A stretch of 64,000 nt of DNA from Desulfocurvibacter africanus subsp. africanus DSM 2603 (GTDB taxonomy: Bacteria; Desulfobacterota; Desulfovibrionia; Desulfovibrionales; Desulfovibrionaceae): contig NZ_AULZ01000010.1 of NCBI RefSeq assembly GCF_000422545.1, positions 62,001 to 126,000 on the forward strand. The letters are read 5' to 3'. The notes under the pieces are model-generated. The model ran no database searches. It saw only the letters and a list, made by a program, of their open reading frames with translations, and was not told the origin of the DNA. Shown piece by piece: positions 1-64,000 of this stretch; position 1 is the first letter of the stretch; the number at the start of each line of letters is the position of its first letter. The translations under genes and the position numbers were made by a program.

Positions 1-38
1 AGTACGAGCCCGGCCAGTGAAATCTCGATCGCTGTCAT
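1..38 (-). CDS. start of a further phage gene (partial, cut by window edge)
   Basis: An ATG on the minus strand (36-38) is preceded by GGAAGG five bases upstream and opens a frame that reads MTAIEISLAGLV before the window ends. It follows the decoration protein gene in the same direction. Too short to identify. Confidence 0.35.
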   Translation of the reverse strand, partial: MTAIEISLAGLV

Positions 39-63
39 CGCTGCCTTCCATTTTGCTTGCTTG

Positions 64-126
64 CCGCGAAAGCCTGGGAGGTTCCCAGGCTTTCGCGGGG
101 CCTCGGGGCGGAGCAACCCCGAGGCC
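64..126 (-). terminator. two tandem strong hairpins downstream of the decoration protein gene
   Basis: Positions 99-108 (GGCCTCGGGG) pair with 117-126, and positions 64-79 pair with 83-98 as a perfect 16-bp stem with a 3-base loop. Both lie directly after the decoration gene stop. There is no clear run of T after either stem on the minus strand, so these may be a processing or stability element rather than a simple intrinsic terminator. Confidence 0.5.
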
Positions 127-151
127 TGCGAGTGGGGTGAGGCAGCGAAAC

Positions 152-730
152 TTAGGCGAAGGGCCGGATCACGATGTAGTTGACCTTGTGGTCAGCGGCC
201 GGGTCGCCGGAGAAGATGACGTCGATTTTGCCAGCGCCGGAGTTGACGCTGGAGACGGTGCGCGCCACGGCGCCGGCCGTGTGCAGCTGCACCACGGCCA
301 CGTCCGTGGCCACGACGCCGGCCAGGGTGATGGACTCGGTTGCAGCGCCGCCGGCCGTGGTGTGGAGGCCGGCCGCGATGATGAGGCCGGCTCCGAGCAT
401 GGGCCCGGCCAACTTGACCTCGGCTTCCGTGCCGGTTTCGGCTTTGGCTTTGGTGCACATGCCGGCGTAGACCGGGCCGGGCACATCGGTGAGCTTGCCG
501 GTTGCGACGTCCCAGTACAGGTCTGCACCCAAGACAAAAGCTGCCGTGTTGATGGCCGGGAGCGTCCAGACCTCGCCGAGAGCAACGGACCCGGACAGGC
601 CATTGGCGATGGCCGCCAGGGCGATGCCGATGATCCGGCCCAACACGACCACGGCGCCGGACGCGATCGCCGCGCCAGTGCCGTTGACCCAGTTGATGAC
701 CTTGCCTTCCTGAACATGATTCGTAGCCAT
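152..730 (-). CDS. capsid decoration (cement) protein, DUF2190-like
   Basis: 192 residues, small and rich in Gly, Ala and Val, with the N-terminal pattern 'G...NGTGAAIASGAVVVLG' typical of the DUF2190 capsid cement family. Such proteins bind the outside of the phage head and stabilise it. The ATG at 730 has AAGGAG at a good distance upstream. It sits 42 bases after the major capsid gene, the usual place for a decoration gene. Identification rests on pattern and context, not on catalytic residues. Confidence 0.75.
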   Translation of the reverse strand: MATNHVQEGKVINWVNGTGAAIASGAVVVLGRIIGIALAAIANGLSGSVALGEVWTLPAINTAAFVLGADLYWDVATGKLTDVPGPVYAGMCTKAKAETGTEAEVKLAGPMLGAGLIIAAGLHTTAGGAATESITLAGVVATDVAVVQLHTAGAVARTVSSVNSGAGKIDVIFSGDPAADHKVNYIVIRPFA

Positions 731-772
731 GACTTCGTTCTCCTTAGTGAGTTGCTGCGCTTGCGCCTGGGC

Positions 773-2941
773 CTACTGGCCGGGGTTCTTGTAGAAGCCC
801 ACGTGGTCCATGACGCCCGCGCCGATGTCGTGGCGAACCTTCATGCCGATGGCGTCGGTCGAGAACTCCTCGTGCTCGGCCATGTAGGGCTGCTCGTTGC
901 CGTCCAGGTAGGCAACCTCGATGGTGTCCACCTGGTTCGGATCGCCGGTCAGATACCAGGCCTTGGTCGAATTGGCGTCCAGACGCGGCTCTGCGATGGG
1001 GATCAGGTCCTGCCACGGGTTCATGGTTCCGGCCGGCTGGTTGGCCACGGGCAGGGTCACGGAGCGGATGAGGATTTCGGTCTTGGTCTGCTGGGCCACG
1101 GGAACGAGCACATAGCGCGGGTTCACGTCGATGAGCGAGCCGTTGATGCCCTTCTGCTTGCGCATGGCCGCGCGGGCCAGGGACAGCTTGTCCGAGTCGA
1201 TTTCGCCCTTGCTCGCGGCCTCCAGGTTGCCGTGGTCGGCATGGAAAAGAGCCACGCTGTCGCTCATGGTCGGGTTGGCCAGGAGCAGGTTGTAGACGAT
1301 GTCGGCTTCCTTGCGCCGGGCGGCCGCGCCGAAGAGCTGCGGGATGCGCGTGAAGGCGCGCAGGTCGTCGTTGACGATCATCTGCCGAGTCAGGCGGACG
1401 ATCTTGCCGTAGGTGGCCACGGAGTAGGTTTCCTGCCTGTCCTTGAAGTTGCCGGTGCGGTATTCGCCGTTTTCGCCGATGAGCTCCAGGCTCGGGGCCT
1501 CGGACAGGGAAACGCCGTAGATGGTCTTGAAGTCGGGAGCCGGGATCACGTTGACCCAGGGGCGCCAGGTGGCCGGGGCTTCCATGTAGGCGGCCTGCAG
1601 CTTCTTGCCGGCCACGTCCCGGAAGATGCTGGCGAAGTCTGAGACGGACGTGCCGCCGATGCCGGACAGGGAGAAGACCTTGTCGGCGATCTGGCTCTTG
1701 CTCATGGTGAACACGTTGACGCCCTGGCGCGAGAGGATGAAGGCGGCCAGGCCCGAGAGGGTCATGCCGCGGAACTCCTCGTGGCCATCGACCGGCTTGG
1801 CGATCTTGACGCCGGACTGCAAGCACAGGCCGTCCACGATGGCCTTGCGCAGCTTGGCCGTGTCGGTCGTGCCCATGCTCACGATGCCGCCAAGCGGGCG
1901 GGAGCCGCTTGCCAGGTGCGCCATGATGCGCTCGCGGGCGGTCTCGACGGAGACGCCCTCGGAGAGCAGGGCTGTCTTGAGATCGCCGCACTTGTACGTG
2001 TCGCATAGCTGGGTGATGGTCTTGCGCGCTTCGGCATCCTCGGCCCTTAGTTCGGCCAGGGCGACCTTGATTGCCTTGGCCATGGCGTCGCCGGCCTGCT
2101 GCGCGGCAGGAGCCTGACCGGGCTGGGAAGTCTCAGCCTTCTCGGCCAGTTTCACTTCCAGGGCGGCTTCGACCTGCTCATCGGTCGCGCCGGCGGCCAA
2201 GCCGAGGTGCTTGAGCACATCGGCATCGGAGGTTCCGGCGGCGAGGTTGAGGAGCCGCCGGGCCAACTTGAGGATCTTCATGATGCTTTCCTCGTCTTGA
2301 AGGTTGTTAGAGCCCGGCATCGCACTCATGGCGACGGCCGCAGTATCTGGATCGGCTCCGAAAGCCACGAAGCTGACCTCGCCCATTTCGGACTCGGTCC
2401 AGATCTCCAGTGGTCCCTCGACGGTCCGACCGTTCACGGTGTAGGTCTCGCCAGCGGCGAGTTCGCGGATTACCTTGGCGCTGATCTGGATGCTCGCCTG
2501 CCAGGGGAAGCCCTCGCGGGCGAGGCCAAGGACCTGGGAGGCGTAGTCGGTGACCGAGCTGAACGCGCCCTTGACGTACAGGCCGTTATCGTCGGCGCTG
2601 TACTCGTCGGCCGTGCCGACGATCTGATCAACGCGATGCTGCAAAAGCGCAGGAAACTTCGAGTTGGCGCGCACGCCCGAGAGCTGGATCACGAAGCGAT
2701 ACCAGCCGAAGTCGATGATCTTCCCGGTGTTGGCCAGGATCTCGAAGCGGGACGGCTTGTCCTCTCCGCCCTCGGCCAGGGTGATCGTGGCAGGACCAGC
2801 CAGGGCGACGACGCCCTTTTCGTTGGCGGCCAGGCCGTAAGTCTTGTTCCAGACGGCCGAGGCCTCGGACATGGTCATGCCGCCAGCCAGGGCGCGCGAT
2901 AACCAATCCTGCAGGCACTCGCCGAACTTGGGCTTAAGCAT
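773..2941 (-). CDS. prohead protease / major capsid protein fusion
   Basis: 722 residues. The first 190 or so, including the stretch around FSSVTDYASQVLGL and ISAKVIRELA, resemble a phage Mu-type prohead protease. A linker of about residues 200-330 is rich in Ala, Glu and Lys (LEVKLAEKAE, then QQAGDAMAKAIKVAL) and would serve as scaffold. The remainder, from about residue 350, is a capsid protein (NVIPAPDFKTIYGVSLSEAP; GEYRTGNFKDRQETYSV). Protease, scaffold and shell in one chain is a known arrangement in some tailed phages; the mature shell protein is expected to be released by cleavage. The start overlaps the portal stop by 8 bases, indicating coupled translation. Confidence 0.87.
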   Translation of the reverse strand: MLKPKFGECLQDWLSRALAGGMTMSEASAVWNKTYGLAANEKGVVALAGPATITLAEGGEDKPSRFEILANTGKIIDFGWYRFVIQLSGVRANSKFPALLQHRVDQIVGTADEYSADDNGLYVKGAFSSVTDYASQVLGLAREGFPWQASIQISAKVIRELAAGETYTVNGRTVEGPLEIWTESEMGEVSFVAFGADPDTAAVAMSAMPGSNNLQDEESIMKILKLARRLLNLAAGTSDADVLKHLGLAAGATDEQVEAALEVKLAEKAETSQPGQAPAAQQAGDAMAKAIKVALAELRAEDAEARKTITQLCDTYKCGDLKTALLSEGVSVETARERIMAHLASGSRPLGGIVSMGTTDTAKLRKAIVDGLCLQSGVKIAKPVDGHEEFRGMTLSGLAAFILSRQGVNVFTMSKSQIADKVFSLSGIGGTSVSDFASIFRDVAGKKLQAAYMEAPATWRPWVNVIPAPDFKTIYGVSLSEAPSLELIGENGEYRTGNFKDRQETYSVATYGKIVRLTRQMIVNDDLRAFTRIPQLFGAAARRKEADIVYNLLLANPTMSDSVALFHADHGNLEAASKGEIDSDKLSLARAAMRKQKGINGSLIDVNPRYVLVPVAQQTKTEILIRSVTLPVANQPAGTMNPWQDLIPIAEPRLDANSTKAWYLTGDPNQVDTIEVAYLDGNEQPYMAEHEEFSTDAIGMKVRHDIGAGVMDHVGFYKNPGQ

Positions 2942-4469
2942 CGTCTTCCTCCTTCACTGGCTCGACCGGAGCGGACTTGGCCGGCTCCAGGAGATGCCCC
3001 AGGCCCTTGGCGCGCAGCGTCTGCTCTTCCTCGGCCAGCTCATCCACCAGTTCGTCGATGTCATCGCCCTGCTGGGCTGCAATGCGGCGGCGAGTGGTCA
3101 CGCCCATGGCCAGCCGCTTTTCGTCGGCCGTGGCGTCCTTGGCCGGATCTACCCAGGTCCAGCCCGGCTTTTGCCACTGCACGGCCTCGGCGTATGCTTC
3201 CGGGTCGGCCAGGTAGCCGGGCATGGCGATCTCGCCGGCCAGTGCTTCGGCCTCCAGGAACCACTCCCACACGCGGGCCAGAAACTTCTCTTCCAGGAAA
3301 CCCTGCATGCCCTTGTAGGTCAGGCGCTCTTCCAGCGCGGCCGAGCGGCCGCCGGAGTAGTTCGTCTCGGCATAGTCCTGGGACAGGGAGTGGTAGGCCA
3401 CGCCGACGCCGGCGGCGATGCCCTTGAGGCTCGACTTGACGTAGGGCTCGAAGGTCGCGCCAGAGCGCGGGTTGGCCACGGCCTCGATCTTGGTTCCAGT
3501 GGGCAGCCTGGTGATCTGGCCAGGGTTCACGAACTCCGGCACTTCATCGTAGGTGGTTTTGTTTTCGACCACACCCAGGCCGTTTCCGGACAGGACCTCT
3601 GGATACGGGCTGGTCAGGAACAGGCCGAAGGCCGAGGCGAGCCGGTTGGCGATGCGCTCGAAGGCCTGGTACTCGGACAGGTCGCGGGTCTCCATGATGA
3701 TGGACGCGAACCAGGACACGGCACGGGTCTGGGACACGCGCTCCTTGTCGTAGACGTGGATGATGTCCTCGGCAGATACGCGCACGGATTTGGGCAGCCC
3801 GGCCATGAATCCGCCGGGGTGTTCTTCCAGGATGTGGTAGGCCACGGGCCGGTTGTCCGGGCCGAACTCGATGCCGCGCACGGCCTTGTTGCCGTTGGCC
3901 AGCTTGCCGTCCACGAGGCTGTCGAGCTGGTCGCACTCGATCAGCTCCAGCCTGAATGGAGCCACGCGCTTGGTATTGACCCACACGCGGCGCACGAGGA
4001 TCTCGCCGTCCACCCAGACCGCGCGCAGCACGTGGCGCTGCATGGCCCAAAACGAGTCGTGGCCTTCGACGCTGGCGTGCTTGCGCCTGGCCCAGCGCGT
4101 GAAGCGCTTTTCCAGGGACTTGCTCAGGGATTCGTCCGGCTTGCCGTCGCCGCGCCTGAGCTGCGACTGCGGCTTGATGCCGGCGCGCACGCAGTTGTCG
4201 CAGATCTTGCGGATGGCCCCGCGAATGTAGGAATTGTTCGTGGCCAGGTCGCGGGCGCGAGCAGTGACCAGAGAGGCGTCCCGGCGCAGATCGGCGTCGC
4301 CGCTGCGCCTGCTGCCGCGCCAAGCGCGGTTGGGACCGTCGCGCTGAGCGGCCTGGTAGGCGAGGAAAGCCTGGCGCTGGCTCAGGTAGTTGGCCGCAGC
4401 CGCCGGGGAGCGGACCGCGAGCACCTGCGCAACGGCGCGGCTGACGAGGTCGTAAACCCTACTGCCCAC
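2934..4469 (-). CDS. phage portal protein, lambda family
   Basis: 511 residues, the usual length of lambda-type portals. The N-terminal third contains the Arg-rich RDLATNNSYIRGAIRKICDN region and RRDASLVTARARD characteristic of this family. The portal forms the ring at the head vertex through which DNA enters. The start is GTG at 4469, just inside the end of the gpW-like gene (11-base overlap), and the stop overlaps the capsid fusion start. The position between gpW and capsid matches lambda-like head modules. Confidence 0.9.
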   Translation of the reverse strand: MGSRVYDLVSRAVAQVLAVRSPAAAANYLSQRQAFLAYQAAQRDGPNRAWRGSRRSGDADLRRDASLVTARARDLATNNSYIRGAIRKICDNCVRAGIKPQSQLRRGDGKPDESLSKSLEKRFTRWARRKHASVEGHDSFWAMQRHVLRAVWVDGEILVRRVWVNTKRVAPFRLELIECDQLDSLVDGKLANGNKAVRGIEFGPDNRPVAYHILEEHPGGFMAGLPKSVRVSAEDIIHVYDKERVSQTRAVSWFASIIMETRDLSEYQAFERIANRLASAFGLFLTSPYPEVLSGNGLGVVENKTTYDEVPEFVNPGQITRLPTGTKIEAVANPRSGATFEPYVKSSLKGIAAGVGVAYHSLSQDYAETNYSGGRSAALEERLTYKGMQGFLEEKFLARVWEWFLEAEALAGEIAMPGYLADPEAYAEAVQWQKPGWTWVDPAKDATADEKRLAMGVTTRRRIAAQQGDDIDELVDELAEEEQTLRAKGLGHLLEPAKSAPVEPVKEEDDA

Positions 4470-4683
4470 GCCAGCCCCCGAAGGTTACCGTGCTGGTGCT
4501 AATGCCGCCAGACTGGGCGATGGCGATGCGCTGTTCAAGCCCCGCGATAGCCTCGTTGATGTCCCGGAGGTTGGCGCGCGTCAGCTTGCGGCCAGTGACC
4601 TCATAGGACTGCCCGAGCAAGGCAGCGTCACGGGCGGCCTTGTATTTGGCTAGATCGGCTTGAAGCTCGGCTAGGGATGCCAT
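4459..4683 (-). CDS. small head-tail joining / gpW-like (DUF6148-like) protein
   Basis: 74 residues, predicted helical (MASLAELQADLAKYKAARDA), with TRANLRDINEAIAGLEQRI, a pattern shared by gpW-type and DUF6148 phage proteins. In lambda, gpW joins head and tail after packaging. The place just before the portal is typical. The 134-base gap upstream holds two tandem palindromes (4762-4794), so it may have its own control. Confidence 0.7.
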   Translation of the reverse strand: MASLAELQADLAKYKAARDAALLGQSYEVTGRKLTRANLRDINEAIAGLEQRIAIAQSGGISTSTVTFGGWRGQ

Positions 4684-4761
4684 CGACGCTCCAGGGTGTG
4701 TTTTCCTTCAAATGTTCACCCTGGAGATACGACAGGCGATAAGATGTGCGGAAGGGTGTCG

Positions 4762-4794
4762 TTGCTAGCGCTAGCAAATTGCTAGAGCTAGCAA
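4762..4794. promoter_or_regulatory. two tandem 16-bp palindromes, operator-like
   Basis: TTGCTAGCGCTAGCAA (4762-4777) and TTGCTAGAGCTAGCAA (4779-4794) are palindromes of the form TTGCTAG-N2-CTAGCAA, separated by one base, giving a 17-bp period. No T run follows on either strand, which argues against a terminator. They lie between the stop of the 161-residue gene and the start of the gpW-like gene. The repressor or activator that would bind is not evident in the window. Confidence 0.6.
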
Positions 4795-4817
4795 CGTATG
4801 AATTAACGTGCCACCAG

Positions 4818-5303
4818 CTACGGAACCCGCGTGGATGCTTGCAAAACAACCAAAGAGGACACTGGCACTGGTTCATCTTGACCCATGACAAAAACATACC
4901 ATTCGCCGTCGAGGCCTTGGAACGAGCGTGTCATGGTGCGCACGGCATATGTCAGGTTGCGCATGGGGTCTGGAGCCTCAACCAAAGCATGTTTTGCCAT
5001 CGGCTGTGCTGGCATATCAGCAACTGAACAAGTGCTTTCCATTTGCCTTAGCGTGCAAGACTGCACAGTACGTTCAAAAAATTCCTGCACACCTTTCCAT
5101 GTATAGAACGAATACTTGCCAAGGCTCATCTCCCAGGCCCGACCGACCTTGAGTCTGTACTTTCCTGGCTCCGCCCCTGGCCTGTCATTCCATTGTTCGG
5201 CTGGGTAAAGTTCAATTTTTACGGTCTTTGCGTCGCTTTTGACACAAAGCGTCGTAATTTTGCGAGGCCGGATTGGGTCGTTTTCAACGCGGTTTTGGGT
5301 CAT
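4818..5303 (-). CDS. unrecognised protein in the prophage head module (moron candidate)
   Basis: 161 residues, no signal peptide or membrane segment. It contains Cys in TTLCVKSD and VQSCTLRQMESTCSV and aromatic patches (YSFYTWKGVQEFFE, DGEWYVFVMG). No family is recognised. The ATG at 5303 overlaps the stop of the zinc-finger gene as ATGA. The gene is visibly richer in A and T than the GC-rich terminase, portal and capsid genes beside it and is followed by the tandem palindromes. Both points suggest an inserted accessory gene. Function unknown. Confidence 0.75.
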   Translation of the reverse strand: MTQNRVENDPIRPRKITTLCVKSDAKTVKIELYPAEQWNDRPGAEPGKYRLKVGRAWEMSLGKYSFYTWKGVQEFFERTVQSCTLRQMESTCSVADMPAQPMAKHALVEAPDPMRNLTYAVRTMTRSFQGLDGEWYVFVMGQDEPVPVSSLVVLQASTRVP

Positions 5304-5551
5304 GCGCTTACAGCCTCCGAATCCCGCTGCGTGCTCTTGATCGTCAGCCCCAGGACGCACACGAGGCACTCCGGGTTGTCGCACTTGTGATCGCGGACAC
5401 GCACGCCTTTCCGCCAAGGCCAGGTGTGGTAGACTCGCATCTTGGTCCGGCCGCATTCCGGGCACACGGCTCCGAATCGCGACGAATAGTCCACTCCCTG
5501 CTCGGCCTTGCGCTTGGCCAGGGCCACGGTCACCAGGACTTCCTTTCTCAT
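5300..5551 (-). CDS. small Cys4 zinc-finger protein (Com/Ogr-like)
   Basis: 83 residues. It holds CPECG near residue 29 and, about 25 residues later, CDNPEC, with Arg, Lys and aromatic residues between. This is a four-cysteine zinc-binding arrangement like that of small phage regulators such as Com and Ogr/Delta. The start overlaps the terminase stop (ATGA at 5548-5551) and the stop overlaps the next gene in the same way, so all three are translationally coupled. A role in DNA or RNA binding is inferred from the finger only. Confidence 0.7.
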   Translation of the reverse strand: MRKEVLVTVALAKRKAEQGVDYSSRFGAVCPECGRTKMRVYHTWPWRKGVRVRDHKCDNPECLVCVLGLTIKSTQRDSEAVSA

Positions 5552-7479
5552 CGTCCACCTCCGAATACGCTGATCCCGTTGGTGTAGGGATTGGCTGCCG
5601 TCTTCTTCTCGATCTTGGGCGCCGGGTTGCGCGCGGACAGGATGTGCGCGGCGAGCGCGCGCAGGCTCGGAGCCCACTGGAAATGCACCATGGCCAAGTG
5701 CAGCACGGCGCAGTCTAGCCAGTGGTTGGCGCGGAAGCGCTTCCATTCCTGCCGGCCGTTCTTGCCCTGGACGAGGCGCTCGGCCGTGATCTCGCGCAGG
5801 TAGGCCGCGTCGGTGTCGGCGTGGAACTCGACCGTTTCCTCGAACGGCTGCTTCAGTTGGCCGTCGAGCTGGAGCACGCTCTGCTCCAGGCGGTTGAACC
5901 AGATAGCCTTGAACGCATCGACATCGATGTGGTGCAGGCGCAGGCCGTGCTTGAGCTTCTTGCCGCTGGCCGTGGCCTCGATGAGCGACGGCTTGACGTA
6001 CACGCCGGGCGTCTTGCGGCTCATGCCCTTGGTGCCGGTGATCACGTCATGGCGCTGGTCGAGCAGCCAGTTGTAGGCCTGCATGGTGCGGCTCTCGTCG
6101 TCGCCCTCGTGGGTCGTGCCGCCCGTGTCCACGGCCGCGCGCCAGATGTGCAGATCCGTGTCCGTGCCCTGCAGGCGGTAGCTCGATTCGAAGACGAGCC
6201 GGCGCAGGGCTTCGAAGTCCGGGGCCGTGCCATAGTCGATGATGGCCAGGCGATCCGGATTCACCCCATGAGCTGCGACCGAGTAGCGCAGATCGCGCAT
6301 CTGCATGTCCGTCGACAGGGTCAGGGCCACGGTCCAGGCCGGGGCCGTGAGCTGCTCTACGGCTGGCGAGACGAGGCGCGCGATGCGCTGCTCGTTCGTT
6401 TCCTGCACCACGACCTTGTAGGGCTTGCTGGCGTGGGCGTTGTCCCAGAGCTGCATCTTGTGGGGGGAGCCGAGCGCGCCGAACCAGTCGGCCATGACTT
6501 TGGACAGGCTCACAAGCGGCAGCTCCCAGGAGCGCAGACGGAAGCCGACAACGGCCGGTCGGTCCACTTGCTTGTCCGGTGCCCAGCCGCCCATGGCCAG
6601 GGCGCGGTCGCGGATGTGGTCGGTCCAGTGGTAGCCGCAATGCGGGCACTCGTACCAGGCCAGGCGCTCGCCGTAGATCCGGCCCGGATCGCGCTCGCCG
6701 TCCGGAACCTTGATGTGCTCGAACTCCATGCGCTGGCGCGTGCGGCAGGACGGGCACTCGGCCTCGTAGTGGTGAATGACCTGGGCTTGGCGGTGCATGT
6801 CGCGCCAGATGGTGCCCTCGGCCTTGTCCGCGTCGTCCGATTCCGCGCCGCGCACCTTGCTGAAGCGGAAGATCTTGTGCGTGTGCGGGTAGTCGCCGCA
6901 GCGCTCCTCCATGGTGCCCACGGCGATCTTGTCCGCGTAGGCGTCCTCCTCATCGATGAGCAGGTACTCCATGGGCACGGAGGACATGCGCGATTCGCTT
7001 CCGGCCCACATGCCGTAGATGGTCGAGCCGTCCTGCCAGCGGACCTCGGTCTTCTGCAGGGCGTAGCGACCGGCGGCGATCTTTTTTCTTAGCCGCGGCG
7101 AGGCCTGGATGTGCGGGATGATGGCCGTCTCGAACTTGCGCTCCACGGCGTCCTGGTCGGGCATGCCCACGCCCGCCGGGGCCGGACGGCGATCCATGGC
7201 CGCCAGCAGGCAGGAGTAGGCCACGGTGGTCTTGCCCGAGCGGCTGGGCGCGATGAAGAAGATCTTGCGTACCCATGGCGCGTCCCAGGCATCCATTATG
7301 CCGCGCGCGTAGGGCAGCACGTCCGGCTGCCAGCGCTGGCCACGGTAGCGTCCGGCGAGAATGTGCATGTGCCGGCTGGCCCATTCGGCGCTGCCCGCGC
7401 GCGGGCGACGGCGGAAGACCTCGATCTCCCCGGTATAGAATCCGAATGGCGCGCTACTCGCCACTGTCTGAGCCTGCAT
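5548..7479 (-). CDS. phage terminase large subunit, GpA family
   Basis: 643 residues, the usual GpA length. The packaging ATPase motifs are clear: Walker A APSRSGKT at 77-84 and Walker B LLIDEED near 173-179. A zinc-ribbon-like pair CPSC ... CPHC lies in the middle, and nuclease-type acidic residues follow. It cuts concatemeric DNA and drives it into the prohead through the portal. The ATG at 7479 has GGAGGAG just upstream and overlaps the end of the small-subunit gene by 26 bases; a longer upstream extension in the same frame lies inside the small subunit and is unlikely to be translated. Confidence 0.95.
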   Translation of the reverse strand: MQAQTVASSAPFGFYTGEIEVFRRRPRAGSAEWASRHMHILAGRYRGQRWQPDVLPYARGIMDAWDAPWVRKIFFIAPSRSGKTTVAYSCLLAAMDRRPAPAGVGMPDQDAVERKFETAIIPHIQASPRLRKKIAAGRYALQKTEVRWQDGSTIYGMWAGSESRMSSVPMEYLLIDEEDAYADKIAVGTMEERCGDYPHTHKIFRFSKVRGAESDDADKAEGTIWRDMHRQAQVIHHYEAECPSCRTRQRMEFEHIKVPDGERDPGRIYGERLAWYECPHCGYHWTDHIRDRALAMGGWAPDKQVDRPAVVGFRLRSWELPLVSLSKVMADWFGALGSPHKMQLWDNAHASKPYKVVVQETNEQRIARLVSPAVEQLTAPAWTVALTLSTDMQMRDLRYSVAAHGVNPDRLAIIDYGTAPDFEALRRLVFESSYRLQGTDTDLHIWRAAVDTGGTTHEGDDESRTMQAYNWLLDQRHDVITGTKGMSRKTPGVYVKPSLIEATASGKKLKHGLRLHHIDVDAFKAIWFNRLEQSVLQLDGQLKQPFEETVEFHADTDAAYLREITAERLVQGKNGRQEWKRFRANHWLDCAVLHLAMVHFQWAPSLRALAAHILSARNPAPKIEKKTAANPYTNGISVFGGGR

Positions 7480-8155
7480 CCACTCCTCCGTCGTCTGTCT
7501 TCGGTGCGGTCTCCATGACCCTGGCCAGCTCGTCGTCCCACCAGGAGCCCTCGGCATACGGCTCCAGGAACCGCTCCACCTGATCCACCCACATGGCCAC
7601 CAGCTCCGGCTCGCGCTGCTGCACGCGGCGCACGATCTCGCCGGCCTTGGACTCGTCGCCGCCCACCAGACGCACGATCTCGCGCGCCGTGCGCTCCTCG
7701 CCGCCGAACATGGCCGCGATCTCGCCCAGGGCGTCGTGGATGAAGTTTTCCAGGCCGTAGCGGAAAGCCTGGGCGCGCAGGGCCAGGTCGCGCTCGACGA
7801 TCTCGCGCGGCACGGTCTGGCCGCGCTCGGCATGGAGCTTGAGGCGTTGGCGCTCGGTCGTTACACGCTTGAGTTCGGTTTCGGCCCGCTGGCGCTCCTC
7901 GGCCACGGTCGCCTCGTCGAGGTTGCCCTGGACGGACTTGGCCGGCTTGGCCGGGGCGTCCGCCTTGCGCGGCCACTGGGCGCTCGCGTAGTTCTCCACG
8001 GCGCGCACGAGCCAGCCTCCGCCTGGAGCCGTCGGCTTGAGCAGGCCCTCGTCGCAATATTTGTAGACCGTACCGCGCGCGACGCCGTAGCCCTGGGTTC
8101 GTAGATGATTGAACACCGCAAAGCGGTTTTTGAGCACCTTGATCTCATCGCTCAT
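7454..8155 (-). CDS. terminase small subunit (Nu1-like, winged helix)
   Basis: 233 residues. The N-terminus (LRTQGYGVARGTVYKYCDEG) reads as a helix-turn-helix of the Nu1/terminase small-subunit type. It is followed by a coiled-coil-prone stretch rich in Glu and Arg (about residues 80-115) and an acidic tail that would contact the large subunit. It recognises the packaging site. The start overlaps the primase stop as ATGA, and it lies directly before the large subunit. Confidence 0.8.
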   Translation of the reverse strand: MSDEIKVLKNRFAVFNHLRTQGYGVARGTVYKYCDEGLLKPTAPGGGWLVRAVENYASAQWPRKADAPAKPAKSVQGNLDEATVAEERQRAETELKRVTTERQRLKLHAERGQTVPREIVERDLALRAQAFRYGLENFIHDALGEIAAMFGGEERTAREIVRLVGGDESKAGEIVRRVQQREPELVAMWVDQVERFLEPYAEGSWWDDELARVMETAPKTDDGGVDAGSDSGE

Positions 8156-9582
8156 CCGCGCAGTCTCCCTTCAGGCTGGGCCGCCACGTAGTCGAGGACG
8201 GCGTCGTCGTTCATGAGGATCTGAGAGCCGGTCGCGAGGATGTCGCACGTCCCGCGCCTGGGGCAGTCGTCGCAGCCTTCCACGCCGATGTGCTCGTCCG
8301 TGGCCACTGCAGCGGCGCGGCGGCACTTGCGCAGGGCGTCAAGGAGAGCACGGACACCTTCGGGCAGTTCCGCCGGCTTGGCCTGCTCGGCCTGGCTAGG
8401 CTGGTTGCCTTCGACAGGCGCGGAGGCCGGGACCTGCACCGGGGCCGATGTGCCGGCGTTGCGCAGGGCCTGCTTGCGCACGTGGAAAGGCAGGGCTTCG
8501 AGCATGAACTCCTCCACGAGGGCCGCGCTTCCGCCCTTTTCCAGGTCGCCAAGGTCGCCCAGGTCCTTGCCCAGGCGGGCCGGGACAGGCGTGCGCACGG
8601 TCTGCGGGTAGTTGGTGTGCCAGAAGTGGCGATTTGTTGCGCCGGCCTTGTCCGTGTCCAGGGCGCAGGCGATGCAGTCGGCGCGGGTCAGGACCCCGTG
8701 CGTGCGCGTGTCCGGCCTGGCCGTGGCCGAGCCGGTGGCCACCACGCCGATGCGGTACTTGCGGCCGATCTGCCAGCCGAGCACGCCGTCGCGCTCGGTT
8801 TCGACCACGAACCAGATGCGCCAGGCCGGGTTGCCATAGAGGTAGAGCACGGGCATGCCGCCCTCCAGGCCCATGTAGCGCAGGCCAGGCTTTCCGCCTG
8901 GGCGCTGCTCCGGATTCGGTCTGCGGATCTTCACGGCCACGACCTTGCCGTCGAGCACGTAAGGCAGCACCAGCCCCTGCGGAATCCAGAAGCGCTTGGG
9001 CTTGCCGTCCTTGCGCAGCTCCGTGGGCAGGCCCCAGGACTCCCGCGGCGAGTACTTGTCCGTGGGTAGCCAACCCAGGCGGCACAGTCGCGCCGTGTCC
9101 ACTTCGATGGACCAGCGAGCGAGCATGGTGCGCAGATCCGGGGACTGCATGAGCCTATCGGAGCAGGTGGACACGAGCTTTTCGGCGCGCTCCAGCCAGG
9201 AATCCACGGCAGGCCGGACCATGCGGGGCGTCCACTCCGGACGCGGCGCGGGAACGCGCGGAGCCGCCTGCCGCTGGCCGAGTTCCGCGCTGGGCGCGAA
9301 ACGGTCGCGGAACTCGCGGAAGCCGTCATCGTCGTCGCCGTCGCGGCCGGCCAAGCGGTTGAAGATGTGGATCAGGTCGCCATGCTCGCCGCAGGAGAAG
9401 CAGCTGCCGGAGTCCTTGGCGTAGTCGTAGTGGAACGCGCCGCCGGGAGTGCTCTCGACATGGAACGGGCAGTGCGAGGCGATCAGCGATCCCTTGCACC
9501 CGCGCGTGTCCACGCCCTGGAGCATTTGCAGCGCCACCGCGCGGCAGCCATCAGGGCCAAGCCATTCGAGCGCCTTAGCCAT
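8152..9582 (-). CDS. phage DNA primase with CHC2 zinc finger and Toprim-like region
   Basis: 476 residues. The CHC2 zinc site is visible as C38, H41, C61 and C64 (SHCPFH ... CFSCGEHGD). The central part (PQGLVLPYVLDGKVVAVKIRR; LYLYGNP; CIACALDTDKAGA) fits a Toprim-type catalytic domain with the DTDKAG acidic motif. It would lay RNA primers on the phage template. AAGGAGGGG precedes the ATG. Upstream lies the repeat-rich presumed origin and then the helicase gene. Confidence 0.88.
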   Translation of the reverse strand: MAKALEWLGPDGCRAVALQMLQGVDTRGCKGSLIASHCPFHVESTPGGAFHYDYAKDSGSCFSCGEHGDLIHIFNRLAGRDGDDDDGFREFRDRFAPSAELGQRQAAPRVPAPRPEWTPRMVRPAVDSWLERAEKLVSTCSDRLMQSPDLRTMLARWSIEVDTARLCRLGWLPTDKYSPRESWGLPTELRKDGKPKRFWIPQGLVLPYVLDGKVVAVKIRRPNPEQRPGGKPGLRYMGLEGGMPVLYLYGNPAWRIWFVVETERDGVLGWQIGRKYRIGVVATGSATARPDTRTHGVLTRADCIACALDTDKAGATNRHFWHTNYPQTVRTPVPARLGKDLGDLGDLEKGGSAALVEEFMLEALPFHVRKQALRNAGTSAPVQVPASAPVEGNQPSQAEQAKPAELPEGVRALLDALRKCRRAAAVATDEHIGVEGCDDCPRRGTCDILATGSQILMNDDAVLDYVAAQPEGRLRG

Positions 9583-9640
9583 GCTCGCCCCTCCTTAAGC
9601 CGGAGGCAAAGCCTCGCAGGGTCGAAAGGCGAGGGGACAT

Positions 9641-9969
9641 GGCCGGGCTTAGACCATTGGAATTAGCTGGAACTAATTGTAATGCCTGCATAAAAGTGAC
9701 CACGGCTAGACCATCTTAGACCGTTGAATTCCAGGCCTTAGACCTTGGAGCCCAACAGTGGCGCGGGTTCTTAGACCAAATCGACCTTGGGTGTCGCCGG
9801 GGCAACTCTTTCTATAAGCGTTTATTATTATCTTCATTCTTCTTTTCCTTCTTCTTCTTGTAGAAAGGTCTAAAAGGTCTAAATGGTCTAAGGTGAAGAA
9901 GTAAGTTGCCGCCGTTGCTTAGGATTTTTTCGCGCCCTCCCTTAGACCAGCCTTAGAGGGTTGGTCTGG
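9641..9969. repeat. cluster of TTAGACC repeats, candidate replication origin (iterons)
   Basis: The 396-base gap between primase and helicase holds at least eight exact copies of TTAGACC or its complement. Forward copies are at 9649, 9716, 9738, 9771 and 9942, with a CTAGACC variant at 9706. Three inverted copies, GGTCTAA at 9867, 9876 and 9885, repeat at an exact 9-bp period. A pyrimidine- and AT-rich tract (about 9807-9860) lies between the two groups. Iterons plus an easily melted tract beside primase and helicase genes are the usual picture of a phage origin. Confidence 0.65.
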
Positions 9970-9978
9970 TGGGCTAAG

Positions 9979-11703
9979 CTAGAACGGGCGTTCGCCCGAA
10001 AGCTGTCTCTGCCCCTCGCCCTGAAGCCAGCGCGCGTCCACGGTCACCGCGTAATTGACCACGTTCTTGGGCGGGACCTGCCGCAGGCGGGCCTTGATGT
10101 CCGTGCCGAAGGTGCGCTGTTTCGGCACGTGCTCCTCGTCCACGCCCTCCTCCTCCATGCACCAAGCCTTGAACGCAGCGTGCAGGTCCTTCATCTGGGT
10201 CTTGCCCTCGCCCACCACGCAAGCCTGCTCCAGGAACGAACCGATCAGGTCCTGCGAAGCCTGGTAGTCCTTGGTCTCCTGGGACACTCGATCCGGGATG
10301 GGGAATGGCAGGCCCTGGGCGTGCAGCTCGAAGACACGCCTGGCGCAGCGCGCCACATAGGCCAGGATGCCCGAGCGCTCGGCCCAGAGCAGGTTTTCCA
10401 TGACCTTGTGCGGCTTGGCCTCGAAGACGAACTCCGGGTTGGCTCCATCGGGCGGCTTGACTCCCTTGAGCACGAAGCAGCCGTCGAAGGGGATCACGCG
10501 CAAGCGGGCGTAGAAGGCTGGGTCGTTGCCGCGCGACTTGGGCATTTCGTTGGCGTGCACGACGAGCTTGGCCGTGGCCGGGAACTCAAGCTGGTCCTGG
10601 CCGTACATGCCGCGACCGACGATCTTGTCCGAGCCGCCCGAGTACTGCTTGATGGCGCCGATGACGAACTTGGTGCCTTTCTCCGGCTCGGGGAAAACGG
10701 CCATGCGCGTGTAACGCATGCGCATGAGGTCCGGCGTGGGGCCGGCTGAGTTGCGCATGCGCCCGTTGTCGAGGAGCATCTCCACCGGCAGCTGCACCGC
10801 GTACTCGCCGAGTATCTTGGCCAGGGTGCTGAAGATGACCGACTTGGCGTTGTTGCCCACCTTGCCGTACGCGCAGTAGAAATCCTTGTAGCTGGACAGG
10901 CCCGTGGCCATGTAGCCCACGATCAGGTCGAAGTACTCGCGCCAGTCCTTGTCGTAGCAGCTGGCCTTGTCGAGGGTGTCCTCCCACACCGGGGCCACGA
11001 TGTGCAGGCCGTGGAACTCCACCGGGCTGGCCTTGGTCAGGTACAGATCCGGCCGGCCCTTGAAGGTCTTGCCCGTCTCAAGGTCGATAACGCAGTTCGC
11101 GGCCACGAACAGATTCGGATGCTGCTCCCACTCGTCGCCCTTGATGGCGATGGTCGCATCCTGGCCAGGCTCGCCCGAGGCCGCGAAGTCGAAAACCTTG
11201 TCGATGTAGCCCGAGTCGCAGAGCTTGGTGGCTTGCTTCTCGTAAAGCTTTTTGCGCGCGAGCATCTTCTTGGCGTCGTTCTTCGCGCCAAGATCCAGGA
11301 GATCTTGATACTCCTTGTGCAGGCTGGCCGCCCTTCGGCGGTAGACCTCGGCCAGCTCCGGCACGCGACGGCGATAGCTGAGCGTGCCGTCCTCGATCCA
11401 GCGCTGGCAGTTGTAGCGGTAGGGCTTCTTGGTCGTGCGGTCGTAGAGGAGCTTATCTTGGAAGAGCTTGGCCACCAGGCGGGCGTTGCCGAGCTGCTCC
11501 AGGCCATTCTCCACGACCTCGTCCACGTCGGCGAAGGTGATCTCCGGCGCGGCCGGCTCCGGCTCGACCTCGGCCTTGGGCGGGTACTGCTCGGCCTCGG
11601 CCGCTGCCTGCGCGGCAATCTCGGCGTCGAGCGCTTCCATCTCGTCGATGTAAGGCACGAGTTCATCGTCACCGGGCGGCGGCGGTAGGCGGTCGTTAGA
11701 CAT
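9979..11703 (-). CDS. D5/P4-like superfamily 3 replicative helicase
   Basis: 574 residues from the ATG at 11703 (a GTG four codons earlier is possible). The ATP-binding loop reads YGKVGNNAKS, a variant of the SF3 GxGxNGKS motif with Ala for Gly. Downstream are the sensor-like VVHANEMPKS and ARLRVIPFDGCF, typical of D5/P4-family phage helicases, and a C-terminal winged-helix-like part. The N-terminus (about residues 1-65) is acidic and Pro/Ala-rich. It probably binds the TTAGACC repeats that follow its stop codon and unwinds the origin for the primase. Confidence 0.87.
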   Translation of the reverse strand: MSNDRLPPPPGDDELVPYIDEMEALDAEIAAQAAAEAEQYPPKAEVEPEPAAPEITFADVDEVVENGLEQLGNARLVAKLFQDKLLYDRTTKKPYRYNCQRWIEDGTLSYRRRVPELAEVYRRRAASLHKEYQDLLDLGAKNDAKKMLARKKLYEKQATKLCDSGYIDKVFDFAASGEPGQDATIAIKGDEWEQHPNLFVAANCVIDLETGKTFKGRPDLYLTKASPVEFHGLHIVAPVWEDTLDKASCYDKDWREYFDLIVGYMATGLSSYKDFYCAYGKVGNNAKSVIFSTLAKILGEYAVQLPVEMLLDNGRMRNSAGPTPDLMRMRYTRMAVFPEPEKGTKFVIGAIKQYSGGSDKIVGRGMYGQDQLEFPATAKLVVHANEMPKSRGNDPAFYARLRVIPFDGCFVLKGVKPPDGANPEFVFEAKPHKVMENLLWAERSGILAYVARCARRVFELHAQGLPFPIPDRVSQETKDYQASQDLIGSFLEQACVVGEGKTQMKDLHAAFKAWCMEEEGVDEEHVPKQRTFGTDIKARLRQVPPKNVVNYAVTVDARWLQGEGQRQLSGERPF

Positions 11704-12176
11704 GCGCGCCCCCACAATGAGCCGGCCGAAGGATGTTCACCATGGGCGTACAAACGGCTATAGAGCCAGGGCTGGCGAGGAGATTTCCAGATTTCCAAAT
11801 TATTATTTTGATTCCGCGCGCCAAAATCTTGCGGTCGATAGCTCCCGTATGGAGACCCCCCCGCCGGGAGGACCCACGACCGCAGGAGCAGACAGCGAAC
11901 GCAGCCTGGCCCTTTAGACCTTTGCGTGGGTTCCCCTTAAGAGGGGAAGGGGGAGGAGGAGGCGTGGGGGTAATTGAGTGGTACGCGACCGAAGACGGTC
12001 GCGACTGAAGATCATAGATGCCGACGAAGGGGGAAGAAGCGCAAACTCCCACAGCTGACTCCCGCATGATATGGGGTCAAACGTGGGGTCAAAACACGGT
12101 GAATTTTGAGGGCTAGCGGTGCTTATCGGTGCAGGCGCAACCGAGTAAACAAAGGGGTATCGCCGTCCTCGTTGCA
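11704..12176. other. prophage right-end non-coding stretch
   Basis: No convincing gene is seen. A minus-strand frame across it is Pro-rich and of poor quality. It contains a GCGACC...GGTCGC hairpin (11985-12002), a purine-rich tract (about 11938-11970) and two nearby GGGGTCAAA copies close to the attachment site, the latter echoed to the right of the tRNA fragment near 12292. Confidence 0.4.
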
Positions 12177-12232
12177 GTCCCCTACGGCCTCTCACGCCGA
12201 TAACACCGGTTCAAACCCGGTTGGGGACGCCA
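12177..12232 (+). pseudogene. 3' fragment of tRNA-Glu(CTC), prophage attachment site (attR-like)
   Basis: From 12184 the sequence is a perfect tRNA-Glu 3' half. The anticodon arm has loop CTCTCAC and anticodon CTC (12191-12193), then a 4-base variable loop, a T arm (12205-12221, 5 bp), an acceptor strand TGGGGAC and encoded GCCA ending at 12232. The D arm is absent. Six bases GTCCCC at 12177-12182 could still pair with GGGGAC at 12223-12228. The fragment marks the phage-chromosome junction; the complete tRNA gene should sit at the other end, left of the window. Confidence 0.8.
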
Positions 12233-12296
12233 AGAAATTCAAGGTGTTAGACACACAGACACCTTAGACATACTTCCAGGGTCAAATCCTGGGGTC

Positions 12297-12335
12297 AAAA
12301 CGCTCCGAGCTTCCACCTCGGAGCGTTTTCTTTTT
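12297..12335. terminator. intrinsic terminator after the tRNA-Glu fragment
   Basis: CGCTCCGAG (12301-12309) pairs with CTCGGAGCG (12317-12325), with AAAA before and TTTTCTTTTT after, so it can work in both directions. On the plus strand it would have ended the original tRNA-Glu transcript; on the minus strand it follows the small frame ending at 12334. Confidence 0.85.
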
Positions 12336-12699
12336 ACGCGGGCTCGCTCACAGGCAAACGGGTCACCCTGCCCTCACCAAAAGCCCGCTTCATTGCCTCT
12401 CTCGTATTCGCCAGATCACCCTCCCAGCGATTCCATGTAACGCTCAGTCGTTGTCGGCCACTCCATGTTTTTACTTTTTCCAATTCCATGTCAGACGTCG
12501 AAAAACCTATTTCTAATATTTCTGAGCTCGCCGGAAGCAATCCGCGCCAAGGCGCTCCCGGAGATGCTTGTCCTGGACCGGCACTACTTCTCCGGCAACG
12601 GTTGCGGGATATCGCCCCACTCCAGGTCGATCCGTAGCGTCTTGGCGCCTCCTTGAGATGGGACTTCACTCCGCGTGGCTTATAAAGATAGCATTTCAA
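12334..12699 (-). CDS. uncertain small ORF at the chromosome-prophage border
   Basis: 121 codons, ATG at 12699. The C-terminal half (DMELEKVKTWSGRQRLSV..., then EGDLANTREAMKRAFGEG) looks protein-like. The N-terminal half is Arg/Pro/Ser-rich and doubtful, and the other two frames on this strand also show short coding-like pieces. That would fit a decayed gene with frameshifts. The stop abuts a terminator. No family is recognised. Confidence 0.25.
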   Translation of the reverse strand: MKCYLYKPRGVKSHLKEAPRRYGSTWSGAISRNRCRRSSAGPGQASPGAPWRGLLPASSEILEIGFSTSDMELEKVKTWSGRQRLSVTWNRWEGDLANTREAMKRAFGEGRVTRLPVSEPA

Positions 12700-12785
12700 G
12701 CCAGGAGCATTATAACGATATTGAATTCCTATTGCTGCCCATTAAGAGGCGCATGCCCCCGGAAGATGGGGCAAGGGAGGTCGTT

Positions 12786-13394
12786 ATGAAGCGAAGGAAC
12801 ATGTTGGCGGGGCTTGCGGCTTTCACGGCCGGGCTGGTGGTTGCTCCAGGCGCGCTGCTCGCCAGGGGAATGCGTGGAATGGGCATGGGTGGCGGCATGA
12901 TGGGCCACGGCCCCATGGGCCATGGCGGAACCGTTAGTATTCCCGAGAAGTTGCCTGCGCCCACGGACGAAAGCTGGGTGGAAGGGCTGCGCGAACTCCT
13001 GGTCTGGGAGCGGCATTCTCGGGTTCAGTATGAGGCTGACGTAGGCAAGTTCGGCGCGCACATGCCCTACAGCATGATCATCCAGCAGGAGTACAACCAC
13101 ATCGCTTGGCTAACTTCCCTCTTCGCGGCCTATGGGCTCCATCCCGGCGACACGGTCCAGCCCACCGTCGAAACGCGGTCCCTGGCTGAGGCCTACGCGG
13201 TCGGGCTTCAGCTCGAAACCAGCCTCGCAGGCAAGTACGAAACGCTCTTGGTCGGATCAGCGGAGCCGACCACGACCCAAGTCTTGAACTTGGCTCTGAC
13301 CCAGACCCGTATGCACGAGCATATGTTCGGCAGGGCCGGGTGGATGGGCGGCATGGGCATGGGCGGCATGCTCGACCCAGATTCGGGCTGGTAG
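12786..13394 (+). CDS. exported ferritin-like (DUF2202-type) protein with Met/Gly/His-rich tails
   Basis: 202 residues. It starts MKRRNMLAGLAAF, an Arg-Arg signal sequence suggesting export, possibly by Tat. Next comes a Met/Gly/His-rich segment (about residues 29-48), then a helical core with metal-ligand-like residues (ELLVWERH near 70-77, QQEYNHIAW, LQLETSLAGKYE, TRMHEHMFG) of the ferritin-like four-helix fold, and a second Met/Gly-rich tail. ATG at 12786 with GGGAGG upstream is preferred over the in-frame start 37 codons earlier. A role in metal or oxygen handling is inferred; substrate unknown. Confidence 0.7.
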   Translation: MKRRNMLAGLAAFTAGLVVAPGALLARGMRGMGMGGGMMGHGPMGHGGTVSIPEKLPAPTDESWVEGLRELLVWERHSRVQYEADVGKFGAHMPYSMIIQQEYNHIAWLTSLFAAYGLHPGDTVQPTVETRSLAEAYAVGLQLETSLAGKYETLLVGSAEPTTTQVLNLALTQTRMHEHMFGRAGWMGGMGMGGMLDPDSGW

Positions 13395-13538
13395 AAGCGA
13401 GTCGCCCACCCGTCCACCCGAGGTGCGACCAGGGCCGATCCATGCCGTCTGCCGTACTGCTGGGGCCGGGGGATGATCACTCCCGGCCGCCGGAGGCTTT
13501 CTTGACTCTAACCCACTTAGGCGTGGAGGCTTGCCATT

Positions 13539-13952
13539 TTACTGCACACCTTTGTCGCGCAGAAATTCGCCAAGCTCCACATCCGTGCCGCGGATGTGCT
13601 TGAGCAGCCAGTCCTCCAGATAGTCGAGCACCACGGGAGCCAAGTTCTGTTCCTGGTTGGAGGAGGTATAGGCGAGAAGAAAGTCGATACTTCTGTCGAT
13701 GAACTCGCGGTGCTCGAGACGGTGCTCCGCCCTGGCGGGATAAGCGTGCTCGTCCATGAGCCGCTCTTCGGTAGAGAAATGGTATGCAGTGTAGTCGCTC
13801 AGGCCCGTGATGATGTCGGAGAGAACATCTTTTTCTCGGCCTAGCATGTAGGCGCGAAACAATTCGTTGACCATGGACACGAGGCGTTCATGCTGGGCGT
13901 CGATTTCGGCCACGCCCACACAGAAGTCGCTGCACCAGGTGATTTTGCCCAT
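13539..13952 (-). CDS. bacteriohemerythrin
   Basis: 137 residues, standard single-domain length. All seven di-iron ligands can be matched: H21, H58, E62, H77, H81, H119 and D124. The protein binds O2 reversibly and in anaerobes is thought to buffer or deliver oxygen. The start at 13952 is chosen because GGAGGA lies at the right distance; an upstream ATG would add 16 residues. It is convergent with the ferritin-like gene, so the two sit together but are not co-transcribed. Confidence 0.93.
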   Translation of the reverse strand: MGKITWCSDFCVGVAEIDAQHERLVSMVNELFRAYMLGREKDVLSDIITGLSDYTAYHFSTEERLMDEHAYPARAEHRLEHREFIDRSIDFLLAYTSSNQEQNLAPVVLDYLEDWLLKHIRGTDVELGEFLRDKGVQ

Positions 13953-14021
13953 ATATCCATCCTCCATGACGGCCTCGCGTATGGGCAAACCTAGCAGCAT
14001 CGCGGCCGAGCCGCAATGCGC

Positions 14022-14783
14022 TCACCTGCCGCCGTTGCGGTAGCCGTGGGCGAATTGCGGATCGTACAATTTGGACCTGGCCTCGCCCGCCGATTCGCCC
14101 GGTAACACCAGGAACACGGCCTGACGGCCGATGTTCGCGGCCCGGACAGCCTCGGCCATATCCGCCAGGGTGGTGCGCAGCGTTTCGCCTCCAGGCCAGC
14201 CGACCTTGTGGCCGACGACGACGGTAGTTTCAGGCGCATAGCCACCCGCCAGCAGCTCATCGCGCAAGCGCGGCGCGTCGGCGGCCGAGAGATACACGGC
14301 CATGGCGGCGCCGTGGGTCGCCAAACCGGCCAGAGCTTCGCTCTCCGGCACGGGCGTGCGGCCGGCCAAGCGGGTGATGACCAGTGTCTGCGTAACTTCG
14401 GGCACGGTAAAGGAAACCCTGGCCTCGGCCGCTGCGGCAAAGGCGGCGCTGACGCCGGGCACGACTTCCCAGGCAATGCCGTCGCGGTCCAGCAGCAGCG
14501 CCTGCTCGCGCACAGCGCCATACAGGGCGGGATCGCCCGTGTGCACGCGCGCGGCGCTCTTCCCGGCGTTCACGGCCTCGACCAGCAATGCGTGGGTCTG
14601 CTCCAGTGTCAGACCCGAAGAATCGATCACCTTGGCCTCGGGGCGTGCGTGGGCCACGACTCCGGTCGGCACCAGGGAGCCGGCGTAGAGCACCAGACCG
14701 GCCTCGGCGATTATGCGGGCAGCCTTGATGGTGAGCAGTTCCGGGTCGCCGGGACCCGCGCCGATGAAATAGACTATGCCCAT
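14022..14783 (-). CDS. cobM: precorrin-4/cobalt-precorrin-4 C11-methyltransferase
   Basis: 253 residues. It begins MGIVYFIGAGPGDPELLT, the SAM-methyltransferase (tetrapyrrole methylase) signature, and contains VHTGDPALYGAVREQ and VPGVSAAFAAAA, diagnostic of CobM/CbiF. It methylates C11 in the anaerobic cobalamin pathway. The ATG at 14783 is preceded by AGGAAT. The gene is 27 bases after the exchanger gene, so prfC, exchanger and cobM likely form one transcript. Confidence 0.93.
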   Translation of the reverse strand: MGIVYFIGAGPGDPELLTIKAARIIAEAGLVLYAGSLVPTGVVAHARPEAKVIDSSGLTLEQTHALLVEAVNAGKSAARVHTGDPALYGAVREQALLLDRDGIAWEVVPGVSAAFAAAAEARVSFTVPEVTQTLVITRLAGRTPVPESEALAGLATHGAAMAVYLSAADAPRLRDELLAGGYAPETTVVVGHKVGWPGGETLRTTLADMAEAVRAANIGRQAVFLVLPGESAGEARSKLYDPQFAHGYRNGGR

Positions 14784-14810
14784 GGTCAATTCCTGTCTGT
14801 GCAAGCGGCC

Positions 14811-15715
14811 TTAAAAGCCGAGGGCATAGTGCGTGGTTACACCGGCCATGGCCAGCCACAGGTTGGTGATGTTGGAGACCGTGATGTTGAGGATCGCGGC
14901 AAGCGGCCTTCTGCGGCGTAGCAGGCTCAGGGTGGACTTGAATTCGGGCCAGCTGGTCAGCGTGGCCAGCACGAAAAAGCCGATGAGGCCCTTGGGCGCT
15001 TGGGAGTGCTGGGCCGTGAAGGTCACAATGGGGTCCAGGAAGTAGCCGGCGGCTATAACCACCAGACCCGCGGGGACGAGCCAGACCTTGGGCAGGGCTT
15101 CCTCGCCATGATGCTCCACGCCGGGCTCGGGCGGACGAAGGAAAAAGAAGCCGAAGCTTACGGCCGCAGCCACCAGCAACCACAGCCACATGGACAAACC
15201 AGCCAGGAAGAAGCTGACTGCGGTCAAGGCGGTGCACAGGATGCAGAGCAAGGTGTAGCGCGGCCGCGTGCGGGAAACGGCGGCCATGGTGCCCGTGAGC
15301 AAGCCGGCGGCCAGCAGCATGAGTGGGTTGACCACGTTGGAGCCCAGCGGCGTGCTGGCGGCGAAGAGCACGTCCCCGGCCAGCAGTCCCACCAGCAGGC
15401 ACAGAGCCTCGGGGCCGTTGGTGATGAAACCGACCATGGTGCCCAGGCCACGAATATCCTTGATGCTCTCTATGAGCACCTCGATGGAAGCGCCCACGAG
15501 GAACATGACCAGCACGATGCCGGCCGCGCCCATGAAGGCCATGGTCATGTTGCCGCCCGTGATCAAAGCCGAGACGATGAAGAAAGTGGGCACGAGCAGC
15601 CAGGCGGCCGCGTCCAGGGGCTCGAACATGTTGATGCCCGACAGGTGCGTGAAGCTGAGCGGCGAGACCTTGCGCGGCTTGCGGCCCGTGTTGCGCGGGG
15701 TGCTGTCGGTTCCTG

Positions 15716-15719
<4 letters not shown>
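14811..15719 (-). CDS. CaCA-superfamily (NCX-type) cation exchanger-like membrane protein
   Basis: 302 residues from the GTG at 15719, which overlaps the prfC stop (GTGA) and has GGGAG upstream. It has about ten hydrophobic segments in two halves. Each half has an alpha-repeat-like core with a Pro-Glu pair: [13 protein letters not shown] followed by [11 protein letters not shown], and [15 protein letters not shown] followed by [11 protein letters not shown]. This is the layout of sodium/calcium exchangers. The ion is unknown. Its place between prfC and cobM, with cbiET next, raises the thought of cobalt or another cation linked to cobalamin synthesis, but nothing in the sequence proves it. 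Confidence 0.75.
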
Positions 15720-17335
<1,616 letters not shown>

Positions 17336-17607
17336 ATATGGCTCCGTATGCCTGGTCGTGATTTTGAATTCGGCGCACCGAAGGGTTGCAGGTCCCGCCT
17401 GAGCGTTTCCCGCAAGGGCGGCGGGCGGGGCGACGGGGAATATTTTGGCAGGCGCCGGTTTTGCCGCGCGCCTTTGGGATCCATCGCAGAAGGCAGTTAA
17501 TAATCACTGGTTGGCTGGTCGTCAACGCGAAGACAAATCAGGACAGGCAAATCGATTCGAGTGGACCAGGTCGAGACGGCCAAGTCGGACAAGGCGGGCA
17601 GGTCAGA

Positions 17608-18846
17608 CTACGGCTTGACGCCCCGCAGGATGAACACCGGGTTCAGGCCCTCCAGCCGCATGTCGCCCGCCAGCGGCTTGGACCGGCAGCACGAGAGTTG
17701 GGTCACGTCCGTCTTCCAGCCGAGCGAATCCAGGTAAGCCTTGGCGCGGGACAGACCGTCCAGCAGCACGAGGTTGGCCACCAGGATGCCGCCTGACGCA
17801 AGGCGCGCGCAGGCCAGCTCCAGGGGCCGCGTGTCGCGCGACAAGCCGCCGCCGAAGAATACTCGGTCCGGGTCCGGCAGGCTGGCCATGGCCTCGGTCA
17901 AGTCCCCTTGCACCGGTTCCACGCTGAAGGCGTGCGTGCGCCGGATGTTCTCGCGGATGCGTTCCATGCGCCCGGCGTCGCGCTCCACAGCCAGGATACG
18001 GCCGCGCTCCATGAGCGCCGCGGCCTCGATGGACACCGCACCGCTGCCCGCGCCAAGGTCCCACAACGTGCCGTCCGCCGGCAGCGACAGGGCCGCCAGA
18101 CTGGCCGCGCGCACCGGGGCCTTGGTGATCAGCCCGCCTGGGGACAGGGATTCATCCGGCAGTCCCAGGCGCAGGGGCAATTCTGGAGCGCGCTCGCATT
18201 CCAGGATGACGAGGTTGAGCGGCGCGAAATCCAGGCCGGCTGCCTCGGTCAGGGTATAACGGCCCACGCGTTCGTCGGGCTCATGCAGGTTTTCCAGCAC
18301 GTGCATGCCGAAAGCCTCGGCCCCGCGCTCCAGCAGTCGGCGGGCGATGGCCGCCGGCGTATTCGTCGCGTCCGTGTACACGGCGACCCTTGGTCGGCGG
18401 GACAAGGCGGCGAAGAGCGGGATCCAGTCGGAGCGGCCGTGCAGGGACACGGCCGGGATGTCCTCCCAGGCGATCTTGAGCCGGGCGGCCGCGGCCTGCA
18501 GAGCAGTGATGCCCGGATGAATGCGCACCTTGTCCGCTCCCAGAGCTTCCACCAGGCGGCGGCCGATGCCAAAGAAAAGCGGATCGCCGTCGGCCAGCAC
18601 GACCACGTGCAAGCTCAGACTCTGGTTACGCTCGATGGCCTCGATCACAGCCGACAAAGGCGAGACGATCTCGATCTTTTGGGCCGGATGGCCAAGGTAG
18701 CGAGCGAGCATGCGCCTGCCTCCCACAAGTACGTTGGCCTTGCGCACCACGTCATACACGTGGCGGCACATGTGGCCTTCGGTGAGACCCGCGCCGATGA
18801 TCTCCACCGGAGGTTGAGGCGAGGGGGTCGCGTGCGCTTCTTGCAT
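17608..18846 (-). CDS. cbiET: bifunctional precorrin-6B C5,15-methyltransferase / decarboxylase
   Basis: 412 residues from the ATG at 18846 (a TTG twelve codons upstream is possible but its Shine-Dalgarno is too close). The N-terminal half is a CbiE-type methylase (EIIGAGLTEGHMC; VVLADGDPLFFGIGRRL). From about residue 235 a CbiT domain follows with the SAM site LWDLGAGSGAVSIEAA. It methylates C5 and C15 and decarboxylates the acetate side chain in cobalamin synthesis. It is on the same strand as cobM. Confidence 0.93.
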   Translation of the reverse strand: MQEAHATPSPQPPVEIIGAGLTEGHMCRHVYDVVRKANVLVGGRRMLARYLGHPAQKIEIVSPLSAVIEAIERNQSLSLHVVVLADGDPLFFGIGRRLVEALGADKVRIHPGITALQAAAARLKIAWEDIPAVSLHGRSDWIPLFAALSRRPRVAVYTDATNTPAAIARRLLERGAEAFGMHVLENLHEPDERVGRYTLTEAAGLDFAPLNLVILECERAPELPLRLGLPDESLSPGGLITKAPVRAASLAALSLPADGTLWDLGAGSGAVSIEAAALMERGRILAVERDAGRMERIRENIRRTHAFSVEPVQGDLTEAMASLPDPDRVFFGGGLSRDTRPLELACARLASGGILVANLVLLDGLSRAKAYLDSLGWKTDVTQLSCCRSKPLAGDMRLEGLNPVFILRGVKP

Positions 18847-18935
18847 GGGGCTAGTGTACGCTCGATGACCTAGCTCAGGCAATCCTTCAGGCTCGTCGCG
18901 CTTGGACTACTGGTCATGTGAAAAAAAGAATTATA

Positions 18936-18947
18936 CTGTCATGACAG
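18936..18947. promoter_or_regulatory. palindrome CTGTCATGACAG in a divergent promoter region
   Basis: A perfect 12-bp palindrome directly after TTATA (18931-18935), 59 bases before the start of the large membrane protein and about 90 bases from cbiET. The place suits an operator overlapping a -10 element. The binding protein is unknown. Confidence 0.35.
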
Positions 18948-19005
18948 CATGTCGCGCTCGCCAAGCCGGAACGGCGATCGCGGGCATCGCGGAGGACATA
19001 TATTC

Positions 19006-22000
19006 ATGTTTGAGCGTCTATTCTTCGACCGTCGCGACCGCGACCTGTTGCGCGTGGTCAACGACGTGCTGGAGCTTCGGGATACGTTCGGGGCCAAGGG
19101 TCTTCTGGAACCCCACCTGCATCCGCACGGCATCAAGGACATGGCCTGGGACAAGGGTCTGCGCATCGCCTATGCCGTGGCGAAGCTGCTGGGCAGCCTG
19201 GAGACCGGCGAGGCCGCGGACCGCCTGACGGCGCTGCGCGCCCTGCGCGAGGAAGTGCTGACCACGGCTCAAGGCGTGCTGCGCAAGAATACGGCCCGCG
19301 TACTCCTGTCCATCATGAAGGATCTCGTGCGCGCCAGGGGCGACGAAATCCGGCAGCTCATGCTGGCCCGCGACTTTCGCGCCGCGGCCACGAGCAAGCC
19401 GCGTGTGGTGCGCGCCTTCCTGCGCCACTACCATCTGCTGGAGATGCCCGAGGAGTGGAACCAGCTGGCTTTCGACGACCACGTGCACGACGCCAACACC
19501 AAGGGCCGCAAATCGGCCACGCACCTGATCATGGACGCCTGGATCAAGGGCATCCGGCGGCTCATGGTCATCTACTACAACCACGTGCGGCCCGAGGTGG
19601 CGGCCGAGCTGCTGGAATCCGCCGCCATCATGGGCGTCAGCGTGCAGATAGGCCTCGAATACTCGGCGGTGCACCGGGGCCGTTACGCCAAGATAATCTG
19701 GGTGCCCAGCGGGCTGGACGAGCCCGGAGACTTCCAGGATTTCCTTACCAAGCCGGCCATGGCCGAACTCATGGCCCTGGGCCGCGAGGCTTCGGCCTGG
19801 CGGCGGCGATACGTGGACATGGTCTTCACGGAATTCAACGAGCAGCACCGCCCGGCCCTCAACGAAGCATACGACATGGAAATGCAGCCCCTGTTGCGCG
19901 AGGAATTCACGCGCTTCGTGGGCTCGGGACAGGCCTCGCTGCTGCACCTGGGCAAATTCATCCACGGCAAGCTCCTGCCGCACCTGCAGGCCCGCCTGGA
20001 ACGGCTGCGTGCCGCCCACGCGATCTCGCCGCAGGCCGAGCGGGCGCGCATAGAAAACCTGATCTGCGATATGAATTCCTTGGATGCCGAGGGCATCATC
20101 GACCATTTCCTGCGGCCCGAGGTCAATCCCGACCTGCCCGATCCCGAGATTCCAGCCTCCGGCGAGGAACGGCCGCTTCTGCTGACCCTCTCTCCTGCCG
20201 AGCTGATGGCCAAGCTGCGCGCCGTGCGTTCCGGCTATCAGGCCACCCTGACCCTGAGCGGCCTCAGCGTGGAAGACGTGCTGGAGATCCTCTACGACTG
20301 CCGAGGGGCCATCACCCACCTGGAAGTCTATAATCTCAAGGATCAGGCCGAAAACAGATCCGCCGACATCCGCGACATTCTGGCCCTGCAGGAGGCCTTC
20401 AACTCACGCAACGCCATCAAGCTCAAGCGCTTCATCGGCCACGTGCTGCAGAAGGTGCTCGAAGCAGGAGGGCCGGATGCCGAGTCTTGCGCCGGCAAAC
20501 TTACGGCCATGCTCTGCGATATCGCATCCCTGCGCGAGCTGTACAACCGCAAGCCCTTGGAAACGCGCATCGGTTCGGACTCCACGGGCCGCTCCTGCCG
20601 CAAACACGGCATGGGCCTGGTGGTCGGCCGGACCTTGCCGCCCAGAGCCAGGCGCGAGCTGACCCGCACGGGCCGCTGTATCCCCTTGCGCGCCGTGCAT
20701 TTCTCCCGCGTGGCCCGCATGCCCTCCGACGAGGGCGAGGGTAACGGCGGACCGTTGTCCCGCCTAGCGCGTCTGGCCCGGCGCGAGCCTCTGGCCACGC
20801 TCCTGGCTCGCCGCGAGCGGGAGCACGTGGTCCAGGGCTATCGTCCGGCCAACGGCGCATGCGGCGACATCTACACGCTGGGCGGCACGGCGGATGTCTG
20901 CGGCAACGGCTTTTGCCTGCGCAGCGGGCTGAGCCGTCCGCCCAAGCCCAGGCTCGGCCTGCGCTATCTGAACAGCGACTTCAAGAACGCGCTCAAGGTC
21001 CTGCTCGGGCTCATCCCGGCTTTCCTGACCTTCGCCTTGACCAAGGACTGGTGGCTGCTGGCTTATCTGGGCGCGTTCATCTGGTTCGGCATCACCGGCG
21101 TGCGCAATGTCATCCAGTCCGTACTGGGCGGGGGCGGCATCGGCCGTTCAAGCCTGTTGCGCTGGAAGGATTACGTAAGCTGGGACCGGCTGTGCGACTC
21201 GCTCCTGTACACGGGCTTCTCGGTGCCGCTGCTGGATTGGCTGGTCAAAACGGTTCTGTTGGACCACGGCTTCGGGGTCACGGTGAGCAGCGCGCCCCTG
21301 ACGCTCTATGCGGTCATGGCCCTGGCCAATGGCCTGTACATATCGAGCCATAACCTCTTGCGAGGGCTGCCCAAGGAGGCGGTCGTCGGCAACCTGTTCC
21401 GCTCGATCCTGTCCATCCCCCTGGCCGTGGCGTTCAACGCCCTAGCGGCGGGGCTGCTGGGCGCCTTCGGTGTCGCGGCCGTGGCGGATGTATTGCAGAA
21501 GTGGGCCGCGGTCATATCCAAGCTGGCCTCGGATTGCGTTGCCGGCGTCATCGAAGGCCTGGCCGACCGGGCGCACAACATCCGCATGCGCGATTGGGAT
21601 TATCGCGGCAAGCTGGAGCAGGTCTTCGGGGCCTGGGAGCAACTGGAGATGCTTTATCCGCAGCAGGACGCGGGCCAGATCCTGCAGTCCCCGTGCACCT
21701 GCATGCGCGAACTGGAGCGCGACGCCAGCGGGTTGGCCAGGGTCTATATCGTCAACGCCTTGGACCTGCTCTACTTCTGGATGTACCAGCCGCGCGCTCG
21801 CAGTGCGCTGGTGCGCTTCATGCGTCGCATGACTCGCGAGGAGCGCAAGGCCTTCCTGCTTTCCCAGTACGTGCTGTCCTGCAAACGCGAGATATGCCAG
21901 CTCTTTCTGGACGGCATCGTGGGCCAGAACTTCGCCAAGCCCATGGCCTTCTACTTGGGGCACGGCGAAACCTATCTCGATGCCGTGCAGCGCCTGGCCG

Positions 22001-22098
22001 TGCGCCTGGGTGCGGCCGGCAACGGCCACGCCTTGGTAGACCCCCGCTGCCCCTTGCCGCAGCAGGCCAAGGCCATGCAGGAGATCATGCCGAACTAA
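19006..22098 (+). CDS. large membrane protein of unknown function (1030 residues)
   Basis: ATG at 19006 with GGAGG ten bases upstream. Residues 1-640 look soluble, with an early His-rich LEPHLHPHGIKD, an α/β-like stretch (RRLMVIYYNHVRPEVAAELLES) and many Arg/Glu-rich helices. Residues 540-650 hold Cys pairs (GRSCRKHG; GACGDIYTLGG; VCGNGFCLRSG). Hydrophobic segments at about 658-705, 731-752, 762-782 and 795-832 would span the membrane, and a soluble tail of about 200 residues follows. No family is recognised with confidence; the HPH motif alone does not make it a PHP hydrolase. It is single, with no obvious partner. Confidence 0.85.
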   Translation: MFERLFFDRRDRDLLRVVNDVLELRDTFGAKGLLEPHLHPHGIKDMAWDKGLRIAYAVAKLLGSLETGEAADRLTALRALREEVLTTAQGVLRKNTARVLLSIMKDLVRARGDEIRQLMLARDFRAAATSKPRVVRAFLRHYHLLEMPEEWNQLAFDDHVHDANTKGRKSATHLIMDAWIKGIRRLMVIYYNHVRPEVAAELLESAAIMGVSVQIGLEYSAVHRGRYAKIIWVPSGLDEPGDFQDFLTKPAMAELMALGREASAWRRRYVDMVFTEFNEQHRPALNEAYDMEMQPLLREEFTRFVGSGQASLLHLGKFIHGKLLPHLQARLERLRAAHAISPQAERARIENLICDMNSLDAEGIIDHFLRPEVNPDLPDPEIPASGEERPLLLTLSPAELMAKLRAVRSGYQATLTLSGLSVEDVLEILYDCRGAITHLEVYNLKDQAENRSADIRDILALQEAFNSRNAIKLKRFIGHVLQKVLEAGGPDAESCAGKLTAMLCDIASLRELYNRKPLETRIGSDSTGRSCRKHGMGLVVGRTLPPRARRELTRTGRCIPLRAVHFSRVARMPSDEGEGNGGPLSRLARLARREPLATLLARREREHVVQGYRPANGACGDIYTLGGTADVCGNGFCLRSGLSRPPKPRLGLRYLNSDFKNALKVLLGLIPAFLTFALTKDWWLLAYLGAFIWFGITGVRNVIQSVLGGGGIGRSSLLRWKDYVSWDRLCDSLLYTGFSVPLLDWLVKTVLLDHGFGVTVSSAPLTLYAVMALANGLYISSHNLLRGLPKEAVVGNLFRSILSIPLAVAFNALAAGLLGAFGVAAVADVLQKWAAVISKLASDCVAGVIEGLADRAHNIRMRDWDYRGKLEQVFGAWEQLEMLYPQQDAGQILQSPCTCMRELERDASGLARVYIVNALDLLYFWMYQPRARSALVRFMRRMTREERKAFLLSQYVLSCKREICQLFLDGIVGQNFAKPMAFYLGHGETYLDAVQRLAVRLGAAGNGHALVDPRCPLPQQAKAMQEIMPN

Positions 22099-22099
22099 C

Positions 22100-22227
22100 T
22101 AGAGCAGATTGCTTTTAAGACGCCCGCTCCGGCGTTGACGGCGCAAGTGAATTGCGCCTACGCCTGCGCGGCGGCAAGCCATGCCGACGCATGGCTTGCA
22201 GAGCATTTTCAAAAGCAAAATGCTCTA
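22100..22227. repeat. 128-bp palindromic element with terminal inverted repeats (MITE/REP-like)
   Basis: The left end TAGAGCAGATTGCTTTTAAG (22100-22119) matches the inverted right end (22208-22227, reading TAGAGCATTTTGCTTTTGAA from the far side) at about 16 of 18 central positions. Inside are two perfect hairpins: GGCGCAA/TTGCGCC (22140-22146 / 22152-22158) and GCAAGCCATGC/GCATGGCTTGC (22174-22184 / 22189-22199). The right end alone also folds (22201-22226). It directly follows the stop of the large membrane protein. The rest of the 432-base gap, to 22530, holds no gene that I can support. Confidence 0.6.
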
Positions 22228-22530
22228 AAGAAGGTCGCTGTCCTTCTCTGGCTCAAGCTGCCACGCCTTGTGTGCCGGGATCTGGTGAAGGAGTCATAGC
22301 TCCTGTCTTTTTGATCTACTGCTCTGTGGACGTGCGCAGTTACGAAAAGGCCTTGGCAGCCATGGAACCCTCCGATAGTCATTCGCAATGCTGTGTTTGA
22401 ATTATACCGGCGCTTGCAGTTGACTACCTTAGCGCAAGAGGGGTTTCCTCCTCCGAGCCTCCCCCCTTCCCAGAAGCATTTTGGTTTCAGGAAGAGAAAT
22501 CCAAGCCATTGCGATCAGGAGCATTTTGCC

Positions 22531-23679
22531 ATGAGTTCGTCCGGCGTCACGCTGTGCACGTACACGTATAACGACGCGGCCTTCGTGCGCGAGTTGCTGG
22601 CGGGTGTAGGAGCCTGGAACGTGCGGCCGGACGCCGTCGTGGTGGTCGACGACGGATCGGCCAGCCCCTTCGAGCCGGGCGAAAGCCCTATTCCCTTGCG
22701 CGTGATCCGCCTCGATCCCAACTGCGGCATAACCGAGGCCAAACGCACGGGCCTGAGCGCGCCGGAAACCGAATACATCTTCTCCATGGACGCTGACGTG
22801 CGCGTCAGCCCGAACTACCTGGAAACCTGCCTGCGCAACATCCACCGGCCCGGCGTGGGGCTCACGGCCGGCGCGGTACGCCATGCTGCGGGCAACGATC
22901 TCGTTTCGCGCTACCTGCAAACTTTCGGCGACAACCACAACCTTACGGCTAACGGCCCTATGGACTTCATCCCCGGCAACGCCTTCCTGCTCGCCAGCGC
23001 CACCTGGAAGGCAGTGGGCGGTTTCGGCGATTATCAGGAATCCGTCTGTGAGGACCATCAGCTGTGCAAGCGCATCCGTGCCCATGGACAGACGCTGTGG
23101 TCCGACTGCACGATCAGCGCATGGCAGACGCGGCGCATCAGCCGCCACGCCCACTGCATGCGCGTCTGGAAATGGCTGCACCGGTCGCATAAGGCCCAGC
23201 TGGCGACCTTTCCGGGTGATAGAGGCGCGGTCGTCTACCTACATGAAATACTGCTTAAGCCGCTTGTGGAACGCGTCGAGGAGGCCTTGCGGCTCAACGA
23301 ATCCCTGTTCATCTACCTTGAACTGCTCTACCTCTCCTTTACCGTGCTGGACATGCTCGACTTCGCCAGAATCAAGGGCCTTGTCACGCCGGAACTCGCC
23401 GCCGGGTTCCCCTTCGAGCTGCGCAGAAGGCTTGTTGCCTACCGTCGACTGGGCCTGCTGTGGGAGGAGGATCTGCGCCGCGCGGGCAAATCCCTACACG
23501 GCTGCGAGGCCGTGGAGCCGGAGACGGAGCAATGGAGCGAATTCTTCGCCCTGCACGATTCCCTGGAGCAGAGCGGATTCTTGGCCTGGCTCAATGGCCA
23601 AGGCGTGCTGAACATCCTCGCCGACGAGAGCAAGACCGAATACGCCTTCTCATCCTACTCCCAGGCATCCTTCACGTAG
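22531..23679 (+). CDS. family 2 glycosyltransferase
   Basis: 382 residues. It has the GT-A start VTLCTYTYNDAAFVRELL, a nucleotide-binding VVVVDDGSASPF and the metal-binding DxD motif in FSMDADVRV, then GFGDYQESVCEDHQLCKRI, the acceptor-side ED motif of family 2. A C-terminal helical part of about 150 residues is not recognised. It probably transfers a sugar to a surface glycan or protein. ATG at 22531 with AGGAG upstream is chosen over an in-frame start 46 codons earlier that lies in a non-coding-looking stretch. Confidence 0.85.
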   Translation: MSSSGVTLCTYTYNDAAFVRELLAGVGAWNVRPDAVVVVDDGSASPFEPGESPIPLRVIRLDPNCGITEAKRTGLSAPETEYIFSMDADVRVSPNYLETCLRNIHRPGVGLTAGAVRHAAGNDLVSRYLQTFGDNHNLTANGPMDFIPGNAFLLASATWKAVGGFGDYQESVCEDHQLCKRIRAHGQTLWSDCTISAWQTRRISRHAHCMRVWKWLHRSHKAQLATFPGDRGAVVYLHEILLKPLVERVEEALRLNESLFIYLELLYLSFTVLDMLDFARIKGLVTPELAAGFPFELRRRLVAYRRLGLLWEEDLRRAGKSLHGCEAVEPETEQWSEFFALHDSLEQSGFLAWLNGQGVLNILADESKTEYAFSSYSQASFT

Positions 23680-23723
23680 CAGCCTGCCAGGGATTGCCGC
23701 CTTGGCAGCAAGCGTCCCTCATG

Positions 23724-23756
23724 AAAAAACGCCGGTGCGGCTATGCCGCTCCGGCG
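23724..23756 (-). terminator. intrinsic terminator after pstA
   Basis: On the minus strand CGCCGGAGCGGC pairs with GCCGCACCGGCG (one A/A mismatch, loop ATA), followed by TTTTTT. It lies 24 bases past the pstA stop. Confidence 0.85.
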
Positions 23757-23779
23757 CCAGAAAGCGTGCGTGACGTTGT

Positions 23780-24946
23780 CTACCACTTCCGCTCGTACTT
23801 GTTGCGCATATAGATGGCCAGGGCGTTCATGGACAGCAGCACCGCCAGCAGGACCACGATGGCCGCGGCCGTGCGCTCGGTGAAGGCGCGCTGGGAGTCC
23901 GTGGACCAGGTATATATCTGGGCCGGCAGGGCCGTGGCCGCTTCCGTGACACCGTGCGGCGCGTCCGGGATGTAGGCCATCATGCCGATGATGAGCAGGG
24001 GCGCGCTCTCGCCGATGGCGCGGGCCAGACCGATGATGGTGCCCGTCAAAACACCGGGCAACGCCAGGGGCAGCGTGTGGTGCCAAACCACCTGCCAGGG
24101 CGTGGCGCCGATGCCGTAGGCCGCCTCGCGGATGGAACCGGGCACCGAGCGCAGGGCGGCGCGGGTGGAAATGATGATGACCGGCATGGTCATGAGCGCC
24201 AGAGTCAGGCCGCCCACTAATGCCGACGAACGCGGCACGTGGAAGAAATTGATGAAGATGGCCAGGCCAAGCAGGCCGTACAGGATGGAGGGGATGGCCG
24301 CCAGGTTGTTGATGTTGACTTCGACGATCTGGGTCAGCCGGTTGTCCGGGGCGAACTCCTCCAGGTACACAGCCGTGAGCACGCCCACGGGGAAGCTGAA
24401 GGCGAGGGTCAGCAGGAGCACGTAGGCCGAGCCGACCAGTGCGGCCCAGACGCCGGCCATTTCCGGGAGCTTGGAGTCGCCGTTGACGAAGAAGCCGGTG
24501 TTGAAGGCCATCTTTACGCGGCCTTCGTCCTGGAGGCGCTGCACGGTTTCGCGCTCATCCTCGCGCAGCCGGTTGGGCTTGCCTTTGAGGTACTGGTCCA
24601 CCTCGGCGACGGCCAACACCCACTCATCGCGCGTCACCCCCAGGAGCGCGGGATCAGCCTGCATGCGCATGGGAATAATGCGTAGGAATCCACGGCTGAC
24701 CAGGCGCTCCATCTCTTCGTCCACGGCCAGTTGGCCAATCTCCATGCTCTCCTCGCTGTAGGAGACCTCCACGAGAAGCTCGGCCTGCGTAAAGGCGGGA
24801 TAACCCGTGCGAATCATGTCGTACAGGAAGAAGATCAGGAAGCTGATGGCGACCAGGATCGCCAAGCGTGAATAGAGCTTGAAGCGCTTTTCCGCCCGGC
24901 GGCGTGAACCAAGGCGTTTTTTGGCTGTCTCGGTGATGATGCTCAT
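23780..24946 (-). CDS. pstA: phosphate ABC transporter permease PstA
   Basis: 388 residues. The first membrane segment (about residues 28-48) is followed by an extra-long outer loop of about 110 residues (to about 160). The usual five-segment permease core then follows, with the EAA loop SIREAAYGIGATPWQVVWHHTLPLALPGVLTGTIIG. It forms the inner-membrane channel with PstC. ATG at 24946 has GGAGAAG upstream, 11 bases after pstC. The terminator right after it shows that pstB is not part of this transcript here. Confidence 0.93.
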   Translation of the reverse strand: MSIITETAKKRLGSRRRAEKRFKLYSRLAILVAISFLIFFLYDMIRTGYPAFTQAELLVEVSYSEESMEIGQLAVDEEMERLVSRGFLRIIPMRMQADPALLGVTRDEWVLAVAEVDQYLKGKPNRLREDERETVQRLQDEGRVKMAFNTGFFVNGDSKLPEMAGVWAALVGSAYVLLLTLAFSFPVGVLTAVYLEEFAPDNRLTQIVEVNINNLAAIPSILYGLLGLAIFINFFHVPRSSALVGGLTLALMTMPVIIISTRAALRSVPGSIREAAYGIGATPWQVVWHHTLPLALPGVLTGTIIGLARAIGESAPLLIIGMMAYIPDAPHGVTEAATALPAQIYTWSTDSQRAFTERTAAAIVVLLAVLLSMNALAIYMRNKYERKW

Positions 24947-24957
24947 GGCTTCTCCGG

Positions 24958-26202
24958 TTACTCGTACTTCTGCCGGAACCTGCGGATGATGTAGGCCGAG
25001 ATCACGTTCAGGATGAGCGTGAACACGAGCAGCACCAAGCCCAGGCCGAAGGCGGACAGGGTTTCGAGGCTGTCGAAGGCCTGATCGCCCACCAACGCGT
25101 CGACGATGCGCACGGTGACGGTGGTCACGCCCTCCAGGGGATTCCAGGTCAGGTTCGGCCGCAGGCCAGCGGCCATGACCACGATCATTGTCTCGCCTAC
25201 GGCGCGCGAGAAGGCCAGCAGGACGGCCGCCACGATGCCGGGCAAGGCTGCGGGCAGCAGCACGCGGCGGATGGTCTCGGACGTGGTGGCGCCCAGGGCG
25301 TAGGAGCCTTCGCGCATGGACATGGGCACGGCGTTGAGGACGTCGTCCGACAGCGAGGAGACGAAGGGGATGATCATGACGCCCATGACCAGACCGGGCG
25401 ACAGGGCGTTGGTGTAGTCGGCGCGCACACCGAGCGCCTGCGCCGTGTTGACCACCCAGGGGCTCACGGTAATGGCCGCGAAGAAGCCGTAGACCACCGA
25501 GGGAATGCCGGCCAGGATCTCCAGGGCCGGCTTGAAGATGCGGCGCATGGGCAGGGAGGCGTACTCCGAGAGGAATATGGCCGCGAACAAGCCGATGGGC
25601 ACGGCCACCAGAAGCGAGATGGCCGTGATGAGGAACGTACCGGCGAACAGCGGCACCGAGCCGAACAGGGGCTTGGCCACGCCCTCGGTTTCGCGCCCGG
25701 CCGCGCCCAGAAACGCCGTGCCCGGACTCCACGCCGTGCCGGTGAGGAACTCCCACAGACTGACCTGACTGAAGAATTGCAGGGCCTCGAAGAGCACCGA
25801 AGAGACAATGCCCACGGTGATGAGAATGGACAGGACCGAAGACATGCGCAGCGTCCAGTGGATAACCCCTTCCACGGAATTGCGCGCGCGCAGCTCGGGA
25901 TTTACGGAACGATGCGCGTACACCAGGCCGGCCAGCCCCAGGCCCATGGCCAGGGCCATGAGCACCCAGTCCGGCGCCGGACGCAGGCCGGCCAGGCGCA
26001 GGATCCATGAAGCCACAGCGAGCAGCAGCGGCGGCAGGAAAGCCCACAGGAAGCCGTACCAGCCGTAATACCAGCTCGGAGAATGGAACTTGGCCCCGCC
26101 GAAGCGCTCGGGCCTGGCCTTGGCCCGGCAAAGCGCGTAGCTGCCCGCTCCGAGCGGAGCCATGCCCAGCACCAGGAGTTGCGCGATTTGGCTGAAATTC
26201 AA
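24958..26202 (-). CDS. pstC: phosphate ABC transporter permease PstC
   Basis: 414 residues from a TTG at 26202 preceded by AGAGGTGA; no ATG fits better. The N-terminus is longer than in enteric PstC, with two or three additional hydrophobic segments before the permease core. The EAA loop reads SMREGSYALGATTSETIRRVLLPAALPGIVAA. It pairs with PstA to move phosphate from PstS inward. A hairpin region separates it from pstS (26351-26417), which probably keeps permease levels below those of the binding protein. Confidence 0.93.
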   Translation of the reverse strand: MNFSQIAQLLVLGMAPLGAGSYALCRAKARPERFGGAKFHSPSWYYGWYGFLWAFLPPLLLAVASWILRLAGLRPAPDWVLMALAMGLGLAGLVYAHRSVNPELRARNSVEGVIHWTLRMSSVLSILITVGIVSSVLFEALQFFSQVSLWEFLTGTAWSPGTAFLGAAGRETEGVAKPLFGSVPLFAGTFLITAISLLVAVPIGLFAAIFLSEYASLPMRRIFKPALEILAGIPSVVYGFFAAITVSPWVVNTAQALGVRADYTNALSPGLVMGVMIIPFVSSLSDDVLNAVPMSMREGSYALGATTSETIRRVLLPAALPGIVAAVLLAFSRAVGETMIVVMAAGLRPNLTWNPLEGVTTVTVRIVDALVGDQAFDSLETLSAFGLGLVLLVFTLILNVISAYIIRRFRQKYE

Positions 26203-26350
26203 GCAGTCACCTCTTTTGTCCGCCTCATTGCCTGCACGGGATGGATAAATGCCCGGTAAAAAAAGGGCCGCCTGGACGGGTAATACCACCCTATGCAGAC
26301 ATCGCCGGCCATCCGCGAGCAATTAACAAGCCTTGTACCATCATTGCGAA

Positions 26351-26417
26351 GTTGGAAAAGCCCGCCGCGGGCTTTTCCAACAATCTGTCATAAGGCCGGT
26401 CCCAGGCGGGACCGGCC
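26351..26417 (-). terminator. two hairpins between pstS and pstC (partial terminator)
   Basis: GGCCGGTCCC (26394-26403) pairs with GGGACCGGCC (26408-26417). After it on the minus strand is a perfect 15-bp inverted repeat (26351-26365 / 26367-26381) with AAAAGCCCGC...GCGGGCTTTT at its core. They follow the pstS stop by 24 bases. Such structures usually protect the upstream message and limit read-through. Confidence 0.7.
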
Positions 26418-26440
26418 CTCGTCTATGCTTAGTCTCTTTA

Positions 26441-27463
26441 CTACTTCAGGTCGCCCTGCTTCAGCGGAACCAGTCCGACAACCTGCTTCTGGGCCTTCTT
26501 GCGCATGTCGTCGGGAAGCGGGATCAGGCCGATGCGCTTGAGCAGCCCCTTGGGTCCGATCATCTTCTCGCTCATGAACAGGTCGGCGTACTCCTTGATG
26601 CCAGGCACCTTACCGATATGGGCCTTCTTGATGTAGAAGTACAGGCTGCGGGAGATGGGATACTTGCCGGATGAAATGGCCTCGGGCTTGGGCTCGACAC
26701 CGTTGATCGAGGCGCCCTGGATGCGGTCCTGGTTCTCCTCCAGGAAGCTGTAGCCAAAGATGCCGAAGGCGTTCTTGTCCTGGGCCAGGCGCTGCACGAT
26801 GAGGTTGTCGTTCTCGCCGGCATCGATGTACACGCCGTCCTGGCGGATCTTGGTGTACTTGCCGCCGTAACCATCCTTGAGGCCGCCCTTGGTGGAGGTA
26901 TGCTCCATGACGAGCTCCTCGAAGGCGTCACGCGTGCCGGAGCTGGTCGGGGGACCATAAACAACGATGGGGCGTGCGGGCAGCTTGGAATTGATCTGGT
27001 TCCAGTTCTTGTAGGGGTTGGGAACCAGCTTGCCGTTCTGGGGCACCTCGGCGGCAACGGCCAGGGTGAGCTCCTCGAGAGTCAGGTTCATGGCCTGGTT
27101 GGACTTGTTCTGGGCAAAGGCGATGCCGTCGAAGCCGATGATAGCCTCCACGATGTCGCCCACGCCGTTCTGCTGGGCGCGCTCGAACTCGCTGCCCTTC
27201 ATGCGGCGGGAGGCGTTGGTGATGTCCGGGGTGTTGTCGCCCATGCCCTCGGTGAACAGCTTGAAGCCGCCGCCGGAGCCAGTGGACTCGATGACCGGAG
27301 TCTTGAACTTGGTGGTGGAGCCGAATTCCTCGGTCACGTAGCTGGCGAAGGGATAGACCGTGCTCGAACCTACGATCCGGATCTGGTCGCGGGCCTGGGC
27401 CACGCCGGCGCCCATGGCCAGCATGCTCAGCGCGACAAGGCCGGTGGCAAGAAGCTTACGCAT
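26441..27463 (-). CDS. pstS: phosphate-binding protein PstS
   Basis: 340 residues with a classical signal peptide (MRKLLATGLVALSMLAMGAGVAQA). Phosphate-site loops are visible: IVGSSTVYPFA, STGSGGGF and PPTSSGTRDAFEE. It is periplasmic and captures phosphate for PstCA. First gene of the operon; a Pho-box-like repeat lies upstream. Confidence 0.96.
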   Translation of the reverse strand: MRKLLATGLVALSMLAMGAGVAQARDQIRIVGSSTVYPFASYVTEEFGSTTKFKTPVIESTGSGGGFKLFTEGMGDNTPDITNASRRMKGSEFERAQQNGVGDIVEAIIGFDGIAFAQNKSNQAMNLTLEELTLAVAAEVPQNGKLVPNPYKNWNQINSKLPARPIVVYGPPTSSGTRDAFEELVMEHTSTKGGLKDGYGGKYTKIRQDGVYIDAGENDNLIVQRLAQDKNAFGIFGYSFLEENQDRIQGASINGVEPKPEAISSGKYPISRSLYFYIKKAHIGKVPGIKEYADLFMSEKMIGPKGLLKRIGLIPLPDDMRKKAQKQVVGLVPLKQGDLK

Positions 27464-27527
27464 TGGTTCCTCCTCACAAATTGTGTGTGCGATTTATCGT
27501 CGAGGCAGGATACCTGTAGGACGCTCG

Positions 27528-27567
27528 TGTTACAGTCATTCGCGTCACAGGTTACATTTCCGTGACG
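27528..27567 (-). promoter_or_regulatory. candidate Pho box upstream of pstS
   Basis: On the minus strand GTCAC (27562-27566), GTAAC (27551-27555) and GTAAC (27529-27533) lie at 11- and 22-bp spacing, the periodicity of PhoB direct repeats. They sit 65-105 bases before the pstS start. The repeat in the register between the last two is missing. Confidence 0.5.
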
Positions 27568-27655
27568 CTCGGTCGATCTTGCAATGATTAATGCGATACC
27601 GGGCCTCGTAACCTGGCGGCAACTCCCGGGCTAGGCTTCTTGGTTCCTTGCGTTC

Positions 27656-30202
27656 TCACCCGCGCTGATAGTCCTTCCCGGCTTGCTCAACTCGTCCATG
27701 ACCTGACCCCGCGACCTGGCTCGCTCCCCATATGGCTGCGTCGATGTCAACGCCGGAAGCATCGGCAACCTGGCTACCCTCCTGACCGTCACGCATGTCG
27801 CGCATGACGGCCTCCAGGTCGTGCACAAGGCCGCCCAATTCGTTCACGGATCTAGCCGATTGCTCCATGGCGCGGGCGGTCTCGCCGGCGATGCGGTCCA
27901 CGGCTTCGGTGGACTGGGCCACCTGGGTGCTGGCCAAGGATTGCTGCTCCGCGGCCGAGGCGATGACACGCACTTGGTCGGCGGTCTCCTGGGCCATGCG
28001 CAAGATGTCGGACAAGGCTTGGCCCGTGCGCCGCACAAGCTCGTTGCCCTGGGACAGAGAAGCGTTGGCGGCCTCGGTGCCGGTCATGTTCTTGCGCGCG
28101 CTGGCCTGGATCGAGGTGATATAGCCGCCGACCTCCCTGGTGGCGGTCATGGTCTTCTCGGCCAGCTTGCGCACCTCGTCGGCCACCACGGCGAAGCCCC
28201 GGCCCGCCTCGCCGGCGCGGGCCGCCTCGATGGCCGCGTTGAGCGCCAGGAGATTGGTCTGGTCCGCGATGTCCGAAATGACGCCCAGCACCTTGCCGAT
28301 ATCCTGGGCCTGACGGCCCAGATCGGCCATGTCCTTGGCCAGCCTCGAGGCCTGGCCAGCCACCTCGTCCATGACGCGCTCGGACTGCTCGACCACGGCG
28401 ACGCCCTCCTCCGCCAGCAGGCGCGTGCGCTCGGACAGGCCGGACGCCCCTGTCGCGCTGCGAGCCACCTCGCTCACCGAGGCGCTCATCTCCTCCATGG
28501 CGGTCGCGGCCTGGGAGGCCCTGCTCTCCTGCTCCCTGGCTCCGTCGCGAGAGCGGCCTATGGCCTGGCCGAGCTGCTCGACGCGCCTGGCCACCTGGTC
28601 GGAAATTTCCCGGGCCCGGCTCGCGGCGTCGGCTATGCGTCGGTTCTGCTCCTGCACCAGGCCGTGCTGCAGCCGCTCCTCGGTCAGGTCCACCCAGATG
28701 GACATGGCCCCAATGAGCTGTTTGCCCAGGTCATATATGGGCGTGGACACCACGCGCAGGTGCACGGGCATGCCGCGCTCCTCCACGGGGATTTCGATCT
28801 CCCACTGGAGTTGCCTGCGCTTGTCCATGGCGTCCTGACTCAGCGTGCGCCGATTGCCGTCACGGAAGGCGAACTCGGCCAGGCTCATGCCCAGGTATTT
28901 GGAGGCTTCGCCCTCGTGACCCAGAATATCCACGGCGGACTGATTCACGTGGGTCAGGCGGTTGTCCAGGTCCACCACGGCGCAGGGCACCACCACGCTC
29001 TCCAGCACGCCGCGGCTGAAGCCAAGCTCGTGCTTGAGTTCGCGGACCATGCTCTTGACCGCGCCCACGGTCTCGCCGATGGCGTCGGACGCTGCATACT
29101 CGAAGCTGTAGTCGAAGTTGCCGGCGGCCACTTCGCGAGCCAGCTCCGCCAAACGAGTCATGGGAGCCATGGTCTGGCGGCTGGTGAACCACATGACCAG
29201 GCCCGCTACCGCCAGCGACAGGGCCGCGCTGACCAGCAAGGCCACGAGCACCTGACGGTTTACGCCCTCCATGAGTTCGCCGTTTGTCGCCGTGGTCACC
29301 AGGCGCACGCCCCAGGGCTCGAAACTGGAGACATAGGCCTCGCATACCACGCCGGCGTCCTCGTAGGTGAACAATCCGTCCGGCGCAGCGAGCAAAGCCG
29401 CCCCGAACGCCTTGGAGTGCAGGTTCGCGCCCAGCACGGCCCGATCTGGGTGGATGAGCGTACGGCCGTCATCGGACACGACATACGTGTAGCCTCGGCC
29501 ATTGACGTTGACCTTGGTCAGGGAGGCGGACAACTCCGGTGTGACTATTCTGCGGCAGACCTCCAGGGCGCCGATGACTTCATCTCGCGTGTCTAGGAAA
29601 GGCATGTAAGCCGCCTGGTAGAGTTCGCCCTGGATGCGCACCACGCCCTGGAATGTCTTGCCGGACACGACGGCCTCGAAAACCTCGTGGCCGGCCGGGA
29701 TGTAAAGCCCCTGGGCCGACTCGCCCCGCATGCCGACAATGTTCGTCGAGACTCGCACGAGCCGCTGGCCGTCGTGCTGGAGCACCGAGGCCGACACGCC
29801 CGACAGGTCGCGCACCTTGTCCACGAACTCGGTGCTCTCGTGCATGAACCCGCTGCCGAGCTGCAGGCCGCGCAATGCGCCTGCCTCCCTTGCGCCAGTG
29901 ACTTGGTCTGTCAGGGTCAGCTCGGCCTGCACCAGGCCATTGAAGGAGGGAAAGCCCGAAGACCTGAAGGTCATGTCCATGACTTTCAGATCCGAGGCGA
30001 TCTTGTCCAGATTCAACGCGTGCTGCAGCGAAACCGTCTCCAGCAGGGTGCCGGCCACGCTGCGCAAGGTCTCATGACCTTTGCGCGTATATCCTGCGCG
30101 GGTTTGCACGAAAGTCACGGCCGCCATGCACAGCACCGTGGCCAGGACAATAGTCAACGAGCCGAGTGTGAGCTTTTGCCGGAAACCGAGAGTATTCGCC
30201 AT
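27656..30202 (-). CDS. methyl-accepting chemotaxis protein with double-Cache sensor and PAS
   Basis: 848 residues. A first membrane segment (about 13-33) is followed by a periplasmic ligand domain of the dCache type ([28 protein letters not shown]), a second membrane segment (about 330-352) and a HAMP domain. A PAS domain (about 430-550; [20 protein letters not shown]) precedes the signalling hairpin with the conserved tip [26 protein letters not shown] (split here for length at positions near residue 655). It controls the chemotaxis kinase. The start is ATG at 30202, with a GTG two codons earlier as an alternative. Confidence 0.93.
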
Positions 30203-30407
30203 GCTCACATCCCACAGGGCGCGGAGGGCTGTCCCGGCGCCAGGTTGAAGTCGTGCCACTAGATAGACGCGGCTCTGGCCGCAAACTACCGTACCCCTAT
30301 GCCTATAGGAACCGGGAAGCTGGTCCTGTCCATACCTTTTGGAAAGGAACTCCATAAGGCGTTTATGTTACTATTCTGTGACATCACGAAACAACTGCCT
30401 ATGGGTT

Positions 30408-31805
30408 CTAGGATCCCTGCCGCTGAAACGATTTCGTCATCTTTGGGGCGGGCAGCACGGCAAAGGCCTGTATGTACGCCTGTACATCAAACTTAGAACG
30501 CGCCCCTCTGAAACTCATGCTGCGCACGGTGCCGAACACAGAGCGTTCGGGCCAGGGCCGGTCATGCACCCCACCAATGGCCCAAGCCAAGCCCGCGTAG
30601 CCGTTGGGATCGCGGCCATCCAACTCCCAGCGGTCATTAAGACGCACTGCGACGGCCATGGCTTCTTCCGGACTCTTGCTCCATTCCAGAATCTTTTTAG
30701 CCCAGTACATGCGCAAGTAGCCATGCATGTACCCCGTGGCGAGCATCTCCCTCTGGGCGGCATTCCACAGTGGGTCGTGCGTGCAAGCCTGTTCCAGCTC
30801 GTCACGAGAATAGAGATACGGCCTCGGATCGCCTTGGTGCGCGTCCAGGGTGCGCCGGGCCCAATCGGGAAAACTCTCGGCTGAATCATAGGCGGGCTCA
30901 TGCAGACAAAAGTTCTCGGCCAGTTCCCGGCGTACAACGAGCTGTTCCAGGAAGGCATCCTTGTCCTCTTGGGGCGCGTCCGCCTGGATCACGACAAGAG
31001 CCACGCGCTGGGCCGAAAGCATGCCGAAGTGCAAATGAGCCGACAGACGCGAGGTCGTCCCGCCATTGGGATCGTTGCGGCCCACGGCATAGCCCGACAA
31101 ACGTTCGGTCGTGAATTCTGCCAACAGAGCCCCCGCAGCCAGTTCGCCGGAACGCGGCCCCGACAATCGTCCCACATCGCTATTCACCTTTAGGGAGTCC
31201 ATGGCTTGTGACCAGTCGTTGGCAGGCCAATCCAAATTCCATGGGACCGTCTGAGGTTTCAGGGTCGGAATCGCTGTCAGAAACTCCGGTAGTAGGCGAT
31301 GAATCTTGGGCCGGAAGGTTCGCGCGGCCCACTCCTTCTTTTCCGATACCGCACGGCAGGGCACGATATTGCGGGAGTCGACCTCCTCGACTGCGGTCTG
31401 TACTTCGGCGGCGATGCGCTTTAGCCACCCTCGCTTGATGCGTAGCGGATCGAAATCCGTGATAATCGCACCGACTGCCAAGTATCGCGCTAAGTCAGGA
31501 ATCACTTCGGCGGGGTCGCCCAGCAGCAGGAAAAACGGAATGCCAATGGCTTCCAGCCCGTGTTCCACCTCGCGCAATCCTGCCAAAAGAAAGGCATACT
31601 GCCGCAGACCGGCCTCGAGATAATCGGGAGCGAGACCGTAGGCCACGGCTAAGGGCACGCCTCGATCAACCGCCAATTCCCTTGCACGCAGCAGCCCCCA
31701 ATTATCATTCACCCTATGTTCGCGATGCATCCAGTACAGCACAGGTCCAGGCCCATACGGCCTCTCGTTCAAGGCCATTAAGCGCCTTTCATCGACGATG
31801 TTCAT
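30408..31805 (-). CDS. phrB: class II CPD photolyase
   Basis: 465 residues. It starts with the class II pattern GPVLYWMHREHRVNDNWGL and carries LSAHLHFGMLSAQRVAL, ATGYMHGYLRMYWAKKILEWS and DGRDPNGYAGLAWAIGGVHDRPW, which bind FAD and the DNA lesion. It repairs UV cyclobutane dimers using light. The ATG at 31805 has GAGAGGGG upstream. Monocistronic, divergent from the PilZ gene. The 262 bases between them show no other feature. Confidence 0.93.
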   Translation of the reverse strand: MNIVDERRLMALNERPYGPGPVLYWMHREHRVNDNWGLLRARELAVDRGVPLAVAYGLAPDYLEAGLRQYAFLLAGLREVEHGLEAIGIPFFLLLGDPAEVIPDLARYLAVGAIITDFDPLRIKRGWLKRIAAEVQTAVEEVDSRNIVPCRAVSEKKEWAARTFRPKIHRLLPEFLTAIPTLKPQTVPWNLDWPANDWSQAMDSLKVNSDVGRLSGPRSGELAAGALLAEFTTERLSGYAVGRNDPNGGTTSRLSAHLHFGMLSAQRVALVVIQADAPQEDKDAFLEQLVVRRELAENFCLHEPAYDSAESFPDWARRTLDAHQGDPRPYLYSRDELEQACTHDPLWNAAQREMLATGYMHGYLRMYWAKKILEWSKSPEEAMAVAVRLNDRWELDGRDPNGYAGLAWAIGGVHDRPWPERSVFGTVRSMSFRGARSKFDVQAYIQAFAVLPAPKMTKSFQRQGS

Positions 31806-32067
31806 GCTGGTCCCCTCTCTATGCGCTTACTGGTTTCCAATCGGCACGCACATTGCTCCAATCAGGATCAGCAGATAGCGGGTAAGCCGAGGCAGAGAGC
31901 TTTCTGCATGCGCGTCCATGGCCGGTCGACAGAACGGACAGGGATTCCAGTCTGACTGGAATTTGACGTCGTGGCATTGCCATCCCTCCAGGCCGATGCT
32001 AACAATTGAGTGAGAAACCCTAAAGGATCTGGATAGCATAATAAGAGCCGCCATTGCCGGAGCGAGC

Positions 32068-32406
32068 ATGGATTTTTGCACAACATCGGATAAAAGGCGC
32101 TTTCCGCGGGTAAACGTGGAGGGGCTCTTTGCAAGCCTAGCGGACTCGGACTGCAAGCTCCAGGTCGTGGATATCAATCTCGACGGCTTGGCGGTGGCCG
32201 GCGAAGCCTTGGCGGACCTGCTCCCCAATCAGCAGATCTCCGTTAGCCTATGGCGCGGCGAACAGTTGCTCCTGCGCATCGGCAAAGCCCGAGTGGCTCA
32301 TTGCGACGCGTTCAAGGCGGGTATCCATTTCCTCGAACTGGATGTGGAGAGTAAGAATACGCTCTTCTCCGTCGTTATCAGCGCGCTTGCACGATCCATG
32401 GACTAA
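32068..32406 (+). CDS. PilZ-domain protein (c-di-GMP receptor)
   Basis: 112 residues, a stand-alone PilZ domain. The RxxxR c-di-GMP motif is R10-R14 (RRFPR) and the second motif is DINLDG (about residues 37-42). It would bind c-di-GMP and pass the signal to an unidentified partner. A GGDEF gene follows and an EAL-like gene lies 6 kb away, giving a local c-di-GMP theme. Confidence 0.85.
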   Translation: MDFCTTSDKRRFPRVNVEGLFASLADSDCKLQVVDINLDGLAVAGEALADLLPNQQISVSLWRGEQLLLRIGKARVAHCDAFKAGIHFLELDVESKNTLFSVVISALARSMD

Positions 32407-32806
32407 CAGGGCTGGCGGCACATGCCGCAAGGCCCACCAGCTACCGTCCAGGACTGATCCTGGAAAAGCTCTTTTAAATATCCCTGTTGACCAGACACGC
32501 CATCCATTATTATATTTCTACGCGCACTTAAAATTTCATGCCCCATAACATCTTCGAATACGCTTCGAGGCGCTTCCATCGTCATGGCAGCCCGTTGAAG
32601 AATTGACCACGTGAGCCCAGAGACCCGTAAGATGCACAGGAAGCAGTGTATTCGTAACAGTTGGTGAGCTTTGCTCGGCCATTGCGTGGTTTGGACTGTC
32701 CACAACTGACTTTCTCAAATCACCCGTTTCCCTAAACAGTCGGCCGCTTTTTCAACGGCTGGATTGACCCGGCATCTCCATTACCTCGGACAGACACGAG
32801 CGACAT
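32407..32806. other. non-coding gap between PilZ and GGDEF genes
   Basis: 400 bases, poorer in G and C than the neighbours. I see no gene, repeat or terminator that I can defend. It presumably holds the promoter of the GGDEF gene. Confidence 0.4.
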
Positions 32807-34447
32807 ATGCGTTTCCTTTCGACCAGGACCGTCAGCAGCCAGTTGCGCCTCTATTCGCTTTTGCTGGTCCTCAGCCCCTTGCTGCTGGGCCTGGCCTACT
32901 ATCTGGCCATCCTGCGGCCGTCGCTATACGCCAGCCAACATGCGCGCATTGAGAGCGCCCTGCGCTACCAGGCCTTGCAGATCGAGACGTGGATTAGAGA
33001 TTTGTCGCGCGACCTGCGTTTCCTTGCCGCCACGGAGGAGATGCGCAGTACCGATCCCGCGCGCGTGAGCAAACTGTTCGAGCTGTTCATCTCCGGACGC
33101 AATGATCTCTATTCCCTTGTGTTCATCGACAAGAGCGGCATCACCAGGATCGACTTCGACGCGCCGGCCGGGATCGATGTCTCGGACCGGCAATATTTCC
33201 GGGAATCCCTGCAGGGCCGAGATTTCATCTCCGAGGCTCTCATCGGCCGCCAGTCCGGCACCCCTCTGGTCATCTTATCCACACCCGTGCGGGACGCGGC
33301 TGGAACCGTTCAAGGCGTGCTCATGTGCCCGGTGATGCTGGACACATTGTCCTCCATGCTCTTCTCCATGCGCATCGCTGGGTCCAGCTCGACCTTCCTG
33401 CTCGATCACGCTGGGCGCATTTTGACCGGGCCATACGCCCGCCTAGCGCCCGCGGAAGCCGAAACAGCCCGGTTTTCCGTGCTGGGAGCCGGAGTCGAGC
33501 CCTTTGCCAGCCTATCCAAGGGCTTGCCGCCGCCGCCCAGCTATACCAACTACAACAACGAGAAGGTCATCGGCGCCGCCCTGGCCATCGGAAATGGCGA
33601 TTGGATGCTCGTGGGCGAGGTGCCCGAGGCCGAGATTACAAGCCAGGTCGTGCGCTACCTTCAGTATCTGGCCGTGGTCAGCCTGGCCTCGCTGCTTGCC
33701 GGCGCCCTGCTCCTGCGGCGCACCGCCAGATCCATTCAGACGCCCTTGCGCCTGCTGACTTCCTACTCCGAAGCCATCCGCCAAGGACGCTACAGCCTGC
33801 CCAAGCACGACGAGACCATGTCCCGCGCGACCATCGAAATGCATGCGCTGTACGAATCCTTCCTGCTCATGGCCAGCGAGATGGAATCCTCCCTGCTCCG
33901 GCTCAAGAAACTCTCCGGAACCGACCAGCTCACGGGCCTGGCCAACAGACGCACGCTCGAAACCACGGGCCGCACGCTCGTGGAGGCCTGTCAACGCGGC
34001 AATCGCCCCTGTGCCTGTCTCATGGTCGACATCGACCACTTCAAGGCCGTCAACGATGGCTTCGGGCACAATGCCGGGGACAAGGTACTCGCAGAAGTGG
34101 CCCGGCGCATGGCTGCGGCTTGCCGTGGTTCGGACCTCTGCGCCCGCTTCGGCGGAGAGGAATTCGCGATCCTCGCGCCCAATGCGAACGAGGATTCGGC
34201 CGATAAGCTGGGCGAGCGCATACGCATGGCCGTGGCCTCGGAGGCGTTCGACCTCGGAGCCAACCTGCGCGTACAGTGCACCGTGAGCGTGGGCGTTTCT
34301 CAGCTCTCCCGCGAGCCCGAGGTCGGCAAAGCCCATCTGGAGGACATGCTGGCCCGCGCGGACCGCGCTCTTTACTATTCCAAACAGCAAGGGCGTGACC
34401 AGGTTTCGCTCTATCGGCTTTGCTGCCGCGATCCCCAGGCGACCTGA
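32807..34447 (+). CDS. membrane diguanylate cyclase with Cache sensor
   Basis: 546 residues: membrane segment at about 15-35, periplasmic Cache domain (LYSLVFIDKSGITRIDF; ILSTPVRDAAG), second membrane segment near 290-306, a HAMP-like linker and a C-terminal GGDEF domain. The active site reads FGGEEF and the inhibitory I-site RGSD lies five residues before it, so the enzyme should make c-di-GMP with product inhibition. DQLTGLANRR marks the start of the domain. The external signal is unknown. Confidence 0.93.
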   Translation: MRFLSTRTVSSQLRLYSLLLVLSPLLLGLAYYLAILRPSLYASQHARIESALRYQALQIETWIRDLSRDLRFLAATEEMRSTDPARVSKLFELFISGRNDLYSLVFIDKSGITRIDFDAPAGIDVSDRQYFRESLQGRDFISEALIGRQSGTPLVILSTPVRDAAGTVQGVLMCPVMLDTLSSMLFSMRIAGSSSTFLLDHAGRILTGPYARLAPAEAETARFSVLGAGVEPFASLSKGLPPPPSYTNYNNEKVIGAALAIGNGDWMLVGEVPEAEITSQVVRYLQYLAVVSLASLLAGALLLRRTARSIQTPLRLLTSYSEAIRQGRYSLPKHDETMSRATIEMHALYESFLLMASEMESSLLRLKKLSGTDQLTGLANRRTLETTGRTLVEACQRGNRPCACLMVDIDHFKAVNDGFGHNAGDKVLAEVARRMAAACRGSDLCARFGGEEFAILAPNANEDSADKLGERIRMAVASEAFDLGANLRVQCTVSVGVSQLSREPEVGKAHLEDMLARADRALYYSKQQGRDQVSLYRLCCRDPQAT

Positions 34448-34782
34448 GGCAGCGCGGGCTTCAGCGCCCTCACAGCGACATGTGTAAAGCCCGCGGCGGG
34501 TAGTCTAATAACGCGATCGGCGCTCGCAACGGCGGATCGTAAGCGCAAGAAACTCCTTCCTAGGCGGTACACGCCCGTGCATCCAATTCTAATCCGCATT
34601 CGTCCCGCTAATGACTGCTAAAAAACATCTTCGTTGGAACATGGCCATGCTTAAGGATAGGTTGCCCAGCGAGCTCTTCCCTGACCGGGAACGATAGGAC
34701 TACGGGCTGCGCGACAGCATCCCCAGCGCACCCCATCCCGGATCTGACACGACAAGGATTCTGACAAGGCAAGGATCAGGAC
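34448..34782. other. non-coding gap with one hairpin
   Basis: 335 bases. CGCGGGCTT (34453-34461) pairs with AAGCCCGCG (34487-34495), right after the GGDEF stop, without a T run. The rest shows no feature I can support. Confidence 0.4.
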
Positions 34783-35337
34783 ATGAACGCAACCACAGCC
34801 CTGCTGCTCATAGACATCCAGCGCGATTACTTCCCCGGAGGCCGCATGGAGCTTGTCGCTACAGAAGCCGCGGCAACCAAGGCTTCCCGTCTGCTGGCCG
34901 CCTTTCGCCAAGCGAAACGACCGGTGTTCCACGTGCGCCATATCAGCACGCGGCCCGGCGCTGCATTCTTCCTGCCCGACACCGATGGTGTGGCTTTCCA
35001 CCCGGCAGTAGAGCCTTTGCCGGATGAGGCCGTGATCACGAAACACTTCCCCAACAGCTTTCGGGAAACGCTTTTGCTTGAGTTCTTACGCCACAGCGAC
35101 GTGTCCTCATTACTCATCTCAGGCATGATGACGCACATGTGCGTGCATGCCGCCGCACGCGCGGCCGCGGACCTTGGTTTTGCTTGCAGTGTGGCCTCCG
35201 ACGCCTGCGCCACGCGCGACATGGCCTTTGGCGGAATCACTGTACCGGCGGCGCATGTGCATACGGCCTTCCTCGGCGCATTGCATGGAACATATGCACA
35301 CGTTGCGGATTGTGATACGCTGCTTGCCATGTTCTGA
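34783..35337 (+). CDS. cysteine hydrolase, isochorismatase family
   Basis: 184 residues. The catalytic triad of the family is present: D11 (LLLIDIQRDYF), K87 (VITKHFPNSF) and C120 (GMMTHMC). Members hydrolyse isochorismate, nicotinamide or other amides; which substrate is used here cannot be read from the sequence. It stands alone. Confidence 0.88.
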   Translation: MNATTALLLIDIQRDYFPGGRMELVATEAAATKASRLLAAFRQAKRPVFHVRHISTRPGAAFFLPDTDGVAFHPAVEPLPDEAVITKHFPNSFRETLLLEFLRHSDVSSLLISGMMTHMCVHAAARAAADLGFACSVASDACATRDMAFGGITVPAAHVHTAFLGALHGTYAHVADCDTLLAMF

Positions 35338-35879
35338 ACCGCCTCCCACGTTAGCCGTGGCGGTCCCCATATTCGCATGTTGGGAAGTCGTTACAGTGTC
35401 GTTAAGGAGCCGAATGACTTGGGGTAAGCCTGAACGGATTCCTCCGCAGCATGCTTGAAGGCCATGCAGCTTCAATTCAACAATGTAGAATATCAATTTG
35501 ATAGATAGTTTAGAACTAAAACTAGCAAGAATTTCAGCCGCCATTCTTATAAATGATTCAGAATGCAAGATTCGACTTTAATATAGCAAGACACGACCAC
35601 AGCTCTTCGTCCTTCCGGTCTTAACTCTTCCCTTACCGCACCTTTTCATTTAAGTTCCCCCCGGGTTGAAGGCGGTACGCCTGCATGCACTTCCACTAAG
35701 CACATCCCTTTCGCAGGCGAGGCCGGGGTATCCAAACGGGTCGCCCATATCCCTGACGCCCCTGACCCGGGATCATACGCGGTTTTCTCTGGGGTGCAGC
35801 TTGGTTCGTGCAAACAGTATTTGCCCAGTAAAACCGAATCCGCCGATTTGCCGGCTCCTCTAGAGAGGTCGATGCGCTT
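35338..35879. other. AT-richer non-coding gap before the sugar transferase
   Basis: 542 bases, with a marked AT-rich part at about 35470-35600. A short hairpin (CCACG/CGTGG near 35348-35363) follows the hydrolase gene. No gene is supported. It may carry the wbaP-like promoter. Confidence 0.4.
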
Positions 35880-37283
35880 ATGCGCAAGTGCTTACCTTAT
35901 CTCATGTCTTTCATGCTTATGGCTGCCGACATAGCGGCCGTAATTGCTGCGATCTTGATCGCTCTCAGCATGCGCCAGCTCTTCGATGGATATATCGTCG
36001 CCAATCTGTATTGGAGACTTACGCCAAGCCTGATTCTTTTCCCTGTTGTCTTCGCAACCTTGCGCCTCTATCCCGGCGTGCTCTTGTCACCGCCCGAAGA
36101 ACTCAAAAAGCTCAGTCTGGGCGTTTCCCTGGTTTACCTCGCCCTGGGCGCAGTGACCTTCTTCTCCCGTGACGCGGCCCTCTACTCGCGTGGAGCGTTC
36201 ATTCTGGCTTGGCTGGCTAGCCTGATGCTGGCGCCCCTGGCACGCACCTTGGTTCGCGACATGTTCGCGCGCAAGCCGTGGTGGGGCTATCCAGTGGTAG
36301 TATTCGGGACGGACGATACAGCGCGTGTGCTGTTGCGCACCTTGCAGCTCAGGCCGCGGCTCGGTTTGCGGCCCGTGGCCGTGTATTCTTGTCACGACGA
36401 AGCGCTCGCCGAGGATTTCGTGGAAGGAGTGCCGGTGGTGAGCAATCCGGAGGACATCGCGAGCCTAGGCAGGACGACAAACTCCTTTGCCGCTGTTTCC
36501 GGCGCCTGCCTCATGACAGAGGAACGGCATGCCATGCTGGACACCCTTGCGCGAACCTTCAAACACGTGATCATACTGCCGCAAGCCATGGGCCGCACGA
36601 GCCTGTGGGCCACGGCCCTGGATGTGGGCGGACTGCTCGGACTGCTGGTGCGCCATAACCTGCTCGACGGCAGACGCCTGGCCATGAAGCGCTTCATGGA
36701 TCTGACGCTGACCATCTTGGGTGGCCTCGTGGCTTTGCCCCTGTGTCTTGTCATCGCCTTGATCATACGCCTGGAAAGCCGCGGCCCCGCGCTATTCAAG
36801 CAGCGGCGCATCGGCCTCAACGGCAAGCCTTTTCACGTATGGAAATTCCGCACCATGGTCCCCCATGCGGAACAGCTCCTGGCGGAACACCTCGCCCGTA
36901 ATCCCACCCTCCAGCAGGAATGGAACTCCTGCCAAAAGCTGCGCCGCGACCCGCGAGTCACCCGGATCGGTCGTTTCCTGCGCTGCACGAGCCTGGACGA
37001 GCTGCCTCAGCTCGTCAATGTCCTGCGCGGCGATCTCTCACTGGTCGGCCCAAGGCCTATTGTCGAAGCTGAAATCGATCGCTACCGCGACTGCTACCAC
37101 CATTACACCCGAGTCAAACCGGGCATTACCGGCTTGTGGCAGATTTCGGGACGCAACTTGGTATCCTACGACAAACGCATCGACCTCGATACATATTACA
37201 TCAATAATTGGTCCGTCTGGTTCGACATATACATTCTAGCCAGAACCATCCCCGTTGTGATCACCCGCCAAGGAGCCTGTTGA
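35880..37283 (+). CDS. undecaprenyl-phosphate sugar-1-phosphate transferase, WbaP-like
   Basis: 467 residues. Four N-terminal membrane segments (about 1-125) are followed by a Rossmann-like middle (PVVVFGTDDTARVLLRTL), one more hydrophobic segment and the catalytic bacterial sugar transferase domain from about residue 262. That domain has KRFMDLTLTILGG, VWKFRTMVPHAE, SLDELPQLVNVLRGDLSLVGPRP and GITGLWQISGRN. It moves a sugar phosphate to the lipid carrier, the first step of surface polysaccharide synthesis. GAGAGG lies upstream of the ATG. Confidence 0.92.
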   Translation: MRKCLPYLMSFMLMAADIAAVIAAILIALSMRQLFDGYIVANLYWRLTPSLILFPVVFATLRLYPGVLLSPPEELKKLSLGVSLVYLALGAVTFFSRDAALYSRGAFILAWLASLMLAPLARTLVRDMFARKPWWGYPVVVFGTDDTARVLLRTLQLRPRLGLRPVAVYSCHDEALAEDFVEGVPVVSNPEDIASLGRTTNSFAAVSGACLMTEERHAMLDTLARTFKHVIILPQAMGRTSLWATALDVGGLLGLLVRHNLLDGRRLAMKRFMDLTLTILGGLVALPLCLVIALIIRLESRGPALFKQRRIGLNGKPFHVWKFRTMVPHAEQLLAEHLARNPTLQQEWNSCQKLRRDPRVTRIGRFLRCTSLDELPQLVNVLRGDLSLVGPRPIVEAEIDRYRDCYHHYTRVKPGITGLWQISGRNLVSYDKRIDLDTYYINNWSVWFDIYILARTIPVVITRQGAC

Positions 37284-37564
37284 CAGCCGAGCGTCGCTCC
37301 TGCATTCACCAAGACGAAAGTTCGGTACAGACCATGTGGTTCCATGAGACTACACTGATGGGATGCCATGGAGCCAGAATTAGGGCCCAGGCCACATCAA
37401 CGGCCATGCAAAACCGTTCATGTCGTAATAACATGGTTCCGCGTTGCTTCGACCGATAAAAAATGCACAGACCATGACAACGGCTTTGTTGCTTAAGATA
37501 GATACACGGATCACGCGACATTATCCAAGCATTCCCCCATTTAGATTAAGCGAGGCATTCATCC

Positions 37565-38068
37565 ATGAATTTGACCGTCGTGCGGTTCATTGGCCTTTTT
37601 TTGACCGCGCTGGCCACTGGCGCGGTGTTCACCCACGTGTTGCAGATCGGGCCCAAGACCGAATTGCCCGGAGGCGAATTCCTGCTGGTGCATCAGCTGC
37701 TCCTGAGCAACTACGGCCCCGTGCTCAGCCTCGTGGAGGTCTCGGCCCTCTTGTCCACGGCCTACACAACCTGGGTCCTGCGCGACAGACGCGAGGCGAG
37801 GGTTACGCTGTTCACCGCCACGACCTGCCTTTTCCTTATGCTGCTAGTCTGGGGCCTGTTCATCAGCCCCATCAACATGCGTATCGAAACCTGGAATCCA
37901 GGCAGCCTGCCATCGGACTGGGATATATACCGCGACAAATGGGCCAACTGGCATGTGGTGCGCGCACTGTTTGCCGGAATCGCCCTGGCCGCACTCATCC
38001 GCTCGGCCCTTTACCATCGCCTGCCCTGGAGCAGGCCCGCCGCCCGCAGCAAGCCTACGCAGAAGTGA
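37565..38068 (+). CDS. DUF1772 (anthrone-oxygenase-like) membrane protein
   Basis: 167 residues with four hydrophobic segments. The pattern INMRIETWNPGSLPSDW...RDKWANWHVVRAL in the second half is that of the DUF1772 family. Fungal relatives act on anthrones, but no activity can be assigned here. The ATG is preceded by a weak ribosome site. The 281 bases upstream have no gene. Confidence 0.7.
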   Translation: MNLTVVRFIGLFLTALATGAVFTHVLQIGPKTELPGGEFLLVHQLLLSNYGPVLSLVEVSALLSTAYTTWVLRDRREARVTLFTATTCLFLMLLVWGLFISPINMRIETWNPGSLPSDWDIYRDKWANWHVVRALFAGIALAALIRSALYHRLPWSRPAARSKPTQK

Positions 38069-38153
38069 CGGCTAGGCAGCCTGCCGTCGCTCCAACCAGG
38101 CTTCGCAGCAGGTCGAAGACGGTAGCCAGGTTGAATATGCAGGGCAGAGGCAG

Positions 38154-39401
38154 CTATTCCGGCTCGCTGATGTCCAGGCAGAGGATGCGCTGGCGGCCGG
38201 AGGCGTCCTGGTATGCGGCGCAGATGGTTCGGCGTGGCAGGCCCGTGGTCTGGGAGATGCCGGGATCGGTGATGTAGCGGGGCAAGCCCGCCTTAATGGA
38301 TAAGTAGTATTCCTTGAGGGAGTGGTCCGTGCCCTTGCGGATGGGCTGATGCAGGAGTCGCCGCACGCCGCGCTTCAGGAGCGGATTGCTGACGGTATCG
38401 GAGATCTGCAGGCCCGACTCGTTGAGCACGTAGGCGCACTGCAGGCCGGGGTGCATGTCGAGGATACCCGCCAGTGCCGCGTCCAGCTCGGGCAGAGCCG
38501 TACGCGCCAGAGCCTCTTGCACCTGGTCGATGACAAATGCGTAAATCTTGTGCTGCTCCTTGCTCGCGTTGATCTTACGCAGCACATGGCCCTTGAAGTG
38601 CGCGGCAACGGCCTCGATGGCCGTGCTCACGTCGGGCCGCTTGGAGCCGCTCGGGTAGGGTCGAGCGAAATAGAAGCCCTGAAAAACTTCCACGCCTAGC
38701 TCCAAGAGCAGGATGACCTCCTCCTCAGTCTCCACGCCCACGGCCACGGGCAAGGCCCCGATGCGGTCGGCCGTGGCTATGAGCCCGCGCACCACGTCCT
38801 GCTTGTGCGTTGCGGAATGCACGCCGGACACCAGCCTGCGATCAATCTTGATGATATCCGGCCGCAACTCGGCAATGCGCTCAAGTCCCGAGTGCGGACC
38901 GCCGGTGCCGTCCAGCCCCAGGAGGAAACCAGCCGCGCGGCAGGAATTAGCAAAACGGGTCAGGGTCGAGGGATCGGCGATGCGGGATTCGTCCAGCTCC
39001 AGAACCACGTTGGCGGGATCGACTCCCAGGCGCTGGGCCACGTCCGACAGGGTTCCTGAGCCCACAAGTCCCCAGTCCAGGGTGGTCGGCTCGACGTTCA
39101 GGCACAGGAAGAGCTCCCTGCTCAGGGCGTGCATCGGCGCGAATGCTTCCAAGGCCTTGCGCCTGCAAAGACGGTCGAGATTGGCCAGATCGGCCTTGTC
39201 TTCGGCGAGTTGAAAGAGCAGCGCGGGAGGAATGGCTTCGCCGGAGTCGCCGATGAGGCCGCGGCTCAGTGCCTCCACGCCGAACAAGGATTTGCGGCGC
39301 AGGGACACTAGGGGCTGAAAGAAAGTGAGGACGGCCTCGCTCTTGAGGATGGAAGCCACGCTTACGTCGGCGATCCTCGGGATTTTGTCCTCGTGCGCCA
39401 T
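38154..39401 (-). CDS. EAL-domain protein with degenerate active site
   Basis: 415 residues. EAL domain at about 15-260: GVEALSRG carries the EAL motif; LCLNVEP, LELDES, IKIDRRLV and GVETEEE keep the Asn, Glu, Lys and Glu positions. The usual DDFGTG loop reads LDGTGG, so the second Asp is lost. It is therefore likely a poor phosphodiesterase and perhaps a c-di-GMP receptor. A C-terminal domain of about 130 residues (CAYVLNESGLQISDTVSN) resembles a Cache-type sensor but has no signal peptide. Start at 39401, where GAGGA lies upstream. Confidence 0.83.
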   Translation of the reverse strand: MAHEDKIPRIADVSVASILKSEAVLTFFQPLVSLRRKSLFGVEALSRGLIGDSGEAIPPALLFQLAEDKADLANLDRLCRRKALEAFAPMHALSRELFLCLNVEPTTLDWGLVGSGTLSDVAQRLGVDPANVVLELDESRIADPSTLTRFANSCRAAGFLLGLDGTGGPHSGLERIAELRPDIIKIDRRLVSGVHSATHKQDVVRGLIATADRIGALPVAVGVETEEEVILLLELGVEVFQGFYFARPYPSGSKRPDVSTAIEAVAAHFKGHVLRKINASKEQHKIYAFVIDQVQEALARTALPELDAALAGILDMHPGLQCAYVLNESGLQISDTVSNPLLKRGVRRLLHQPIRKGTDHSLKEYYLSIKAGLPRYITDPGISQTTGLPRRTICAAYQDASGRQRILCLDISEPE

Positions 39402-39445
39402 GGCCCCATTCCTCATGCGCTTTGCTTGCTGCCGTGGTTTGAAGA

Positions 39446-39472
39446 AGACCGGGAGCCAGAGGCTCCCGGTCT
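39446..39472 (-). terminator. terminator after glnK
   Basis: AGACCGGGAGCC (39446-39457) pairs with GGCTCCCGGTCT (39461-39472), loop AGA, 16 bases past the glnK stop on the minus strand. It is followed by a weak TTCTTC tract. Confidence 0.65.
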
Positions 39473-39488
39473 AGATTGGCCAGGGTTC

Positions 39489-39818
39489 TTAAAGGCTGCT
39501 CTCGCCCGTGCGGATGCGTACGGACTTGGCGATGTCCAGGGCGAAGATCATGCCGTCGCCCTCTTTTCCGGTACGGGCGCTCTCGACGATCGTATCCATG
39601 GCAATGTCGGCCTTGTCGGCGGGAACGCCGACTTCAAGGCGCAGTTTCTTGAGCAGGTTCACTTCGATGACCACGCCGCGGTAGGTCTCGGTGAAGCCCT
39701 TCTGGCGGCCGCTGCCCAGGATGTTCGTCACGCTCATGGAATAGATGCCCTTGGCGTAGAGGGCCTGCTTGACAGCGGTGAGCTGTTCCGGCCGGATGTA
39801 GGCTATGATGAGCTTCAT
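39489..39818 (-). CDS. glnK: nitrogen regulatory protein P-II lacking Tyr51
   Basis: 109 residues. It has the P-II core: GSGRQKG (37-41 by E. coli numbering), TETYRG with Tyr46, and C-terminal ARTGKEGDGMIFAL and VRIRTGE for ATP binding. Position 51, the Tyr that is uridylylated in enteric P-II, is Ile. It follows amt by 27 bases on the same strand, so it most likely gates the ammonium channel, sensing 2-oxoglutarate and ATP/ADP rather than uridylylation. Confidence 0.93.
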   Translation of the reverse strand: MKLIIAYIRPEQLTAVKQALYAKGIYSMSVTNILGSGRQKGFTETYRGVVIEVNLLKKLRLEVGVPADKADIAMDTIVESARTGKEGDGMIFALDIAKSVRIRTGESSL

Positions 39819-39845
39819 GGTGTTTCCTCGCGTTCTCGTCTGTGG

Positions 39846-41222
39846 CTACTCGGTGGTGAAGACCTGGAAGCCGTTGTAAGCCTCGGAGCCGTGCTCGCCG
39901 ATGTCGAGGCCCCTGATCTCCTCTTCCTTGGACACGCGGATGCCCACGATTGCCTTCACGACGCTGAAGAGGACGAAGCCACTGCCGAAGGCCCACACGA
40001 AGGCGGTGCCCACGCCCAGAAGCTGGACAAGGGTCTGATTGATGCCGCCGCCCATGAACAGGCCCACATCCGTGGAGAACAGGCCGGCGGCGATGGTGCC
40101 CCAGGCGCCGCACACGCCGTGCACGGAGATAGCGCCCACGGGGTCGTCGATCTTGAGCACCTTGTCCAGGAGTTCGACGGACAGGACGACGATGAAGCCG
40201 CCGACGAGGCCTATGACGATGGCGCTCACGGGGGAGACGTTGTAGCAGGGCGCGGTGATGGCTACCAAGCCGGCCAGAACGCCGTTAAGACTCATGGAGA
40301 TGTCGGGCTTGCCGAAGCGCATCCAGGAGGTGATCATGGCCGCGACGAGGCCGGCGCAGGCTGCCAGCGAGGTGTTCACGGCGATGAGGCCGATGGTGTC
40401 GTCGGCGATGGTGGTGGAGCCGGGGTTGAAGCCGAACCAGCCGAACCAGAGAATGAACACGCCCAGGGTGGCCAAGGGAATGTTGTGGCCCTGGATGGCC
40501 CGAGCCTTGCCGTCGGCGGTGTATTTGCCCACGCGCGGGCCGAGGACCAGGGCTCCGGCCAGACCGACCCAGCCGCCGATGGAGTGCACCACGGTGGAGC
40601 CGGCGAAGTCGATGAATCCGAAGCCGCTCAGCCAGCCGGCCGAGGCTTCGCCAGCCAGGCTACCCCAGGCCCAGTGGCCGAAGACCGGGTAGATGACGGC
40701 CGTGACAACGATGCTGATGACGACATAGGTGCCGAACTTGATACGCTCGGCCACGGCGCCGGAGACGATGGTGGCGGCGGTGGCGGCGAATACGGACTGG
40801 AAGAACCAGAAGGTATAGGACCAGCCGTCGAAGCCGTCCTGACCGACAACGGAGCCGAGTCCCAGAGCAAAGTTGTCGGTGCCGATCAAGCCGCCGAGGT
40901 CGGTGCCGAACATGAGGCCGAAGCCGAACAGGAAGAACAGTATCTGCCCGACGCCAAAGTCCAGGGCGTTTTTCATGCAGATGTTGCCCGCGTTCTTGGC
41001 GCGGGTGAAGCCGGTCTCCACGCAGGCGAAGCCGGCCTGCATGAACATGACGAGCATGCTGGCGATGAGCGTCCACAGGATGTTGGCGTTGGCCTGGGTC
41101 AGGAACTCAACTGCCTCCTCCTGCGCCTGGGCAAGCCCCGGCACCAGAAGCAGCGCCATGAGCGCTGCGGCCGCAACGGCGGTGCGGCCAATGCCTCTGC
41201 CGTTCTCGAACATGGAACCCAT
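39846..41222 (-). CDS. amt: ammonium transporter
   Basis: 458 residues. An N-terminal signal-like segment (to about QAQ) is followed by eleven membrane segments. Amt signatures are present: DFAGSTVVHSIGGW, ILWFGWFGFNPGS and GAISVHGVCGAWGTIAAG with pore His residues. It conducts ammonium. AAGGAGG stands seven bases before the ATG at 41222, a near-perfect ribosome site. First gene of amt-glnK. Confidence 0.96.
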   Translation of the reverse strand: MGSMFENGRGIGRTAVAAAALMALLLVPGLAQAQEEAVEFLTQANANILWTLIASMLVMFMQAGFACVETGFTRAKNAGNICMKNALDFGVGQILFFLFGFGLMFGTDLGGLIGTDNFALGLGSVVGQDGFDGWSYTFWFFQSVFAATAATIVSGAVAERIKFGTYVVISIVVTAVIYPVFGHWAWGSLAGEASAGWLSGFGFIDFAGSTVVHSIGGWVGLAGALVLGPRVGKYTADGKARAIQGHNIPLATLGVFILWFGWFGFNPGSTTIADDTIGLIAVNTSLAACAGLVAAMITSWMRFGKPDISMSLNGVLAGLVAITAPCYNVSPVSAIVIGLVGGFIVVLSVELLDKVLKIDDPVGAISVHGVCGAWGTIAAGLFSTDVGLFMGGGINQTLVQLLGVGTAFVWAFGSGFVLFSVVKAIVGIRVSKEEEIRGLDIGEHGSEAYNGFQVFTTE

Positions 41223-41715
41223 ATGCGACCTCCTTACAGGGAATGGGTGTCGAAAGAACGTTCCCCCCGACGACCTGTCCTGAGCAAAGGCCGGACCAAG
41301 CAAGTTAACGTGTTTGAATCAATGACATATTTTAGGCTGTATTGTATTCTTACTAGTATCAGCTTCACCCGAATATACATATTTGTATTTTAATGGCATG
41401 AATAGCCGTAAAAAGAGCATTACTATCCCTTAATTGTTAATTATGAAGTAAGACAAGCAAACCCTAAGTCACAGGTTGACACAAACGTAAATCAGACCTC
41501 TTCCAGCATGCGTGCATATGGCTCAATAGAGTATTACAGCCACACAGGCCTAAACAGCTCATCCGTCGGGTTGCGCTCAGCAGATTTCTTCTTAGCGGGC
41601 CGACGCAGAAAATGCGCCGCAATCATATATAATTAGTATGCGGATGTCGGTTCACCGCACTTTTGACCAAGAAAACCGTTGACATGCCGCTAGGCGTGGG
41701 AGCATATTGCCGCGC
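41223..41715 (+). promoter_or_regulatory. divergent intergenic region with candidate promoters for the aromatic operon
   Basis: About 490 bases with no gene, AT-richer than its surroundings. A consensus -10 TATAAT lies at 41628-41633 with a poor -35. A second candidate is TTGACA (41679-41684), 18 bases, then CATATT (41703-41708), which would start transcription almost at the leader ATG. No convincing sigma54 site is seen for amt. Confidence 0.5.
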
Positions 41716-41829
41716 ATGAAGTCCACGCAGCCCCAGGCGTTCGCCACCCTATCTTTTAGCTTTTGGTATTATTATTGGTTTAGGGAGCAGCCTGTGGTCT
41801 GTAATGGGAGCGGTTTGGTACTCAAGTAG
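41716..41829 (+). CDS. aromatic leader peptide (attenuator sensor)
   Basis: 37 codons, ATG to TAG. Residues 13-22 contain FSFWYYYWF: three Phe, two Trp and three Tyr within nine codons (41755-41781), in a region otherwise without aromatic runs. It ends 24 bases before a strong terminator and 108 bases before the first biosynthetic gene. This is the hallmark of a leader peptide whose translation rate reports charged tRNA-Phe, -Tyr and -Trp. The ribosome site is weak; a TTG at 41707, five bases after GGGAG, is an alternative start. Too short for usual gene calling. Confidence 0.85.
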   Translation: MKSTQPQAFATLSFSFWYYYWFREQPVVCNGSGLVLK

Positions 41830-41893
41830 AAGAAGACGAACACCGAACACCCCAGGGGCCGCAGGCGCAAGCCGGCGGCCCCTGTTTTTTTTT
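41790..41893 (+). promoter_or_regulatory. transcription attenuator before the aromatic operon
   Basis: Terminator: CAGGGGCCGC (41853-41862) pairs with GCGGCCCCTG (41875-41884), closed by GGC-GCAA-GCC and followed by nine T (41885-41893). Antiterminator: GCCTGTGGTC (41790-41799), just after the aromatic codons, pairs with GGCCGCAGGC (41857-41866) using eight Watson-Crick and two G-U pairs, which breaks the terminator stem. A ribosome slowed at the aromatic codons would favour the antiterminator. A possible protecting arm CCAGGC (41733-41738) can pair with 41790-41795. Confidence 0.8.
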
Positions 41894-41937
41894 CAGGGGT
41901 GCGCGGGTGATGGCCGGGCCGGGGCAAGGAGCCGCAC

Positions 41938-42765
41938 ATGTTAGCCAGCAGCAACAACATCGGGAAAGCCATCCGCCTCGAACGCATTTTCAACCGCAAC
42001 ACCGAGCGCACCATTATCGTGCCCTTGGACCACGGCGTGTCAGTAGGCCCCATCTCCGGACTGGTGGACCTGCGCGAAACCGTTAACCACATCGTCGAGG
42101 GCGGGGCCAACGCAGTGCTCATGCATAAAGGCCTGATCCGCTGCGGCCATCGCGGATCAGGTAAGGACATCGGCCTCATCCTGCACCTCTCCGCCTCCAC
42201 CAGCCTCTCTCCCTATCCCAACGCAAAGACCCTCGTGGGCACAGTGGAAGACGCCATCCGCCTGGGCGCGGACTGCGTGTCCGTGCATGTGAACCTGGGC
42301 GACGAAACCGAGGCGCGTATGCTGTGTGATTTCGGCCAGGTGACATCCATTGCCGCTCAATGGGGCATCCCGGTGCTGGCCATGGTCTACGCCCGCGGCC
42401 CCAAGATCCGGAACCAATATGACAAGGATGTCGTAAAGCACTGCGCCCGTGTAGGCGTCGAGTTGGGTGCCGACGTGGTCAAGGTCTGCTACACCGGCAA
42501 CCCGGACTCCTTCGCCGAAGTCACCGAAGCCTGCTGCGTGCCCGTGGTCATCGCCGGCGGCGAGAAGATGGATAACACCCGCGACATAGTCCAGATGGTC
42601 CACGACTCCGTGCTGGCCGGAGGCCACGGCCTGTCCATCGGGCGCAATATTTTCCAGGCCGAGGACCCGCGCCGATTGGTTGCCACGCTCAAGGGCGTTG
42701 TGCATGAGGACTGGGAAGTGGACGAGGCCATGGATTTCCTGAATAACACCCAAAAGGCGAGCTGA
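41938..42765 (+). CDS. 2-amino-3,7-dideoxy-D-threo-hept-6-ulosonate (ADTH) synthase
   Basis: 275 residues, DhnA/class I aldolase type: [12 protein letters not shown] near the start, [10 protein letters not shown] with the Schiff-base Lys, and VVIAGGEK near the phosphate site. This fold and the following gene are the archaeal-type entry into the shikimate pathway, which replaces DAHP synthase and AroB. It condenses aspartate semialdehyde with a 6-deoxy-hexulose phosphate. First structural gene of the operon, 45 bases after the attenuator T run. Confidence 0.9.
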
Positions 42766-42770
42766 TCTCC

Positions 42771-43754
42771 ATGCAAAAGATCTATTTCCTGGCGGTGCCT
42801 TTCGACAAGAACCTGGTCACCCTGGCTCTGGAGTCGGGGGTGGACGGCTTGATCGTGGAGGACGAGCGCGTGGAGTCCGTGCGTCAGCTCGGGCGCACCG
42901 AAGTCCTGCCGGTCAGCTTGCTTACGACCGTGTGCCTGGAGTCCAAGGCCGACGAGGAGCACGCGGTGTCCTGCCTGCGCTCCGGCGGCAAGGTCGTGCT
43001 GCGCGCCGGCTGGGAGATCATCCCCGTGGAGAACATCCTGGCCCAGGCCGACAAGCTGGGCGTGGAGGTGGCTTCCCTGGATCAGGCCCGCCTGGCCGCC
43101 GGCATCCTGGAGCACGGCGTGGACTGGCTGCTGGTGCTGCCCCAGGCCGCGGCAGAGCTGAAGAGCATCGTGGCCGAGATCAAGCTGTCCCAAGGCGTGT
43201 ACGAGCTGTCGCGAGCCGTGGTCACGGAGGTCCGCCCCGTGGGCCTGGGCCACCGCGTGTGCGTGGACACGCTGTCCATGTTGCGCAAGGGCCAGGGCAT
43301 GCTCGTGGGCAACGGCAGCGCCTTCACCTTCCTGGTGCACGCCGAGACCGAGAACAACCCCTACGTGGCCGCGCGACCCTTCCGGGTCAATGCCGGAGCC
43401 GTGCACGCCTACGCGATCATGCCCGGCGACCGCACCAACTACCTGCAGGAGCTGTCCTCCGGCGACGAAGTGCTCGTGGTCGGCCACGACGGCAGGACTT
43501 CCCTGGCCACCATCGGCCGGGTCAAGGTCGAGGTGCGGCCCATGCTGCTGGTGCGGGCCAGGGTGGAAACGCCCGAGGGCGCGCGCGAGGGCGCAGTGTT
43601 CCTGCAAAACGCCGAGACCATCCGTCTGACGCGGCCCGGCGGCGAGCCCGTGAGCGTGGTCAGTCTGCGCGAAGGCGACGAGATCCTCGTGCGCCTGGAT
43701 ACCGCCGGCCGCCACTTCGGCATGCGCATCAGCGAAGATATCAAGGAAGCTTAA
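42771..43754 (+). CDS. 3-dehydroquinate synthase II
   Basis: 327 residues of the archaeal-type enzyme (family of MJ1249), unlike AroB. Typical stretches are VYELSRAVVTEVRPVGLGHRVCVDTL, GSFT-like NGSAFTFLVHAETENNPYVAARPFRVNAGAVHAY (split near residue 205) and DRTNYLQELSSGDEVLVV. It oxidatively deaminates and cyclises ADTH to 3-dehydroquinate with NAD. It starts 5 bases after the preceding stop. Confidence 0.93.
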   Translation: MQKIYFLAVPFDKNLVTLALESGVDGLIVEDERVESVRQLGRTEVLPVSLLTTVCLESKADEEHAVSCLRSGGKVVLRAGWEIIPVENILAQADKLGVEVASLDQARLAAGILEHGVDWLLVLPQAAAELKSIVAEIKLSQGVYELSRAVVTEVRPVGLGHRVCVDTLSMLRKGQGMLVGNGSAFTFLVHAETENNPYVAARPFRVNAGAVHAYAIMPGDRTNYLQELSSGDEVLVVGHDGRTSLATIGRVKVEVRPMLLVRARVETPEGAREGAVFLQNAETIRLTRPGGEPVSVVSLREGDEILVRLDTAGRHFGMRISEDIKEA

Positions 43755-43778
43755 GGGAAGCCCAAGGAAAGGCCAGCC

Positions 43779-45068
43779 ATGGAAATGCCCGATATGCCCG
43801 ATATGCCGGAGACGCCCGGCAAGGCCGACAAGGCCGGAAAGCCCGCTAAATCCGCAACGAGCGACCAGGCGGAGAAACCTGTCCAGCCCGTGCAGGACCA
43901 AGCGCCAGCGCAGGTTGAGACAGCCGTTCGGACCGAGCAGCCCCAGGGCCAAGGTCAGGGCCAGGGCCAAAGCGCAGACCAGAAGTTCCTGGCCGCCGTG
44001 CGCCGCGAGATCGACTGGGTGGACGAGGAGATCCTGTCTCTGCTCAACAAGCGGGCCAGGATCAGCAAGCGCGTGGGTCGGCTCAAGGCCGGATCGGGCG
44101 ACCCGGTCTTCAAGCCGACGCGTGAGAAGAAACTGCTGGACCGGCTCACGGCCATGAACCCAGGCCCCTTGCCCAACGAGCACCTGCGGGCCATCTACCG
44201 CGAGATCATGTCCTCTTCGCGGTCCCTGCAGCGGCCGCAGAAGATCGTCTACCTCGGCCCCGAGGGCACCTTCTCGCACTTGGCCGCCATGGAATATCTT
44301 GGCCACAGCGTGGAGTACCTGCCCAAGGCCAACTTCGAGGCCGTCTTCGCCGCCGTGTCGCGCGGCGAGGCCGAACTGGGCGTCATCCCCCTGGAAAACT
44401 CCCTGGAAGGCTCCGTGGGCCAGAGCCTGGACCTGTTCCACCGCCACGACGTGTTCATCCAGGCCGAGCTGTTCTGCCGCATCCGCCACGCGCTGCTGTC
44501 CAAAGCCATGCGCATGGAGGACGTGAGCGTGGTCTACTCGCACCCGCAGCCTCTGGCCCAGTGCGCTCAATGGCTGCACGCCAACCTGCCCAACGCCGCG
44601 CTCATCCCCCTGGAGAGCACGGCCGCCGCGGCGCGCACAGTGGTGGACAAACCGGGCGCAGCCGCCGTGGGCCAGAGCCGCCTGGCCGAGATGCACGGCC
44701 TGTCCGTGCTCGCCTCGGGCATCGAGGACGCACCGGACAACTGGACGCGCTTCTGCATCATCGCCGCCTCGCGCCTGGCCGACGGCCAGCCGGACAAGAC
44801 CTCCATCCTGTTCACCACGCCGGACAAGCCCGGCGCATTGGCCGCCGTGCTGGCCACCCTGGCCGAGGCGGGCATCAACATGAGCAAGCTGGAGTCCCGG
44901 CCGCTCAAGAGCGAGAAGTGGAAGTACGTGTTCTTCGCCGATCTGGAGTGCGACCTGTACGCCGAGGAGCACAAGAAGGCTCTGGCCCTGCTGCGCGAGA
45001 AGTGCCACACCCTGCGCCTGCTCGGCAGCTACCCCTCCGGCCCCAAGCTCGACCTGAACAGGGAGTAG
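43779..45068 (+). CDS. pheA: chorismate mutase / prephenate dehydratase with long N-terminal extension
   Basis: 429 residues. The first 65 or so are low-complexity (MPDMPDMPETPG; QGQGQGQGQ), rich in Pro, Lys and Gln. Then comes an AroQ-type chorismate mutase helix domain (FLAAVRREIDWVDEEILSLLNKR), prephenate dehydratase (YLGPEGTFSHLAAMEY; GVIPLENSLEGSVGQSLDLF) and a C-terminal ACT domain (DKPGALAAVLATLAEAGINMSKLESRP) for Phe feedback. It leads chorismate to phenylpyruvate. Confidence 0.95.
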   Translation: MEMPDMPDMPETPGKADKAGKPAKSATSDQAEKPVQPVQDQAPAQVETAVRTEQPQGQGQGQGQSADQKFLAAVRREIDWVDEEILSLLNKRARISKRVGRLKAGSGDPVFKPTREKKLLDRLTAMNPGPLPNEHLRAIYREIMSSSRSLQRPQKIVYLGPEGTFSHLAAMEYLGHSVEYLPKANFEAVFAAVSRGEAELGVIPLENSLEGSVGQSLDLFHRHDVFIQAELFCRIRHALLSKAMRMEDVSVVYSHPQPLAQCAQWLHANLPNAALIPLESTAAAARTVVDKPGAAAVGQSRLAEMHGLSVLASGIEDAPDNWTRFCIIAASRLADGQPDKTSILFTTPDKPGALAAVLATLAEAGINMSKLESRPLKSEKWKYVFFADLECDLYAEEHKKALALLREKCHTLRLLGSYPSGPKLDLNRE

Positions 45069-45070
45069 CC

Positions 45071-46402
45071 ATGCAGCCCGTGACCATTTCCGCCCCTGCC
45101 TCCAAATCCGTATCCCACCGCGCGCTCATCGCGGCGGCCCTGGCTCCCGGCGAGTCTGAGCTTTCCGGCGTGCTGGTCAGCAATGACACCACCGGCGCGA
45201 CCTTGCCCTGCTTGCAGGCCATGGGCGCGACTTTTTCGCGCGACGGCGGCGACGTGCGTGTGCGCGGCATGGCCGACGGGCCGCGCGGCGCAACAGCGGA
45301 CAGCGGCAAACCCGCAATGCTGGACGTGGGCGAGTCCGGCACCACCTGCCGCCTGCTCACGGCCATCGCCGCCGCCGGACGGGGGGCCTTCGAGGTGCGC
45401 GGCGCGGGCCGCATGCACCAGCGGCCCATGGCCGAACTGACCACGGAGCTGCACTCCCAGGGCGTGGACTTCCAGTGGCTGGAGAAGGTCGGCTACCTGC
45501 CCTTCGTCATGCGCACCGAAGGCCTGCGCGGCGGCCCGGCCGCCGTGTCCCTGGAGGAGTCCAGCCAGTACCTCTCGGGCCTGTTGCTTGCCGCGCCCCT
45601 GGCCGCCAAGCCCATGCAGCTGTCCATCTCCGGGGCCAAGGTTGTGTCCTGGCCCTACGTGGCCCTGAGCCTGCAGGTCATGGAGGACTTCGGCATCCCC
45701 TTCACGGTCGAGACGCGTCAGGGCGACGCCTGGCAGCCCACGCCGTGGCGCGAGGTGCGCGCGGCCGAGCCGGGCAAGGTGCGCTTCATCGTGCAGCCCT
45801 CGCGCTATGCGCCGCGCTCCTATGCCGTGGAAGGCGACTGGTCCAACGCCTCCTACTTCCTTGGCGCGGGCGCGGTGTCCCGCGCCGTGGCCATGACCGG
45901 CCTGCGGGCCGACTCGGTGCAGGGCGATCGGGCCATTTTACGGATTTTGCAAAATTTTGGAGCTTCGGTTATATGGGATTCCGCCGGGACGGTCAGCGTT
46001 TCACCCGGCGAACTCCAGGGCATCAACGTCGATATGGGCCAGTGCCCGGATCTGGTGCCCACGGTGGCCATGGTCGCCCTGTTCGCCAAAGGCGAGACGA
46101 CCATCCGCAACGTTGCCCACCTGCGCATCAAGGAATCCGACCGCCTGGAAGCCGTGGCCGGGGCAATCCGCGCCGTTGGCTCGCAGGTGGAGGTACTGCC
46201 GGACGGCCTGCGCATCGCGCCGCGCGCGCTGCCGACGGGCAAGAGCGTGGACTTCGCCACCCACTCCGATCACCGCATGGCCATGAGCTTCACGCTGCTG
46301 CGCCTGGGTGGAGTGGATGTGCGTCTGGATGATCCGCGTTGCGTGGCCAAGTCCTTTCCGGGCTTCTTTGACGAATGGGCCAAAGTGGAGCAAGGAACCT
46401 GA
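45071..46402 (+). CDS. aroA: 3-phosphoshikimate 1-carboxyvinyltransferase (EPSP synthase)
   Basis: 443 residues. It starts at 45071, two bases after pheA, with PASKSVSHRALIAAAL for substrate binding, then LDVGESGTTCRLLTA, and near the end RIKESDRLEAVA and THSDHRMAMSF. It joins PEP to shikimate 3-phosphate. An AT-rich island inside the gene (45933-45980) contains a promoter-like TTGCAA-N17-TATATG. Confidence 0.96.
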   Translation: MQPVTISAPASKSVSHRALIAAALAPGESELSGVLVSNDTTGATLPCLQAMGATFSRDGGDVRVRGMADGPRGATADSGKPAMLDVGESGTTCRLLTAIAAAGRGAFEVRGAGRMHQRPMAELTTELHSQGVDFQWLEKVGYLPFVMRTEGLRGGPAAVSLEESSQYLSGLLLAAPLAAKPMQLSISGAKVVSWPYVALSLQVMEDFGIPFTVETRQGDAWQPTPWREVRAAEPGKVRFIVQPSRYAPRSYAVEGDWSNASYFLGAGAVSRAVAMTGLRADSVQGDRAILRILQNFGASVIWDSAGTVSVSPGELQGINVDMGQCPDLVPTVAMVALFAKGETTIRNVAHLRIKESDRLEAVAGAIRAVGSQVEVLPDGLRIAPRALPTGKSVDFATHSDHRMAMSFTLLRLGGVDVRLDDPRCVAKSFPGFFDEWAKVEQGT

Positions 46403-46404
46403 GC

Positions 46405-47181
46405 ATGACCGGCGAGCGCGCCATAAAGAACGTGGCCATCATCGGCTCCCAGGGGCAGATGGGCAGACTGTTCATGAACCTGTGCATTGAACACGGTCTG
46501 TCCGTGCGCGGGCTGGACAAACCCATGGACAATATGGCCCTGGCGATGGCCATTCAGTCGAGCGAACTCGTTTTGCTGGCTGTGCCCATCCATGCCCTGG
46601 CCGACGTGCTGCTTCAGGTGAAGCCGCACCTCTCGCACCGGAATATCCTGGCCGACTTGTGCTCGGTCAAGGTCGGGCCCGTGGAGCACATGCTCGCGGC
46701 CTGGGATGGCCCGGTGGTGGGCACTCACCCGCTGTTCGGACCACGGCCGCTCGAAGGCGAGCGAGTGGTGGCGATCACGCCCGGCAGGGATGACGCGGCC
46801 CTGGACGCGGTGGAGGATTGGCTGAAGCGTATCGAGCTCAGCACGTTTCGCACGACAGCCCACGAACATGACCGGGCCATGGCCTTCATCCAAGGACTGA
46901 ATTTCGTGACCAACACAGCCTACCTCTCGGCCACCGCGGGCCAACCCGACATCGAGCGGTTCGTCACGCCGTCGTTCCGGCGGCGGCTGGAGTCGGCGCG
47001 CAAGATGCTGACCGAGGATGCCGGGCTGTTCGAGGCCCTGTTCGAGGCCAACCCCTACGCCCAGGAGGCCGTGCGCCTGTTCCGCTCCCACCTGAACGTC
47101 GCCGCTGGCGGCGATGTCTCCCTATTGGCCGAAAGGGCCCAGTGGTGGTGGCGCGACGACAAACAACGGGGAGGGGCGTAA
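46405..47181 (+). CDS. tyrA: prephenate dehydrogenase, C-terminal tail doubling as Trp leader peptide
   Basis: 258 residues. NAD-binding VAIIGSQGQMGRLF; substrate loop GTHPLFGPRPLEGE; AFIQGLNFVTNTAYLS. It leads prephenate to the tyrosine branch. The end reads ERAQWWWRDDKQRGGA: three consecutive TGG codons (47143-47151) ten codons before the stop. The last codons (CGGGGAGGGGCG, 47167-47178) are complementary to the loop-proximal part of the terminator before trpE. The start at 46405 is two bases after the aroA stop; ribosome site GGAACC is weak, suggesting coupling. Confidence 0.92.
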   Translation: MTGERAIKNVAIIGSQGQMGRLFMNLCIEHGLSVRGLDKPMDNMALAMAIQSSELVLLAVPIHALADVLLQVKPHLSHRNILADLCSVKVGPVEHMLAAWDGPVVGTHPLFGPRPLEGERVVAITPGRDDAALDAVEDWLKRIELSTFRTTAHEHDRAMAFIQGLNFVTNTAYLSATAGQPDIERFVTPSFRRRLESARKMLTEDAGLFEALFEANPYAQEAVRLFRSHLNVAAGGDVSLLAERAQWWWRDDKQRGGA

Positions 47182-47247
47182 AGCTTCCGTGGTGACTGGT
47201 GTATCCAAAGGCCGCGTTCCTCCCCGAGGAACGCGGCCTTTTTTATT
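47143..47247 (+). promoter_or_regulatory. trp attenuator embedded in the end of tyrA
   Basis: Terminator: a perfect 16-bp stem 47207-47222 / 47226-47241 with loop CCC, followed by more T (to 47244). Antiterminator: CGGGGAGGGGCG (47167-47178, tyrA codons) pairs with CGTTCCTCCCCG (47215-47226) by ten Watson-Crick and two G-U pairs, which is incompatible with the terminator. A ribosome stalled on the TGG codons at 47143-47151 leaves 47167-47178 free. One that reaches the tyrA stop (47179-47181) covers it and lets the terminator form. Confidence 0.8.
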
Positions 47248-47277
47248 AATAAATTCAATAATAGGAAGGAAAGGCAC

Positions 47278-48693
47278 ATGCAGACCATCACGCTGAGGCA
47301 GACGGGCCGCTGGATGCCCGCCGACGTGCAGACGCCCATCAGCCTCTATCTGGGGCTGGTCGGCGACTCGCCCGGAATTCTTCTCGAAAGCGCCGAGGTG
47401 GACGGCCGCCTTGGGCGCTACAGTCTGATTCTATGGGATTTCCGCCTTATACTCGCCTGTCGTGGAGGCAAGCTGGCCGTATCGGCTCCCGACAAGCGGC
47501 TGGCTGCGCTGACCAAGCTGGACGGCCAGGACTGGGTTCAGGGCGTCAAGGCCGTGGCCAACGCGCTGCGCATCACGCCGCCCGAAGGCTTTGCCGATCT
47601 GCCGCCGGCCACGCGCGGGCTGTACGGCTATTTCGGATATGGTCTGGCCGGGCTTTTCGAGCCCAAGCTCGCACCAGCGGTGCGGCCGGCGGATGCCGAA
47701 GCCTGTCTGGCCCTGCCTGGCCAAGTGGTGCTCTACGACCATCTGCACCACCGCTGCTGCTACCTGAGCCTGGATGCCGAGGCAAAGCCGGAGATGAACA
47801 CCGCGCGCATCCTGCGCAAGCCGGCCATGCCCATTGTGGGCGAGGTCACTTCGCGGTCCGGCAAGGAAGGCTACATGCGCTCGGTGGAGGCGGCCAAGGA
47901 GCTCATCCGCCAGGGCGAATGCATCCAGGTCGTGCTCTCTTCGCGCTTCGAGGCCGACTTCAGCGGCGACCCCTTCGTGCTCTACCGCCGGCTGCGCCAG
48001 GTCAATCCGTCGCCATACATGTTCTACCTGAAGCTGCCCGGCGTAATCCTGGCCGGCTCCTCGCCCGAACTGCTGGTGCGCTGTGACGATGGCGGCCTGG
48101 AGACGCGGCCCATCGCCGGCACCCGGCCGCGCGGAGTGAGCGAGTCCGAGGACGCGGCCTATGCCGTGGACCTGTTGGCCGACCCCAAGGAGCGCGCCGA
48201 ACACGTCATGCTCGTGGACCTGGGCCGCAACGACCTGGGCCGCATCGCCACGCCGGGCAGCGTGAGCGTGCAGAAATTCATGCAGGTCGAGCGTTTCTCC
48301 CATGTCATGCACCTGACCTCCTACGTCGGGGCCAGGCTCAAGCCGGGGCTGGACGCCATGGACGTGCTGGCCTCGGCCTTCCCGGCCGGGACCCTGTCCG
48401 GGGCGCCCAAGGTGCGGGCCATGGAGATCATCGCCGACCTGGAGGAGTTGCCGCGCGGCCCTTATGGCGGGGCCGTGGGCTGGGTCGGCCTGACCGACGG
48501 CCGGGTGGATCTGGACACGGGCATCACCATCCGCAGCCTGTGGGTCAGGGACGGCAAGGTCTGCTACCAGGCCGGCGCTGGCATTGTGTACGATTCCGTA
48601 CCGGAGAAGGAATGGGAGGAAGTCGGCAACAAGTCGCGGGCCATGTCCAAGGTCCTGCGCGGAGAGGAGGCCACGGATGTTTTTGCTGATTGA
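47278..48693 (+). CDS. trpE: anthranilate synthase component I
   Basis: 471 residues. The Trp feedback site LLES is present (ILLESAEVDGRLGRYS). Chorismate-binding motifs include PSPYMFYLKLPG, IAGTRPRG, DLGRNDLGRIA and GTLSGAPKVRAMEI. With TrpG it converts chorismate to anthranilate. GGAAGGAAAGG precedes the ATG, 31 bases after the attenuator terminator. Confidence 0.97.
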   Translation: MQTITLRQTGRWMPADVQTPISLYLGLVGDSPGILLESAEVDGRLGRYSLILWDFRLILACRGGKLAVSAPDKRLAALTKLDGQDWVQGVKAVANALRITPPEGFADLPPATRGLYGYFGYGLAGLFEPKLAPAVRPADAEACLALPGQVVLYDHLHHRCCYLSLDAEAKPEMNTARILRKPAMPIVGEVTSRSGKEGYMRSVEAAKELIRQGECIQVVLSSRFEADFSGDPFVLYRRLRQVNPSPYMFYLKLPGVILAGSSPELLVRCDDGGLETRPIAGTRPRGVSESEDAAYAVDLLADPKERAEHVMLVDLGRNDLGRIATPGSVSVQKFMQVERFSHVMHLTSYVGARLKPGLDAMDVLASAFPAGTLSGAPKVRAMEIIADLEELPRGPYGGAVGWVGLTDGRVDLDTGITIRSLWVRDGKVCYQAGAGIVYDSVPEKEWEEVGNKSRAMSKVLRGEEATDVFAD

Positions 48694-49258
48694 CAATTTC
48701 GACTCCTTCACCTTCAACCTGGTGCAGGAGTTCCAGAAGCAGGGCCGCGACCCCGTGGTGCTGCGCAACGACGAGGAGCGCATCCTCGATCTGGCCGGGT
48801 CCGGTGAACTGTCCATGGTCTGCATATCGCCCGGCCCAAGCCGCCCCGAGAACGCCGGCTTGTGCCTGGAGTTCCTGGCCAGGCTGCCCAAGAGCGTGCC
48901 CGTGCTGGGCGTGTGCCTGGGCCACCAGATTCTTGGGCACTTCGCGGGAGCGCCGGTGGAGATCGCGGGCAGGATCATGCACGGCAAAACCTCCATGGTG
49001 GAGCATGACGGCCGGGGCTTGTTCACAGGCCTGCCCAATCCCTTCGAGGTCTGCCGCTACCACTCGCTGCTGGTAATGGCCACGCCCGCACACGAGAACA
49101 TCGAAGTCACGGCCCGCACCGACCAGGGCGAAGTCATGGGTCTGCGCTACCGCGACCGGCCCTGGGTCGGGGTGCAATTCCACCCCGAATCGATCCTGAC
49201 GCCGGAAGGGCCTAAACTGCTGGCCAACTTCCCGCAGGCAATCCTCAGCGAAGCTTAG
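48677..49258 (+). CDS. trpG: anthranilate synthase component II (glutamine amidotransferase)
   Basis: 193 residues, class I amidotransferase. It starts MFLLIDNFDSFTFNL, has the nucleophile elbow GVCLGHQ and the His-Glu pair in VQFHPESILTPEG. It supplies ammonia to TrpE. It overlaps trpE by 17 bases, with GGAGAGGAGG before the ATG. It is not fused to trpD. Confidence 0.96.
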   Translation: MFLLIDNFDSFTFNLVQEFQKQGRDPVVLRNDEERILDLAGSGELSMVCISPGPSRPENAGLCLEFLARLPKSVPVLGVCLGHQILGHFAGAPVEIAGRIMHGKTSMVEHDGRGLFTGLPNPFEVCRYHSLLVMATPAHENIEVTARTDQGEVMGLRYRDRPWVGVQFHPESILTPEGPKLLANFPQAILSEA

Positions 49259-49270
49259 GGGGATATTGAT

Positions 49271-50281
49271 ATGCCCGAGTTCATGAAAATCGTGCTGGAG
49301 AACCTGGCCCAGGGCCGGGACCTGACCAGCGAGCAGGCCGAGGGAGCATTCGGCCGGCTCATGGCCGGCGAGTTGTCCGAAGGCCAGGCCGGGGCCATGC
49401 TCATGGGCCTGCGCGCGAAAGGCGAGACGCCCCAGGAGTTGGCCGCCGCCGTGGGCGCATGCCTGGCCCACGCCCGCCTCGTGCCGGGCCTGTCCGGGCC
49501 GCGCATCGACACCTGCGGCACGGGCGGCGACAACAAGCACAGCTTCAATTGCTCCACGGCCGTGGCCATCATCCTGGCCTCGCTGGGGCACAAGGTGGTC
49601 AAGCACGGCAACCGCTCCGTGTCGAGCAAGTCCGGCTCGGCCGACGTGCTGGAGGCCATGGGCGTGGCCCTGGACACCGGCCCCGAGGCCGTGGGCGCGG
49701 CCCTGGACAAATCCGGCTTTGTGTTCCTATTCGCGCCCGGCTTCCACCCAGCGTTCCGGCACGTCATGCCCCTGCGCAAGGCCCTGGGCATCCGCACCCT
49801 GTTCAACCTGCTGGGACCGCTGCTCAATCCAGCCCGGCCCACGCATCAGATCCTGGGAGTGCCCAACGAGGGTTTGCTCATGCTCATCGCCGAGGCCCTG
49901 CGCCTGACGGGCGTTGAGAGCGCGGCCGTGGTGCACGGCGCGGGCGGCTACGACGAACTGACGCCCTTCGGCCCCAGCGAGGTGGCCTACGTGCGCGACG
50001 GCAAGGTCGAGCGGGCGCGGGTGGACCCGGCCGGTTTGGGCCTGGCCGACGACCGGCCCGAGGCCGTGACCGTCGCCGGGCCGCAAGAGGCCCTGAATAT
50101 GCTCAAGGCCATTCTGTCCGGCAGCGGGCCCGAGTCCGCGCAAAAGATGGTGGCCATCAACCTGGCCATGGCCCTGCATCTGCTGGAGGGCATCCCACTC
50201 CAGTCGGCCGCGGCCAAGGCCCTGGAGGCCGTGCGCTCGGGACGCGCGGCCGGGCACCTCGCAACCATGGGAGTCGCCTGA
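49271..50281 (+). CDS. trpD: anthranilate phosphoribosyltransferase
   Basis: 336 residues. PRPP-binding DTCGTGGDNKHSFNCSTA, KHGNRSVSSKSGSADVLEA and ARPTHQILGVP are family signatures. It transfers ribose phosphate to anthranilate. It starts 12 bases after trpG and shares its last base with the trpC start. Confidence 0.96.
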   Translation: MPEFMKIVLENLAQGRDLTSEQAEGAFGRLMAGELSEGQAGAMLMGLRAKGETPQELAAAVGACLAHARLVPGLSGPRIDTCGTGGDNKHSFNCSTAVAIILASLGHKVVKHGNRSVSSKSGSADVLEAMGVALDTGPEAVGAALDKSGFVFLFAPGFHPAFRHVMPLRKALGIRTLFNLLGPLLNPARPTHQILGVPNEGLLMLIAEALRLTGVESAAVVHGAGGYDELTPFGPSEVAYVRDGKVERARVDPAGLGLADDRPEAVTVAGPQEALNMLKAILSGSGPESAQKMVAINLAMALHLLEGIPLQSAAAKALEAVRSGRAAGHLATMGVA

Positions 50282-51072
50282 TGCTGGAAAAATTCCGCCA
50301 AGCCAAGCTGGACGAAATCGAGAGGCTGCGCCGGCACGAGCAGGCCGGCACCCTGCCCAGGCCCTTCAAGGGCAAACGGCCGTCCTTCAGCGAGGCCGTT
50401 CGGGCCAAGGCTCCGCGCGCCGTCATCGCCGAATACAAGCGCGCCTCGCCCTCGCGCGGCGAGATCAACCTGCGCATGTCGCCCGAGGAAGTCGCCCTGC
50501 TCTACGCCTCGAACGGCGCGGCGGCCATCTCCTGCCTGACCGAGAAGACCTTCTTCAAGGGCAGCCTGGACTTCATCGCGCTCATGGCCGGGACGGGGTT
50601 GCCCATCCTGCGCAAGGACTTCCTGTTCGACCCGCTGCAGCTCTTGGCCACGGCGGCCACGCCCGCTTCGGCCGCGCTGCTCATCGCGCGCATGATCCCG
50701 AACATCAACGACCTGTCGGCCATGATCGTCAAGGCCCGCGACCTGGGGCTCGACCCCGTGGTGGAAATCTTCGACGAGCGCGATCTGTCCCACGCCCGAG
50801 ACGCCGGGGCCTGGATCATCCAGGTCAACACGCGCGACCTGGACACCCTGGAAGTCGATGCGCAGAACGCCTTCCGGCTCATCAAGGACAAGCGCCCGGG
50901 CGAACTGTGGATCGCGGCCTCGGGCATCAAGGACGAGGGCGACGCCGCGGCCCTGGAGAGCGTGGGCTACGACGCCCTGCTCGTGGGCACGGCGCTCATG
51001 GAGCACAAGGACCCCGGCCGCAAGCTGGCCGAGCTGACCGGCAGGGTGCGCGACGGAGGGCTCACGCTGTGA
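50281..51072 (+). CDS. trpC: indole-3-glycerol phosphate synthase
   Basis: 263 residues, TIM barrel. Motifs: AEYKRASPSRGEINL with the catalytic Lys, LRKDFLFDPLQL, and VNTRDLDTLEVD. Its ATG overlaps the trpD stop (TGATG) and its stop overlaps the trpF start, so the three genes are translationally coupled. It is a separate protein from TrpF. Confidence 0.96.
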   Translation: MLEKFRQAKLDEIERLRRHEQAGTLPRPFKGKRPSFSEAVRAKAPRAVIAEYKRASPSRGEINLRMSPEEVALLYASNGAAAISCLTEKTFFKGSLDFIALMAGTGLPILRKDFLFDPLQLLATAATPASAALLIARMIPNINDLSAMIVKARDLGLDPVVEIFDERDLSHARDAGAWIIQVNTRDLDTLEVDAQNAFRLIKDKRPGELWIAASGIKDEGDAAALESVGYDALLVGTALMEHKDPGRKLAELTGRVRDGGLTL

Positions 51073-51695
51073 TGATCAAGGTCTGCGGCATGACCAGGCC
51101 CGAGGACGTGCGCCTTTGCGCAGAGGCCGGAGCCGATCTGCTGGGCTTCATCTTCCACCCGGCCAGCCCGCGTTTCGTCACCCCGGACTTTCCGGCCTCC
51201 CTTGAGCCGGAGGCTCTCGGCCAGGCGCGCAAGGTCGGCGTCTTCGTCAAGGAGAGTGTGGTGGAAGTCCGCCACACCCTGGACGAAGCAAGACTCGACT
51301 ACGTTCAGCTCCACGGCGGCCAGGACCAGGAATTCTGCCGCGCCGTGGGCTTTGAGCGGGTCATCAAGGTCTTCTGGCCCAAGCGCTACGCTAGCCTGGA
51401 CGAGCTGGCCGAGGACATGGCCCGTTTCGCGGACTGCGCTCTGTTTCTGCTGGACGCGGGGACATCCGGCGGCGGCCACGGCAGGAGCCTGGACTTCGCG
51501 GCCCTGGCTAAGCTGGACAGTCCTCGCCCCTGGCTGCTGGCCGGCGGCCTGGGACCGAAAAACGTGCGCGCGGCCGTCGAGGACTGTGCGAAGGCGAACC
51601 TGGCCGGAGTGGACCTCAACTCCGGCGTGGAATCCGCGCCCGGGCTCAAGGACATCGAGAAAGTACGAACCGCCATCGCCGCCTGCCGGCGATGA
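51072..51695 (+). CDS. trpF: phosphoribosylanthranilate isomerase
   Basis: 207 residues. IKVCGMTRPEDVRLC holds the catalytic Cys, VQLHGGQDQEFC follows, and LLAGGLGPKNV with VDLNSGVESAPGLKD forms the phosphate site. It performs the Amadori rearrangement before TrpC. ATG at 51072 overlaps the trpC stop. Confidence 0.96.
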   Translation: MIKVCGMTRPEDVRLCAEAGADLLGFIFHPASPRFVTPDFPASLEPEALGQARKVGVFVKESVVEVRHTLDEARLDYVQLHGGQDQEFCRAVGFERVIKVFWPKRYASLDELAEDMARFADCALFLLDAGTSGGGHGRSLDFAALAKLDSPRPWLLAGGLGPKNVRAAVEDCAKANLAGVDLNSGVESAPGLKDIEKVRTAIAACRR

Positions 51696-51715
51696 ACCTA
51701 TAAAGGACGTGACAC

Positions 51716-52897
<1,182 letters not shown>

Positions 52898-52906
52898 GAG
52901 GCCTCC

Positions 52907-52937
52907 GGGGTCCAGGGGGATGATCCCCCTGGACCCC
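52907..52937 (+). other. strong hairpin between trpB and trpA
   Basis: GGGGTCCAGGGGG (52907-52919) pairs perfectly with CCCCCTGGACCCC (52925-52937), loop ATGAT. No T run follows, so it is more likely an mRNA stability or processing element, or a dispersed repeat, than a terminator. The trpB-trpA gap (142 bases) is the largest in the trp genes. Confidence 0.65.
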
Positions 52938-53039
52938 GCGTTTCCGGCGCGGCCGCGTCCCTCGAAGACTCGGGCCACAGCCGCGCCGGGGGATGCGAGG
53001 AGACAGGCAGTCAACCAGCGAAAAAAAGCGAGCGTGCAT

Positions 53040-53816
53040 ATGACCACACTGACGAAATCCAGGCTGGAGCAGAAGATACGCGAGGCCAACGAGGCCGGCC
53101 GCAAGGCGCTCATTCCCTACCTGCCGGCGGGCTACCCGGATAAGGAGCGTTTCTGGAAGGAGCTTTCGGCCCTGGACAAAAGCGGAGCAGACATCATCGA
53201 GATCGGCGTGCCTTTCTCAGACCCAGTGGCCGACGGCCCGGTGGTGGAACGGGCCTCCCTGCAGTGCCTCGAAGCCGGCGTCACGCTGGATTGGATTCTG
53301 GCCGAGCTGAAGAAACGCAAGGGCGGCTTCAAGGCCGGGATCGTGCTCATGGGCTACTACAACCCGTTCTATAAATACGGCCTGGACAGGCTCGCGGCCG
53401 ACGCAGCCGAGGCCGGAGTGACCGGCTTCATCGTGCCCGACCTGCCCATGGAAGAGTCAGAGGACATGACCAAGGCGCTGGCGGCCCGCGGCCTGGACCT
53501 CATTCCGCTCGTGGGCCTGAACACGAGCGAGGAGCGCATGAAGCTCTACGCCGACAATGCGCGGGGCTACGTCTATTTCGTGTCCGTGCTGGGCACCACG
53601 GGCGAACGCACGAGCCTGCCCGAGGAAATCGCCGGTCGGCTGGCCGTGGCTAAGCGCGTATTCGACGTGCCCCTGGCCCTAGGCTTCGGCATCTCCAGGC
53701 CCGAGCAGCTGACCACCTTCGGCGACACGATCGACGCCGTGGTCTTCGGCAGCTCGCTCATCAAGCATCTGGACCAGGGCGGCGACTCGGCCGGCTTCAT
53801 GGCCCGCTGGAAGTAG
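53040..53816 (+). CDS. trpA: tryptophan synthase alpha chain
   Basis: 258 residues. ADIIEIGVPFSDPVADGPVV carries the catalytic Glu and Asp positions; GFIVPDLPMEES and YFVSVLGTTGER follow, and ALGFGISRPEQL is the phosphate loop. It splits indole-glycerol phosphate and channels indole to TrpB. The ATG at 53040 has a weak ribosome site (GCGAG). An in-frame upstream start within the hairpin region is considered unlikely. Confidence 0.96.
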   Translation: MTTLTKSRLEQKIREANEAGRKALIPYLPAGYPDKERFWKELSALDKSGADIIEIGVPFSDPVADGPVVERASLQCLEAGVTLDWILAELKKRKGGFKAGIVLMGYYNPFYKYGLDRLAADAAEAGVTGFIVPDLPMEESEDMTKALAARGLDLIPLVGLNTSEERMKLYADNARGYVYFVSVLGTTGERTSLPEEIAGRLAVAKRVFDVPLALGFGISRPEQLTTFGDTIDAVVFGSSLIKHLDQGGDSAGFMARWK

Positions 53817-53850
53817 CGCCCAAGTAACCATCGGCCCTTTTGCCACTGCT

Positions 53851-53896
53851 TATAAACAAACAGCCGCCGGCTTCCGCCGGCGGCTGTTTGTTTATA
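53851..53896. terminator. terminator of the trp operon, bidirectional
   Basis: A 21-bp inverted repeat, 53851-53871 against 53876-53896, with GCCGCCGGC/GCCGGCGGC at its core, loop TTCC, flanked by AAACAAA/TTTGTTT. It lies 34 bases past trpA. An outer GGCCCTTTT/AAAAGGGCC pair extends the symmetry. Confidence 0.85.
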
Positions 53897-54081
53897 AAAA
53901 GGGCCCCAAGGGATCGCACCTCTTGGCGGGATGTGTTCCCTTGGACCACAATTGAACTGCAAAATGCTATAAAAAACAGGTTGGGTTCGCCAGCCTGTCT
54001 TCTGCTTAAGATTCGCCTGGCAAACCGCGTCGGCATCTGCACAAAAGGACATGGCGACCGGATGGTTTCTTTCGTGTGTCT

Positions 54082-55557
54082 TCAGACTCTACTGTCAAGG
54101 ACCTCCCGGTTTAGGTCAGCAGTCTGATCGCTCATGGCGCGTTTCACCGTCCGCTCGATTGCATGATGCTTGAGCAGGGCATAAAGGCGTGCGCGGGAAA
54201 GGCCTGATTGGGCACAGGCTGTTCTGATGTCTCCGTGAGCGATGGCCATGAGCTGTTCGAGATAGCAGCACTCTAGATCCTCAAGGGCCGTCTTGCGGAA
54301 GTCCTTGAGTTGCGGAATGTTCTCGGGGTCTAGGATTACGGCGGTGTTCCTCATGCACACGGCCTTTTGTCGATGCTCTTCGAGCGGGGCGCGGGCCAGC
54401 CGCACCCGAATGTTGAGGGGCAAATGGCGAGGCGCCAGCATGGGCTCGCCGCCCGCCGACGTAATCGCACTCTCGATGGCGTTGGCGAGTTCGCGAACAT
54501 TTCCCGGCCAGTCAAATTCACACAGTGCCTCCAGGAATTCAGCGGAAATCATCTTCGGCTTGATGCCGAGCGCCCGACAGGCACTTTCGTTGAAGTAGTG
54601 GGCGAGCCTGGGAATATCGTCCTGGCGGTCTCGCAGGGTAGGCAACTCGATGCACAGCGTGCGCAGGCGGAACAAAAGATCCTGACGAAACTTCCACACC
54701 GTGACGAGCTCATCGAGATTCCTGTTTGTCGCGGCAACCAGCCTGAAATTGCTCTCCACCTCGGTAAGTCCCCCGATCGGACGAAAACGGCGGGTCTGCA
54801 GCACCCGCAGAAAGGCCTTCTGCATTGCAAGCGGCAACTCGCCCACTTCATCAAGGAAGAGCGTCCCTCCATGCGCTTGCCTGACAAGACCTTCCGAGCG
54901 CCGGTCAGCCCCGGTGAAAGCCCCCTTCTCGTGACCTAGGAGCACGCTTTCGACGAGGTTCTCCGGCAGGGCGGCACAGTCCACGATGACGAATGGACCA
55001 TGCACCCTTCGGCTGTTCTCATGTATTGCCCGGGCAAAGAGCTCCTTGCCTGTGCCTGTTTTGCCGGTAATAAGCACATTGGCCTCGGTTGCCGCGGCCT
55101 GAGCCACCAGTTCCAGACTTTTCAAAAACAACCGGCTCTCACCGACTAGTCCGGCACGCTTGAGGACCACGGGCTGCCCGCAGTTCCTCTTTTTTTCATG
55201 ATAATCAAGGGCCCGTTGCACCGGCAGTTGGATTTTGGTCAGCGTAGGCGGCTTGGAGATATAGCTCCACGCGCCGTTTCTGATGGCCAGCTCGGCACCC
55301 TCGGGATCGCCCGACCCCGAAAGAATGATGACTTCGGGGCTGCCCGCGCTGTCCTTGATCTGAGGGAGGAATTCAAGGCCGTTGCCGTCAGGGAGACTTA
55401 TGTCGAGGATCACTACCTCGAAGCTGTTTCCCTTAAGGAGCCTAAGGCCCTGACGCAGGGTAAAGGCGCAGTCCGCCTCATTCCCCATGCGCTTGACCAC
55501 GAGGGACAACGCCTTGCAGAGCTGCACGTCGTCATCGATGATGAGAATCTTTGCCAT
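54082..55557 (-). CDS. NtrC-family sigma54-dependent response regulator
   Basis: 491 residues. Receiver domain with DDD at 8-10, phospho-acceptor D52 (VVILDISLPDG) and Lys near 102. AAA+ domain with Walker A ITGKTGTGKE (Lys replaces the usual Glu-Ser start), the sigma54 contact loop GAFTGA near 216, Walker B GGTLFLDEVGELP and WPGNVRELANAIE. A C-terminal Fis-type helix-turn-helix follows (ACAQSGLSRARLYALLKHH). It lies 14 bases after the kinase gene. It likely binds the palindromes at 57611-57645. Confidence 0.95.
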   Translation of the reverse strand: MAKILIIDDDVQLCKALSLVVKRMGNEADCAFTLRQGLRLLKGNSFEVVILDISLPDGNGLEFLPQIKDSAGSPEVIILSGSGDPEGAELAIRNGAWSYISKPPTLTKIQLPVQRALDYHEKKRNCGQPVVLKRAGLVGESRLFLKSLELVAQAAATEANVLITGKTGTGKELFARAIHENSRRVHGPFVIVDCAALPENLVESVLLGHEKGAFTGADRRSEGLVRQAHGGTLFLDEVGELPLAMQKAFLRVLQTRRFRPIGGLTEVESNFRLVAATNRNLDELVTVWKFRQDLLFRLRTLCIELPTLRDRQDDIPRLAHYFNESACRALGIKPKMISAEFLEALCEFDWPGNVRELANAIESAITSAGGEPMLAPRHLPLNIRVRLARAPLEEHRQKAVCMRNTAVILDPENIPQLKDFRKTALEDLECCYLEQLMAIAHGDIRTACAQSGLSRARLYALLKHHAIERTVKRAMSDQTADLNREVLDSRV

Positions 55558-55571
55558 GGCTGCTGCTCACC

Positions 55572-57431
55572 TCATATCGTGGCTGGCATGCTGCCGAGCA
55601 CCTTGGTCAGAGTTTTACGTAAGTCGTCCATGCGAAAGGGCGTGCGGATGCAAGCGCTGATTCCCAGGTGGGCCATCGATTCCATGGGCAAGCCCGCATG
55701 GGAAGCGAAGCTGAGCACAATGGGCAGATCGGGTCTATTGAGGAGCAGTTCACGGGCCAGCTCGACCCCGCCCATTTCGGACATCGACGCCTCGCAGATG
55801 CATACGTCGAACTGCTCCGGCGCCTTACGGAAGTAGGCCAAGGCCTCGAAGGCGCTGCGACAGGCGGTCACGGTGAAGCCCAGTTGTTCCAGGGCCCCTC
55901 GGCTTCCCTGGACAACGACGGGATCATCATCCACGAGCAGCATATGCTCTTCCCTGTCCAGCGGGACGCGTCTGGCAGTCTTCTCCGGAACACATGAGAG
56001 GAAGAGAAGTCGGAAAGTTGCTCCATTTCCCGGCGTGCTCTCCACCCTCACATTGCCTCCAATGGAATTCATGATCGTACGCACTACCGCCAGTCCAAGG
56101 CCGGTGCCGGTATCCTCCTTTTTTGTCGTGAAGAACGGGTCGAATATGCGTTCAAGGTTTTCGGGCGCTATTCCAGGTCCCGTATCACGCATCTCCAATT
56201 GGATATACCGTCCCTTAGGCAGGCCCTGGCTTCCAATCTGATTCTCCAGCACTTTAGCTTCAGAAAGGGTGATGCTTAATTCGCCGCTCCTGTCTTGCAT
56301 GGCTTGGGCAGCATTTGTAGCCAGGTTCATTATGACCTGATGAACCTGCGTGGGGTCTGCCAGGATGAGATCCCAGCGGCTTCGATTCTCGAAGACGATG
56401 CGGATGTCCGAGGGAAGAGAGGGCCTGAGGAGCTTCAGGCACTCTTTCACCAGGCTGCTGAGCTGAAAACAGAGTGGTTGGTCTTTCTCGCGCTTACGGC
56501 TAAGTCCCAGGATGTGGTCGATAAGGCCTCTCGCACGCTGGGCCGCGCCGAGGATTTCTTCCAGGCCCTGGAAGATGGGAGAATCCTGTGGCAATCCCTG
56601 CATGTTCAACTCGGCATGCAGAATGATGGGACCCAGGATGTTGTTGAAGTCATGGGCTATGCCGCCCGCGAGCATGCCCAGGGCCTCCATCTTCTGGGCC
56701 TGCCGCAATTGCCTCTCGAGTTGCTCCATCTCGGTGATGTCGCGCCATACGCTTACGTATCCCAGCGGCCTGTAACGCTTGCCTCGTATGCGGGCGAACG
56801 TCTGTTCGCATTTGAAGACCACGCCGTTCTTGCGGGTATTGGTGGTCCGCCCCATCCAGGTCTCGCTATACTCGAGACTGTTGATGGTATTCTCGAGTAC
56901 GCGCTTCTGGTCACCGCTCGTATAGAGCGTTTCGATGTTCTTGCCCTTGATTTCCTGCTGAGCAAATCCGGTCATCTCTTCAAAGGCTTGGTTCACATAT
57001 TCGATGTTCAGATCGTTGCTTAGCAGGATGAAGGCTTCCACTGCCTGCTCGATGGCCTGGACCAAGCGTACGCGCTCTTGTTCGGCCTTGAATGAGGCGG
57101 TCGTGTTCCGCACGCTGATGACTGCGCATTCGGGCTGCCCCCCCTGTCTTAGAATCGGGACGACGCGGACAACGAAATTATTGCTGCGTGACAAGACGTC
57201 TTCAAAGATGACCGGTTGGCGCATGGACAAGGCCTGCCTGAACCGACGTTTGCGTTTGGCGGCTGTTTCCTTGGGGAATAGGTTGAAAAGGGCGCGCCCA
57301 ATGAGATCGCCTTCGGCGATGCCGAGGCGCTCGCACATGGCTGTATTCGCCATGAGAACCACCCCACTCGTGTCCAACACCGCGATCTGATCGGTGGTGG
57401 CGGCGAGCAGGGCCATATGCAGTGAATCCAC
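55572..57431 (-). CDS. hybrid PAS histidine kinase with degenerate receiver
   Basis: 619 residues, no membrane segment, so a cytoplasmic sensor. Two PAS domains (about 1-115, 125-235), a phospho-acceptor His in GGIAHDFNNILG near 250, and an ATPase with NLATNAAQAM, RDTGPGIAPENLERIFDPFFTTK and TGLGLAVV. The C-terminal receiver-like domain (about 490-610) has VDDD but Glu (ICEASMSEMGG) where the Asp should be and Thr (RTPF) where the Lys should be. GTG start at 57431 with GGAGG five bases upstream. Partner of the regulator gene downstream. Confidence 0.92.
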   Translation of the reverse strand: MDSLHMALLAATTDQIAVLDTSGVVLMANTAMCERLGIAEGDLIGRALFNLFPKETAAKRKRRFRQALSMRQPVIFEDVLSRSNNFVVRVVPILRQGGQPECAVISVRNTTASFKAEQERVRLVQAIEQAVEAFILLSNDLNIEYVNQAFEEMTGFAQQEIKGKNIETLYTSGDQKRVLENTINSLEYSETWMGRTTNTRKNGVVFKCEQTFARIRGKRYRPLGYVSVWRDITEMEQLERQLRQAQKMEALGMLAGGIAHDFNNILGPIILHAELNMQGLPQDSPIFQGLEEILGAAQRARGLIDHILGLSRKREKDQPLCFQLSSLVKECLKLLRPSLPSDIRIVFENRSRWDLILADPTQVHQVIMNLATNAAQAMQDRSGELSITLSEAKVLENQIGSQGLPKGRYIQLEMRDTGPGIAPENLERIFDPFFTTKKEDTGTGLGLAVVRTIMNSIGGNVRVESTPGNGATFRLLFLSCVPEKTARRVPLDREEHMLLVDDDPVVVQGSRGALEQLGFTVTACRSAFEALAYFRKAPEQFDVCICEASMSEMGGVELARELLLNRPDLPIVLSFASHAGLPMESMAHLGISACIRTPFRMDDLRKTLTKVLGSMPATI

Positions 57432-57610
57432 TGCCGCCTCCCGTGTGGAGATGTGTCCATCTGAAGACTATCGCTCTTGACAAAATCGTACAAGGGCGAT
57501 GTCGATATTTCGTCTCATATCGCGAGACAGATTATGGCCTATCCCAGCAAGCCCTTATAGCGGCATATTGCCCGCGATCGCCGACTTGCTCGGCTCTTCC
57601 TCGTTTTTCG

Positions 57611-57645
57611 TCTTGCCGGACAAGACCATATCTTGTGCCGCAAGA
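57611..57645 (+). promoter_or_regulatory. tandem palindromes, enhancer sites for the NtrC-type regulator
   Basis: TCTTGCCGGACAAGA (57611-57625) and TCTTGTGCCGCAAGA (57631-57645) are both TCTTG-N5-CAAGA, 20 bp apart, which places them on the same DNA face. They lie about 85 bases upstream of a -24/-12-like element, with an AT-rich stretch (57691-57720) between. That arrangement is typical of sigma54 enhancers. Confidence 0.7.
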
Positions 57646-57730
57646 TGATCCCGTCTGCACCCTGATCGGCACCTCGCGCGACTCTCCTCTAATATATTAA
57701 TATATAAAGTTTTTAATATACCATTCTGGC

Positions 57731-57744
57731 GGCATGGAAGTTGA
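57731..57744 (+). promoter_or_regulatory. candidate sigma54 -24/-12 promoter of the FrhB-Hdr operon
   Basis: GGCATGGAAGTTGA compares with the sigma54 pattern GGCAC-N5-TTGC. The -24 GG and the spacing fit, but the last C of the -12 GC is A. It lies 48 bases before the first ATG and downstream of the tandem palindromes. Considered probable because a sigma54 activator gene is divergent from it. Confidence 0.5.
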
Positions 57745-57791
57745 TTTGGGCAACCCAGGTGAACCTGAGTTCCGGCCCGAAGGAGGGACAA

Positions 57792-58904
57792 ATGAGAACT
57801 AATTCCACCAAGTCCTTTCACGACCTCATGGCAGAGGTGATTGAACCGGGCCTCTGCTCGAATTGTTCAGGGTGCGTGTCCTTTTGCTCGGCCATGGGCT
57901 ACGGCGCCCTGGAAACCGGTCCCGAAGGGGAACCGCGGTTCAGGAATCCGGCGCTGTGCATCGAGTGCGGCATATGCCACCTGATCTGTCCCGAAACCGG
58001 CCTGATGGAGGCAGATACCAGGGCGCGGCTCAACTCCCAGGCTCCCATGGGCGCGGTCCGCAATCTGACTTTTGCCCGGGCCAAAGCCCCTGAAGTCACC
58101 TGCATGGCCTCGCATGGCGGAGCCGTTACCGCCCTGCTCCTGCACCTCCTGGATACGAAGCAGATTTACGGCGCGATCGTGAACCGCCGGGAAGGGATCC
58201 ACCGCAAGCCCGTGTTGGCCAGGAGCGCCAAGGACCTTCTGCTGTCCGCAGGGCATTATCCCGCCGTTTCCAATGGGCCAGCCCTGCTGGGCGAGTTGTA
58301 CCAGACTCTTTCAGTGAGGGAATGCGCAGGCAGCCTGGCTCAGGGCTGGTTGCACAAGGTCGCTTTCGTCGGGCTGCCCGACCAGATCCTCGCCCTGCGC
58401 AACATGGAAACCCTGGGCATCATCCCTTCGGATGCCGTGGCCCTGTACGTGGGCCTTTTCTGTGACGAAGCCTACCAGTTGGGCATTACCGAACAGCTCC
58501 GCCTTGAGCAGGCCGGGAAGTTCAACTGGGAAAATATCCTGCGTTTCACCTGCGCCGAAGAACTCAAGATCCACCTGGACGACGGCAGGGTCGTCACCCC
58601 CCCCGAGAGGCTGCGCAAGAAGCTCAGTATGAAGGGATGTAGCGCATGCACCGACTACTCCGCGGAGCTTGCCGACATCTCCTTTGGCGGTCTGGGTGCT
58701 CCGAATGGCTGGACCACCGTGGTGGTCAGGACGGAACGCGGACAAAAGGCCTTCCAGAGTGCCTGCGGTACCGTTCTTGAGGAGCCAAGCCAGTCCCTTC
58801 GGCAAAGGCAAGAGGCCCAAAGGGCCATAGAAGGGATCTCCAGGCGCAAGCGTGAGCGAGCTGCAGGGATGCGCCAGGAACAGGTTGCCGTTTCCGGCGT
58901 CTAG
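57792..58904 (+). CDS. FrhB-like iron-sulfur flavoprotein (F420 hydrogenase/dehydrogenase beta family)
   Basis: 370 residues from ATG 57792, with AGGAGGG upstream. Two 4Fe-4S motifs open the protein: CSNCSGCVSFC (about 22-32) and CIECGICHLICPE (about 57-69). An FrhB N- and C-terminal type domain follows (SHGGAVTALLLHLLD; VGLPDQILALRNM; KGCSACTDYSAELADISFGGLG). Relatives bind FAD and transfer electrons between soluble carriers and iron-sulfur partners. Here it probably is the input or output subunit of the Hdr-like complex encoded after it. Confidence 0.88.
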   Translation: MRTNSTKSFHDLMAEVIEPGLCSNCSGCVSFCSAMGYGALETGPEGEPRFRNPALCIECGICHLICPETGLMEADTRARLNSQAPMGAVRNLTFARAKAPEVTCMASHGGAVTALLLHLLDTKQIYGAIVNRREGIHRKPVLARSAKDLLLSAGHYPAVSNGPALLGELYQTLSVRECAGSLAQGWLHKVAFVGLPDQILALRNMETLGIIPSDAVALYVGLFCDEAYQLGITEQLRLEQAGKFNWENILRFTCAEELKIHLDDGRVVTPPERLRKKLSMKGCSACTDYSAELADISFGGLGAPNGWTTVVVRTERGQKAFQSACGTVLEEPSQSLRQRQEAQRAIEGISRRKRERAAGMRQEQVAVSGV

Positions 58905-58921
58905 CCCAAGGGGAGCATGCC

Positions 58922-60997
58922 ATGGCCAACCGTATCGGAGTTTATGTCTGCCACTGCGGCACCAACATTCACCCGCGCGTGGATTCACCGGGAGTGGCCC
59001 GCTTCGCCGCCGGACTGCATAATGTCGTGGTTGCGAGGGACTATAAGTTCATGTGCTCGGACCCGGGCCAACAGATGATCATCCGAGACATTCATGAACT
59101 GGGGCTCAACCGGGTGGTCGTCGCGTCCTGCTCGCCGCGCTTGCACGAGAGGACCTTCCAGAACGCCTGCCTGCGCGCCGGACTCAACCCGTTCCTGTTC
59201 CAGATGACCTGCATCCGGGAGCACTGCTCGTGGATCACCACCGACAGCGAGGAGGCCACGGCCAAGGCCAAGCACCTGGTTGCCGCGGCTGTGCACCGGG
59301 TCAACGAGCACACGGAGCTCTACTCCAGAGTGGAGAAGGTCCATCCGGACGTGCTCGTGGTCGGCGCGGGGATCGCCGGCATCCAGGCCGCCCTGGATAT
59401 CGCCAAGTCCGGCCATCGGGTCCATCTCGTCGAACGCGCGCCCTCCATAGGCGGGCATATGGCCCAGTTCGACAAGACCTTCCCGACCCTGGACTGCGCG
59501 GCGTGCATCTCCACCCCAAAGATGGTCGCCGTGGCCCAGGAACCCAACATCAACCTCATGACCTACAGCGAGGTGGCCGCGGTCAAGGGATTCGTGGGCA
59601 ACTACCAGGCCACCATCCGGCGCAAGCCGCGCTATGTAAACATGGACGCCTGCACCGGCTGCGGGCTGTGCATGGAGAAGTGCCCCACCAAGGTTCCCAG
59701 CGAATTCGAGGAAGGGCTCGGCCTGCGCAAGGCCATCTACCGCAATTCGCCTCAGAGCGTCCCCAACAAGCCCGTCATCGATGCCGAACATTGCCGGTAT
59801 CTCAACGGCAAGAAGTGCCAGGTCTGCGCGAAGAACTGCCCATCCGAGGCCATAGATTTCACGCAGACCGAACAGATGCTCGGCGTGGATATCGGCACCA
59901 TCATCCTGGCCACCGGCTTCGACACCTTCGATCCCGCGCCGTTGGGCCAGTATGGCTACGGACTGTTCGACAACGTGCTCACGGGCCTCCAGTTCGAGCG
60001 CCTCAACAACGCCGTCGGACCTACCGGCGGCAAGATCCAGATGAAGGACGGCCGCCCTCCCGAAAGCGTGGCCATTATCCACTGCGTGGGCAGCCGGGAT
60101 GTGAACCATTACGCCTACTGCTCGCGGGTCTGCTGCATGTATGCCCTCAAGTACGACCATCTACTGAAGGACAAGCTCGGGCACCATGTGCAGGCCTACA
60201 ACTTCTACATAGACATGCGCTGCTTCGGTAAGGGCTACGAGGAGTTCTACCGCCGCGTGCAGGAGGAGGGAGTGCACTTTATCCGCGGCCGGCCGGCCGA
60301 AGTGACGGATGTGGCGCTTTCTCCGGAAGAAAAGGGCAAGCTCGTCGTGGTGAGCGAGGACACCCTGCTGGGCAGAACCGTCCGCGTGCCAGTGGACATG
60401 GTTGTGCTCTGCACGGCCATGACTTCGCGACATGATGCCGCCGAGGTGGCCCGCATCTTCGGGATCGCTCAGGGGGCCGACAGGTTCTTCCTGGAGGAGC
60501 ATCCCAAGCTCGGGCCGGTCTCCACTACCACGGACGGCATCTTCCTGGCCGGAACCTGCCAGGGGCCCAAGGACATCCCTGATGCCGTGTCCCATGCCTC
60601 GGGGGCTGCTGCGCAGGCCCTGGCTTTGACCACCCGCGGTGAAGTCGCCATTTCGCCCACGGTTTCGAACATCAACCCGGACATCTGCATCGGCTGCAAG
60701 GTGTGCATAGACCTTTGCGCCTATTCAGCCATCGAATTTGATGAGCGCCGACGGGTGTCCGTCGTGAACGAGGCCATGTGCAAGGGGTGCGGCAGCTGTG
60801 CGGGCCACTGTCCGAGCGGAGCCGCGCAAATCCGGCACTTCACCGAGAGGCAGATCTTCAACGAGCTTGAGGGGATTCTCGCTCCGCAACCGCGGCCTGC
60901 CGCCGCGAAAGAACGCTCCGGGAGCGAGCTGGAATCTGCAAAGCTCCGGGTCATCCCTATGGCGGCCGCCGTGGATGCTCCAGTGCAAACGTCATGA
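58922..60997 (+). CDS. hdrA: HdrA-like FAD and iron-sulfur electron-transfer subunit
   Basis: 691 residues, typical HdrA length. N-terminal Cys-rich domain (GVYVCHCGTNI; VVVASCSPRLHE), FAD fold (VLVVGAGIAGIQAALDIA), DCAACISTPKM, ferredoxin motifs CTGCGLCMEKCP and CQVCAKNCP, HCVGSRD and CSRVCCMYALK, and a C-terminal ferredoxin pair CIGCKVCIDLC / CKGCGSCAGHC. HdrA is the flavin centre of electron bifurcation in heterodisulfide reductases. No HdrB or HdrC gene follows within the window. Confidence 0.93.
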   Translation: MANRIGVYVCHCGTNIHPRVDSPGVARFAAGLHNVVVARDYKFMCSDPGQQMIIRDIHELGLNRVVVASCSPRLHERTFQNACLRAGLNPFLFQMTCIREHCSWITTDSEEATAKAKHLVAAAVHRVNEHTELYSRVEKVHPDVLVVGAGIAGIQAALDIAKSGHRVHLVERAPSIGGHMAQFDKTFPTLDCAACISTPKMVAVAQEPNINLMTYSEVAAVKGFVGNYQATIRRKPRYVNMDACTGCGLCMEKCPTKVPSEFEEGLGLRKAIYRNSPQSVPNKPVIDAEHCRYLNGKKCQVCAKNCPSEAIDFTQTEQMLGVDIGTIILATGFDTFDPAPLGQYGYGLFDNVLTGLQFERLNNAVGPTGGKIQMKDGRPPESVAIIHCVGSRDVNHYAYCSRVCCMYALKYDHLLKDKLGHHVQAYNFYIDMRCFGKGYEEFYRRVQEEGVHFIRGRPAEVTDVALSPEEKGKLVVVSEDTLLGRTVRVPVDMVVLCTAMTSRHDAAEVARIFGIAQGADRFFLEEHPKLGPVSTTTDGIFLAGTCQGPKDIPDAVSHASGAAAQALALTTRGEVAISPTVSNINPDICIGCKVCIDLCAYSAIEFDERRRVSVVNEAMCKGCGSCAGHCPSGAAQIRHFTERQIFNELEGILAPQPRPAAAKERSGSELESAKLRVIPMAAAVDAPVQTS

Positions 60998-61007
60998 GGA
61001 GCTGAAT

Positions 61008-61430
61008 ATGTCTGAATTCGAGCCTACCATCATCGCCTTTGTCTGCAACTGGTGCACCTACACGGCGGCCGATCTGGCCGGAACGGCGCGCATGATCCAG
61101 TCGCCGAGGGTTCGCCTCGTACGCATGATGTGCACCGGCATGGTCGATCCGAAATACGTCATCAAAGCCTTGCTTAGTGGTGCTGATGCAGTCTTGATCA
61201 GCGGCTGCCATCCCGGCGACTGCCACTACATCAACGGCAACTACAAGGCGAGGCGCAGGGTCAAGCTGCTTTCCGAGATACTGACCACTTTCGGTTTCGA
61301 TCCGCGCCGGCTCAAGCTCACCTGGGTCGGGGCCAGCGAGGGAAACGAATTCGCGGAAACGGTGAATCACCTCGTGGAGGAGATCAAGGCGCTCGGCCCT
61401 TCGGAAACAACGGCGATCGAAGCCCTGTAA
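61008..61430 (+). CDS. mvhD: MvhD-type 2Fe-2S subunit
   Basis: 140 residues. FVCNWCTYTAADLAG, RMMCTGMV and SGCHPGDCHYINGNYKA are the Cys signatures of MvhD/FlpD (hydrogenase delta-type) proteins, which link HdrA to its electron donor. The start follows the hdrA stop by 10 bases, with GAGGAGCTGA-type ribosome site. Its pairing with HdrA and FrhB-like proteins suggests one soluble complex. Confidence 0.92.
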   Translation: MSEFEPTIIAFVCNWCTYTAADLAGTARMIQSPRVRLVRMMCTGMVDPKYVIKALLSGADAVLISGCHPGDCHYINGNYKARRRVKLLSEILTTFGFDPRRLKLTWVGASEGNEFAETVNHLVEEIKALGPSETTAIEAL

Positions 61431-61440
61431 GGAGGAGGAG

Positions 61441-62601
61441 ATGGGCACCACAGCCAGCATTCGGATCGACAGCGGCAGTCCCCTCAAGACCATACAGGGC
61501 CTGTTCGGTAAATTCCTTGCGGATGAAGAGGTCGCGGGAATCTTCGTTCCGCGTCATCTCCCGGCCAGAGGAATCGTCATGCCCTCCCTTATCACGGATG
61601 CGGGACAACTGGAGGCGGCCGATCCCATCGCGCCTTCCTTCCCGCTCAACGGAGCGCGGCAAATCGCGCGCCTGACCCGGGGAGAACTAGACGGGACTCT
61701 GGTCGCGGTACTCAGGCCATGCGAGATCAGGGCTTTCGTCGAACTCGTTAAGCTCAACCAGGGCAGCCTCGACAATGTCCTGCTCGTGAGCGTGGATTGC
61801 TATGGGGCCTTCGATAACCAGAACTATCGGGCCTACCTCGAAACCGGCGGCGACATGCGGCCGGAGCAGTCGGACGATTTCCTGCGCAAGGCCGCGACAG
61901 GCGAAATCGGTGAGCGGACCAACGGCCTGCCGGGATTCGCCCGGGCCTGCATGGCCTGCGAGTTCCCCACGGCCCAGGCCGCCGATCTGCACATCGGTCT
62001 CTTCGGCATGGATCTGGGCGAGGAACTTCAGCTCATCTCCGGCACACCCCGGGGCGAAGGCATCCTCAACCGCCTCGGCGTCAGCGAAGCGGCGCAAAGC
62101 GACAGGCGCGAGCAGGAGATCAAGCGTTTGACCCAAAAACGCACGGCCTACCGGGACGCCATGTTCGAGCAGACGAAAGCTAGGACCGACAGCCCGGCCA
62201 AGCTGGCGGAATACCTGGCCGGCTGCGTCAACTGCTACAACTGCCGGGTGGCCTGTCCGGTCTGCTACTGCAAGGAGTGCGTCTTCGTCACGGACGTCTT
62301 CGATCACAAGCCCTGGCAGTTCCTGGGCTGGGCCAAGCAGAAAGGCGTGTTGCGCATGCCCACGGACACGCTTTTCTATCACCTCACCCGCATGGCGCAC
62401 ATGAGCACCGCCTGCGTGGGGTGCGGGCAGTGCTCCAATGCCTGCCCCAACGACATACCCGTCATGGAGATATTCAGGCTGGCCGCGAACCGGACCCAGA
62501 CCGCCTTCGGCTACCTAGCTGGGGCCGAACCGGCCGAAAAGCCTCCCTTGGCTGTCTTCAAGGATAGGGAATTTCCTGAGGTCACGGGCGGACTGGATTA
62601 G
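61441..62601 (+). CDS. FdhB/HdrC-like dicluster ferredoxin domain protein
   Basis: 386 residues, ATG right after GGAGGAGGAG. The N-terminal part (VAVLRPCEIRAFVELVKLNQ; LLVSVDCYGAF; CMACEFPTA) resembles the FrhB/FdhB catalytic side. The C-terminal part carries CVNCYNCRVACPVCYCKECVF and CVGCGQCSNACPNDIPV, two 4Fe-4S cluster motifs with additional Cys. It may pass electrons between HdrA and an NAD(P)- or formate-linked partner. Exact role unknown. Confidence 0.83.
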   Translation: MGTTASIRIDSGSPLKTIQGLFGKFLADEEVAGIFVPRHLPARGIVMPSLITDAGQLEAADPIAPSFPLNGARQIARLTRGELDGTLVAVLRPCEIRAFVELVKLNQGSLDNVLLVSVDCYGAFDNQNYRAYLETGGDMRPEQSDDFLRKAATGEIGERTNGLPGFARACMACEFPTAQAADLHIGLFGMDLGEELQLISGTPRGEGILNRLGVSEAAQSDRREQEIKRLTQKRTAYRDAMFEQTKARTDSPAKLAEYLAGCVNCYNCRVACPVCYCKECVFVTDVFDHKPWQFLGWAKQKGVLRMPTDTLFYHLTRMAHMSTACVGCGQCSNACPNDIPVMEIFRLAANRTQTAFGYLAGAEPAEKPPLAVFKDREFPEVTGGLD

Positions 62602-62619
62602 GGAGCGAAGGAGCGCGCT

Positions 62620-64000
62620 ATGAAGATGACCTATGATGCCCTCGTGGTCGGGGCCGGAATCGGCGGCATCCGTTCGGCCCTTGACCTGGCCGAGACCGGC
62701 CACAAGGTCGCGCTCATGGATAGGCGACCGACAACCGGAGGACTGCTGGCCCAGCTTGACCACCAGTTCCCCACCGACCATTGCGGCATGTGCAAGATGC
62801 TGCCCCTGACCGAGCGGGACACCTCCTCGCAGTTCTGCATGCGCAAGGGGCTTTTTCACAGGAATATCGACCTGCTGCTCTCCACCGAGCTGGAATCGCT
62901 TGAAGGCGATCCCGGAGAGTTCCACGCCGTGGCGCGCAAGCGCTCCGGGTTCGTGGACCCGAGCCGCTGCATCGGCTGCGGCATCTGCGCCGAGGTCTGC
63001 CCGGTGCGGGTGAAGGACGAGTTCAACGCCGGACTCACCGAACGCTCGGCCATCCATCTGCCTGTTCCCCAGGCCATCCCCAACCACTATGTGGTGGATC
63101 TCGATAATTGCCAGCGCTGCTGGCAGTGCCACAAGGCCTGCCCCACCGGCGCGGTTGACTTCAAGTTCGAGGAACGCCCGAAGTTCGGGGTGCTCGTCGT
63201 GGCGCCCGACGGCCATGCCGCCGGAGAACTCATGCCTATTTTGGAGAGCGAGGAGTTCCCGGTGTCTCGGGTGACCAGCGGCGCGCAGGCCGTGGATCGT
63301 GTCATGGCGGATGAAAGCGTGAAGCTCGTCGTGCTGGGGCTGGGGCTCGAGGACATGCCCCTGGAACGCGTCCTGGCCAGGTTACTGGAGCTCAGGCCGC
63401 GCATGCCCGTGCTGGTTGCCGGTACGGAACGATCAGCCGAGGTCGAGACACTGTTGGGGGGCGGGGCTCACGATTTCGTGAGCCTGCCGGTGGAACCGAA
63501 GGCCTTCGTTTCCTGGTTCGACAAACTCTACATGCGGCTTGTATCGGACGAAATTCTGGAGATCGACGTGGCCGCCGTGGTGCTCGCCGCGGGATTCGAC
63601 TGCTATGAACCCTCTCCGACCGGCGACGTGCTGGGCTACGGGCGCTACCCGGACGTGATGACTTCCCTCGAATTCGAGCGCTGGATCAGCGGGACCGGAC
63701 CCAACGCCGGCAAGCTGATCAGGCGTTCTGATGGCGGGCCGGTGCGCAAGGTCGCCTGGCTCCAGTGCGTCGGCTCGCGCGACGTGCAGAAGCAGGCGGA
63801 TTTCTGCTCCTCCATGTGCTGCATGGTCTCCATCAAGGAGGCCAACCTGACCAAGGATCTGACCCGGAACAGTCAGGAAGGGCCGGCCGACGCGGCGATC
63901 TTCTTCATGGACATGCGCACCTTCGGCAAGGACCATCAGCGTTACTGCAACGACGCCGCCGAAAGGAACGGCATCCGTTTCATCCGCAGCCGCATCCACT
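62620..64000 (+). CDS. HdrA/QmoA-like subunit with inserted degenerate receiver domain (partial, cut by window end)
   Basis: 460 codons seen, no stop before 64000. FAD fold ALVVGAGIGGIRSALDLA, then DHCGMCKML where HdrA has DCAACI, and ferredoxin motifs CIGCGICAEVC (about 125) and CQRCWQCHKACP (about 165). Residues 188-304 read as a CheY-like receiver: FGVLVVAPDGHAAG, VVLGLGLEDMP, PVLVAGTERS, DFVSLPVEP. The acceptor Asp is Gly and the Lys is Leu. HdrA sequence resumes at AAVVLAAGFDCYEP, then QCVGSRD, CSSMCCM and MDMRTFGKDH. AAGGAG lies upstream of the ATG. Confidence 0.87.
   Translation, partial: MKMTYDALVVGAGIGGIRSALDLAETGHKVALMDRRPTTGGLLAQLDHQFPTDHCGMCKMLPLTERDTSSQFCMRKGLFHRNIDLLLSTELESLEGDPGEFHAVARKRSGFVDPSRCIGCGICAEVCPVRVKDEFNAGLTERSAIHLPVPQAIPNHYVVDLDNCQRCWQCHKACPTGAVDFKFEERPKFGVLVVAPDGHAAGELMPILESEEFPVSRVTSGAQAVDRVMADESVKLVVLGLGLEDMPLERVLARLLELRPRMPVLVAGTERSAEVETLLGGGAHDFVSLPVEPKAFVSWFDKLYMRLVSDEILEIDVAAVVLAAGFDCYEPSPTGDVLGYGRYPDVMTSLEFERWISGTGPNAGKLIRRSDGGPVRKVAWLQCVGSRDVQKQADFCSSMCCMVSIKEANLTKDLTRNSQEGPADAAIFFMDMRTFGKDHQRYCNDAAERNGIRFIRSRIH

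Follow-up and report, generated by a model that had tools for sequence, protein, structure and literature searches.

The analyzed window, a stretch of 64,000 nucleotides from Desulfocurvibacter africanus, contains an aro-trp supraoperon with the gene order aroA'-aroB'-pheA-aroA-tyrA-trpE-G-D-C-(F)-B-(A). Pfam domains match TyrA, TrpE, TrpG, TrpD, TrpC, and TrpB, as well as the upstream aroA', aroB', pheA, and aroA. The downstream genes were identified as trpEGDCFBA in a preliminary description of this DNA; domain content upholds E, G, D, C, and B, and F and A carry the names given there. The features of the locus are as follows.

41716..41829, + strand: head leader peptide, MKSTQPQAFATLSFSFWYYYWFREQPVVCNGSGLVLK, upstream of aroA'
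41786..41803, + strand: head antiterminator arm (p = 0.020)
41853..41884, + strand: head intrinsic terminator, followed by a T run
41938..46402, + strand: aroA', aroB', pheA, and aroA, between the head attenuator and tyrA (Pfam DeoC, DHQS, CM_2/PDT/ACT, and EPSP_synthase)
46375..47181, + strand: tyrA, prephenate dehydrogenase (Pfam PDH_N, E 9.5e-15), likely start 46405, last codons as putative leader peptide
47143..47151, + strand: three Trp codons, W257-W259, the proposed stall site (WWW in 71/72 attenuator genomes, CWW in one)
47167..47178, + strand: antiterminator arm (segment 2), CGGGGAGGGGCG, encoding the low-confidence tail of TyrA and forming a 12-bp helix with 47215-47226
47179..47181, + strand: tyrA stop codon, with nine codons separating it from the last TGG
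47207..47241, + strand: hairpin of the intrinsic terminator, made up of segments 3 and 4 (16 pairs, loop of 3), with a T-rich run behind it
47215..47226, + strand: partner of the arm, within the terminator 5' arm and loop
47263-47269, + strand: probable trpE ribosome-binding site, AGGAAGG
47278..48693, + strand: trpE, first gene of the putatively controlled trp operon (Pfam Chorismate_bind and Anth_synt_I_N)

The tyrA open reading frame has its first ATG at 46375 and an in-frame ATG at 46405. The latter is the likelier start, because residues 1-13 are modeled with pLDDT <50. Other candidate leader ORFs near the 96-nt gap between tyrA and trpE have GTG starts only, and none is Trp-rich.

The tyrA gene ends with GCC CAG TGG TGG TGG CGC GAC GAC AAA CAA CGG GGA GGG GCG TAA, and the encoded C-terminus, WWWRDDKQRGGA, reads WWW-RDDKQRGGA-stop. 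The preliminary description had claimed three tandem TGG codons near the tyrA stop, a 16-bp intrinsic terminator between tyrA and trpE, and a 12-nt arm whose pairing excludes this terminator. The first claim is exact (47143-47151, with nine codons separating the last TGG from the stop). The second is confirmed: the hairpin at 47207-47241 is followed by TTTATTAATA, begins 25 nt past the tyrA stop, and is separated from trpE by 36 nt. It is the single terminator-like site in 46000-48000, where 1.2 sites on average are expected by chance; hence, the length of the terminator rather than its presence is telling. The third claim is borne out both by the helix and by alternative folds. The last 12 coding bases of tyrA can pair with a part of the terminator 5' arm and loop, 47167-47178 and 47215-47226 giving an uninterrupted 12-bp helix (by reading, 10 Watson-Crick and two G-U pairs). 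Folded alone, 47164-47228 yields the antiterminator helix (-33.9 kcal/mol), and when the terminator 3' arm is included, the minimum-energy fold is the terminator. Compared with 200 dinucleotide shuffles of the upstream stretch, the native antiterminator has p = 0.010.

The Rfam Trp_leader family (RF00513) had no match in the window and none at E up to 1 in four further loci (L038, L054, L254, and L261); the control E. coli sequence scored 93.1 bits in this search. No Rfam family reached its gathering score anywhere in the window, T-box RNA included. A near-match to RF01730 Termite-leu (24.7 bits, gathering score 51) was rejected as a chance match of the terminator. A search for a 1:2 pause hairpin gave no signal in 44 sequence clusters, as judged by a test that also took in 13 free-standing leaders and also failed on E. 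coli trpL (z -0.85).

The arrangement is widespread in the sulfate-reducing Desulfovibrionales. TyrA was detected in 185/199 genomes of the order, and the junction behind it was read in 110 of these 185, mostly the best-scoring ones. The trpE gene follows tyrA in 92 of the 110 genomes, and in 72 of the 92, belonging to 20 genera and six families, the junction carries both the arm and the terminator. The Trp codons encode WWW in 71 of these 72 genomes, and in the remaining one CWWF stands in place of WWW. Conservation of the Trp codons and of the pairing in relatives, proposed in the preliminary description as a check, is thus present, and the idea was not refuted. The carriers include Desulfomicrobium, Desulfonatronum, Desulfonauticus, Desulfonatronovibrio, Halodesulfovibrio, Nitratidesulfovibrio, Humidesulfovibrio, and Pseudodesulfovibrio. 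Among the 20 genomes with tyrA-trpE and without the attenuator, tyrA abuts or overlaps trpE in 14, and the other six have a spacer without an element detected by the scan. Six genera with trpE behind tyrA lack the attenuator (g4, g7, g11, g13, g19, and g20); Solidesulfovibrio, with overlapping genes and AWW, and Fundidesulfovibrio, with GWW, are without it. At the phylum level, the TyrA profile matched 116/148 genomes. The 25 loci read from outside the order (L198-L222) have no WWW tail, and no trpE was found within 1.3-1.4 kb behind tyrA (22 nt only for L220).

These counts depend on several choices. Five duplicates of other loci (L193-L197) were left out, the junction scan did not include the 25 outgroup loci, and the named and further genome sets overlap, so that 117 positives correspond to 89 unique junctions. 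Positions were counted from the first base of the first TGG (W+1). The arm was sought from W+10 to the terminator and kept if it started between W+11 and W+41, which excluded 2/119 junctions (L021 and L127), left out of the count as having arms outside this range. Two other loci, L133 and L147, look attenuator-like by eye but escaped the scan, and they entered as attenuators in the tree alone.

We consider it very likely that the tyrA-trpE junction holds a trp-type ribosome-mediated transcription attenuator, with the C-terminus of TyrA serving as its leader peptide. Under shortage of charged tRNA-Trp, the ribosome trailing RNA polymerase would stall on W257-W259, with its leading edge ending short of the arm, which begins about 26 nt away from the first Trp codon. 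The free arm would then pair with the terminator's 5' side and keep the hairpin from forming, so that trpE would be transcribed. When tryptophan is plentiful, the ribosome would reach the tyrA stop and cover the arm, so that the terminator would form and transcription would end after tyrA; the genes for phenylalanine and tyrosine would be expressed without those for tryptophan. A stall at WWW may also delay completion of TyrA itself, and Trp shortage would thereby spare chorismate for TrpE. The stalling, its dependence on Trp-tRNA charging, and termination in the cell are what we infer from this architecture.

The geometry of the junction agrees with this mechanism. Across the 44 sequence clusters, the core of the arm begins at W+26.6 (sd 2.1), the tyrA stop lies at W+34.6 (sd 8.2, range W+16 to W+46), and the distance from the arm to the terminator is 43.7 (sd 7.4). 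Thus, the position of the arm is tied to the Trp codons rather than to the stop, which supports the earlier proposal that tyrA acts as the leader without a separate ORF. In lineages with a long TyrA tail, the arm encodes mostly Gly-rich residues, and in lineages with a short tail it lies at or behind the stop. The antiterminator reached p 0.05 against dinucleotide shuffles in 41/44 cluster representatives; this level was missed by 7/119 of all terminator-bearing junctions, the other three representatives among them. The ribosome footprint is about 30 nt, with about 10 nt downstream of the A site, according to passages of PMC4824070. Because of these ~10 protected nucleotides, a ribosome stalled on any of the three Trp codons would halt before the arm, and one at the tyrA stop should cover it. 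The earlier suggestion that the arm sits just beyond the predicted stalled ribosome therefore fits the whole set, with the core at W+26.6 (sd 2.1) here and the arm at W+20-26 in E. coli.

The E. coli trpL leader, measured likewise, closely resembles this layout: its stop lies at W+16, its arm at W+20-26, and its terminator 43 nt past the stop. It shares the tandem Trp codons and an arm that pairs with the terminator's 5' side. However, trpL is a dedicated ORF of 14 codons, whereas the proposed sensor here is the final part of a complete enzyme gene lying within an operon. The junction thus has tandem Trp codons in a translated upstream frame, mutually exclusive antiterminator and terminator helices before the first gene, and an arm just beyond the predicted stalled ribosome; a short dedicated leader with its own start is missing, the frame being that of tyrA. 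A dedicated trp leader occurs instead in genomes of g3 and g12, where trpE is located elsewhere.

The arm and the terminator also co-vary; compensatory changes were among the checks proposed in the preliminary description. A single alignment of all 44 clusters was rejected for this analysis: because the helix register differs from lineage to lineage, fixed columns cannot be compared. Hence, a swap test was used for the whole set, and pair counts were made on 28 aligned sequences from two lineages and their kin (g2, g8, g28, and named relatives), in which the first base of the arm coincides with the last base of the stop codon or lies farther downstream. In the swap test, matched arms and terminators had an energy of -22.35 kcal/mol vs -16.70 kcal/mol for swapped ones, and 0/5000 permutations were as low. 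Just 12 representatives had their native terminator as the top one among all 44, because many arms share one core. In the 28 sequences, antiterminator pairs are formed in 96.1% of cells and terminator pairs in 90.0%, and changes on both sides are seen in five of ten antiterminator pairs. The covariation score was higher than in any of the 500 shuffles or of the slid versions; further pair types were no more numerous than in the shuffles (459/500 as high).

The alternative that survives best, although improbable, is polarity control, in which any ribosome close to RNA polymerase at the end of tyrA blocks the terminator and the Trp codons are irrelevant. A model for it is E. coli rph-pyrE, where a terminator ahead of the second gene is controlled from the final codons of the structural gene preceding it; this system senses UTP via coupling of translation and transcription and has no regulatory codons for one amino acid. 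Attenuation of pyrE through translation of the upstream gene is established, and was reportedly described by Bonekamp in 1984. The likeness to the proposed tyrA switch is that the end of an upstream structural gene governs a terminator; the difference is that tyrA has Trp codons. In favor of polarity control, ribosomes located close to a stop codon repress terminators that lie a few bp farther on, as stated in passages of PMC4824070. However, at the tyrA-trpE junctions of 43/44 cluster representatives, 17-50 nt separate the stop from the start of the terminator (6 nt in L167). Most of these distances exceed what a ribosome at the stop could reach, and the window, with 25 nt, falls into this range. 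Moreover, polarity does not account for an arm locked to the Trp codons rather than to the stop, for a terminator-excluding helix that exists and co-varies, or for free-standing leaders that retain WW(W).

The role of the Trp residues in the protein requires separate consideration. In the AlphaFold2 model of TyrA (mean pLDDT 90.1), the last helix, 248-259, ends in WWW, and residues 261-268 have a mean pLDDT of 56. W258-W259 are kept in most loci without the attenuator, and all three W are kept in g3, g11, and g19, where no attenuator lies behind tyrA. Because WW persists in these loci, the last two W probably matter to the enzyme, with a role in the protein besides regulation, and conservation of Trp alone proves little. 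The first W behaves differently. By genus majority, it is kept in 20/20 attenuator genera (g38 being split, 1 and 1) and lost in 4/6 genera with tyrA-trpE but without the attenuator. The Fisher p of 0.001 for this association is uncorrected for relatedness, and with relatedness counted the association is not significant, five independent pairs on starred branches being too few; 1/200 random pairings held a pair in the opposite direction. In our reading, WWW is a motif of the enzyme that was recruited as a sensor. The view of the tyrA end as a Trp sensor is supported, with the correction that the Trp codons are not purely regulatory.

The same residues bear on another explanation, which we judge very improbable: a fixed partial terminator that lowers trp relative to aro expression, with WWW a protein feature and the arm merely the coding sequence of a Gly-rich tail. 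The persistence of WW without the attenuator and the position of WWW at the close of an ordered helix in the model are in line with it. Yet in the early-stop lineages the arm is non-coding (at most its first base lies in the stop), while its distance from the Trp codons is equal and it co-varies; and the first W is lost, by majority, in 4/6 genera without the attenuator and in 0/20 with it. Least credible of all is expression of trpE from its own promoter under another regulator, the terminator simply ending the aro transcript: intrinsic terminators do often end operons, but just 36 nt separate the terminator from trpE, a search of 46000-48000 for sigma70-like sites on the + strand yielded none, and the conserved terminator-excluding helix would be left unexplained.

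Regulatory proteins of tryptophan genes were searched for as well. The aro-trp supraoperon of Bacillus subtilis also has a switch before trpE within a larger aromatic operon, but there the TRAP protein senses free tryptophan; no TRAP was found in the genome analyzed here, the one searched. A TrpR-family match was obtained in 1/61 genomes, only in the genome of the window and only as a partial match. This match to the Trp_repressor family lies outside the window (G000:C5:175413-175541), scores 28.4 bits at a cut-off of 27, falls within a frame of 736 aa, and is probably not a TrpR.

A further leader is found at the head of the supraoperon. The head leader peptide holds FSFWYYYWF and is rich in Phe, Tyr, and Trp codons. 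Equivalents are present in 17/20 relatives fetched; in G076, G093, and G123 no head leader was seen in the stretch fetched. With the window included, the head attenuator reached p 0.05 in 16/18, and the arm lies 5.3 nt (sd 1.6) past the last aromatic codon of the run. An attenuator before aroA' of Desulfovibrio vulgaris, in a like supraoperon, was predicted by Song et al. (2005, Table 7; PMC1173090), in agreement with the head leader here. That attenuator sits at the operon head, and the passages of the paper on it do not mention the tyrA-trpE junction. The tyrA switch thus appears to be the second of two attenuators in one supraoperon. Given both elements, the supraoperon appears to take two decisions, one for all aromatic amino acids at the head and one for tryptophan alone behind tyrA.

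In some genomes, trpE is detached from tyrA. All 14 genomes read of genus g3, to which Desulfovibrio piger belongs, lacked a detected trpE downstream of tyrA. Among the 21 g3 genomes with a trpE match, 17 were examined, and in all 17 trpE is preceded by a short ORF whose tandem Trp codons encode WWW (14 genomes) or WW (three), as in the example MNVFSNTISNSFKGWWWRIQLRGGDVRA. In these free-standing leaders (L254-L270), the stop lies at W+40-46 and the arm starts at W+18-26, with the arm and terminator at distances like those of the embedded form. A WW leader also precedes the detached trpE of G091 (g12), and G009 (g36) has the embedded form; the leader of G003, for which two readings chose different ORFs, was excluded from the free-standing counts. 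In five loci of the D. piger group (L057, L060, L065, L150, and L155), TyrA ends with WWWKK and a plain terminator follows 4 nt past the stop; no trpE was found behind these tyrA genes.

In the TyrA tree, built by a quick method without bootstrap, the named Desulfovibrio with detached trpE nest among lineages with the embedded form, by which the free-standing leader looks derived. Nucleotide similarity of seven leaders to tyrA was below the shuffled 95% limit for three, level with it for one, and above it for three (L261, L269, and L267), but the best matches of the latter differ. A joint scenario, which we offer tentatively and hold to be possible although somewhat on the doubtful side, is that the enzyme C-terminus has served as a sensor since the ancestor of Desulfovibrionales, under the head attenuator; that the free-standing trp leader of Desulfovibrio proper descends from a 3' end of tyrA that became detached; and that the stall in TyrA diverts chorismate to tryptophan. 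If true, this would be a leader peptide that originated from an enzyme. The natural series of embedded sensor, no sensor, and free-standing leader provides material for studying the origins of leader peptides.

The preliminary description knew of no earlier report of the arrangement, and we found no account of a trp attenuator with the end of tyrA or of another enzyme as its leader in the open-access full text, a scope that leaves most subscription journals outside. The nearest precedent for such use of an upstream structural gene is E. coli rph-pyrE, from which the present case differs by the arm fixed to the Trp codons and the terminator placed 25 nt past the stop in the window. This arrangement runs against the common premise that an attenuator responding to an amino acid requires a leader ORF of its own, a premise by which searches are directed to operon fronts. 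It implies that structural genes inside operons can carry regulatory codons, and similar attenuators may have been overlooked elsewhere.

A separate observation concerns the region between the trp terminator and trpE in 11 Pseudodesulfovibrio-like loci (L097:501-578, L102:502-579, L063, L067, L095, L100, L107, L109, L160, L162, and L184). It holds a conserved ORF of 25 codons with an in-frame TGA at codon 5. The two examples tested had no Pfam or NCBIfam match. The consensus MxxT(TGA)KxxEN[RQ]KK[IV]KGWxVIPRP[YL][HN] suggests that this is possibly a selenocysteine micro-ORF.
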